Of a stretch of 27,204 bases of DNA, positions 1 through 27,204 are shown piece by piece. The DNA is from a virus. The notes under the pieces are model-generated. The model was given only the letters and a program-made list of their open reading frames with translations, made no database searches and had not been told where the DNA came from. The stretch covers positions 1 through 27,204 of the IMG/VR virus record IMGVR_UViG_3300045747_000068. The stretch is one strand, 5' to 3'. The translations under genes were made by a program, and so were the position numbers. Within the stretch, counting starts at the first letter, position 1. Every line of letters starts with the position of its first letter.

Positions 1-251
1 ACTTCGGGGCTACCCCTGTTGCGGAGAAGCAATTCACCATTACTGACGCAGCAATCACTTCGTCAGCTATGATTGTGGAAGCGTTCGTACAGGTATTTGC
101 TACGTTGGATAATGACGTTGCATCCCACCGGCACGCAGCGGCTAGTTGGAAGCTCGTCGCGGAGTCTGGAACTGGTTCATTCTTACTCGATGTCACTTGT
201 CTCATCGATATGTGTCACGGTACTTTTAACATTCAATACGCTTATGCGTAA
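1..251 (+). CDS. Virion-associated protein, C-terminal part (5' end outside window)
   Basis: The reading frame is already open at base 3 and runs to the TAA at 249-251, giving 83 residues that begin FGATPVAEKQFTITDAA and end GTFNIQYAYA. The start lies upstream of the window. The text resembles small phage structural proteins found near tail or head decoration genes, with an alternating beta-type pattern, a TDAAIT segment and an SHRHAAASW segment. An internal ATG at 69 could be mistaken for the start, but the frame upstream of it is open and protein-like, so it is not needed. It is followed after 11 bases by the next virion gene, which has its own ribosome site. Exact function is unknown. Confidence 0.7.
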   Translation, partial: FGATPVAEKQFTITDAAITSSAMIVEAFVQVFATLDNDVASHRHAAASWKLVAESGTGSFLLDVTCLIDMCHGTFNIQYAYA

Positions 252-262
252 AGGGGTATAAC

Positions 263-1789
263 ATGGGTTGGGCAAACAAACTTATCGGCTGGGCAACCGG
301 CAACGGCGCAGAGGTCAACACTTCCAACGAACTGCTAACGGCCATCACAGAGGCTCGTTCGGGCATTCGCATCTTCTCTGAGAATGACCCAGGCTTGGCC
401 ACGGGGACACCTTATACCCTGTCTCCTGAGGTAGATGACGATTTTCGTATACGGGTATCCAACGACCTGATGCTTGATGAAGAGGATATGACCTACACCA
501 CGCAGAACTATGCTAAGTTCCGCCTGGACGTCACCACCTTTACCGCGTCCGGCACCGTAGGATGGACCACAGCGGGATTCAATACTAACCCTGGTAACAC
601 CTTTGCCACGGGCTCAGTCACCGCCTTAAGTTCATGGAAAACCTACTCCATGGAGGGCACGGAGACTGTTGCTCTCGATATGGAGGGGGCGGTTTCTTAC
701 GCATCGGGTGCGGCTATACCAGCCAACCAAACGATGGAAATCGGCTTTGGCTTGCTTGCTAATACCACTCCCTTCGACTGCTTTGATGGTGTTTACGTCC
801 GCCTAAACAGTACAGGTGCCTACGGCATCATCCGTAACAACTCTATTACTGACACTGCAACATCAGGTGTGTTCAAGAATTACACAGGAGCTACCTGGGT
901 TCCTGTTACCGGACGTAAGTATCAATTCATCGTATACTTGATGACCCGCAGTGTTGAATACTGGATCAATGACCCAGTGACTGACAATATCTGGCTCGCT
1001 GCCGAGATTGCTACTCCTCCCGGTTACGGCTCCCCAATTGCGTCACAAGCAACACACAGCTTTACCCGCCATTACGTATCTGGTGTGTCAACGGTTGCTG
1101 CCAGCTTCACAACCTCACGTTACAGCGTTCGCCGTGGGGGAACCAATATCGGTACCACCTTGAACGTTCTATCCGCACGTGCGGGAGAGTCTAGTCAGTC
1201 TCCAGGTAATATCTTGATGGCGGCGCAGACTGTTACCACAGGCTCTATCACTCGACCCACCGCTGCTGTACCAACTAATATTGCGACAGCTGGTACGTTC
1301 ATGCCCTTCCTGTCTGGCATTTGGATTGAGACCTTAACGCTGGCGGTCAATACCGATGCAGTATTGGCCTCATTCCAATGCCCTGCCTTGCCGACTGGCG
1401 TAACCACTACGTATGCCCCAGGCAAGCGCTTGCGTATTGACGCGGTGAACATTGCCAGTTCTATTACCACAGCATTGACCCTTGGGGGTTTTGCCAAATA
1501 CTTTTATCTAGCTTTTGGGTCTACGGCCCAGTCTTTAGCTGGTGTGGCGGCAGATACGCTGAATACCAAAGCCTACCGTCGATTGGTACTGCCCATCGTA
1601 CAACTGTATGGTGCGGCTGCGGCAGCTGCCACCCTACCAGGTGGTGTACCGGCAACTTCGTATGTATTACAAACCCCCATCTACGTTAACCCAGGAGAGT
1701 TTATCTCGTTGTGTACCTACCACGTTGGTACGGCAGCATCTGCTGGAGCAGCTCAACACGTCATCAGCTTCGACTTCAGCTGGGAGTAA
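263..1789 (+). CDS. Large putative virion surface or tail protein (508 aa)
   Basis: A 508-residue protein starting at ATG 263 behind an AAGGGG ribosome site. It is rich in Thr, Ser, Ala, Gly and aromatic residues with few charges, as is typical of beta-sheet virion surface proteins. Residues about 90-290 read like a jelly-roll or concanavalin-type layer (SMEGTETVALDMEG, then DCFDGVYVRLN, then RKYQFIVYLM). The C-terminal 200 residues look like a second beta domain ending HVISFDFSWE. There is no signal peptide, transmembrane segment or enzyme motif. It lies just upstream of the repeat protein and scaffold, so a head decoration, head-fibre or tail-shaft role is possible. I do not recognise a specific family. 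Confidence 0.75.
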   Translation: MGWANKLIGWATGNGAEVNTSNELLTAITEARSGIRIFSENDPGLATGTPYTLSPEVDDDFRIRVSNDLMLDEEDMTYTTQNYAKFRLDVTTFTASGTVGWTTAGFNTNPGNTFATGSVTALSSWKTYSMEGTETVALDMEGAVSYASGAAIPANQTMEIGFGLLANTTPFDCFDGVYVRLNSTGAYGIIRNNSITDTATSGVFKNYTGATWVPVTGRKYQFIVYLMTRSVEYWINDPVTDNIWLAAEIATPPGYGSPIASQATHSFTRHYVSGVSTVAASFTTSRYSVRRGGTNIGTTLNVLSARAGESSQSPGNILMAAQTVTTGSITRPTAAVPTNIATAGTFMPFLSGIWIETLTLAVNTDAVLASFQCPALPTGVTTTYAPGKRLRIDAVNIASSITTALTLGGFAKYFYLAFGSTAQSLAGVAADTLNTKAYRRLVLPIVQLYGAAAAAATLPGGVPATSYVLQTPIYVNPGEFISLCTYHVGTAASAGAAQHVISFDFSWE

Positions 1790-1793
1790 ATAG

Positions 1794-2564
1794 ATGTCCT
1801 TGCTGCTAGCCCTGGCCGGTGGCGGGGGCCCAACCGTATACACCCTTGTAGGGTTGCCAGGGACATATTCCCTGACGGGTGGCAGTGCTAGTTTGAAAGT
1901 TACCCGCAACTTAGTGGGTAACCCAGGTACGTACTCACTGACTGGCGGTAGCGCCAATCTGAAGGTGATACGCAATCTGGTGGGTAGTCCAGGTAGCTAC
2001 AGCATTACTGGCGGCTCTGCGGTATTGACTAAGACCACGGGCAGTATCAGCTACTCGTTGGTTGGCCTAGCTGGTAGCTACTCTCTGACTGGGGGCAGCG
2101 CTAGTTTGAAGGTGGTCCGCAACCTAGTCGGACTGGTCGGAACGTATAGTATAATCGGCAGTAGCGCCAACCTAAACGTGACCCGTAGCCTGGTGGGCTC
2201 TCCAGGTACGTACTCGTTGGTTGGTGGCTCAGCTGTATTAACGGTAACTCCTGCGGGTACTACCAACTACTCGTTGGTGGGATTACCTGGAGCCTATTCA
2301 TTGTTGGGCGGCAACGCTACGATGACGTTGACCCCAGCTCAAGTTGAGGTAACGGCCAGGGGTGGGGACGGTGGCTACCACGTACACCGCCGCAAGTATG
2401 TAGCGGTGTATAAGGGCAAGGAGTATTGGTTTGATACCCCAGCCCAAGCCCAGCAGTTCTTGAAGGATTCTGAAGCTGCCGCTCAGGATGTGAAGACGTT
2501 GTTAGATACTGTAGTGGATACAGAAGATGACGACATGGAAGCTATATTTTTATTGATGGAGTGA
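1794..2564 (+). CDS. Repeat-containing virion protein (256 aa)
   Basis: After a short hydrophobic, Gly-rich N-terminus (MSLLLALAGGGG), residues 16-182 consist of seven copies of a roughly 22-residue unit of the form LVGxPGxYSLxGGSAxL. The units are regular enough to suggest a beta-solenoid or beta-prism with one strand pair per repeat. Residues about 185-256 form a separate domain: a basic, aromatic segment (HVHRRKYVAVYKGKEYWF), a helix with Gln and Ala, and a very acidic tail (DTEDDDMEA). The gene starts four bases after the previous stop and ends four bases before the next start, so it belongs to the late structural operon. A decoration or fibre-like role is plausible; function is not established. 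Confidence 0.75.
   Translation: MSLLLALAGGGGPTVYTLVGLPGTYSLTGGSASLKVTRNLVGNPGTYSLTGGSANLKVIRNLVGSPGSYSITGGSAVLTKTTGSISYSLVGLAGSYSLTGGSASLKVVRNLVGLVGTYSIIGSSANLNVTRSLVGSPGTYSLVGGSAVLTVTPAGTTNYSLVGLPGAYSLLGGNATMTLTPAQVEVTARGGDGGYHVHRRKYVAVYKGKEYWFDTPAQAQQFLKDSEAAAQDVKTLLDTVVDTEDDDMEAIFLLME
1839..2339 (+). repeat. Seven tandem coding repeats of about 66-80 bases
   Basis: Seven in-frame units encode 23, 22, 26, 23, 22, 27 and 24 residues. The order of lengths and sequence variants shows that units 1-3 (71 residues) and 4-6 (72 residues) form a higher-order duplication, with unit 7 starting a third copy. Units 1, 4 and 7 begin Y[TS]LVGL; units 3 and 6 carry GGSAVLT followed by a Thr/Gly/Ser linker. 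Copies differ at many synonymous positions, so the array is old or under diversifying pressure at DNA level. There are no spacers, so it is not a CRISPR array. Confidence 0.85.
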
Positions 2565-2568
2565 TATC

Positions 2569-2910
2569 ATGGCACGAGTATGTTACGTACAAATCAATGG
2601 CGAACTAATCGACAAGTCAGACCACGAGGCTATCGCCAAGGCTCGGGGGTACTCCCAGCCCCAAGCCGGTTCGGCAACCTTTGTACCTGACTTGCCTGAC
2701 TTTGTATCACCCATCGATGGCAAGCTCTATTCGGGCAGAGCCGGCATGCGAGAGCATTGCAACCGCCACAACGTAGTCTCCAACCTGGAGCTCAAAGGTT
2801 TACCAACACTGCAAATGAACAGTGATCAACGTAGCGCGTCACAAGTACGACAAGACAACGCCTCCCGCAAGGAGAGAATCATCAACCTAGTCAACAACCA
2901 TTACAGGTAA
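2569..2910 (+). CDS. Small conserved phage head-region protein (113 aa)
   Basis: A 113-residue protein starting at ATG 2569. Residues about 42-66 contain PDLPDFVSPIDGKLYSGR followed by a basic MREHCNRHNVV segment, a pattern I associate with small proteins encoded just before the scaffold in many phages of proteobacteria. The C-terminal 40 residues are charged and probably helical (SASQVRQDNASRKERI). It has no membrane segment. The position between the repeat protein and the scaffold supports a head-assembly-linked role, but the biochemical role is unknown. Confidence 0.75.
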   Translation: MARVCYVQINGELIDKSDHEAIAKARGYSQPQAGSATFVPDLPDFVSPIDGKLYSGRAGMREHCNRHNVVSNLELKGLPTLQMNSDQRSASQVRQDNASRKERIINLVNNHYR

Positions 2911-2915
2911 TTGCC

Positions 2916-3983
2916 ATGACTACAGAAACTATTGACCGCCGTTCCACCATCGAAGCAGCCTATGACGCTGCTGACAAAGAGGAAACCCCAGAACCTGTAG
3001 CTATTGAGCCTACAGAGACCAAGCCTACGGAGCAAATTGAAAAAACTCCCGAGACTAGCCCTACGGAAAATGAGCCTAAACCCGTTGAAAAACCCATCGA
3101 AGCGGTAGAGACTCCTGATCCAGCTGAAAAGGGTGAAAAACCCTTGGTAATCGACAAGGCTCCCCAGTCCTGGCGTGGTCCGCAGAAGGCAAAATGGGAC
3201 AAACTAGACCCAGACGTGCGTCAAGAAGTTATGCGTCGGGAGCGCGACATCAGCAAAGTGATGGGCGAATCTAGTCAGGCCCGTCATTTCAGTCAGCAAT
3301 TCCAGGCTGCGGTACAACCATTCGCTGACCATATCTCTGCCCGAGGTGCCCAACCCCTACAGGCTTTCACTAGCTTGTTGAACGCCGACAAGATTCTGTC
3401 GACTGCACCCCCTGAGCAACGCGCAGCCTTCATGGCTCAGTTGATCAATGAGTACAAGATTGACGTCAATCACCTGGACAGCGCGTTGTCTAAGGCGGGG
3501 GTTCCAGACCCAGCGTCTACACGCCTTGAGTCCTTGCTGGAGCAGCGCCTGGCCCCTATCAACCAGTTCCTGACTCAACAGCAGCAGCAAGCTCAGCAAG
3601 CTCAGCAAGCCAACGAGCAAGCAATTTTGCAGAACATCGAGTCTATGTCGAACGACCCCAAATTCGAGCATTTCGCTACCGTCAGAGAAGATATGGCCGA
3701 TATTATCGACCTTCAAGCGAAAAAAGGGGTTTACTTAACTCTTGAACAGGCTTATAATCGCGCTATCGCCATGAACCCTGATGTCAATCAAGTGATAACT
3801 ACACAACGGGCTAATGAAGCCAAGACAGCCGCAGCAAGAGCAGCCAATGCTCGTGCCCAGCAAGCTCTGTCGGCATCTAAGTCGGTTGGTGGTGCACCCA
3901 CAGGATTGAGCTCTGGAGCCTCGGGCAAACTTGACCGTCGTGGAGCTATTGAAGCGGCGTTTGATGCAGCTGAGGGACGTTGA
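2916..3983 (+). CDS. Capsid scaffold protein (355 aa)
   Basis: A predicted scaffold that guides procapsid assembly and leaves before or during packaging. The first 90 residues are acidic and Pro/Glu/Thr-rich, hence probably disordered. They are followed by APQSWRGPQKAKWDKLDPDV and QEVMRRER, a segment shared by many phage scaffolds. The middle is helical, and residues about 212-235 are almost pure Gln/Ala (coiled-coil-prone). The C-terminal 50 residues are Ala-rich and basic. The gene lies directly before the capsid gene, as expected. The N-terminal DRRSTIEAAYDAA is echoed at the C-terminus as DRRGAIEAAFDAA, ending two residues before the stop. The start at 2916 has only a weak ribosome site (CAGGTAATTGCC). 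Confidence 0.85.
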   Translation: MTTETIDRRSTIEAAYDAADKEETPEPVAIEPTETKPTEQIEKTPETSPTENEPKPVEKPIEAVETPDPAEKGEKPLVIDKAPQSWRGPQKAKWDKLDPDVRQEVMRRERDISKVMGESSQARHFSQQFQAAVQPFADHISARGAQPLQAFTSLLNADKILSTAPPEQRAAFMAQLINEYKIDVNHLDSALSKAGVPDPASTRLESLLEQRLAPINQFLTQQQQQAQQAQQANEQAILQNIESMSNDPKFEHFATVREDMADIIDLQAKKGVYLTLEQAYNRAIAMNPDVNQVITTQRANEAKTAAARAANARAQQALSASKSVGGAPTGLSSGASGKLDRRGAIEAAFDAAEGR

Positions 3984-4145
3984 GTGTTACAACTACTTCG
4001 TACCGTACTTGGCCCCGCATCGTACCCGACCTTGCAGCACCCACAAGTCATGGAAGTCAGTCAAACCTCCGAGCCACGTGACCCACGTGCTCCGTTAGTT
4101 CAACCCGCAGCGGCTAACCCTGAACCCGCTGCAACCAAGGAGTAA
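3984..4145 (+). CDS. Possible 53-aa ORF or readthrough extension of the scaffold
   Basis: The gap between scaffold and capsid is filled by an open frame that begins with GTG immediately after the scaffold TGA and is in the same frame as the scaffold. It ends with a TAA lying inside the capsid gene's ribosome-site spacer. The product would be MLQLLRTVLGPASYPTLQ..., then a Pro/Ala-rich tail ending PAATKE. AGGG lies eight bases before the GTG. Two readings are possible: a small independent gene translated by reinitiation, or a C-terminal extension of the scaffold made by occasional TGA readthrough. Composition resembles neighbouring coding DNA. It may also be chance. Confidence 0.4.
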   Translation: MLQLLRTVLGPASYPTLQHPQVMEVSQTSEPRDPRAPLVQPAAANPEPAATKE

Positions 4146-4147
4146 TC

Positions 4148-5167
4148 ATGGCATTCGCCAATAGCGCAATCAGCGATATCATCGCAACCACTATCCAGTC
4201 TCGTACTGGTGAAATCGCGGACAACGTCACATCGAACAACGCTTTGTTGTCTCGTTTGAAGTCTCGCGGCAACATCAAGCCCTTCACTGGTGGTAACACT
4301 ATCATGCAAGAACTCAGCTTCGCGTCCAACGGCAATGCCGGCTGGTACTCTGGCTATGAGACCTTGCCTATCGCAGCCCAGGACGTGATCAGCTCCGCTG
4401 AATACACGATCAAGCAAGCTGCCTGCCCTGTGACCATTTCCGGTCTGGAGCAACTGCAGAACGCCGGCAAGCAACAAATCATCGACTTGCTCGATGGTCG
4501 TATGCAAGTGGCAGAAGCATCCATGGCTAACTTGATTGCCTCCGGTCTGTACTCTGACGGTACAGCTGCTGGTGGTAAGCAAATCGACGGTTTGCTGAAG
4601 CAAGTGTCCACTACCCCAACCAACGTCGTTGGTGGTATCGACCGTTCTGTCTGGAACTTTTGGAAGAACCAGTACTTCCGTTGCACCACCACTGGCGGCG
4701 CGGCTATGTCTGCAGCCAACGTGCAGACATACTTCAACCGTATGTGGGCTACATTGGTTCGCGGTTCTGACCGTCCTGACTTGATTTTGGTCGACAACAT
4801 CGCCTGGTCGTTCTACCTGAGCTCACTGCAGACCATCCAACGCTTTACCGATTCCAGCACAGCCAATCTCGGCTTCGCTTCGGTGAAGTTCATGGACGCT
4901 GACGTGGTTCTGGACGGTGGTCTGCAACTGAACTGGACTTCCACAGGTGCTGCCGGTACTGCCCCATCCGCCGTACCCGCAACCTCTGCGTACTTCCTGA
5001 ACAGCAAGTACATGTTCTACCGTCCGCACTCTGCCCGCAACATGGTACCGTTGTCCCCAGGTCAACGCTACAGCACCAACCAGGACGCTGCCGTTCAAGT
5101 TCTGGCTTGGGCTGGTAACTTGACCTCTTCTGGTCTCCAGTTCCAAGGTCGCATGGACAACACCTAA
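4148..5167 (+). CDS. Major capsid protein (339 aa)
   Basis: A predicted HK97-fold coat protein that builds the icosahedral shell. The N-terminal helix (MAFANSAISDIIATTIQSRT) leads into NVTSNNALLSRLKSRG and GGNTIMQELSF, then a segment like the E-loop and spine regions of capsid proteins (YTIKQAACPVTISGLEQLQN). Residues near the C-terminus (SAYFLNSKYMFYRPHSARN) are typical of the A-domain end. The length is in the usual range. It has the strongest ribosome site of the region (AAGGAG, five bases before ATG) and is followed by a strong hairpin. The upstream neighbour is the scaffold. The family call is confident by pattern and gene order. Confidence 0.9.
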   Translation: MAFANSAISDIIATTIQSRTGEIADNVTSNNALLSRLKSRGNIKPFTGGNTIMQELSFASNGNAGWYSGYETLPIAAQDVISSAEYTIKQAACPVTISGLEQLQNAGKQQIIDLLDGRMQVAEASMANLIASGLYSDGTAAGGKQIDGLLKQVSTTPTNVVGGIDRSVWNFWKNQYFRCTTTGGAAMSAANVQTYFNRMWATLVRGSDRPDLILVDNIAWSFYLSSLQTIQRFTDSSTANLGFASVKFMDADVVLDGGLQLNWTSTGAAGTAPSAVPATSAYFLNSKYMFYRPHSARNMVPLSPGQRYSTNQDAAVQVLAWAGNLTSSGLQFQGRMDNT

Positions 5168-5170
5168 TCT

Positions 5171-5192
5171 CTTGGGGGCTTCGGCCCCCAAG
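5171..5192 (+). terminator. UUCG-loop hairpin after the capsid gene
   Basis: A perfect 9-base-pair stem, CTTGGGGGC and GCCCCCAAG, encloses a TTCG tetraloop four bases after the capsid stop codon. C(UUCG)G is an exceptionally stable loop. The following bases (TTGTTCATCTT) are only moderately U-rich, so it may act as a partial terminator or as a 3'-end stabiliser of capsid mRNA rather than a full stop. The next gene starts 25 bases downstream. Confidence 0.75.
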
Positions 5193-5216
5193 TTGTTCAT
5201 CTTCAAGGAGAACCCT

Positions 5217-5621
5217 ATGAGTCAAGGAAATGCTAGCGCAGCAATCGGGTTGGCTAATACCAACAAGATTCCAGCGATTGGTGGCTATCTTCAAGATACC
5301 ACAGTTCCAGGACCAAGTGCGGAGGGATACTACGCAGGTATCAATGCACTCGGTATTTGGGACTATAACCCAGTTCAAGAAACGGACTTTTCTGCTGCTG
5401 GTGGATTTACAGTACCGTCCAACAGCGGAGCAGCAACCGGCAAGGTTGCTCGTTTGGTCTCTACTGACGTAGCAGCCATGACCGTGGCCGCTGATGGCTT
5501 GTGTAACGTATCCGCAGCTGGTGTGGTTACGGCTCAAGCTACAACTGGTTTGTATAAAACCTTCATTACCGCAGCTACTGTCATACCAGCTAGTCGGTTT
5601 ATTTGGGTATTCCTGGTGTAA
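5217..5621 (+). CDS. Small putative head protein (134 aa)
   Basis: ATG 5217 is chosen because AAGGAG sits at the right distance. A longer version from TTG 5172 would have to translate the hairpin itself and add the unlikely sequence GASAPK. The protein is low in charge and rich in Ala, Gly, Thr and Val (MSQGNASAAIGLANTNK, then WDYNPVQETDF, ending SRFIWVFLV), which fits a beta-rich capsid decoration or cement protein. It directly follows the major capsid gene and is bracketed by two UUCG hairpins, which may set its dose separately. I do not recognise a named family. Confidence 0.75.
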   Translation: MSQGNASAAIGLANTNKIPAIGGYLQDTTVPGPSAEGYYAGINALGIWDYNPVQETDFSAAGGFTVPSNSGAATGKVARLVSTDVAAMTVAADGLCNVSAAGVVTAQATTGLYKTFITAATVIPASRFIWVFLV

Positions 5622-5625
5622 CCAT

Positions 5626-5655
5626 TAGGGGTTGGGGCTTCGGCTCCAACCCCTA
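5626..5655 (+). terminator. Second UUCG-loop hairpin
   Basis: A stem of about 13 pairs, TAGGGGTTGGGGC against GCTCCAACCCCTA with one G-U pair, closes a TTCG loop just after the TAA at 5619-5621. Downstream is a duplicated TATACTG rather than a U tract, so strict intrinsic termination is uncertain. TATACT at 5654 or 5661 could alternatively be part of a weak promoter for the next genes, but no good -35 box is seen. Confidence 0.7.
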
Positions 5656-5706
5656 TACTGTATACTGTAACGATTCCAACCCCCCCAACCCAACTAGGAA
5701 CACAAG

Positions 5707-6294
5707 ATGTCCACCGAAACTATTGACTTTGCTATGAATTTTGAAGACGGTCAGCAATCTGAAGCTGATAAACGTCTGCTTGTAATGTTCTACCGTTCCA
5801 CGGTCAAGAACGAACACAAATCCATTGAAGCTGGTCGCCCCATTTTCGATGAAATTGACTTGGTCAAAATCGTCACCCCAGGCTCCCGCGATTCGTTCGT
5901 TGGAGACGCCACATACGAATACCAACAGCGCTTCCCATCTCAGTGGGCACGCTACAAGGCTGGTCAAGAGCAAGTGTCCAGCGGTACGCCCCTGAACTCT
6001 TTGCCATGGGTGACCATCGCCCAGCTGGAAGAGTTCAAGGCTGTCGGTTGCCATACCGTCGAACAACTGGTAGGTATGCCTGACTCGGTATCTCAACGCT
6101 TCATGGGTCACCACCAAATCAAACAGCGCGCTCAGGCTTACCTGGACGCTGCTGCCGGCGCTGCTCCCGCTATCCAACTCCAAGCTGAGTTGGAAAAGCG
6201 TGACGATCAAATCGCTGAACTCCAATCTCAAGTGGCCGCAATGCTAGCAGCTCAGAAGGCTGCTAGCGTGGCTAAGGTTCCAACTAAGGCGTAA
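5707..6294 (+). CDS. Conserved capsid-proximal protein, helical C-terminus (195 aa)
   Basis: A 195-residue protein with a mixed N-terminal part (DLVKIVTPGSRDSFVGDAT and QRFPSQWARYKAGQEQ) and a middle segment GTPLNSLPW followed by EFKAVGCHTVEQLVGMPD. That layout is common in phage proteins encoded between capsid and adaptor genes. Residues about 140-195 form an Ala/Gln/Glu-rich helix, likely a coiled coil (QLQAELEKRDDQIAELQSQV). The N-terminus MSTETID is nearly the same as that of the scaffold (MTTETID), also at DNA level, perhaps a shared translation-start segment. The role is probably in head maturation or completion but is not known. Confidence 0.75.
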   Translation: MSTETIDFAMNFEDGQQSEADKRLLVMFYRSTVKNEHKSIEAGRPIFDEIDLVKIVTPGSRDSFVGDATYEYQQRFPSQWARYKAGQEQVSSGTPLNSLPWVTIAQLEEFKAVGCHTVEQLVGMPDSVSQRFMGHHQIKQRAQAYLDAAAGAAPAIQLQAELEKRDDQIAELQSQVAAMLAAQKAASVAKVPTKA

Positions 6295-6295
6295 T

Positions 6296-7018
6296 ATGGC
6301 TACATACTGGTCGGCACTGGCGGTTGCTAAGCAAGTTTGTGGGGAACTCGGGTTGCCCCAACCGACCAGTATTGTAGGTGTTAACGACACAATCTCTACC
6401 CAGATTGTGTCGTTGCTCAATAGCGCAGGCAACGAACTGCTGACGTACTACCCATGGGAGCAGTTCGTCAGCACGTTCAACGTAGCTACGGTGGGTGGTC
6501 AGGATAGCTACACGCTACCCACAGACTTGGCCTATTTCACTGACCAAACTCAGTGGGATAACACTAATCACTGGCCCTTGTCCGGCCCCAAATCTGCTCA
6601 GGAATGGGCGTTCCTCAAGGGTTCCCTGGTAGCCCCCATTCCTCGCATCCGTTACCGCATAGCTGGTGACTCTCTCAAGCTCTTCCCAACTCCAGGAGTT
6701 GGAGCTAGTTCGTTGTCCCTGAGCATGGAGTATATCTCCTGTAATTGGATTGCCCCCGTAGCAGGTGGCGAGACTAGCATGATTGTACTCGATACGGACA
6801 TCCTACAGTACAACCCTTGGCTGCTGGTCAAATTTGTTAAGTTCAAGTTCTATGAACTCAAGGGCTTCCCCACACTGGGGGTGCAAGCTGACTTCATGCG
6901 GATATTCAATTCGTTGACCGGCAAGGATACGGGCGCAGACAAGCTATCCTTGGTCCAACAGCCCAACAACGCCTACATCGGAGTTGGTTCCATCCCTGAC
7001 GGCAACTGGAATCAGTAA
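6296..7018 (+). CDS. Head-tail adaptor / tail tubular protein, P22 gp4 or T7 gp11 type (240 aa)
   Basis: Predicted to attach below the portal and form the upper tail tube of short-tailed phages. The N-terminal helical part (AKQVCGELGLPQPTSIVG, then ISTQIVSLLNSAGNELL) followed by YYPWEQFVSTFNV and SYTLPTDLAYF matches the pattern of these adaptors, where a helical bundle precedes a beta part. Residues about 115-150 (PRIRYRIAGDSLKLFPTPG) and the EYISCNWI segment are also typical. ATG 6296 starts one base after the previous stop. The order capsid, completion protein, adaptor, tail hub supports the call. The exact subfamily is uncertain. Confidence 0.7.
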   Translation: MATYWSALAVAKQVCGELGLPQPTSIVGVNDTISTQIVSLLNSAGNELLTYYPWEQFVSTFNVATVGGQDSYTLPTDLAYFTDQTQWDNTNHWPLSGPKSAQEWAFLKGSLVAPIPRIRYRIAGDSLKLFPTPGVGASSLSLSMEYISCNWIAPVAGGETSMIVLDTDILQYNPWLLVKFVKFKFYELKGFPTLGVQADFMRIFNSLTGKDTGADKLSLVQQPNNAYIGVGSIPDGNWNQ

Positions 7019-7020
7019 AC

Positions 7021-8613
7021 ATGTTCTTCCAAAAAGCGTCCCCAGCTTTCAGTGAGCCTGTACCGATAGCCGCACCCATTGGCGGGTTGAACGCCAAGGA
7101 CTCCATTGTGGCTATGCCCCAGACCGACGCAATTGTACTACGTAACTGGTGGCCTCAGCCTTACGGTTGTACCGTACGCAAGGGGTTCAAGGAATGGGCT
7201 ACGGGGCTGGGTAGCTTCGTCAACACCATACAAGAATGGGCATCCTCCACTGGTTCCCGCAAGCTATTCGCCTGGGCCGGTGGCAGCATGTTCGACGTTA
7301 CGACCAGCGGAGCCGTAGGTGCCCCAATGCTCACAGGATTCGGGGGTACTAGCTGGGTATGTACTCAGATTACCAACTCTGGCGGTAACAACCTGATTGC
7401 TGTAAACGGCATTGACGACGGCATTATCTACAAGAACAGTGGCGTAGCTCGGCTCACGCTGGGGGATGGTATAGTAGCCAATACGTGGGCGGGTATAGAC
7501 CCCAAGAACGCTAGCCAGGCCATTGTACACCAACATAGACTCTGGGTGGTTCAAAAGAATACCAGCGCAGGATGGTTTCTACCCCCTGACGCCATCCAAG
7601 GTACTTTCCTGAAGTATGACTTCGGCCCGTTGTTCAATATGGGTGGGTATCTCCAATTCCTAGCCACTTGGACCATTGACGATGGTAACGGCTCTGAGGA
7701 CCATCTAGTGGGTCTGAGCTCCAACGGAGAGGCTGTCGTGTATGCTGGTACAGACCCAACGGACTCCACCAAGTGGTCTCTGGTGGGCGTGTACTACATA
7801 GGTGCACCTGTTAGTGGTCGCGTCGGGTTCTGCAAGGCTGGCGGTGACCTACTTGCCCTGACCCAACAGGGTGTAGTATCCATGGCTTCTGAGCTGGTAT
7901 CTACCAAGGTTAACCAAGCCCAGAACCCACTGACGTCCTCCAAGATTCAGTATCTGATATCGAACGCCATTGCTACCTACTCTAGCTACGCTGGGTGGGA
8001 CATCCGTTACTTCCCCAAGATTAACATGCTCTTGGTGAACGTACCGTCCATCGTGTCTGGTGGTACTACACAATTCGCTGCTAACCAATTGACCAACGCC
8101 TGGACTACCTTCAACGGTATGGACGCCTCATCTTGGGGTACGTACAGCTTGAATCCCATGTTCGGCACCTACGATGGTCGGGTCATGAGCGCCTGGACAG
8201 GTAGTCTGGATAGCGTAACCATGGCTGGTTCTGGCGGTACGGCCATACAATCTGAGGTACAACAGGCGTACACGTACTTTGGTCACGCGTCCACTCAGAA
8301 GCAAGTGGGTATGTACCAACCTGTTATGGTGGGTAACTACGCAGTGGCCGTATCTACTGAGATTGAGTACGACTTCGCCAGCACTACGTTGGATGCCCCT
8401 ACAGCTATCAACCCCAACTCTGGCTCTACCTTGTGGAACTACTCGTTGTGGAATACCGCATCGTGGGTTGGCGGCTCGTCTGTCCAGAAGCCATGGTTCG
8501 GTGCTGAGGGTATGGGAATCGCTGCGTCATTGAAGATGATGACCCAATCCAGCGGGGACGTATTGTGGGTGGCAACTAACTACAACCTAGTGAACGGTAA
8601 GGGTGTATTGTGA
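7021..8613 (+). CDS. Large tail hub / tail tube protein (530 aa)
   Basis: A 530-residue protein whose N-terminus (PIAAPIGGLNAKDSIVAMP, TDAIVLRNWWP, TVRKGFKEWATGL) is a signature I associate with tail proteins that follow the gp4-like adaptor in podovirus-type modules. It resembles the P22 gp10 or T7 gp12 position and probably forms a beta-propeller-like nozzle. Repeated Trp/Gly-rich blocks (KLFAWAGGSMFDV, NLIAVNGIDDGIIY, EAVVYAGTDPTDSTKWSLVG) fit propeller blades. The gene starts two bases after the adaptor and its TGA overlaps the GTG of the following acetyltransferase-like gene. Confidence in tail function is good, in exact homology moderate. Confidence 0.72.
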   Translation: MFFQKASPAFSEPVPIAAPIGGLNAKDSIVAMPQTDAIVLRNWWPQPYGCTVRKGFKEWATGLGSFVNTIQEWASSTGSRKLFAWAGGSMFDVTTSGAVGAPMLTGFGGTSWVCTQITNSGGNNLIAVNGIDDGIIYKNSGVARLTLGDGIVANTWAGIDPKNASQAIVHQHRLWVVQKNTSAGWFLPPDAIQGTFLKYDFGPLFNMGGYLQFLATWTIDDGNGSEDHLVGLSSNGEAVVYAGTDPTDSTKWSLVGVYYIGAPVSGRVGFCKAGGDLLALTQQGVVSMASELVSTKVNQAQNPLTSSKIQYLISNAIATYSSYAGWDIRYFPKINMLLVNVPSIVSGGTTQFAANQLTNAWTTFNGMDASSWGTYSLNPMFGTYDGRVMSAWTGSLDSVTMAGSGGTAIQSEVQQAYTYFGHASTQKQVGMYQPVMVGNYAVAVSTEIEYDFASTTLDAPTAINPNSGSTLWNYSLWNTASWVGGSSVQKPWFGAEGMGIAASLKMMTQSSGDVLWVATNYNLVNGKGVL

Positions 8614-9026
8614 TAGACACCACCAACCAGGAAGAACTGGCTGAGTGGTTATGTAGTCGCATTGGTTTACTACCTACTAAAAATCTTCGTTGTATAGGTA
8701 GACGCGGCGCAAAAGGGGATATAATCGGCGTTATTGGCTATGACTCATTCACTAACGCATCGGTTCAGATGCATTCAGCGGGTGAAGGTAATTGGTTGTC
8801 GAAAGAGTTTCTCAGGGTAATGTTCGATTACCCGTTTGTAGTCTGCAAGTTGAAGGTTGTTTACGGTTGTGTTTTGGAGTCCAACGAGAGGGCGCTGAAA
8901 CTCAACTACCGCGTGGGGTTCAAATATGAACACACCCTCAAAGATTGTTATCTTGAAGGTGGTGCCATCATAATGTCCATGAGCAAGGATGAATGTAGAT
9001 ATTTGAAGGAGATACCCCATGGGTAA
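8610..9026 (+). CDS. GNAT-like acetyltransferase (138 aa)
   Basis: A 138-residue protein starting with GTG that overlaps the tail hub stop by four bases. The C-terminal half has the GNAT layout: a beta-rich segment, a helix (FLRVMFDYPFVV), a strand (KLKVVYGCVLES) and then NERALKLNYRVGFKYEHTL, the classic segment in which a side-chain-rich helix precedes a 'GF' strand. The acetyl-CoA loop (Q/RxxGxG/A) is not obvious; GEGN at residue 59 is the nearest match, so activity is uncertain. Codon style looks different from the flanking tail genes, suggesting a later insertion. Its substrate is unknown; phages often carry such genes among tail genes. Confidence 0.65.
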   Translation: MIDTTNQEELAEWLCSRIGLLPTKNLRCIGRRGAKGDIIGVIGYDSFTNASVQMHSAGEGNWLSKEFLRVMFDYPFVVCKLKVVYGCVLESNERALKLNYRVGFKYEHTLKDCYLEGGAIIMSMSKDECRYLKEIPHG

Positions 9027-9900
9027 GTCAAGTCCCTCGGCGCCACCGCCGCCAGACTACGAGGCACAAGCCAAAGCTGGTAAGGTCAACCAAGTTGGCC
9101 CTCAAGGTACAAAGACTTGGTCCAAGGGTGCCGACGGCATTTGGACAGAAACCACCGACGCTGGCGACGCAGGCAAGAACTACCAAGCCCAACAAGCGGG
9201 GCTGCTACGAATGTCGGATGCGGCCACAGGGGCGTTACCTGGGGCCATAGACAAGTCCCTGACGGGGTTAGACACTTCCAGCCTACCAGGTTGGAAGAAC
9301 TTCGACATGAGTCCTACTGGTAACTCCAAGGACATTCAGGACGCCACCTACGCTTTGATGCAACCCCAACTCCAACAGGGTCGGGACAGCGAGATTCAAC
9401 GTCTGAAGAACCAGGGTATCACTGAGGATTCACCAGCCTTCCAACGCGCGATGCTTACGTTGGACCAAGGCGACAACGACGCCAAGATAAAGGCGTTGAT
9501 AGCTGGTACCACTGAGTACGGCAACAGTTTCAACCGTAACACACAAGCCTCTACACTTTCCAATGCCCTGAGAGGTCAGATGCTCGGAGAGCAGTCCAAC
9601 GTCAACAACTACGACTTGAACCAAGTCAAGAGCTTGTTCAACTTCGGGCAAGGCGGCGGTGGCGGTTTGGGCCCTGATGGGGCCACTAATGACGGCGGTG
9701 CGGCAGCTGCGGCGATGAACAATACCTACAAAGCCCAAATGGATCAGTACAACGCTTCTCAGGCCAACGCTGGCTCGGCAGGTGCGGGTCTAGGCGGTTT
9801 GCTCGGGGCAGGTGCCGGATTTTTGATGGGCGGTGGACCAGCAGGTATGCAACTTGGAGCTACCCTGGGTAGTGGCGTAGGTCGTGGACTGCTTCGCTAA
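9019..9900 (+). CDS. Ejection-type internal virion protein with Gly-rich membrane tail (293 aa)
   Basis: Starts at ATG 9019 with a strong GAAGGAG site and overlaps the upstream stop by eight bases. The N-terminus (SSPSAPPPPDYEAQAKAGK, VGPQGTKTWSKGADG) is a pattern of podovirus proteins thought to be ejected with DNA. The middle is helical and Gln-rich with GITEDSPAFQRAM and RNTQASTLSNALRGQM. The last 45 residues are Gly/Ala with glycine-zipper character (LGGLLGAGAGFLMGGG), suited to inserting in the host membrane. It heads a block of three candidate ejection proteins. The role as a DNA-injection channel part is inference. Confidence 0.7.
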   Translation: MGKSSPSAPPPPDYEAQAKAGKVNQVGPQGTKTWSKGADGIWTETTDAGDAGKNYQAQQAGLLRMSDAATGALPGAIDKSLTGLDTSSLPGWKNFDMSPTGNSKDIQDATYALMQPQLQQGRDSEIQRLKNQGITEDSPAFQRAMLTLDQGDNDAKIKALIAGTTEYGNSFNRNTQASTLSNALRGQMLGEQSNVNNYDLNQVKSLFNFGQGGGGGLGPDGATNDGGAAAAAMNNTYKAQMDQYNASQANAGSAGAGLGGLLGAGAGFLMGGGPAGMQLGATLGSGVGRGLLR

Positions 9901-9909
9901 GGGGTAATC

Positions 9910-11100
9910 ATGGACTTCCAAGCCTTCTTGAACCCCAACGATACAACATCGTATTCGTCCTTGGACTATCAAGGTCGCGGTCTGGCTGCTACTAAACAAC
10001 GCAAGTTGGCGGACATGCTTCGCCAAAATTTGAAGGACACACCTGCGGCTACCCCTCAGATGGTGGGTGGTCAGTATATTCGACCCCATTGGACTGAGGG
10101 TCTATCGGATGCCTTACGTACAGGACTTGCCGGCTACGCTGGTATCAAGGCTGACGAGGCAGACGTTGGGGTTCAACAAGCCCAACAAGGTGCGGCTGAG
10201 CAATGGCGCGCAGCTACCCCTACATCGGTTGTACACGACACCCCTATGCCCGAGGGTCAGATGGGTCCAGGACAACCAACTGTGACACCCCCCACACGGG
10301 AAACGATTCTCAAGCACACGTTGGAGGGTTTGACCAATCCTCTGACCGCCAAAGAAGCAGCGGTGACAAACGCATCGTTGACCTCCAACCTTGACCGTAC
10401 TGACGACAAGGCATTCCGCGACCAGCAAGCTCGTCAGTCAGCTCAAGAGCGTTCGGACAACTTGATGGCCCAATTGACCCAACGAGCTGATGATGCCCAA
10501 CGGCGCTCTGAAGACCGTGCATCTGACCGCGCCTCACGCGAGGCAGCGGCCAAAGAAGCGTTGGCTCTGCGGGGTCAAATCGCGCAGGGTCAGCAAGAGA
10601 TTGCCCGTCAAGGTTTGGAGTTGCGGCGTGATATAGCAAATAGCAAGGGTAACAACGAGAAGCCCCTGCCTGCTGCCCAGGCTACTGCCTACGTGAATAA
10701 CGCCACAGCGTTGGGTAATATCGATGATGCCTTGAAGAAGGTGGACGCCAATCCTGCGGCTTTTGGGTTGACCAATATGTTACCCAATGCGGTGGTAACC
10801 CGCATGGACCCCAAAGGTATCGAGGCACGTGCAGCGGTATTCAACTTGGGTTCGTTGAAGATTCACGACCGTTCGGGTGCGGCTGTTACAGCCTCGGAAA
10901 CCCCACGATTGCTACCGTTCATTCCCACACCTGGGGATAGCGCGAAAACCATCAAGACCAAGTTGAATGGGTTCCAACGCGAGTACAACTTGATGCAGCA
11001 AAACATTGAGGACTTCGCAGGTACTCAAGGTTACAAATCCCCTCGTAAGCAGAGCGGTGGGGGTGACGGCACCGTTGACTACGGGAGCTTGTCCAAATGA
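9910..11100 (+). CDS. Putative internal virion / ejection protein with coiled coil (396 aa)
   Basis: ATG 9910 follows an AAGGGG site. The N-terminal 100 residues start MDFQAFLNPNDTTSY and include TEGLSDALRTGLAGYAGIKA. Residues about 140-250 are a long, highly charged helix rich in Arg, Ala, Asp and Gln (RASDRASREAAAKEAL), a probable coiled coil. The C-terminal part is more globular, with AVFNLGSLKIHDRSGAAVTASE and a final run (FQREYNLMQQNIEDFAG). The stop overlaps the next start (ATGA). Size, composition and position match the second of three ejection proteins in short-tailed phages. No catalytic motif (such as a transglycosylase) was recognised. Confidence 0.65.
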   Translation: MDFQAFLNPNDTTSYSSLDYQGRGLAATKQRKLADMLRQNLKDTPAATPQMVGGQYIRPHWTEGLSDALRTGLAGYAGIKADEADVGVQQAQQGAAEQWRAATPTSVVHDTPMPEGQMGPGQPTVTPPTRETILKHTLEGLTNPLTAKEAAVTNASLTSNLDRTDDKAFRDQQARQSAQERSDNLMAQLTQRADDAQRRSEDRASDRASREAAAKEALALRGQIAQGQQEIARQGLELRRDIANSKGNNEKPLPAAQATAYVNNATALGNIDDALKKVDANPAAFGLTNMLPNAVVTRMDPKGIEARAAVFNLGSLKIHDRSGAAVTASETPRLLPFIPTPGDSAKTIKTKLNGFQREYNLMQQNIEDFAGTQGYKSPRKQSGGGDGTVDYGSLSK

Positions 11101-12941
11101 ACGTAAAACTGCCTGATGGCACCATCATCCGAAACGTACCAGAGGGTACGAGTCAGGCAGACCTATTCGCCAAACTACAAGCGAACGGGTATGACGTAGC
11201 CAAACTGAAGGGTACGGCAGAGCACAATGCTCGCGCCGCAGCTGACCTAGCTGCCGACACCAAGAAGTACGCACCTGAGGGTGGCTTCTGGGCCAACCTT
11301 GGGGCTGGTATGAATAATACCGTCCAGGGCGTCAAGCAACTGGTGGGTCAGGGTGAAACTGACGACCAAATCAAAGAGCGTCGGGCGTTGGATGAGAAGC
11401 TGGCCGATAGCACCACGTTAGGTGGTTTGACCCAAATGGGCGGTGAGATGCTCATGAACGCACCTCTCAGTGCTGCTGGCGGAGCCGTTGTAGGTAAGGC
11501 TCTGACTTCCCTGCCTAAAGTCGGCGCTATGCTTACTAAATTAGGGGGCGTAGGGGGCCGCGTAGCTAACCTAGGTACGGTAGGGAGGGGGGCCGTAGAA
11601 GGGGCTGTCGGAGGCGCGTTAAACGCGACTACGGAGGATGAATCGAAGGGGGTAAACTCGGTTATCGGGGGTACTGCTGGAGCAGTAGTACCAGCGGCGG
11701 GGGCTGGGGTATCCAAGTTGGTAAAAGCCTTGTCGAAGTCCAATGCCGGCAACCGTGCCGCCCAGATACTTGAAGAGCAGTTGGGCCCTCAGAATGTGCA
11801 CGACATCAACTTCAAGTTGGATGTACAGCCCAAACCCTCGTTGCCATTGTCTACCGCAGCTACAACTGAGAACGCCACTCTGGCCTCGTTGGAGCGTGGC
11901 GCTCGTGGGCGCAACACGGGAGATATGGGGTTCAACCAAAGCAAGAAGGTCGCAGAGCAAGCGTGGGGTGCTGTCAAGGGTGCGACTAAACAGGCTGACG
12001 AACTCGCTGACCGAGTGACTGACCGCGAAGCCACTATTCAGCTGTCTAAAGACCACCTGAATACGTTTAACAAGCCAAGGGCTTTGGGTCGTGCTCAACA
12101 GATTGTATCCGATACCGCTGAGGAACTGAGGGGTACAACTGTAGCGCGTCAGAACCCAGAGGTAACCAGTACAATCTCTCAGGTGGAGTCCTTGTTATCC
12201 CACCCTGAGCGTACAGCAGGTGACTACGCTAGCCAGTACTGGCGTCTCAGCGATATGGCTAATAACCCCAATACGTCTGCCGAGGCTCGTGGGGTACTAA
12301 TGCGGTTGCGTAACTCGGTACAGCAAGCAGCTGACGAGGCTAGTGGCGGTACCAACCAATTCTCCGACATGGTGGGACGGTTCAAGGTTGACCAGGCTCA
12401 CGTGGATACGGCCCAAGCCGCAAAGGGTGTTCGGGAATCGTTTGTCGACCCAATGGGTGTGGTTAAGGGTTCAGAGGTATTTGGGGATACCCCCACCATC
12501 ACCTCGGCTGCTCTACGCAAGTCTATGGTGAAGAATGGTACCAACGCCTACGGTGACGTGCTGGAACCCTCAACTCGGGGTGCTCTCAAAGACCTTGAAG
12601 GGGAGCTTGTACGCCACGAAATGTGGCAACCCAAGAACTCCCCAGGATTGTCCCAACTGGGCATTGAAAACCCCCTGTCTGTTGTATCGTCAGGTCGTGA
12701 CAATCCGTTCAACTACCTACCGTTGGTGAAGGGGGGAGCTAATTGGCTCTTCAAGGGTTCTCGTCAGGCAACTACCGACGCAGCGGATGCGGCCATGATG
12801 GACCCCACCGTGTGGAAGAAAATGATGACGGACTATGCGGCTAGCAAGTCACCGTTGACCCAACAAGAGTACATGGCTCGGGCGCTGCGTCAAGCTACGT
12901 TGCTACCGGGCAATGCCGTAGCCACCCAAATTGGAGAATAA
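11097..12941 (+). CDS. Large putative ejection protein (614 aa)
   Basis: Overlaps the previous stop by four bases. The N-terminal 35 residues (VKLPDGTIIRNVPEGTSQ, then LFAKLQANGYDV) are a short domain seen at the start of many phage and prophage internal proteins. Residues about 60-215 are Gly/Ala-rich and weakly hydrophobic (GGVGGRVANLGTVGRG, VIGGTAGAVVPAAGAG), suggesting membrane association. The remaining 400 residues are helical, with TTENATLASLERGARGR and a Ser/Asn/Gln-rich middle, ending LPGNAVATQIGE. It is the last and largest of the three-gene ejection block and directly precedes the fibre genes. No enzymatic motif was identified, so the ejection call is based on layout. Confidence 0.65.
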   Translation: MNVKLPDGTIIRNVPEGTSQADLFAKLQANGYDVAKLKGTAEHNARAAADLAADTKKYAPEGGFWANLGAGMNNTVQGVKQLVGQGETDDQIKERRALDEKLADSTTLGGLTQMGGEMLMNAPLSAAGGAVVGKALTSLPKVGAMLTKLGGVGGRVANLGTVGRGAVEGAVGGALNATTEDESKGVNSVIGGTAGAVVPAAGAGVSKLVKALSKSNAGNRAAQILEEQLGPQNVHDINFKLDVQPKPSLPLSTAATTENATLASLERGARGRNTGDMGFNQSKKVAEQAWGAVKGATKQADELADRVTDREATIQLSKDHLNTFNKPRALGRAQQIVSDTAEELRGTTVARQNPEVTSTISQVESLLSHPERTAGDYASQYWRLSDMANNPNTSAEARGVLMRLRNSVQQAADEASGGTNQFSDMVGRFKVDQAHVDTAQAAKGVRESFVDPMGVVKGSEVFGDTPTITSAALRKSMVKNGTNAYGDVLEPSTRGALKDLEGELVRHEMWQPKNSPGLSQLGIENPLSVVSSGRDNPFNYLPLVKGGANWLFKGSRQATTDAADAAMMDPTVWKKMMTDYAASKSPLTQQEYMARALRQATLLPGNAVATQIGE

Positions 12942-12943
12942 GC

Positions 12944-13894
12944 ATGCCTCGTGACGGCTCAGGTAATTATACGCTACCAGCGGGAAACCCCGTTGTTACC
13001 GGCACTATTATTGATGTAAATTGGGCCAACCCTACGCTCTCAGACGTTGCCCTTCAGTTGAACAACGTACTGACTCGCGATGGGTTGCTGCCCGCTACAG
13101 GCCCACTACCTATGGGGGCTAACAAAATAGCCAACCTAGGGGTCGGCTCGTTGCTTACTGACTCAATTACGTTGGGTCAAGTACAAAATAGCACCGTCCA
13201 ATACCTCACTGCAGTTGCGGGTACTAACGACTTCACTGCTACGTTGGCTAGCCTGGCTGCTTACACGGCAGGTCAGACCTTTCGGTTTGTAGCTCCTGCG
13301 GCCAATACGGGCGCAGCTACTATCAACATCAATGGTTTGGGGGTCAAGTCTATCACCAAGTCAGGTGCTGTAGCGTTGGTCGGCGCGGAGATTGCTACAG
13401 GGTCTGTCGTACAAATATCGTATGATGGTACCCAATTTCAGTTGCTAGCTGGCGCTGGCGGTGCTGCGGGTGGGGCTACTGGTGGTGGCACAGACGCGGT
13501 GTTCTACGAGAATGACCTAACCATCAATACCAACTACACCATTGGCTCCGCAGCCTACAGGTCTGGGGTTACCATTTCGTTGACCAATCCTGCGTTGTTC
13601 ACCTTGTCGGGCCACAACCTAGCAGCTGAGATGGTCGTACATTTGAGTACTACGGGTGCGTTGCCTACGGGCTTCGCAGTGGATACCCCATACTACGTGA
13701 TTGCTACTGGATTAACCTCCAGCGTATTCCAATTATCTGCTACCCTCAACGGTACAGGTATCAACGCCAGTGGAGCCCAATCTGGCGTACATTCTGTCGG
13801 CAAAATCAAAAATGCCGTATCTGCTGGCCCTGTTGGAATCGCTACAGGGGTCACTGTCACCGTGCCCACTGGCGCAACTTGGAGCATTGTGTGA
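12944..13894 (+). CDS. Tail fibre protein (316 aa)
   Basis: The N-terminus PRDGSGNYTLPAGNPVVTG followed by WANPTLSDVALQLNN and LTRDG is a virion-attachment module common in tail fibres of phages of proteobacteria. Residues about 80-170 form a repeat-like beta domain (VAPAANTGAATININGLG). Residues about 205-285 carry the SGHNLAAEMVVHLSTTGALP and FAVDTPYYVI segment that occurs in many fibre proteins. The C-terminus (AVSAGPVGIATGVTVTVP, ending WSIV) is a known-looking fibre end motif, so the gene appears complete. It is the likely primary receptor-binding fibre; the next genes provide additional distal modules. Confidence 0.8.
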   Translation: MPRDGSGNYTLPAGNPVVTGTIIDVNWANPTLSDVALQLNNVLTRDGLLPATGPLPMGANKIANLGVGSLLTDSITLGQVQNSTVQYLTAVAGTNDFTATLASLAAYTAGQTFRFVAPAANTGAATININGLGVKSITKSGAVALVGAEIATGSVVQISYDGTQFQLLAGAGGAAGGATGGGTDAVFYENDLTINTNYTIGSAAYRSGVTISLTNPALFTLSGHNLAAEMVVHLSTTGALPTGFAVDTPYYVIATGLTSSVFQLSATLNGTGINASGAQSGVHSVGKIKNAVSAGPVGIATGVTVTVPTGATWSIV

Positions 13895-13989
13895 TTACAA
13901 ATAAAGACTTTCTCTGGGCACTTGGTGGAACAGTAATTGTTCTTGTCCCTCTTGTTTACTTTATGTATAGCGCGGGGTGCTTTAAATGA
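13891..13989 (+). CDS. Possible 32-aa single-pass membrane microprotein
   Basis: A short ORF starting with GTG at 13891, with GGAG six bases upstream. It overlaps the fibre stop by four bases and itself ends in an ATGA overlap with the following gene. The product (MITNKDFLWALGG..., ending YSAGCFK) has one hydrophobic segment at about residues 8-27 and an SAGC motif close to the end that resembles a lipobox. The coupling on both sides and the good ribosome site support translation. It could simply be a translational relay between the two fibre genes. No homologue is recognised. Confidence 0.45.
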   Translation: MITNKDFLWALGGTVIVLVPLVYFMYSAGCFK

Positions 13990-14426
13990 GCGTACCAATT
14001 TCAGGCACAACCGGAATCTCTCTGGTTCAAGACGCAACCATCACTACTGCAAAGATTGTTGATACCAGCATCACTGCTGCAAAACTGAATGGAGCGCAGA
14101 CAGGCTCTGCTCCTATTTATGGTTGTAGGGCTTGGTGTGTGTTCAATGGGAATACTGCTGGAACCAATGCTCCTCTGGCAGGTGGAAACGTGACCTCGGT
14201 GACTAAAAACGCTACGGGAGACTACACGATTAACTTCACCACTGCGCTACAAGACACTAACTTTTCATTATCAGGCTCGGCGAATGTTGCAGCAGCTAAT
14301 AAGACGGTGTTCACAGAGCATTCGACTGCGAGAACTACATCTTCCGTAAGTGTGCTTACTTCGCAAGGTGGTGCTGGTTCTGCCCAAAGTGACCCCACTT
14401 TAGTATCTGTCGCAATCTTCCGCTAA
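13986..14426 (+). CDS. Tail fibre distal or accessory protein (146 aa)
   Basis: A 146-residue protein. The N-terminal 35 residues have the repeated helical pattern DATITTAKIVDTSITAAKLN, which precedes fibre tips in many phages. Residues about 42-110 (SAPIYGCRAWCVFNGN, then NATGDYTINFTTALQDTNF) match a small beta-rich module I associate with tail or baseplate tips. The end (SDPTLVSVAIFR) is also typical. It is the second gene of the fibre block. DNA style (GCT/GGT-type, fewer GTA and TAC codons by eye) differs from genes upstream, suggesting it was acquired with its neighbours. Probably part of the receptor-binding apparatus. Confidence 0.7.
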   Translation: MSVPISGTTGISLVQDATITTAKIVDTSITAAKLNGAQTGSAPIYGCRAWCVFNGNTAGTNAPLAGGNVTSVTKNATGDYTINFTTALQDTNFSLSGSANVAAANKTVFTEHSTARTTSSVSVLTSQGGAGSAQSDPTLVSVAIFR

Positions 14427-14435
14427 GGACTCAAT

Positions 14436-15101
14436 ATGGCCGGAACACTAAAAGTACACGTACAGCTTGGCGACTCAGCCACAGCTACTAATAACTTCAT
14501 GGTCACTGCTGAAGCGGCTGATGGAACTATGAAGATTGCCCGAGGTAACAAAGGGGCAACAACGCAAGATATTCTGACGGTGGATGCAAGTGGAAAAGTT
14601 GCGATGCCGCAAGGTATGGCAGGTGGGTCTTTGACTCTAGGCACTGCAATTGCTACTACAAGCGGATTGAACGCCGACTTTACGGGTATCCCGAGTTGGG
14701 CCAAGCGAATCACTGTAATGCTTCGTGGCGTTTCCCTATCAGGAGTTAGTGACTACTTTCTCCGGGTTGGCAATTCAGGGGCGTTCGTAACTACTGGATA
14801 TGCGTCATCTTGGTCTTACGCGACCACAGGGGTGGCTACAGGGACATCTACTGCTGGATTTGGGATGACTGGAAATTCTGCGGCTGGAGCCATGAGCACC
14901 CAGTTTGTGCTTACCTTACAAGATGCAGCTACCAATTCTTGGGTTTGTACCCAAGCAGGTGCGGATACCGCTGGCTCATCTACTCGGATGGGTGGTGGGT
15001 CTATAACCCTGTCTTCCGCACTTGATCGTATTCGCCTTACATCACAGAACGGTACAGACACTTTTGATGCTGGCTCCATGAACATCATGTATGAGGGATA
15101 A
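14436..15101 (+). CDS. Tail fibre-like protein, paralogue 1 (221 aa)
   Basis: Residues 1-60 read as a short adaptor region (MAGTLKVHVQLGDSATATNN, ILTVDASGKVAMPQ) like those found in phage tail proteins and fibre adhesins. Residues about 70-221 form a beta-rich domain starting ADFTGIPSWAKRITVML and ending LDRIRLTSQNGTDTFDAGS, NIMYEG. The same domain ends the next gene, so the two are paralogues with about 20-residue anchor motifs at both ends and a divergent middle. This layout fits receptor-binding tips that exchange or diversify their central part. No catalytic motif for a depolymerase is visible. Confidence 0.7.
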   Translation: MAGTLKVHVQLGDSATATNNFMVTAEAADGTMKIARGNKGATTQDILTVDASGKVAMPQGMAGGSLTLGTAIATTSGLNADFTGIPSWAKRITVMLRGVSLSGVSDYFLRVGNSGAFVTTGYASSWSYATTGVATGTSTAGFGMTGNSAAGAMSTQFVLTLQDAATNSWVCTQAGADTAGSSTRMGGGSITLSSALDRIRLTSQNGTDTFDAGSMNIMYEG

Positions 15102-15104
15102 CAA

Positions 15105-15710
15105 ATGACCGCAGCAATTTCAGCACCAACCTCAACCACAGGTTCCCTCAAAGTTAATGGTACGGATGTAGTTACCTTTGACTCCACTGGGATTATCTCG
15201 GGGGTGAACAAGTCGGCAGTGTCGCAACAAGCTACGCTTGGGACAACTCAGAACACCACTGCAGGGACAAGCATCGACTTTACTGGGATACCTTCGTGGG
15301 TCAAGCGCATTACCGTATCCATGAACGGCGTATCGACCAACGGGACTTCCCAGACTATTTTGCAGCTTGGTAAGTCAGCGGGTGTGGAGACTACGGGGTA
15401 CACCTCCTATGGTATCCAGCAAATTTCCAACTCCAGCGGATTGGCCTCGTTCACTACAGGCTTGGCTGCAGCGGCAGGAACAGGTACAACGGCAGCGGGT
15501 ACTCGCTACGGTCAGATGGTACTGACATTAATGGATCTTGCCACAAACACTTGGTCTATGCAAGGTCAGTGGGCCAATATTGGCGATGCCGTGATGAATC
15601 AAGCTGCGGGTATCAAAGCCCTCGCTGGAACGCTTGACCGTGTTCGCCTGACTACGGTGAATGGTACGGACACCTTTGACGCGGGCAGCGTTAACATCCT
15701 GTACGAGTAA
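15105..15710 (+). CDS. Tail fibre-like protein, paralogue 2 (201 aa)
   Basis: A short N-terminal region (SAPTSTTGSLKVNGTDVVTF) leads to the domain shared with the preceding gene: IDFTGIPSWVKRITVSMNGV at its start and LDRVRLTTVNGTDTFDAGS, NILYE at its end. The middle third, rich in Thr, Gly and Ala, differs. It starts three bases after the preceding stop. Together with the previous gene it looks like a duplicated tip module, which may broaden host range. Whether the two products trimerise separately or together cannot be told from sequence. Confidence 0.7.
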   Translation: MTAAISAPTSTTGSLKVNGTDVVTFDSTGIISGVNKSAVSQQATLGTTQNTTAGTSIDFTGIPSWVKRITVSMNGVSTNGTSQTILQLGKSAGVETTGYTSYGIQQISNSSGLASFTTGLAAAAGTGTTAAGTRYGQMVLTLMDLATNTWSMQGQWANIGDAVMNQAAGIKALAGTLDRVRLTTVNGTDTFDAGSVNILYE

Positions 15711-15715
15711 GCCAG

Positions 15716-16012
15716 ATGATTTCGCTGTTCTGGTTGCTGTTGCCTTGGGCGTTGGCTTGCGTAGACGGTGGGAGCCGTAAACCCCACCACGTCGTAGCAG
15801 CAGTGCTCGCTTGGCTGCTTGATTTGTTTATCGCTCGGGTGCAGTGGAGGGCCCTCGCTGGCCCATTGCATGGATCGGAGCGTACTATCTCTGACTCGCT
15901 TGAGAGGCTCTGCTGGGATTACCAGAATCCAGATTACGCGTTGTTCATCCAAATAGCCAAGAAGATCAACAGAATCTCCCCAACTCATGACCATATAAAG
16001 GCCGTGCTATGA
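15716..16012 (+). CDS. Small membrane-associated phage protein near lysis genes (98 aa)
   Basis: The first 14 residues (MISLFWLLLPWALACVD) and residues about 25-40 (VVAAVLAWLLDLFIARV) are hydrophobic, giving one or two membrane segments. The C-terminal half is soluble with SDSLERLCWDYQNPDYAL and the conserved-looking end INRISPTHDHIKAV. I recall this end motif in phage proteins encoded just ahead of holin genes, but their role is not known to me. The start at 15716 has only a poor ribosome site and follows the fibre stop by five bases. The stop overlaps the holin-like start (ATGA), indicating coupled translation. Confidence 0.65.
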   Translation: MISLFWLLLPWALACVDGGSRKPHHVVAAVLAWLLDLFIARVQWRALAGPLHGSERTISDSLERLCWDYQNPDYALFIQIAKKINRISPTHDHIKAVL

Positions 16013-16233
16013 GCAATGACGATACGATTGACCGCCGTGACTACGGGCGTATGGAAGCCCAAGTTGAGCAGCTGACCAAGGACGTACACACGCTCAAGGA
16101 AACGGTTGAGACCATGCGGGACATGATGCAGCAAGCCCAGGGCGGTTGGAAGACCGTCATGCTTATCGGTGGCGTAGCTAGTACGGTTGGCGGAGCCATG
16201 GCTTGGGTTCTCAGTCACATTAAGTTTTCATAG
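16009..16233 (+). CDS. Holin-like protein, coiled coil plus one membrane segment (74 aa)
   Basis: A 74-residue protein with a charged N-terminal helix (residues 10-45, MEAQVEQLTKDVHTLKETVE) of heptad type and one membrane segment at about residues 50-69 (MLIGGVASTVGGAMAWVL) near the C-terminus. This matches the layout of XhlA-type or class III-like holin or accessory lysis proteins. It overlaps the upstream gene by four bases and is followed by a DUF5675-type gene. Its role would be to permeabilise or depolarise the inner membrane, or to regulate the second holin-like protein downstream. The call rests on topology and context. Confidence 0.6.
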   Translation: MSNDDTIDRRDYGRMEAQVEQLTKDVHTLKETVETMRDMMQQAQGGWKTVMLIGGVASTVGGAMAWVLSHIKFS

Positions 16234-16241
16234 GGGGCAAC

Positions 16242-16652
16242 ATGAACCTTACAGTAGTCAGAACCATGTGTGGTGCGGTATGCACCATCGGTGAACTCTA
16301 CGTTGACGGGGTTCGCTCGTGCTTTACCTTGGAAGATGTTGTACGATCCGATGGGGAGAAAGTCTATGGAGAAACTGCTATACCTGCTGGCCGCTATCGG
16401 GTGGTTATCACTTTTAGCAATCGCTTTCAGCACGATATGCCTCTATTGGTGGATGTCCCAAACTTTGAGGGAATACGTATCCACCCAGGTAACACCGCAG
16501 TGGATACCCACGGGTGCTTACTGGTGGGAATGGACCGACATGGAGATTCCATCCTCAACAGCCGAGTTGCCTATGCAAGCGTGTTCGCAGACATCAGAGA
16601 CGCCATTGACCGCGGTGAAGAAGTCTGGATTGATGTAAAGGATTTAGCATGA
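16242..16652 (+). CDS. DUF5675-family protein in the lysis block (136 aa)
   Basis: ATG 16242 has an AGGGGGC site. The pattern CTIGELYVDG, CFTLEDVVR, GETAIPAGRYRV, and IRIHPGN followed by DTHGCLLVG is that of the DUF5675 family found in many phages. By eye the IPAGRY...IHPGN...THGC arrangement (His81, His90, Gly91, Cys92) resembles the active-site layout of YkuD L,D-transpeptidases, though more compact. That, with its position between two holin-like genes and the lack of a recognisable endolysin, makes a cell-wall role possible. This function is inference; family membership is fairly secure. A second ORF lies inside it in another frame. Confidence 0.75.
   Translation: MNLTVVRTMCGAVCTIGELYVDGVRSCFTLEDVVRSDGEKVYGETAIPAGRYRVVITFSNRFQHDMPLLVDVPNFEGIRIHPGNTAVDTHGCLLVGMDRHGDSILNSRVAYASVFADIRDAIDRGEEVWIDVKDLA
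16366..16638 (+). CDS. Possible embedded membrane ORF within the DUF5675 gene (90 aa)
   Basis: In another reading frame inside the DUF5675 gene, ATG 16366 is preceded by GGGGAG at seven bases. The 90-residue product starts MEKLLYLLAAIGWLSLL, giving one membrane segment at about residues 4-30 with a positive N-terminus (N-in, C-out). It continues with a Trp-rich and then Ser/Thr-rich tail. The frame is open for 123 codons in all (from 16270). Embedded genes of this kind are known in lysis cassettes (lambda Rz1 inside Rz), and no separate spanin is seen here. It has no coiled coil and no convincing lipobox, so it may be a chance open frame under the constraint of the main gene. Confidence 0.3.
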   Translation: MEKLLYLLAAIGWLSLLAIAFSTICLYWWMSQTLREYVSTQVTPQWIPTGAYWWEWTDMEIPSSTAELPMQACSQTSETPLTAVKKSGLM

Positions 16653-17164
16653 ACTGGACCGACATTCTCAAGGGTATAGCCCCCACCCTAGCCAGCGCTG
16701 CGCTCGGCCCATTAGGGGGTGTACTGGTGGCTGGGTTGGGTAGTGCCATGGGTATTGATTCCCCCACCCAGGACAAGATATCCAAAGCCTTCACTAATGG
16801 GCAATTAACCCCAGAGGCGTTGGAGAAGATACGCGCTCTAGAACTCCAATACCAGAACGATGAGAAAGAACGGGGGTTCAAGTATGCGGAGTTGGAGTTC
16901 AAAGATCGAGACAGCGCACGCAACCGAGAAGTTCAGACTGGTGATAACACCACAAAGTTGCTAGCGTTTATCATTGTAGGGGCTTTTGTGGGTACAGTAG
17001 CCGCTACGCTGGCTGGCTGGACAAAAGCAGAATCGGTACTCGCAGGTACACTTATAGGCTACTTGTCTGCAAAAGCAGAACAGGTATTGAGCTACTACTT
17101 TGGTAGCAACAAGGACAGCAGCAGAAAGACCGAATTGCTGGCTAACTCTACCCAATCTAAATAA
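16649..17164 (+). CDS. Holin-like protein of the three-TM (GTA_holin_3TM) type (171 aa)
   Basis: Residues about 10-33 form a Gly/Ala-rich hydrophobic helix (LASAALGPLGGVLVAGLG). A soluble charged region follows (KERGFKYAELEFKDRDSARN), then two membrane segments at about 103-123 (LLAFIIVGAFVGTVAATL) and 128-148. The soluble ELEFKDRDSARNRE segment and the SYYFGSNKDSSRKTELL end are hallmarks I associate with the three-TM holin family found in phages and gene transfer agents. It overlaps the DUF5675 stop by four bases. It is the best holin candidate in the window. Confidence 0.7.
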   Translation: MNWTDILKGIAPTLASAALGPLGGVLVAGLGSAMGIDSPTQDKISKAFTNGQLTPEALEKIRALELQYQNDEKERGFKYAELEFKDRDSARNREVQTGDNTTKLLAFIIVGAFVGTVAATLAGWTKAESVLAGTLIGYLSAKAEQVLSYYFGSNKDSSRKTELLANSTQSK

Positions 17165-17176
17165 CTGGAGAATACT

Positions 17177-17491
17177 ATGGCTGATGTAATGACCCCAGAA
17201 CTACGGGCAATGGCGATGCAATTATTGGGGCAAGGTGCCCTTCGCAGCGCGGGTAACCAGGTGAATGCACCCAATCGTGGGTCAGAGATTCAGGCTCAAG
17301 AACTGGCGGCTATGCAGGGTCAGCAACCTGTACCCATCCAGACCCCTCTAGGTGGTCCTGCTCAGCCGTCACTCGGTGGCCCGCAAGACCCCTCTACATT
17401 TATGCCCCAGGGTATACCCAAACAAAACGGGGGCCGTATGACCCCCGAGCAAGCAGCTAGACTAGCTGAGATGCTTCGCGCTAGGCAATGA
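17177..17491 (+). CDS. Small Gln/Pro/Gly-rich protein, last late gene (104 aa)
   Basis: ATG 17177 has a GGAG site. The N-terminus is helical (TPELRAMAMQLLGQGAL). The middle is low-complexity and rich in Gln, Pro and Gly (QGQQPVPIQTPLGGPAQP, GGPQDPSTFMPQG). The end is a short helix (MTPEQAARLAEMLRARQ). No known fold is recognised. The N- and C-terminal helices joined by a flexible linker suggest an adaptor or minor virion protein. It is the last gene of the + strand operon, and its final 11 bases overlap the end of the convergent - strand gene. Confidence 0.6.
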   Translation: MADVMTPELRAMAMQLLGQGALRSAGNQVNAPNRGSEIQAQELAAMQGQQPVPIQTPLGGPAQPSLGGPQDPSTFMPQGIPKQNGGRMTPEQAARLAEMLRARQ

Positions 17492-17738
17492 AGCGTACAA
17501 GTCCTGGTAGCACGATGCTGCCGGACATGAAGCAGATAACGTGCCAACCTGTCCAGACTTCACGATTGTCGTTGTAGAAGTTTGGACCCCAATTAGCCTC
17601 ACGGTGCTTACGCCAGACGTACCATCCGAACCCCGTCAGCATGACGACCAAGGTTGCTTCGCCCATGTAGATGTATACTACACGGTGTAGGATGAGCCAG
17701 TATACGGCCCCAATCAAAATCAACAGTGCCTTAGTCAT
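17481..17738 (-). CDS. Small membrane protein, three predicted membrane segments (85 aa)
   Basis: An 85-residue protein with hydrophobic segments at about residues 4-18 (ALLILIGAVYWLILH), 24-42 (MGEATLVVMLTGFGWYVW) and 66-84 (VICFMSGSIVLPGLVRFIA), separated by a basic and Asn/Trp-rich loop. It is the most distal gene of the - strand operon and overlaps the preceding gene by eight bases. Size and topology would also suit a holin or antiholin, or a superinfection-exclusion protein, but there is no specific evidence. The start at 17738 has a GAGGGA site. Confidence 0.6.
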   Translation of the reverse strand: MTKALLILIGAVYWLILHRVVYIYMGEATLVVMLTGFGWYVWRKHREANWGPNFYNDNREVWTGWHVICFMSGSIVLPGLVRFIA

Positions 17739-17949
17739 GGCGTATTCCCTCGTAGTGAACGCGAAATCTATGGTCTGGTTTCAAATCGCTGACGCATACC
17801 CATTTGCCTTCCGCATCGCTGAAGTACAGCGCGTCGGTGGGGGCTTCCTGGTCTGCTGCCATATGCTGTTGGCCGTCAATGTAGTACTGGAAACTACCAA
17901 GTTGACGACCCCAAAGGGCAATAGCCTTGTAATCTTTGGGGCTGGGCAT
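17731..17949 (-). CDS. Small hypothetical protein (72 aa)
   Basis: A soluble 72-residue protein, aromatic-rich, with KAIALWGRQLGSFQYYIDG, then ALYFSDAEGKWVCVSDL and a basic end RFRVHYEGIRHD. It has no recognised motif. It lies two bases after the upstream stop and overlaps the following membrane-protein gene, as expected for a gene in a tight early operon. The ribosome site is weak (GGTG), so translation may depend on coupling. Function unknown. Confidence 0.55.
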   Translation of the reverse strand: MPSPKDYKAIALWGRQLGSFQYYIDGQQHMAADQEAPTDALYFSDAEGKWVCVSDLKPDHRFRVHYEGIRHD

Positions 17950-17951
17950 GA

Positions 17952-18248
17952 TTACACCGTGTAGGCTAGGCTGAGCAATTCTTGCTTTTGCTTGGTGAGC
18001 TCGGCAATTTCTTCCTCCAAGTCCAGTCTCTTGGTACGGATAGCCTTGTCGATATTAGCTACCGTACCTTGAATAAGTTCATCCATAGATGTGTCATCGG
18101 TGGCGATGACTTCCAACTCTTTGACGAACAACCAGTCAGAACTGCTGGTCTCGTAGGTGAACAGCGCATAGTGGGGTTCGCCCTGTATAGCCGATGGGGT
18201 CGACACGTAGCGATACAAACGAACCGACAACTTGATTTCCTGGGACAT
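17952..18248 (-). CDS. Small hypothetical protein with C-terminal coiled coil (98 aa)
   Basis: ATG at 18248 is preceded by GGAG. The N-terminal half is beta-rich (IKLSVRLYRYVSTPSAI, HYALFTYETSSSDWLFVKEL). Residues about 55-95 form a charged helix (DKAIRTKRLDLEEEIAELTK) with heptad periodicity, likely a coiled coil for oligomerisation. I associate the WLFVKELEV type of text with small early phage proteins of unknown role. It follows the 61-residue secreted-type protein by three bases. Confidence 0.6.
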   Translation of the reverse strand: MSQEIKLSVRLYRYVSTPSAIQGEPHYALFTYETSSSDWLFVKELEVIATDDTSMDELIQGTVANIDKAIRTKRLDLEEEIAELTKQKQELLSLAYTV

Positions 18249-18251
18249 GAG

Positions 18252-18437
18252 TTACTCCTTACAAATACCCGCATGACGAACAAACTTGGCCTTGGCGGGT
18301 AAGCAAGAACAAGCCGAATTGATACACCTTGGGTCGCCCAGAGTAGTGGATATCTTGGAAGGTTCTTGGTACGTTGCCCAAGAGAATGCTGCGTAAAGCA
18401 GTAGAGCTACTGAGCTGCGACCAATAACCTTTCTCAT
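18252..18437 (-). CDS. Small exported-type Cys-rich protein (61 aa)
   Basis: Starts at ATG 18437 with an AAAGGG site. Residues 1-21 (MRKVIGRSSVALLLYAAF, then SWA) look like a Sec signal peptide: basic start, hydrophobic core, A-x-A-like end. The remaining 40 residues carry four cysteines (CINSACSC and a final GICKE), compatible with disulphides in the periplasm. It is the first gene after the inverted-repeat promoter region, so it may be among the most strongly transcribed of the distal early genes. A role at the cell envelope, such as superinfection exclusion, is speculation. Confidence 0.55.
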   Translation of the reverse strand: MRKVIGRSSVALLLYAAFSWATYQEPSKISTTLGDPRCINSACSCLPAKAKFVRHAGICKE

Positions 18438-18453
18438 GATACCCTTTCTTTGC

Positions 18454-18497
18454 GATAGGTCTATTATACCCCTACAAAGGTTGTATAATAGACTATC
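18454..18497. promoter_or_regulatory. 44-base inverted repeat between early genes, with a TATAAT on each strand
   Basis: The arm GATAGGTCTATTATAC (18454-18469) is matched by GTATAATAGACTATC (18483-18497) with one extra base and a 13-base spacer. Each arm contains TATAAT on one strand, so a -10 element points outward in both directions. It fills most of the only gap (18438-18502) in this part of the operon. It could be a promoter with an overlapping dimeric operator, a bidirectional start, or an RNA hairpin acting as terminator or processing site for the upstream transcript. Confidence 0.7.
18463..18468 (-). promoter_or_regulatory. Candidate -10 box (TATAAT) for the 61-, 98-, 72- and 85-aa genes
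   Basis: On the - strand the sequence is GGGGTATAATAGACC, with the perfect -10 hexamer about 26 bases before the ATG at 18437. No good -35 hexamer is visible at 16-18 bases (CTATTA), so it may need an activator or a phage-encoded factor. The same TAWAATAGA text recurs at the two other candidate promoters of this strand. Confidence 0.4.
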
Positions 18498-18502
18498 GTT
18501 TG

Positions 18503-18811
18503 TTATTCCGATTGTTTAGCTCGGGCTGCGTCATACTTGCGTTGTTCTTGCTCATCAGTACCGCGTCGAGGCAACGCGGCCAATTGAAGTTGACTGGCCA
18601 TCACTTCGCGTTTCTTCTGAAGGAAGTGAATGGCCTTGTCCAAGTCTTCGATAGCCTTATGGGCGTCACCCTTGCGACCCAATCGCCACAGGTACTTGGT
18701 AGCTGCCCCTACCAAATAGTCCCAGTTCAGGGCTACCACAACGTCCCAATGCTGGGGTGTGCCTTCTTGTTTATAGTGGGAGCCACCCACTTGTTTGTCG
18801 TTCGCGCTCAT
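18503..18811 (-). CDS. DUF3310-family protein (102 aa)
   Basis: Residues about 8-75 match the DUF3310 pattern: VGGSHYKQEGTPQHWDVV, NWDYLVGAATKYLWRLGRKG, then IEDLDKAIHFLQKK. Such small helical proteins are common in the early regions of diverse phages, often near nucleotide-metabolism genes. Their role is not settled. The C-terminal 25 residues are charged and Ala/Gln-rich. It overlaps the HD gene stop by four bases (ATGA), so it is translated together with the HD enzyme and the synthase. Confidence 0.85.
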   Translation of the reverse strand: MSANDKQVGGSHYKQEGTPQHWDVVVALNWDYLVGAATKYLWRLGRKGDAHKAIEDLDKAIHFLQKKREVMASQLQLAALPRRGTDEQEQRKYDAARAKQSE

Positions 18812-19284
18812 CGTAGTGTATCCAAAAATGTGGACGCCTCCATTGTCGGCGGTATGCGGGCGTCCAAATACGCAATACCAGCCCTGACTACTCCCTCCAT
18901 CTTGAGGTTACCCATATCTACCTCGGCTTGGCAGTACATGATAAGCTCCAGCATATCGGCCCACTTGATGCATTCTGCTTCGTCAGGTAGTAGCCCGTAG
19001 TCTATACCCAATCTACGGTTGAAGCTATCCTCCAGCTTCTCCAATGACTCTCTCAACTCTCTGCTGGCCCACTTGGCGGTAGCAGGGGTGTCCCCCGTAA
19101 CTGACTCAGCTAGGTCGTGGGTCAATGCAGAGTGGAGCATCATAGCGCTGGGCTTGCAAATCTCCAGTAGAATCATTGCTACGCCCCAGCTATGCTCGGC
19201 CACATTTTGGGTGTGGATAGTACGCTTGGTGTGGAACCGCTTGGTCACACCGGCTTCGTACAACTCTTTGAATCTACGGTTCAT
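18808..19284 (-). CDS. HD-domain 5'-deoxynucleotidase, YfbR-like (158 aa)
   Basis: The HD metal site is clear: QNVAEHS (His31), LTHDLAE (His56-Asp57) and IKWADMLELIMYCQAE (Asp110), with VTGDTPATAK after the HD pair, as in YfbR-type enzymes that hydrolyse deoxynucleoside monophosphates. ATG 19284 is chosen because it forms an ATGA overlap with the synthase stop and has an AAAGG upstream; a TTG at 19314 would add ten residues but is less likely. Located beside the synthase, it probably removes a host dNMP such as dTMP so that the modified nucleotide is favoured. Substrate is inference. Confidence 0.8.
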   Translation of the reverse strand: MNRRFKELYEAGVTKRFHTKRTIHTQNVAEHSWGVAMILLEICKPSAMMLHSALTHDLAESVTGDTPATAKWASRELRESLEKLEDSFNRRLGIDYGLLPDEAECIKWADMLELIMYCQAEVDMGNLKMEGVVRAGIAYLDARIPPTMEASTFLDTLR

Positions 19285-20261
19285 TTTTCGCGCCTTTCCA
19301 GCCACTCTAGACAAGCCAGCTTGACGGCTGTATCGGGTATGGTGGTAGCGTAACTGACCGCACGAGTGAAGCTACCCTCTTTGTAGCACTTCCAGGACTT
19401 GGCCATGGGTTGTAGCACCCAATTGATGTACGAGTGGTCGTAGCTGCCGTAGTAGTCGTCCATGACTAGGTTGGATACGAACTTGGCGCAATCGCGTAGG
19501 AACGCATCTGCTTGCTCATCGTGCCGAATCAATGGGGTGTGTACCCAAGCCTCGTTGTACAAGTTGGACTTCGGTTCGCTGGGGTGGTCGAGTAGGGGCC
19601 AATGCTTCTCGTAGATATGCCAGTCGTTACTGACTTGGGTGTAGGTACCAATGGGTACGCCTACCGCCAGGGCGATGAATTCCTGTAGCACCGACATGTG
19701 TACGGCGTTGGCCCCGTAGCAGCCCCAAACTACGTCATTGGAGCGATTACAAACTGTCATGTCCAACTTACCCTCACGGATGCGGAAGTAGATGTGGGTG
19801 TTACAGGGTAAGTCTTTGGACCCCAAATTGGCCCCATCGTATAGACCGTCCCACATGGCTACCACTGCTCGGCGCGTATTGTGGTCACGTTGTAGTAACC
19901 CCACCAGGTTTTTCAATTGGTCGGTATCAAAGTGTTTGCGCCAGCGGTATCCGTAGGCGCCATTGAGAGTGATGCCGTCATCGCTGAAGTCGCCCATGTT
20001 GCCTGCGAACTTCTTGACGAACTCGACATCATTGCGACCCGCCAGCATCCAGATGGACTCCATGATATGGAAGTACGGATTGGCATTGCGTTCCTCGTCA
20101 AACAGCATACGCTGAGTCGGGTTTTGGTACACCGTAGATACAGGTGTGGGGTAGGTCTTGACCGACCCGTTGCGGCTACCCTCGGTGGAGTGGTTAACCC
20201 GAAGGTTCCACAACGCATCTGAGTAGGCATCGTTGACGTTATTGGCGTGTAGGACTAGCAT
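19281..20261 (-). CDS. Thymidylate synthase-family enzyme, possible dUMP hydroxymethylase (326 aa)
   Basis: Family hallmarks are present: GAYGYRW (101-107), the catalytic cysteine in DLPCNTHIYF (Cys153), NRSNDVVWG (172-180) with the phosphate- and base-contacting Arg/Ser/Asp, an Asn in the YGANAVH loop (185), and DWHIY (213-217), equivalent to the DxHxY of classical synthases. Asn rather than Asp at the base-recognition loop favours dUMP over dCMP. The enzyme could make dTMP or, as in phages with modified thymidine, 5-hydroxymethyl-dUMP. The presence of a 5-hmdU kinase-like gene nearby favours the latter. Start 20261 has AAGGA; it overlaps the previous gene by 23 bases. Confidence 0.85.
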   Translation of the reverse strand: MLVLHANNVNDAYSDALWNLRVNHSTEGSRNGSVKTYPTPVSTVYQNPTQRMLFDEERNANPYFHIMESIWMLAGRNDVEFVKKFAGNMGDFSDDGITLNGAYGYRWRKHFDTDQLKNLVGLLQRDHNTRRAVVAMWDGLYDGANLGSKDLPCNTHIYFRIREGKLDMTVCNRSNDVVWGCYGANAVHMSVLQEFIALAVGVPIGTYTQVSNDWHIYEKHWPLLDHPSEPKSNLYNEAWVHTPLIRHDEQADAFLRDCAKFVSNLVMDDYYGSYDHSYINWVLQPMAKSWKCYKEGSFTRAVSYATTIPDTAVKLACLEWLERREK

Positions 20262-20517
20262 GATATTCCTTCAAGAGTTGGTTGAGTTCTAACTTAACAC
20301 GGCGGGCAACGTCACCCCGCCAGCCATTGGAGTTGACCAAGAAACGGACAACGATGTCGTCTGCTGGGTCCAGGCCATAGGTATCCTCTATCGACTTGAG
20401 CGATAGCATAGCCGCTACGTATGGCTTACACCAGATGATGTAAGCAGGTTGATTCTTCCCAGGTGGGCCCCAATCTGCGAGTATGTCCGCAGCTATTTTG
20501 TTGAGTGGACGAGACAT
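20239..20517 (-). CDS. Small conserved phage protein (92 aa)
   Basis: The likely start is ATG 20517 (MSRPLNKIAADILADWG), which has a good GGAG site; upstream in-frame codons would add unlikely sequence. The middle reads WCKPYVAAMLSLKSIEDTYG, then VVRFLVNSNGWRGDVARRVK and ELNQLLKEY. I recall this pattern (a Tyr-containing helix, SNxxxWRGxxAxRxKxEL) in small early proteins of several unrelated phages, with no known function. It is helical throughout. It lies just after a TATAAT element and immediately before the synthase, so it belongs to the nucleotide and modification unit. Confidence 0.7.
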   Translation of the reverse strand: MSRPLNKIAADILADWGPPGKNQPAYIIWCKPYVAAMLSLKSIEDTYGLDPADDIVVRFLVNSNGWRGDVARRVKLELNQLLKEYHASPTRQ

Positions 20518-20544
20518 GTCGTTCTCCGTAGTTGGTAAGCCTCT

Positions 20545-20550
20545 ATTATA
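20545..20550 (-). promoter_or_regulatory. Candidate -10 box (TATAAT) upstream of the 92-aa, synthase, HD and DUF3310 genes
   Basis: On the - strand, CCCTTATAATAGAGG lies between the TAG of the methyltransferase-like gene and the next ATG at 20517. The hexamer is perfect, and the following AGAGG resembles the other early candidate (TATAATAGACC). The -35 region at the usual distance (CGCTAT) is poor. If real, it gives the nucleotide-pool genes their own transcript. Confidence 0.35.
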
Positions 20551-20554
20551 AGGG

Positions 20555-21271
20555 CTAGACGTATGGGATAGCGGTAAATCGAGTGTTCCCGACAATATGT
20601 TTTACAACGCAGTAGAACTCTCCAGCCTCGCGCATAGCGGCGGTGATGGTCAGTCCTTTGTCGCTGAGCCAATTGTCGTAGGCTACCAAGTATGACTCAG
20701 CCGTGGGGTCGACAGGTTCGCCAAAGTCTCTCTCATACGTCTTGTAGTTGAGGTGAATCTTGTGGCATGAGGTGTCCGTAAACCACACTACAATTGAGGG
20801 CTTCCGCAGTACTGCTCGTGAGACGTTATCCCACATTTCCTTAACGCCTTTGGTCTTGATGGTACCCACAGACATGTCGAGTAGCAGGACATCGTAAACC
20901 GACAAGTCTGCCTCGGCTAGCATGAGCATGGAGTCGTCAATCTGGTAGACGTTGGGATACAAACTCTTGAGGTACTTCACGCATGTGGGGTCTCGCTCAA
21001 AGAAATGATGCTGAGCCCCCTCCACGGATTGGTCCACCACTTGTGCCGACGCACCGACCCCGCCAAAGGCGTGTAGCACCTTGGGCTTCTCCAATCCCTT
21101 GAGGGCAGGGGGGAGTAGGGTGGTCAAGCAGGTAAGGTGGCGTACCACATCACGGGTTGAGTCTTTGAGGAACTCTTGATATGAGTCCCGCACTTTGGTT
21201 TCCATGGTAGTTTCCATACCGATGGGCAGGTTGATGGAAAATCCATTCACTTTCAGGGTTTCTACGCGCAT
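20555..21271 (-). CDS. SAM-methyltransferase-like protein in the modification operon (238 aa)
   Basis: Residues 64-81 (KVLHAFGGVGASAQVVDQ) form a glycine-rich loop of the class I SAM-binding type. They are followed by an acidic end-of-strand-2 residue (HHFFERDP), a segment YQIDDSMLML, and a strand-4 motif YDVLLLDMS (126-134). The DPPY or NPPY motif of amino-methyltransferases and the PC motif of cytosine-C5 enzymes are absent, so a base amino or C5 methylase is not supported. The N-terminal 60 residues are helical and unfamiliar. It lies between HMUDK_hel-like and synthase genes, so it may tailor the modified base or be a fold relative with another role. Confidence 0.55.
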   Translation of the reverse strand: MRVETLKVNGFSINLPIGMETTMETKVRDSYQEFLKDSTRDVVRHLTCLTTLLPPALKGLEKPKVLHAFGGVGASAQVVDQSVEGAQHHFFERDPTCVKYLKSLYPNVYQIDDSMLMLAEADLSVYDVLLLDMSVGTIKTKGVKEMWDNVSRAVLRKPSIVVWFTDTSCHKIHLNYKTYERDFGEPVDPTAESYLVAYDNWLSDKGLTITAAMREAGEFYCVVKHIVGNTRFTAIPYV

Positions 21272-21286
21272 TTTCGTTTTCCTCTC

Positions 21287-21370
21287 GGGGGTAGGTAGGC
21301 CGGCAATCAGCCTAGGGCTTTGTAAATCTTTGAATACGGGGTCGTTTTCGCTCGGGTAGGGGGTAGGTAG
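21287..21370. repeat. Direct repeat GGGGGTAGGTAG, two copies
   Basis: The 12-base sequence occurs at 21287-21298 and 21359-21370, in the 120-base gap that separates the methyltransferase-like gene from the HMUDK_hel-like gene. Both copies follow a TTTTCG- or TTTTCC-type stretch and a TCGG. On the coding (-) strand the repeat reads CTACCTACCCCC. The spacing of 72 bases between copies and the asymmetry suggest protein-binding sites or a duplicated leader. There is no gene in this gap: a short open frame at 21307-21492 overlaps it and is not convincing. Confidence 0.6.
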
Positions 21371-21401
21371 CCCCCGACGCGAAAACGCGCCCTAGGGGGC
21401 T
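21369..21401 (-). terminator. Two-tier GC-rich hairpin at the end of the HMUDK_hel-like gene
   Basis: AGCCCCC (21369-21375) pairs with GGGGGCT (21395-21401), and inside it CGCG pairs with CGCG around an AAAA loop (TTTT on the other strand). The stop codon of the HMUDK_hel-like gene (TAG, 21392-21394) lies within the structure. There is no U tract after it, so it may attenuate or process the transcript rather than end it. Confidence 0.5.
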
Positions 21402-22219
21402 GGGGTATAGCGTGCTTTTGGCTTGCCTCCATAGTATTTAGTGCGAACGTACTTGCTAAACTCGCACATGACGTTCTGGGTGTTCTGGGCACAAAGCATC
21501 ATACCCGTTTCGGCATAGATTATCTTGCGCACCTCGTTCACTTCCTTGCGGAATTGGGTCTCACCGATAGCCTTCTGAGGTCTGTCGTACAGGTAGTTAA
21601 GCCCAGCGGTAGAGCCTGGCCCTACCCCGCACCATGTATCCCAATCAGGGGCGAACTGTAGGGGCATGTCCAACATCTTGAGGTCTGCGATTATCTGACC
21701 CCGCAGGAACGTACCAATGCCTGGTACAACTAGCTTCTTGTCGGCGCTCTCCAGGGTATCCCTTTTGTTAATGGGGTTAGCTACCAGTTGGTCGTATAGC
21801 TTGCTTAGTACGCGGGCAATAATCACCTCTTTGGCCTCGCCACCTGCTGAGTAGCCACCCGTTATCATGTAGGCGCTGGTCCACACTTTTGCCCCAGTAG
21901 TCTTGCGTTTAGCAATAGCTTCAATGAAGCTATACGGAGCCCACTCTACTGGGAACCCAATGTCGGCCAGGGTTTCCGGCAAGTTGACCATACGAGCCAA
22001 CGCAGTAGCGAATACCAGATTGTCGTGCCCGATACCCTTAGCCAAGAAGTGTCGGTGAATCCAACGGGTCACCTTGTCGTCTTCACGACGCACGTTACAA
22101 AACCTGTACTCATTTAGAATGACGTCTCCAGTGTAGGGTCGCACTTCACCAGCCTCTTTGCGAATACGAATGTACTCGCGTTCGAGCACCCAATGTTTGA
22201 GGTCGGGTAGGTGTTTCAT
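21392..22219 (-). CDS. HMUDK_hel-like DNA base hypermodification protein (275 aa)
   Basis: Matches the helical-domain family first named alpha-glutamyl/putrescinyl thymine pyrophosphorylase and later 5-hmdU DNA kinase helical domain. The signature YRFCNVRREDDKVTRW (38-53) is characteristic. It is followed by ALARMVNLPETLADIG, a KVWTSAYMITGG segment, a helix-hairpin-helix-like VPGIGTFLRGQIIADL (165-180) with a glycosylase-type fold flavour, and WCGVGPGSTAGLNYL. The protein should bind DNA and present 5-hmdU for chemistry. It starts with an ATGA overlap after the inserted two-gene cassette. In other phages a P-loop kinase is associated; here it is the separate gene at 23144-23710. Confidence 0.8.
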   Translation of the reverse strand: MKHLPDLKHWVLEREYIRIRKEAGEVRPYTGDVILNEYRFCNVRREDDKVTRWIHRHFLAKGIGHDNLVFATALARMVNLPETLADIGFPVEWAPYSFIEAIAKRKTTGAKVWTSAYMITGGYSAGGEAKEVIIARVLSKLYDQLVANPINKRDTLESADKKLVVPGIGTFLRGQIIADLKMLDMPLQFAPDWDTWCGVGPGSTAGLNYLYDRPQKAIGETQFRKEVNEVRKIIYAETGMMLCAQNTQNVMCEFSKYVRTKYYGGKPKARYTPAP

Positions 22220-22231
22220 TTAATAGCCCCA
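22211..22231. repeat. Imperfect direct repeat, left copy (partner at 23139-23160)
   Basis: GTGTTTCATTTAATAGCCCCA here matches GTGTATCATTTGAGTAGCCCCA at 23139-23160 at 19 of 22 positions with one gap. The two copies flank exactly the 67- and 243-residue genes. In both, the match covers the stop codon of one gene and the ATG of the next. This fits insertion of the cassette by recombination at short homology, or a duplication created on insertion. Confidence 0.7.
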
Positions 22232-22419
22232 CAAAAAATCAATAGGGCTATCATTGTTGACAGCCAAGTAATCGTTGCTCGCGCAGCATTCATGTCTGCT
22301 GTTCCTTCTGGAAGAAATCCTCTACCAACGAACGCATACGTAGTCAGGTTTGCAACCATTACTAGGGCTGGGATAGCCGCAATGAGCGCGAGGGCTGCAA
22401 ATATGTATTGCCTTTTCAT
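22216..22419 (-). CDS. Small membrane protein in the inserted cassette (67 aa)
   Basis: Start ATG 22419 (MKRQYIFAALALIAAIPAL) overlaps the stop of the preceding gene by four bases; a longer upstream frame would add an implausible Arg/Trp-rich piece. Two membrane segments are predicted: residues about 5-25 and 45-63 (ARATITWLSTMIALLIF, ending CGAIK). Between them lies a Gly/Asp loop. There is no known family. Small two-segment proteins in early phage regions are sometimes exclusion or holin-like proteins, but nothing specific supports that. It belongs to the cassette flanked by the direct repeats. Confidence 0.6.
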   Translation of the reverse strand: MKRQYIFAALALIAAIPALVMVANLTTYAFVGRGFLPEGTADMNAARATITWLSTMIALLIFCGAIK

Positions 22420-23147
22420 TTCAAACCCCCAATCCCGTGCGCGGCTTCTGCAAATTCGACGCCAGCCGTAAAACTCCATGCCGATGAAACAAAAGCATAT
22501 TTAAGGTCATGCTCTAAATACCCTTCTTTTATCTGCTCATTCGTCAGCGGCTTGGGCGCTCCTTGTGGTGCTGCGTAGAGTGGCATCGCTGTGCTTCCGA
22601 AAAATGTCACTGGCTTCTGTATTGACAGCCCTATAAACTGCTTGTGACCATCAAGCCTGTCGTAGCCGCCTTCGCCAACAACTGCCCACGCCACAGGCTC
22701 TTGCTCCCCCTTTGGTGCTGCTTTTAGCTTGTTCGCAAAGTCACGAACTTCTTGCGGGCAGTTAGCAAGCCACTCATCGCTAGTTGCAGGCTCTTGCTCC
22801 TGTACTGGCTGAGCGGCCTGTGGTGCTGTCATGGCATCCTGCAACTCATTAGATGCATCCATGTACTCACCTATCTTTGAGCCTGCTTCCATTCCTTCTG
22901 AGTAGCCAGCCTCCCAAGCATCCCATCCTTCACAGTCGCACACATAATGATCTGCTGCGTGGCTACTGTTTCGGTTAAACCCATGTGGAGCTTTTGCGTG
23001 GGGGTTGCACTTTGGTTCTGATTGCTGCGCGAGTGCTTCCGTCAGTGCTGCGTAGAGTTCTTTTCTAGCATTTCTGTTTGTCTCAAAAGGCCATTGCTGT
23101 GCATACGCATCAGCCAGCGCCATCAGCGTCTCTACTGTGTGTATCAT
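22416..23147 (-). CDS. Mosaic phage hypothetical protein, beta-proteobacterial type (243 aa)
   Basis: A loosely organised protein. An N-terminal helix (MIHTVETLMALADAY) is followed by a Cys/His-rich segment (CDCEGWDAWEAGYSEG), a Gln/Pro/Glu-rich linker, EPVAWAVVGEGGYD, TAMPLYAAPQG and a C-terminal LTNEQIKEG...EFAEAAHGIG block. I have seen this mix of modules (EPVAW, PLYAAPQ, EFARAAHGI-like ends) in hypothetical proteins of phages and prophages of Burkholderiales, which is the main clue to host. Function unknown. DNA style differs from the surrounding genes, supporting recent acquisition. Its ATG overlaps the kinase stop by four bases. Confidence 0.7.
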   Translation of the reverse strand: MIHTVETLMALADAYAQQWPFETNRNARKELYAALTEALAQQSEPKCNPHAKAPHGFNRNSSHAADHYVCDCEGWDAWEAGYSEGMEAGSKIGEYMDASNELQDAMTAPQAAQPVQEQEPATSDEWLANCPQEVRDFANKLKAAPKGEQEPVAWAVVGEGGYDRLDGHKQFIGLSIQKPVTFFGSTAMPLYAAPQGAPKPLTNEQIKEGYLEHDLKYAFVSSAWSFTAGVEFAEAAHGIGGLK

Positions 23148-23160
23148 TTGAGTAGCCCCA
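23139..23160. repeat. Imperfect direct repeat, right copy (partner at 22211-22231)
   Basis: This copy spans the end of the kinase gene and the ATG of the 243-residue gene. Removing the cassette between the copies would join the kinase stop directly to the ATG of the HMUDK_hel-like gene in the same ATGA overlap arrangement used throughout this operon. Confidence 0.7.
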
Positions 23161-23710
23161 GTAATTGAGGTAGCATTGGTTGGTCGTGATGAAGTACCGC
23201 AACCTTGTGAGGGGTACTATTCAATAACCGTAGACGCAGACGCTCAATGGTATCGTACTTATCGCGGGTCAACTGTGGGTTGAACTTATTGGTACTACCA
23301 TTGGCCTCACGTCGGGCTACGACACGTTCCAGGCAAAGCTCTATGGGGGTATCCAGGAACACGTAGATGTACTCGTCGCCATACTGTAGAGAGTCCGTAC
23401 CCATGGCCCCGTAGTAGGTGGACTGCAACAATCCTTCGTGGACCACATGACCCAATTGGAAGTACTTGTGTACCAGTGACATAGCCTCCTTGGCCGAGGA
23501 TACGGTGTCCATACCCCCGCAGTTGTTATCGTAGGAACCCAGTACAAAGATGGGTAGCTCGATGTCTGGACGCGTCAGCGAGTACCCTTCAGTCTTGAGA
23601 GCTGTACCTTTTACAGATACCACCTTATTTACTTGCGACGCTTTCATCAACTCACGGACAGCGGTTGTTTTACCTGCGCCCGAGCATCCGTGTATTTTCA
23701 GAATTGCCAT
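23144..23710 (-). CDS. P-loop kinase, candidate 5-hmdU DNA kinase (188 aa)
   Basis: A clear Walker A motif, GCSGAGKTT (8-16), opens the protein. VKGTALKTEGYSL and IFVLGSYDNNCGGMDTV follow, then the acceptor-side VVHEGLLQSTYYG, a Walker B-like YIYVFLDTP and a lid CLERVVARRE. This fits the deoxynucleoside or DNA-base kinase branch, including the 5-hydroxymethyldeoxyuridine DNA kinases of hypermodified phages. The LGSYDNNCGG element is the part I most associate with that group. The gene is coupled to the preceding 124-residue gene (13-base overlap). It would phosphorylate the hydroxymethyl group of the base in DNA. A free-nucleotide kinase is the alternative. Confidence 0.75.
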   Translation of the reverse strand: MAILKIHGCSGAGKTTAVRELMKASQVNKVVSVKGTALKTEGYSLTRPDIELPIFVLGSYDNNCGGMDTVSSAKEAMSLVHKYFQLGHVVHEGLLQSTYYGAMGTDSLQYGDEYIYVFLDTPIELCLERVVARREANGSTNKFNPQLTRDKYDTIERLRLRLLNSTPHKVAVLHHDQPMLPQLLGLLK

Positions 23711-24072
23711 ACAGTTGCCTTTGGTTTATCCGTCAACCCGACGGCAGGGAGTGGGGGAAGTGACCCCAATTCTTCCATGATATTACTGCTGCTGTGCTTG
23801 TAGGGATGTAGGGCTACGTCCCCAAACTTGGCTTGGTACTCGTCTAGGATGTCCATGCCGTAGTTCCAAAGCAGCTCGTAGTTGTCAACCGATTCGTTGG
23901 CCCAAGCTACCCAGACGTTGCTGAGAGGCAAGGTGTCTATACGACGCTTAATGGGATGCTTCTTCTGTAGGCGCCAAACGCTGTACAGAATTTGGGAGAT
24001 ACGGATGGGGTATACCATGATCTCTTTGTCAGACAACCCTTCGGTTGTCTCGTCATCAGTTATGTGTATCAT
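23698..24072 (-). CDS. Conserved early phage protein (124 aa)
   Basis: ATG 24072 (MIHITDDETTEGL) is chosen for its AAGGA site and the ATGA overlap with the preceding gene. Residues about 50-80 contain SNVWVAWANESVDNYELLW and a helix ending DEYQAKFGD. A related pattern (HPxxxWxxESxxNYxWL, then EYxxRYG) occurs in a phage and archaeal family of unknown function, sometimes labelled as a pyrimidine-dimer glycosylase on weak grounds. Here the resemblance is partial. A DNA- or base-related job would suit its place just ahead of the kinase, but I do not claim it. Confidence 0.65.
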   Translation of the reverse strand: MIHITDDETTEGLSDKEIMVYPIRISQILYSVWRLQKKHPIKRRIDTLPLSNVWVAWANESVDNYELLWNYGMDILDEYQAKFGDVALHPYKHSSSNIMEELGSLPPLPAVGLTDKPKATVWQF

Positions 24073-24239
24073 TTGGTATCCTTCAAGGCTTCTGAGATTC
24101 GTTCTTCCAAATCTCCTGCACATTCCCGTTCCCAAGCATCCCCATAACCGCAATAGTCAAGATGGTCAGACGCGGCCTGCAGTACTTCGCGTAGTTGGGC
24201 AACCTGCTTTTGTAGCTTAACCAGTTCTTCTGTAATCAT
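24069..24239 (-). CDS. Small coiled-coil protein (56 aa)
   Basis: Start ATG 24239 (MITEELVKLQKQVAQLREVL) lies in an ATGA overlap with the upstream stop and has GGGAGG at four bases. The first 30 residues form a heptad-type helix. A CGYGDAWERECAGDL segment and a charged helix follow. No family is recognised; it is similar in size to many early phage accessory proteins. Confidence 0.55.
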   Translation of the reverse strand: MITEELVKLQKQVAQLREVLQAASDHLDYCGYGDAWERECAGDLEERISEALKDTK

Positions 24240-24445
24240 CTTGCCTCCCAAAGGGTGAAGGGTTTGATGACGTACTCGCTGGGTTCATAAGCGTCCAGAG
24301 AGTGTTGAGCGTAGATGAGACCGTAGCAAGTACCGCCCCAAGAGTTGGTGTACTGAACGATTTTACGCACTTGAGGGTCACCCTGGTAGTGACCACCTGC
24401 GTCGATGATTTCATCCACTATGGCTCTGTCGTTGATGGTGGGCAT
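24236..24445 (-). CDS. Small hypothetical protein (69 aa)
   Basis: A soluble 69-residue protein beginning MPTINDRAIVDEIIDAGGHY and containing QYTNSWGGTCYGLIYAQH and the end YVIKPFTLWEAR. I have an impression of similar short phage proteins with NSWGGTCYG-type text but know no function. It has the strong GGAG site expected of the first gene of a transcript and lies 21 bases downstream of a candidate promoter. Confidence 0.6.
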   Translation of the reverse strand: MPTINDRAIVDEIIDAGGHYQGDPQVRKIVQYTNSWGGTCYGLIYAQHSLDAYEPSEYVIKPFTLWEAR

Positions 24446-24470
24446 TTTAGCTCCTTCGTTGAAAGATTCT

Positions 24471-24498
24471 ATTTTACCGCTAAATCGGTGTGGGTAAA
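24471..24498 (-). promoter_or_regulatory. Candidate promoter upstream of the kinase and modification genes
   Basis: In the 56-base gap after the helicase gene, the - strand carries TTTACC (24493-24498), a 16-base spacer and TAAAAT (24471-24476), then AGAATC. This is the best two-box promoter match of the - strand region. It would drive the 69-, 56- and 124-residue genes and the kinase onwards. The TAAAATAGA text echoes the other two early elements. Confidence 0.45.
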
Positions 24499-24501
24499 TA
24501 A

Positions 24502-25911
24502 TTATCGTATGGCACTTTTGGCGTAATCAATGAGAGCTTGATCAACGCGAGACTGGGTTACATCCTTCTTTGTAATGGCTTCCAGCACCTTGTCGTCCAT
24601 CGTGTCGTCGGCCAGCAATACGTGGTTCTTCACCACTGGGGAATCTTGACCTTGACGCCAGACCCGAGCGATAGCTTGTAGCCATAACTCCAAATCCTGA
24701 CTGAGCCCGAACCAGCAAATGTCCGAGCACGCACCTTGTAGATTGAGACCATGTCCTGCTGACCGCGGGTGGCCGATTAACAACGGTATCTTACCAGCGT
24801 TGAAGTCAGCCACTACCTGGGCCGTATTCTTACACCCAGTAATGTTGATGGCGTTCGGGAAACGCTTCAGTATGCGAGCACCGTCAGCAATGAACTCGTA
24901 CATGAGAAGCAAGGGGCGACCTTGTAGCTCTTCAATGAGCTCGGCTAGAGCGTCCAACTTCTCATCGTGAATGGGTAGGTACTCGCCACGCTCTTCTTGG
25001 GAGTATATGAATCCATTGGAGATTTGACGGCATTTGACCCCAACCGATGCCTTGTTAAACGCTGGTATGGTCTCGTCCAATACCTTGATGAGGTAGTCGC
25101 GCTCAAAGGTCTTGTACTGCTTGAGTACCGCAGGGGGTAGCGTCACACGAATGGTGTTGTGGATCAGCTCCGGCATAGTCAGTTTGTCCTTCGCCCGCAT
25201 ACGGAGCAGCATGTGCTGTACCCTAGCCATGATTTGTTCTTCAGCGTTGACGTTCATTTCGTACACGTACTGGATGTACGGGTGTGGATGCATGAACATC
25301 TGACGGAAGTGGGTGATATATTCACCCAAAGCCTTACCATCGTCAAGGAAGTAGCACTGACCGAACAGTTGGTGTAGACCGTTCGGGGCTGGCGTACCTG
25401 TAGCAATATTGCGGTACTTGATTTGGGGCAGCAACGGCTTCAGCATCTTGAAGCGCTGAGTAGTGATATCGGCAAATCGTGTGGACTCATCCGACAAGAT
25501 GAGGTCGAACCCCCACTTGTTACTCAACTGACCCGAGCGCATACCGACCACCTTACCAGGGTTGGTCACCTTGTACAAACTCTCTGGATTGATGACGTAG
25601 ACGTCAAACTTGGCCTTGAGCAACTCTTCACGCTGCTCGTCTGTCTTCTGGCATAGGTCGCAGACCCTCAGGTGATTGAAGTCTTTCCACTTCTGAGCCT
25701 CAAACGGCCAGACCGTCTGGGCTACCCGTAGTGGGGCCACCACTAGGGCGCGTCGGATGTCTTTGCGATCCAGCAGTACGGATATGAGGGCCAAGAATGT
25801 TGAGGTCTTGCCCAATCCTGGGTCCAGTAGTAACCCTGAGTTGGTACGTCCAAGGGCGAACGCAAGGGATTCCTCTTGGTAGTCCCTGGGTATCCAGCTA
25901 ATAGGTAGCAT
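24502..25911 (-). CDS. SNF2-type superfamily 2 helicase (469 aa)
   Basis: Residues 30-37 give Walker A (DPGLGKTS), 141-144 a DExx-type motif II that reads DEST, 171-177 motif III (TGTPAPN), and about 412-422 motif VI (QAIARVWRQGQ). Together with the GHPRSAGHGLNLQ segment of motif V these mark the SNF2/Rad54 branch used by many phages. The start is ATG 25911 (MLPISWIPRDYQ), with GGAG upstream and a 14-base overlap; the longer frame to 26082 overlaps the preceding gene and is not supported. Its role is probably DNA remodelling or branch migration in replication and recombination, alongside the VRR-NUC nuclease. Confidence 0.88.
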   Translation of the reverse strand: MLPISWIPRDYQEESLAFALGRTNSGLLLDPGLGKTSTFLALISVLLDRKDIRRALVVAPLRVAQTVWPFEAQKWKDFNHLRVCDLCQKTDEQREELLKAKFDVYVINPESLYKVTNPGKVVGMRSGQLSNKWGFDLILSDESTRFADITTQRFKMLKPLLPQIKYRNIATGTPAPNGLHQLFGQCYFLDDGKALGEYITHFRQMFMHPHPYIQYVYEMNVNAEEQIMARVQHMLLRMRAKDKLTMPELIHNTIRVTLPPAVLKQYKTFERDYLIKVLDETIPAFNKASVGVKCRQISNGFIYSQEERGEYLPIHDEKLDALAELIEELQGRPLLLMYEFIADGARILKRFPNAINITGCKNTAQVVADFNAGKIPLLIGHPRSAGHGLNLQGACSDICWFGLSQDLELWLQAIARVWRQGQDSPVVKNHVLLADDTMDDKVLEAITKKDVTQSRVDQALIDYAKSAIR

Positions 25912-26668
25912 AGAAGCTCCAATCTTGTTTGCGGGGTAGGTATACAATCTCGCTACGGTCTTTAAGCTGCTCGTGACGCAGGTCAATATCTTCACCGAAT
26001 TTGTATGTACCCTTCTCCAGCCCCCGAATGGCGCACATGATAGTCTCAGCCTCGGGTATACCGCAGGCCCGTCCTGGAGCACCTGGGGCTGGTAGGTCGC
26101 GTATCCACTCAGATATGTCGGCTAGTATGGTTGTAAGGCTGGATTCTGGATAGACAGCTTTGGCGCACTTGCGGGGAGACTCAGGCAGCAAAGTCGTAGC
26201 CACAGGCATTGATAGACTGACAGGCCAGCCCATAGTACGGTCAAAGATGTCCATAGATTTCCACTTGAAGTAGTCACCTATCTGGCAACCCTCAAAGTAG
26301 TCGTCAATGTTGTAGTACAAGTCTGAGTAGTTCGACTTGTACATGGTAGCCCAGACTTGGCTGGGAGTACCCTTGTCGCTCAAGCGATTGATGGCGTCGA
26401 ATCCCTTGACCCCTCTGAAGTATCGGCGCTCAGACCCACGTACAGCTGTTGGGTATACCCCCCGTACATACGACCAGAAGTTGTCGGCGTTAGCAGCCAA
26501 TAATGCCCCGCGTGCGTCGTAGAACATGAATAGGTACAAGGTATACTTGTCGGCCCACTCGTCTCCCATAGCCCCCCGCATAGCGTACATGAAGTCGTAC
26601 ATGGGGTCCAACTCTTTGGTTGTGACTAGGTCACGTGCGAACTGACGGTATTTAGTTGATATCGACAC
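25898..26668 (-). CDS. ADDT-like amino acid:DNA transferase of thymine hypermodification (256 aa)
   Basis: The protein has the layout of the amino acid:DNA transferase family (formerly aGPT-Pplase2): an N-terminal DPMYDFMYAMR, then ADKYTLYLFMFYDARGA, RRYFRGVKGFDAI, GDYFKWKSMDIFDRTMG (131-147) and IPEAETIMCAIRGLEKG with GEDIDLRHEQL (204-234). The family is thought to attach an amino acid to phosphorylated 5-hmdU in DNA. GTG 26668 is chosen as start because GGAG lies five bases upstream; an upstream TTG (26707) would add 13 residues. It overlaps the VRR-NUC gene by 17 bases and the helicase by 14. It separates two DNA-processing enzymes. Confidence 0.75.
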   Translation of the reverse strand: MSISTKYRQFARDLVTTKELDPMYDFMYAMRGAMGDEWADKYTLYLFMFYDARGALLAANADNFWSYVRGVYPTAVRGSERRYFRGVKGFDAINRLSDKGTPSQVWATMYKSNYSDLYYNIDDYFEGCQIGDYFKWKSMDIFDRTMGWPVSLSMPVATTLLPESPRKCAKAVYPESSLTTILADISEWIRDLPAPGAPGRACGIPEAETIMCAIRGLEKGTYKFGEDIDLRHEQLKDRSEIVYLPRKQDWSFYATY

Positions 26669-26948
26669 TTTCTCTCCAATCTTCAATAATGTTAACGCAA
26701 TCTTCAAAGTTGTCTGCGTATTTGGCTACAAATCCCTTTTGGACAAGGGAGTCAAGAATCCATTGTTGTAACGGCTCGGGTTTCTCACCCAACCGCTTGA
26801 GCTCTAAGAACATTACCCTGCCTTTGTAAAGCAGAGTACGGTCAGGCCAACCTGATTCGCTGGCTTTCACGAGCTTCTCGCACAAGATTCCCTGTTCTTT
26901 GCAGAACCGGATTAGCTTGTACTCAATCCTTGACTCTAGTATAGACAC
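26652..26948 (-). CDS. VRR-NUC domain nuclease (98 aa)
   Basis: Matches the VRR-NUC (PD-(D/E)XK) pattern: an N-terminal ESRIEYKLIRFCKEQG, WPDRTLLY (Asp36 in the PD motif), MFLELKRLG (Glu49 and Lys51) and a closing PLQQWILDSL helix. GTG 26948 is the likely start, with AAGGG upstream, overlapping the previous stop; a TTG at 26987 is an alternative. Stand-alone VRR-NUC proteins of this size are found in phages next to SNF2 helicases and are presumed structure-specific or junction nucleases. Catalytic residues appear intact. Confidence 0.85.
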   Translation of the reverse strand: MSILESRIEYKLIRFCKEQGILCEKLVKASESGWPDRTLLYKGRVMFLELKRLGEKPEPLQQWILDSLVQKGFVAKYADNFEDCVNIIEDWRESVDIN

Positions 26949-27204
26949 GGTCCACCCTTCGCTTTCTTGTAGTCGCACCAACGACAAGCGTTACCTGGGC
27001 ACGGCTCGTAGTCTGTAGCGGACATCATCTTGACGGCTATCGGCTCCCACTTCTCAATGGTCTTGGGTAGCATAGCAGGTATGAGGCTACCGTCCATGCC
27101 CTCGTGTCCTGAGTCTAGGTACACTGCGGAAGTCTCGACACGCTTGACCTCTGGGTAGTGCTTCAGACCCATGATGCCGTACAGCTCCAACTGGTCTCGG
27201 TGGG
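26936..27204 (-). CDS. PD-(D/E)XK (Cas4/RecB-like) nuclease, C-terminal part
   Basis: The frame is open at the right edge, so the N-terminal part lies outside the window. The visible 89 residues contain the family helix RDQLELYGIMGL, a strand-like VYLDSG segment, and a C-terminal CPGNACRWCDYKK...GGPCLY with four cysteines, as in Cas4/RecB-type exonucleases, in which such cysteines can hold a metal cluster. Catalytic Asp/Glu residues would be upstream. Its stop lies within the start region of the VRR-NUC gene, so they are co-transcribed. Likely role: exonuclease in phage recombination. Confidence 0.7.
   Translation of the reverse strand, partial: HRDQLELYGIMGLKHYPEVKRVETSAVYLDSGHEGMDGSLIPAMLPKTIEKWEPIAVKMMSATDYEPCPGNACRWCDYKKAKGGPCLY

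Follow-up and report, generated by a model that had tools for sequence, protein, structure and literature searches.

A DUF5675 protein in a phage lysis block as a probable endolysin with a YkuD-like fold

The locus described here raises the question of which gene product opens the host cell wall. The window, meaning the whole stretch of DNA analysed, is the 27,204-base virus record IMGVR_UViG_3300045747_000068. Because the completeness of this record is unstated, a lysin lying beyond the window is possible. The + strand carries head and tail genes followed by genes for small membrane proteins, and the - strand carries DNA-metabolism genes. On the - strand, a block at 17481-27190 matches the Pfam families of 5-hmdU DNA kinase (helical and HMUD1 domains), of the amino acid:DNA transferase ADDT and of thymidylate synthase (19281-20261), and from these matches appears to be a thymidine-hypermodification gene set. 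Within the structural block of the + strand, an acyl-CoA N-acyltransferase-like gene occupies 8610-9026 (phrog_4470, E 5.1e-32). A sequence-only reading had proposed that a DUF5675 gene at 16242-16652, lying between two holin-like genes in a block without a known endolysin, encodes a compact cell-wall enzyme. The features of this region are:

15716..16012, + strand: small 98-aa protein with one TM-like stretch by hydropathy (19-residue mean 1.75)
16009..16233, + strand: 74-aa protein with a coiled-coil-like N-terminus (by reading) and a TM-like stretch at residues 50-68; holin/XhlA-like in layout only
16232..16237, + strand: AGGGGG, ribosome-binding-site-like, 4 nt before the ATG start codon of the DUF5675 gene (read from the sequence)
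16242..16652, + strand: DUF5675 protein, 136 aa, putative YkuD-fold cysteine endolysin (PF18925, E 1.4e-30; AlphaFold2 pLDDT 95.8; YkuD fold Z up to 9.9)
16380..16397, + strand: IPAGRY motif, residues 47-52 (sequence and 129-row alignment)
16479..16493, + strand: IHPGN motif with invariant His81 (129/129), putative general base
16503..16517, + strand: DTHGC motif with Cys92 (128/129), putative nucleophile; the single exception, L133, looks frameshifted
16649..17164, + strand: 171-aa membrane protein, holin-like (phrog_1544, E 3.7e-16; TM-like peak 2.39); downstream edge of the endolysin slot in the slot test

The 136-aa protein belongs to DUF5675, matching PF18925 in the Pfam scan with 105.9 bits against a gathering cut-off of 26.7. 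It also matches phrog_1501, a PHROG with no assigned function, and nothing in NCBIfam at E up to 1. No stretch reaches the TM threshold (best 1.34 versus 1.6), and no secretion signal is evident. The 74-aa gene stops 8 bases ahead of this ORF and the start of the 171-aa gene overlaps its stop by 4 bases; given this spacing, the three genes look co-transcribed. The flanking genes are holin-like by hydropathy, with one stretch over threshold in the 74-aa protein and a strong one in the 171-aa protein, but neither belongs to a named holin family, and the 74-aa protein has weak family matches only (Pfam, PHROGs). Homologues of the 98-aa protein occur in loci L016, L019 and L225, and in some relatives lie near lysis genes.

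The first property to be considered is the fold. The AlphaFold2 model, built from 110 sequences, has a pTM of 0.89. VIA-align was run over the top 1000 Foldseek chains, of which 993 aligned. YkuD-fold enzymes account for 43 of the 44 PDB entries listed, representing about 11 distinct proteins at Z 7.5-9.9, with the remaining row at Z 2.1. The top match is Campylobacter Pgp2 (111 residues, rmsd 2.7), followed by LdtMt1 (Z 9.1), DpaA (Z 9.0, 111 residues), LdtMt2 (Z 8.8), Tlde1a (Z 8.7) and YkuD (Z 8.6). As Z differences within 1 unit are ties, Pgp2, LdtMt1 and DpaA are tied and the fold does not rank hydrolase against transpeptidase. Best Z values of 7-8 are usual when a model lacks a clear Foldseek match; the gap between 7.5 and 2.1, together with the near full-length aligned ranges, makes a shared YkuD fold likely.

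VIA-align was the only method to see this fold, which was missed by sequence-only searches and by Foldseek. Foldseek against the PDB returned no match with E < 0.001 and no L,D-transpeptidase among the 50 rows listed. A phmmer search of PDB chains had no match up to E 10, and hmmsearch with the 110-row profile gave three matches only, all chance-like (E 0.85-1.8). The PF03734 sequence model does not match the 136-aa protein, for which PF18925 is the sole Pfam match at E up to 1. In BFVD, 13 matches were obtained at E up to 0.001; four are named, three as DUF5675 and one as "L,D-carboxypeptidase/transpeptidase". Profile-profile alignment with 13 YkuD domains places His on His and Cys on Cys at a low hhalign probability (9.6%), with a raw score of 25.07 that was reached by none of 100 column shuffles. 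A YafK-like profile of three rows likewise aligns the His and Cys and sets IPAGRY on VPEGFY; this profile is weaker evidence than the YkuD profile, with 1 of 100 shuffles scoring as high. Taken together, the model and its comparisons suggest that the DUF5675 protein very likely folds like the YkuD-class bacterial cell-wall enzymes. The sequence-only reading had looked to structure prediction for such a comparison, and the outcome is a YkuD-like rather than an unrelated fold.

The motifs on which that reading was built, IPAGRY, IHPGN and DTHGC in the order of YkuD enzymes, are indeed present and are read directly as I47-P-A-G-R-Y52, I80-H81-P-G-N84 and D88-T-H-G-C92. Homologues were collected from IMG/VR (8 loci; best 80 of 581) and from GTDB genomes (54 loci), giving an alignment of 129 sequences, query included, after duplicates and short pieces were dropped. 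Most DUF5675 homologues among those listed are stand-alone ORFs of about 130-150 aa. H81 and G91 are present in all 129 sequences and C92 in 128, and these three positions lie outside the homologue search patterns. Also invariant are I47, Y52, Arg35, Lys40 and Thr45, and Glu31/Asp32 are kept in 128 of 128, P48 in 125, G50 in 128, G83 in 127 and N84 in 126 of 129; the invariance of K40, T45, I47, P48 and E31/D32/R35 is partly selected, because these positions are partly forced by the search patterns. Motif conservation exceeds chance. The "THGC" element is conserved at Gly91 and Cys92, but His90 occurs in only 14 of 129 sequences, with Glu in 68, and the family motif is better written [ST]-x-G-C. 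From this pattern of conservation, Cys92 and His81 are proposed as the catalytic pair.

Genomic position is the stronger argument. Across loci, DUF5675 genes sit in lysis cassettes. Among 50 viral DUF5675 loci, 47 have a small TM protein within two same-strand genes, against a baseline of 25.8% for 120 genes of the same loci, and 22 have small TM proteins on both sides, against a baseline of 2.5%. These counts use simple hydropathy and home-made gene calls; duplicates, genes missed by the caller (23/137, all collections) and loci lacking two same-strand genes per side were dropped. Of the 64 loci that have 1.5 kb of downstream sequence, 24 contain in it an ORF with a lipobox of the kind found in Rz1 o-spanins, against 3 of 353 windows; four of the 24 are doubtful on reading (L036, L037, L076 and L088), and L016/L017, L057/L074, L047/L085 and L084/L089 are near-duplicate pairs. 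The window itself yielded no convincing spanin-like lipoprotein in the neighbourhood of the DUF5675 gene.

Individual records illustrate this arrangement. In MW202455 (complete, 44 kb), the order is papain-like amidase, holin-like protein, second membrane protein, DUF5675, Rz-like coiled-coil protein and Rz1-like lipoprotein, with all names other than amidase and DUF5675 assigned by reading. The amidase, three genes upstream of DUF5675, counts against the endolysin reading. In the microvirus Dulem virus 260 (6.4 kb; L144 3650-4254), the DUF5675 gene shares 4 bases with a 71-aa gene, the start of which is TM- and lipobox-like. A 315-aa ORF (L004 8001-8948; the same contig as L045 10001-10948) joins DUF5675 in frame to a 196-aa spanin-like tail with TM and lipobox. 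A close structural relative of the window, L225, has a counterpart of the window's 614-aa protein at 67% identity. At 12141-13424 it carries membrane and nested Rz/Rz1-like genes, as judged by reading, and the 98-aa gene and two membrane genes are also present. There is no DUF5675 in this 22.7-kb record, and no Pfam lysin was found in 21 proteins scanned from 16 kb of it, which likewise counts against the endolysin reading.

The gene downstream of DUF5675 allows the slot to be compared across phages. With the 171-aa phrog_1544 gene as anchor, 45 viral relatives were collected (14 found first), the first or second gene upstream of each was read, and candidates were scanned against Pfam. For ten slot proteins, the assignment comes from 97-100% identity to a scanned protein; several of the 45 loci are therefore near-duplicates. 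A canonical wall hydrolase occupies the slot in 30 of 45 loci: Peptidase_M15_3 in 12, Phage_lysozyme GH24 in 7, Peptidase_M15_4 in 5 (L200 below cut-off), GH19 in 3, GH108 in 2 and muramidase in 1. The hydrolase is the second gene upstream, not the first, in L189, L207 and L216-L218. DUF5675 takes the place of these canonical endolysins in three loci (L197, L209 and L214). The remaining 12 slots are unassigned or truncated (L149, L160, L181, L182, L187, L188, L191, L192, L198, L199, L208 and L220); L182 has a GH24 gene further up, as seen in L148, and an M15 gene is found when L188 and L220 are searched as whole records. An assignment of the L149 slot protein as lambda-R-like was dropped, as it had no Pfam support. 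Unrelated wall-hydrolase families thus alternate in one slot, with DUF5675 among the occupants, as in the window.

In the window, the absence of a known endolysin from the block is borne out: none of the Pfam lysin families was matched by 10 window proteins (E up to 1) or by another 32 distinct ORFs (E up to 0.001). The product of the + strand gene at 7021-8613, which directly follows a tail gene (6296-7018), matches phrog_5107 "amidase/lysis" and was considered as a rival endolysin. It has no Pfam lysin match and no PDB sequence match. Its homologues, in the 15 of 21 records that were listed, are named stabilization, head closure, structural, p52, gp25 or hypothetical, with "amidase" in four RefSeq copies and one record without annotation. 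The "amidase" label looks like a propagated misannotation, and the candidate was set aside on these grounds.

Seven canonical lysin families were also searched for in 49 whole records, all of them at least 30 kb long except one of 29,978 bases. In the 36 records with DUF5675 and the 13 others, respectively, GH24 occurs in none and two, M15_3 in none and seven, and M15_4 in none and three. GH108 occurs in one of the 36, as a partial match about 9 kb from the DUF5675 gene, and in none of the 13. Amidase_2 (PF01510) is found in none of the 49, while control genomes gave matches; muramidase and GH19 (PF11860, PF00182) are found in 0/36 and 0/13, with the controls silent too, so that their absence is not shown by these searches. 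In sum, tested canonical lysins occur in 1 of 36 DUF5675 records versus 12 of 13 others (Fisher 1.8e-9), a contrast rather than a random sample, as the 13 controls were found via the gene beside the endolysin slot, and one drawn from searches that omitted CHAP, NlpC/P60, M23, GH25 and SLT in records that may be fragments. A canonical endolysin elsewhere in the genome, which the sequence-only reading regarded as evidence against its proposal, is therefore missing for the tested families in 35 of 36 DUF5675 records and present in one as the partial GH108 match; crAss001 carries a second annotated peptidoglycan hydrolase.

The fold and the location, being those of cell-wall enzymes and of the place where phages keep their host-bursting enzyme, make an overlooked lysis enzyme probable. 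The DUF5675 gene is thus likely to encode a phage endolysin, a single-domain, 136-aa, YkuD-fold cysteine peptidoglycan hydrolase. The earlier proposal of a compact YkuD-like cell-wall enzyme in an endolysin slot gains support from the fold comparison, the His/Cys register, and the slot and cassette evidence.

The chemistry of such an enzyme is a separate matter, since LD-transpeptidase, LD-carboxypeptidase and LD-endopeptidase activities are all recorded for the YkuD family (PMC12729407). In transpeptidases, an Arg is reported two residues after the catalytic Cys, and this Arg is reportedly absent in LD-carboxypeptidases and DpaA (PMC8263019). In DUF5675, the Cys+2 position is Leu in 115, Ile in 12, Ala in 1 and Gly in 1 of the 129 sequences and Arg in none, which favours a hydrolase over a transpeptidase. 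By this rule, the choice between hydrolase and TRANSPEPTIDASE falls, with the greater likelihood, to the hydrolase. There are exceptions to it: in the Mtb transpeptidase LdtMt2 this position is Asn, and Val or Ala is found there in some of the PF03734 domains fetched. The L,D-transpeptidase parallel drawn from the motifs therefore extends to the YkuD fold and the His/Cys register but not to the transpeptidase Arg, and hydrolysis is likelier.

These data also bear on three other functions. A true L,D-transpeptidase, making 3-3 cross-links or swapping D-amino acids, would alter the wall rather than lyse it. Such an enzyme would fit the fold, for which Mtb L,D-transpeptidases score Z 7.8-9.1, the names given to homologues in crAss-like phages in GenBank, and the precedent of LdtMt2; it is unlikely given the replacement of the Arg throughout the alignment and a slot otherwise held by hydrolase families. 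Alternatively, the protein could be a DpaA-like accessory enzyme that cuts outer-membrane tethers off peptidoglycan and aids the spanins, with another protein as endolysin. This would fit the Rz1-like genes often found downstream (24/64 loci), and DpaA is both among the fold matches and devoid of the Arg; the match of IPAGRY to the YafK-like VPEGFY points the same way, with the shuffle result given above. The interchange with muramidases and M15 peptidases in one slot and the near absence of tested lysin families from DUF5675 records argue against an accessory role, and many hosts, such as Bacteroidota, are not known to have Braun's lipoprotein. A DpaA-like function is accordingly unlikely.

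The top fold match, Pgp2, is an LD-carboxypeptidase, tied within 1 Z unit with others, and a carboxypeptidase could trim stem peptides during infection, for example hindering superinfection, without being a lysis gene. The consistent neighbourhood of membrane and spanin-like genes and the replacement of lysins in the slot speak against this function, which is very unlikely.

For the endolysin, a pathway can be outlined. From the computed features (the fold, the conserved Cys and His, the cassette position and the interchange with canonical endolysins), we infer release by the membrane neighbours, catalysis, hydrolysis rather than transpeptidation on account of the missing Arg, and the bond attacked. 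The DUF5675 protein, which has no evident secretion signal, would wait in the cytoplasm until one or both flanking small membrane proteins open the inner membrane, allowing it to reach the wall. There, Cys92, activated by His81, would attack, within the stem peptide, the peptide carbonyl adjacent to meso-diaminopimelate. The likeliest target would be the L,D bond between diaminopimelate and D-Ala in cross-linked stems, and the resulting thioester would be resolved by water, such that cross-links are cut and not made. By established peptidoglycan chemistry, breaking this bond in a stem that is 4-3 cross-linked would at the same time undo the cross-link.

More broadly, it is possible, if somewhat short of an even chance, that DUF5675 constitutes a widespread class of endolysins with a chemistry of its own, that of a YkuD-fold cysteine L,D-endopeptidase acting at diaminopimelate. 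This class would span diverse tailed phages (crAss-like, Mu-like, Vibrio and podo-like) and ssDNA microviruses, in which it would form a two-gene lysis unit with an overlapping small lipoprotein-like gene. Of 50,697 phage records, roughly 200 contain DUF5675, with 197 matches at E up to 0.001. If the assignment is correct, a family with no assigned function in these records becomes a recognised lysis enzyme, and a likely endolysin can be named for crAss-like phages, Vibrio phages and others. Should the chemistry also be right, this would be an endolysin type built on a fold mainly known for wall building or trimming, and with a bond specificity unlike that of muramidases. Weak DUF5675 matches (E about 0.01) are also found in Helicobacter pylori phages, for example NC_019928 (KHP30) and LC767349 (KHP40), with two listed records annotated as DUF5675 family protein.

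An endolysin of this kind has already been hinted at in print for one phage. For Vibrio phage Martha 12B12, synteny was taken to suggest that the endolysin is a soluble protein whose HHpred similarity to L,D-transpeptidase is weak (mBio 2022 Mu lysis paper, PMC9239132). In this phage, VPCG_00031, four genes from DUF2730, is a DUF5675 gene with IPEGTY, IHK and EGC motifs, and no other lysin is named among the product names of the 51 features in the record. Two genes past it lies a gene for a 196-aa membrane protein, which resembles the window's 171-aa protein by eye only. VPCG_00031 is thus presumably the protein meant. In the accessible text of that paper, the proposal names neither the gene nor DUF5675 and is not generalised across the family (PMC9239132). 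New here are the extension of the argument to the whole family, the replacement of lysins in the slot and the absence of the transpeptidase Arg. Where DUF5675 is named in the accessible parts of the literature searched, no function is attached to it. The R21Y and Virtus papers place DUF5675 beside an ORF with a TM helix; in their accessible main texts, "lysozyme" and "holin" do not appear and no endolysin gene was seen.

In GenBank, homologues from crAss-like phages carry the names "L,D-carboxypeptidase/transpeptidase" or "putative transpeptidase", and nothing in the literature searched joins crAss-like phages with transpeptidase. The crAss001 protein gp30 is a DUF5675 homologue (36.6% identity) encoded near lysis regulatory protein and holin genes, with a function given by annotation only. 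That phage differs from the window in also having gp89, a "glycoside hydrolase/peptidoglycan hydrolase", and a CHAP-annotated tail protein. The crAss001 paper counts three genes for lytic functions, which are left unnamed in its accessible text, and its main text does not contain "peptidase", "endolysin", "holin" or "transpeptidase" (PMC6235969).

YkuD has been counted among the catalytic domains of phage lytic proteins in PhaLP, with 10 entries (PMC8310338), and a gut endolysin survey reports one YkuD-domain protein (PMC13284279). The PhaLP domains are PF03734, PF10908 or cd16913, unlike DUF5675, which is named in the accessible text of neither source. The LD-carboxypeptidases Pgp2 and Csd6 and DpaA share with DUF5675 the YkuD fold (Pgp2 Z 9.9, DpaA Z 9.0), the conserved Cys and His, and the lack of Arg at Cys+2 (PMC8263019). 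These three are bacterial housekeeping enzymes, whereas DUF5675 is found in phage lysis cassettes, has no TM or signal stretch over threshold and does not match PF03734. Canonical endolysins (GH24, M15, GH108, muramidase and GH19) occupy the same slot near phrog_1544 and belong to Pfam families unrelated to DUF5675. They cut other bonds, either in the glycan or elsewhere in the peptide.

Follow-up and report, generated by a model that had tools for sequence, protein, structure and literature searches.

The operon described here very likely equips an uncultured phage to rebuild the thymines of its own DNA with an amino acid or an amine, and it is probably a thymidine hypermodification operon that includes a SAM-dependent tailoring step. 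Chemically elaborate thymines shield the DNA of phages, and it is the tailoring enzymes that set the final chemistry of these bases. The window, by which we mean the whole stretch of DNA that was analysed, is a linear fragment of viral DNA, 27,204 bases long, from what is plausibly a podovirus-like phage. Its candidate operon occupies positions 18808-26668 of the - strand and includes five core genes and an added gene for a SAM-dependent enzyme, which may complete the base with a modification that is so far undescribed.

The core hypermodification genes

An earlier note on this DNA had assigned five genes to a single thymidine hypermodification pathway, namely a thymidylate synthase (TS)-family enzyme, an HD deoxynucleotidase, a P-loop kinase, an HMUDK_hel-like protein and an ADDT-like transferase. 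All five are present between 18808 and 26668 on the - strand, each with the expected family match, and together these matches bear out the idea of one pathway; the motifs quoted at the time, LGSYDNNCGG, YRFCNVRREDDKVTRW and GDYFKWKSMDIFDR, all occur in the translations. Gene content and order are identical in three related contigs. Judged from sequence, the membership of the five proteins in a 5-hmdU-derived pathway appears well supported by their family matches and conserved residues. All of the genes discussed below lie on the - strand.

The TS-superfamily protein (19281..20261) matches PF00303 (1.9e-20) and phrog_5131 (2.5e-111) and contains Cys153. The Asn that had been placed at its base-binding loop is kept: this residue, Asn185, is invariant in an alignment of six phage homologues, is conserved with gp58 of Pseudomonas phage M6, and aligns with an Asp of the CMP hydroxymethylase MilA. 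Moreover, the best solved relative of the protein is a CMP 5-hydroxymethylase (5b6d, 4.7e-20). The protein is named here as a probable dUMP hydroxymethylase, although sequence alone does not distinguish with certainty between a TS and a hydroxymethylase, a caution that PMC5977210 likewise gives. The adjacent HD-domain protein (18808..19284; PF12917, 4.5e-16) is a YfbR-like 5'-deoxynucleotidase, as predicted, and presumably lowers competing dTMP.

The predicted 5-hmdU DNA kinase (23144..23710) is a P-loop protein with the elements GCSGAGKT and LGSYDNNCGG. It matches PF18748 (1.4e-8) with 35.0 bits against a cut-off of 27, and was aligned with M6 gp54 and the homologue from the Rhodoferax podovirus P26218. 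The HMUDK_hel protein (21392..22219) was positive in the proposed Pfam check, matching PF18723 with an E value of 1.3e-32 and 113.8 bits (cut-off 25). It is encoded by a stand-alone gene, as are M6 gp55 and gp72 of Delftia phage PhiW-14, and a homologue in the record of Pseudanabaena phage Pam3 is labelled aGPT-Pplase1.

The ADDT-like amino acid (or amine):DNA transferase (25898..26668; 256 aa) begins with a GTG at 26668 that is preceded by a GGAGAG box. Its match to PF18724 (E 9.1e-6) scores 26.0 bits, 0.2 under the curated cut-off of 26.2. The assignment made in the earlier note is carried by a match to phrog_6364 (1.2e-31), by an hhalign comparison with ADDT of the M6/P26218 type (probability 99.9, E 4.7e-32, 226 columns), and by the conservation of 23 out of 23 columns that do not vary in a set of eight ADDT proteins, among them M6 gp51 and PhiW-14 gp109. 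In the ADDT tree, the window protein falls on the PhiW-14/P26218 side, apart from M6, with PhiW-14 as its nearest characterised ADDT (93, not starred).

A class I SAM-dependent enzyme within the operon

The gene at 20555..21271 encodes a protein of 238 aa that, going by its family profile, a census of its relatives and a predicted structure, is a class I SAM-dependent enzyme of the methyltransferase fold. The AlphaFold (AF2) model (pLDDT 93.1, pTM 0.91) has the Rossmann-like fold, the glycine-rich motif I and the acidic residue after beta-2 that are features of this class, and within the family Gly71 and Gly73 are invariant and Asp94 nearly so. Searches of Pfam and NCBIfam returned zero matches, and PHROG gave nothing convincing (a weak match to phrog_363, 'DNA methyltransferase', 0.015). 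The significant profile and fold matches in the PDB are all class I SAM enzymes (TM about 0.5), and permit no choice among class I SAM reaction types. The class I fold spans methyl-, aminopropyl- and aminocarboxypropyl-transferases as well as SAM-processing enzymes.

Several more specific identities were considered and rejected. A canonical DNA N6A/N4C/5mC methyltransferase was set aside because motif IV, in the form [NDS]PP[YFW] or PCQ, is missing from 25 of 25 family members. A spermidine synthase, considered given the PhiW-14-like ADDT, was set aside because the signatures GGGDG and DSSDP are likewise found in none of the 25. An analogy with MnmM, a 5-aminomethyluridine N-methylase, was dropped, since MnmM was the top match of a poor model built from three near-identical sequences (pLDDT 59), whose fold matches were set aside, and ranks 45 with the good model. 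Finally, a protein of Stenotrophomonas phage DLP_5 came third in the viral fold search, but scores 17 bits with the family profile in a phage with no ADDT, and is placed outside the family.

The SAM-enzyme family recurs in ADDT cassettes: a profile made for this analysis detects a member in 20 of the 77 distinct loci with ADDT, in every case on the same strand, which puts the family in at least 20 separate viral loci. The reverse scan of IMG/VR, with the SAM enzyme itself, led to hypermodification cassettes in 17 of 17 loci; kinase and HMUDK_hel are always present in these, and ADDT wherever the contig extends far enough. A pattern scan of 84,980 cellular genomes found no relatives, and the sole GenBank phage with one is Pam3, in which Pam3_39 (95 bits) lies beside ADDT, kinase and HMUDK_hel. 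The gene has no fixed position (it follows HMUDK_hel or DUF3310, precedes the kinase or stands immediately ahead of ADDT), and the family is spread over more than one ADDT clade. It is missing from some phages that share the backbone of the window, and from one locus (L050) within a clade that otherwise bears it, a patchy presence that is expected of a swappable tailoring gene. Across related contigs, the enzyme shows dN of 0.13-0.16 and dS of 1.1-1.2, and its dN is below that of ADDT, kinase, HMUDK_hel and TS. The earlier note had overlooked this sixth conserved gene.

Known tailoring genes

The earlier note saw neither a PLP decarboxylase nor a radical SAM gene, and this holds. Neither PALP/PLP, radical SAM nor FAD/DAO genes occur in the window, whose absence there alone proves little in a 27,204-base fragment, and PALP, radical SAM and FAD genes are also missing from a 35.7-kb relative, used as a proxy for part of the genome beyond the window, a record that may itself be incomplete. 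Among the 77 loci, PALP, radical SAM or FAD genes occur together with the SAM-enzyme family in one (Fisher p 1.4e-4, a value that overstates independence, as the near exclusion follows phage clades). PALP and radical SAM genes stand alongside a family member in locus L080 and in Pam3. It had been proposed that the end product may differ from known ones or be completed by genes outside the window; the SAM enzyme in the operon, the sole tailoring candidate, gives a better answer to how the product may differ.

Proposed pathway and alternatives

In the pathway that we favour, the TS-like enzyme would turn dUMP into 5-hydroxymethyl-dUMP while the HD phosphatase clears competing dTMP, such that 5-hmdU enters the DNA in place of thymidine. 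The P-loop kinase, with HMUDK_hel, would then phosphorylate the hydroxymethyl group in DNA, and ADDT would swap the phosphate for an amino acid or polyamine. In a fourth step, the class I SAM enzyme would use SAM to alkylate the attached side chain, most likely with a methyl group, and the finished thymine would be resistant to host nucleases. This last step is suggested by the fold, the exclusive gene linkage, the conservation of the enzyme and the lack of another tailoring enzyme; the donor, the alkyl group and the final base are likewise inferred.

Could the operon simply provide dTMP or nucleotide precursors for replication (TS, nucleotidase and nucleotide kinase), with no base modification? 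The TS, HD and kinase families are known from common nucleotide metabolism, and GenBank labels the M6 and P26218 homologues 'thymidylate synthase'. Considering, however, that the kinase scores above the HMUDK cut-off, that the operon also holds linked HMUDK_hel and ADDT genes, that the closest solved structure to the TS-like protein is that of a hydroxymethylase, and that thymidine is modified in M6, whose core genes are the same (PMC6449724), such a role is very improbable. A bare ADDT adduct, for example putrescinyl- or aminoacyl-thymine, is a more serious proposal, with the SAM enzyme as a separate methyltransferase for DNA or a host target that travels with the operon. The pathway can stop at ADDT, since some of the phages with this backbone lack both the SAM enzyme and any known tailoring gene. 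P26218-like phages have ADDT-kinase-TS-HD without HMUDK_hel and with no tailoring gene recognised, and the window ADDT groups with theirs and that of PhiW-14, away from M6; PhiW-14 DNA carries putrescinylthymine, made via a pyrophosphoryl-hmU intermediate (PMC5977210). Nevertheless, an independent passenger would hardly be expected in cassettes at every reverse-scan locus, with a position that varies and across two or more ADDT clades, and the missing motif IV argues against a separate DNA methyltransferase, so that we regard this explanation as unlikely.

Slightly less likely still is that the enzyme moves a group other than methyl, either aminopropyl (from decarboxylated SAM) or 3-amino-3-carboxypropyl, or builds from SAM the amine or amino acid that ADDT uses. 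Polyamine aminopropyltransferases appear as weak profile matches (1uir, 0.0037; 7xif, 0.013), TYW2, AzeJ/BelI and CmoA are within the top 50 fold matches, and the ADDT lies nearer the polyamine user PhiW-14. All of this points in the same direction, and there is a precedent in phage DNA in the transfer of carboxymethyl to cytosine by CmoX (PMC12783734). However, plain methyltransferases reach equal scores in both profile and fold searches, the GGGDG and DSSDP signatures are absent from every member, and among class I reactions methyl transfer is far more common than any other. If true, a non-methyl transfer or a SAM-derived donor would make both the reaction on DNA and the resulting thymine derivative new.

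Comparison with known systems

The cluster gp51-gp59 of M6, whose DNA contains 5-(2-aminoethyl)dU (PMC6449724), shares ADDT, kinase, stand-alone HMUDK_hel, TS and HD with the window, in equal order and on one strand. M6 also has PALP (gp52), radical SAM (gp53) and Nmad5 (gp56) genes, all three of which the window lacks, while in the window, unlike in M6, a gene for the class I SAM enzyme separates HMUDK_hel from TS. PhiW-14, with putrescinylthymine in its DNA (PMC5977210), shares an ADDT homologue (gp109, 27% identity) and a stand-alone HMUDK_hel (gp72), but its genes are scattered over a 157-kb genome without a SAM-enzyme family member. P26218 and its relatives have the same ADDT-kinase-TS-HD block, with TS about 40% identical, but neither HMUDK_hel nor the SAM-enzyme family. 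The isolated phage Pam3 resembles the window in ADDT, kinase, HMUDK_hel and the distant family member Pam3_39, and differs in being a myovirus with additional PALP and radical SAM-like genes. By reaction, a further parallel is CmoX of Synechococcus phage S-B43, which uses a SAM-derived group in phage DNA hypermodification (PMC12783734); CmoX modifies cytosine and is not known to be linked to ADDT, whereas the window pathway would modify thymine.

The SAM family, unnamed in the libraries searched, points to a tailoring step beyond the PLP, radical SAM and FAD types recognised here. The product class that it predicts, alkylated thymidines, could be sought by mass spectrometry. The gene set is testable, with one isolated phage (Pam3) that has a relative, and the family could yield enzymes to put new groups on DNA.

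Neighbouring genes

Between ADDT and the kinase lie an SNF2-type helicase (24502..25911; PF00176, 6.1e-20), which has this location in most relatives of the window's backbone, and a 125-aa protein of no assigned function (23698..24072) that is conserved in the four close relatives. At the other end, a DUF3310-like protein (18503..18811) matches PF11753 under the cut-off (1.5e-4) and phrog_5839 at 4.8e-19; its gene frequently adjoins HD or TS in such cassettes. A small conserved protein (20239..20517; phrog_13953, 2.1e-14) accompanies the SAM enzyme in six of seven loci.

The operon and an additional predicted SAM-dependent enzyme

The window spans the whole of one IMG/VR record. This linear fragment is 27,204 bases long and, like its relatives, is a contig that may be incomplete. 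Late genes lie on the + strand as far as about 17.5 kb; the - strand carries early genes between 27.2 and 17.5 kb. All five genes named in the earlier note are present. Pfam recognizes the HD gene (18808-19284) as YfbR-like (4.5e-16), places the TS-like gene (19281-20261) in the thymidylate synthase superfamily (1.9e-20), and matches both HMUDK_hel (21392-22219; 1.3e-32) and the HMUDK kinase (23144-23710; 1.4e-8, above the cut-off). The proposed ADDT gene (25898-26668) fell just short in Pfam (26.0 bits; cut-off 26.2), but the assignment is upheld by other comparisons: phrog_6364 matches it at 1.2e-31, tblastn identifies P26218 and PhiW-14 among the phages with homologues, the profiles of the window-clade ADDT and the M6/P26218 proteins align with an E value of 4.7e-32 over 226 columns, and 23 columns are invariant among eight ADDT proteins that include M6 gp51 and PhiW-14 gp109. 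The end coordinate originally assigned to this gene is its GTG start at 26668, preceded by GGAGAG.

One gene had been overlooked (20555-21271, - strand). It sits between HMUDK_hel and the TS-like gene and encodes a protein of 238 aa, here called the SAM enzyme. It has no Pfam or NCBIfam match, and its best PHROG is weak (phrog_363, DNA methyltransferase, 0.015). The operon order, including this gene, is kept in three related contigs (L001, which stops inside the TS-like gene, L002 and L007). There the SAM enzyme is 79-82% identical (dN 0.13-0.16, dS 1.1-1.2), and its conservation exceeds that of ADDT, the kinase, HMUDK_hel and the TS-like protein.

AlphaFold2 gave a pLDDT of only 58.6 with three sequences, and 93.1 (pTM 0.91) with a 22-member alignment. 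The family profile matches almost exclusively class I SAM enzymes among PDB sequences (best 7.5e-5), and a fold search with the model returns class I SAM enzymes that catalyze many different reactions, at TM scores of about 0.5. Together, these results make the predicted class I SAM-dependent fold secure, but not the reaction. The family conserves a glycine-rich motif I (FGGxG), Asp94, Asp127 and Thr137, and most members carry a D-[TS]-x3-K-x-H-L-x4-Y element past strand 5. Neither the catalytic motifs of DNA adenine/cytosine methyltransferases nor spermidine-synthase signatures occur in any of 25 members.

Association with ADDT cassettes

Scanning IMG/VR with ADDT and HMUDK_hel alignments, and removing duplicates, left 77 distinct ADDT loci. 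The SAM enzyme family was delimited with an iterated profile that clearly separates members (at least 42.7 bits) from other ORFs (8.1 bits). It occurs in 20 of the 77 loci, always on the ADDT strand. Where HMUDK_hel is present, 19 of 49 loci have it; of the 28 without HMUDK_hel, one does, on a 6-kb contig. Because this sampling carries selection bias, IMG/VR was also scanned with the SAM enzyme itself: all 17 loci recovered (3 of them new) contain the kinase and HMUDK_hel, and ADDT wherever the contig is long enough. A pattern scan of 84,980 cellular genomes revealed no relatives. A search of 50,697 GenBank phage records yielded a single relative, in Pseudanabaena phage Pam3; this distant protein was picked up by a divergent family member (95 bits with the family profile) and is accompanied by genes annotated aGPT-Pplase1 and 2.

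The position of the gene differs by locus (HEL-MT-TS, MT-kinase, DUF3310-MT or MT-ADDT, where MT is the SAM enzyme). It is missing from phages of the same backbone (L033, L038, L046, L111, L131, L139 and L150), and from L050 within a clade whose other members have it; mapped on the ADDT tree, its presence implies six changes. Its distances correlate with those of ADDT at r 0.77, against 0.90 for ADDT and TS, as would be expected of an accessory gene.

A second cassette type (L043, L054, L061 and L063) has the SAM enzyme immediately upstream of ADDT, followed by a tandem pair of kinase paralogues, HMUDK_hel and TS; in L054 and L061 the SAM enzyme and ADDT genes overlap by about 11 bases.

Known tailoring genes and a proposed pathway

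Radical SAM, PALP or FAD genes were recognized in 21 of the 77 ADDT loci, and only L080 combines one with the SAM enzyme (Fisher p 1.4e-4, a value that overstates independence because the exclusion tracks ADDT clades). Pam3 is a second mixed case; both it and L080, which has two SAM enzyme family members, carry PALP and radical SAM genes. The ADDT tree is split 26|51 (support 95), with the known tailoring genes on the M6 side and the window on the opposite side, where its ADDT groups with that of PhiW-14 (support 93, not starred). A 35.7-kb relative, which serves as a proxy for parts beyond the window, lacks matches to PALP, radical SAM, FAD or acetyltransferase genes, leaving the SAM enzyme as the sole visible candidate for a last step.

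In known systems, 5-hmdU is incorporated and phosphorylated by a 5-hmdU DNA kinase, after which amine transferases and other enzymes act (PMC6449724). PhiW-14 works through a pyrophosphoryl-hmU intermediate and putrescine, and dTTP is lost from infected cells (PMC5977210). The best solved relative of the window TS-like protein is the CMP hydroxymethylase MilA, whose Asp is replaced by Asn185, consistent with hydroxymethylation of dUMP. From family membership, we propose that the TS-like enzyme would hydroxymethylate dUMP, and that the product would be incorporated, phosphorylated and then modified by ADDT transfer. Either an amino acid or, considering the ADDT tree, a polyamine may serve as donor. 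We further propose a final SAM-dependent alkylation, based on the SAM enzyme's fold, linkage and conservation and on the lack of alternatives.

Sets of ADDT, kinase, TS and HD genes with neither HMUDK_hel nor a recognized tailoring gene occur in P26218 (L003), L004 and relatives; either these represent a minimal hypermodification system or the role of HMUDK_hel is dispensable.

Neighboring genes and annotations

A small conserved protein (20239-20517; phrog_13953) is encoded between the SAM enzyme and TS-like genes; its cluster spans 7 loci, and in 6 of them the SAM enzyme is present too. The kinase-HMUDK_hel interval (22216-23147) holds two ORFs without family matches, and the differing content in relatives (other genes or none) suggests an insertion hot spot. 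Elsewhere, a protein with several near-repeats of LVGxPGTYSLTGGSAxLxVxRN (1794-2564) and its paralogues (13986-15710) are likely virion surface proteins. Finally, hypermodification genes carry other names in the GenBank records of M6, Bhz59 and Pam3: the kinase is labeled "terminase small subunit" (as is phrog_800), PALP "threonine dehydratase" and radical SAM "DNA repair photolyase".
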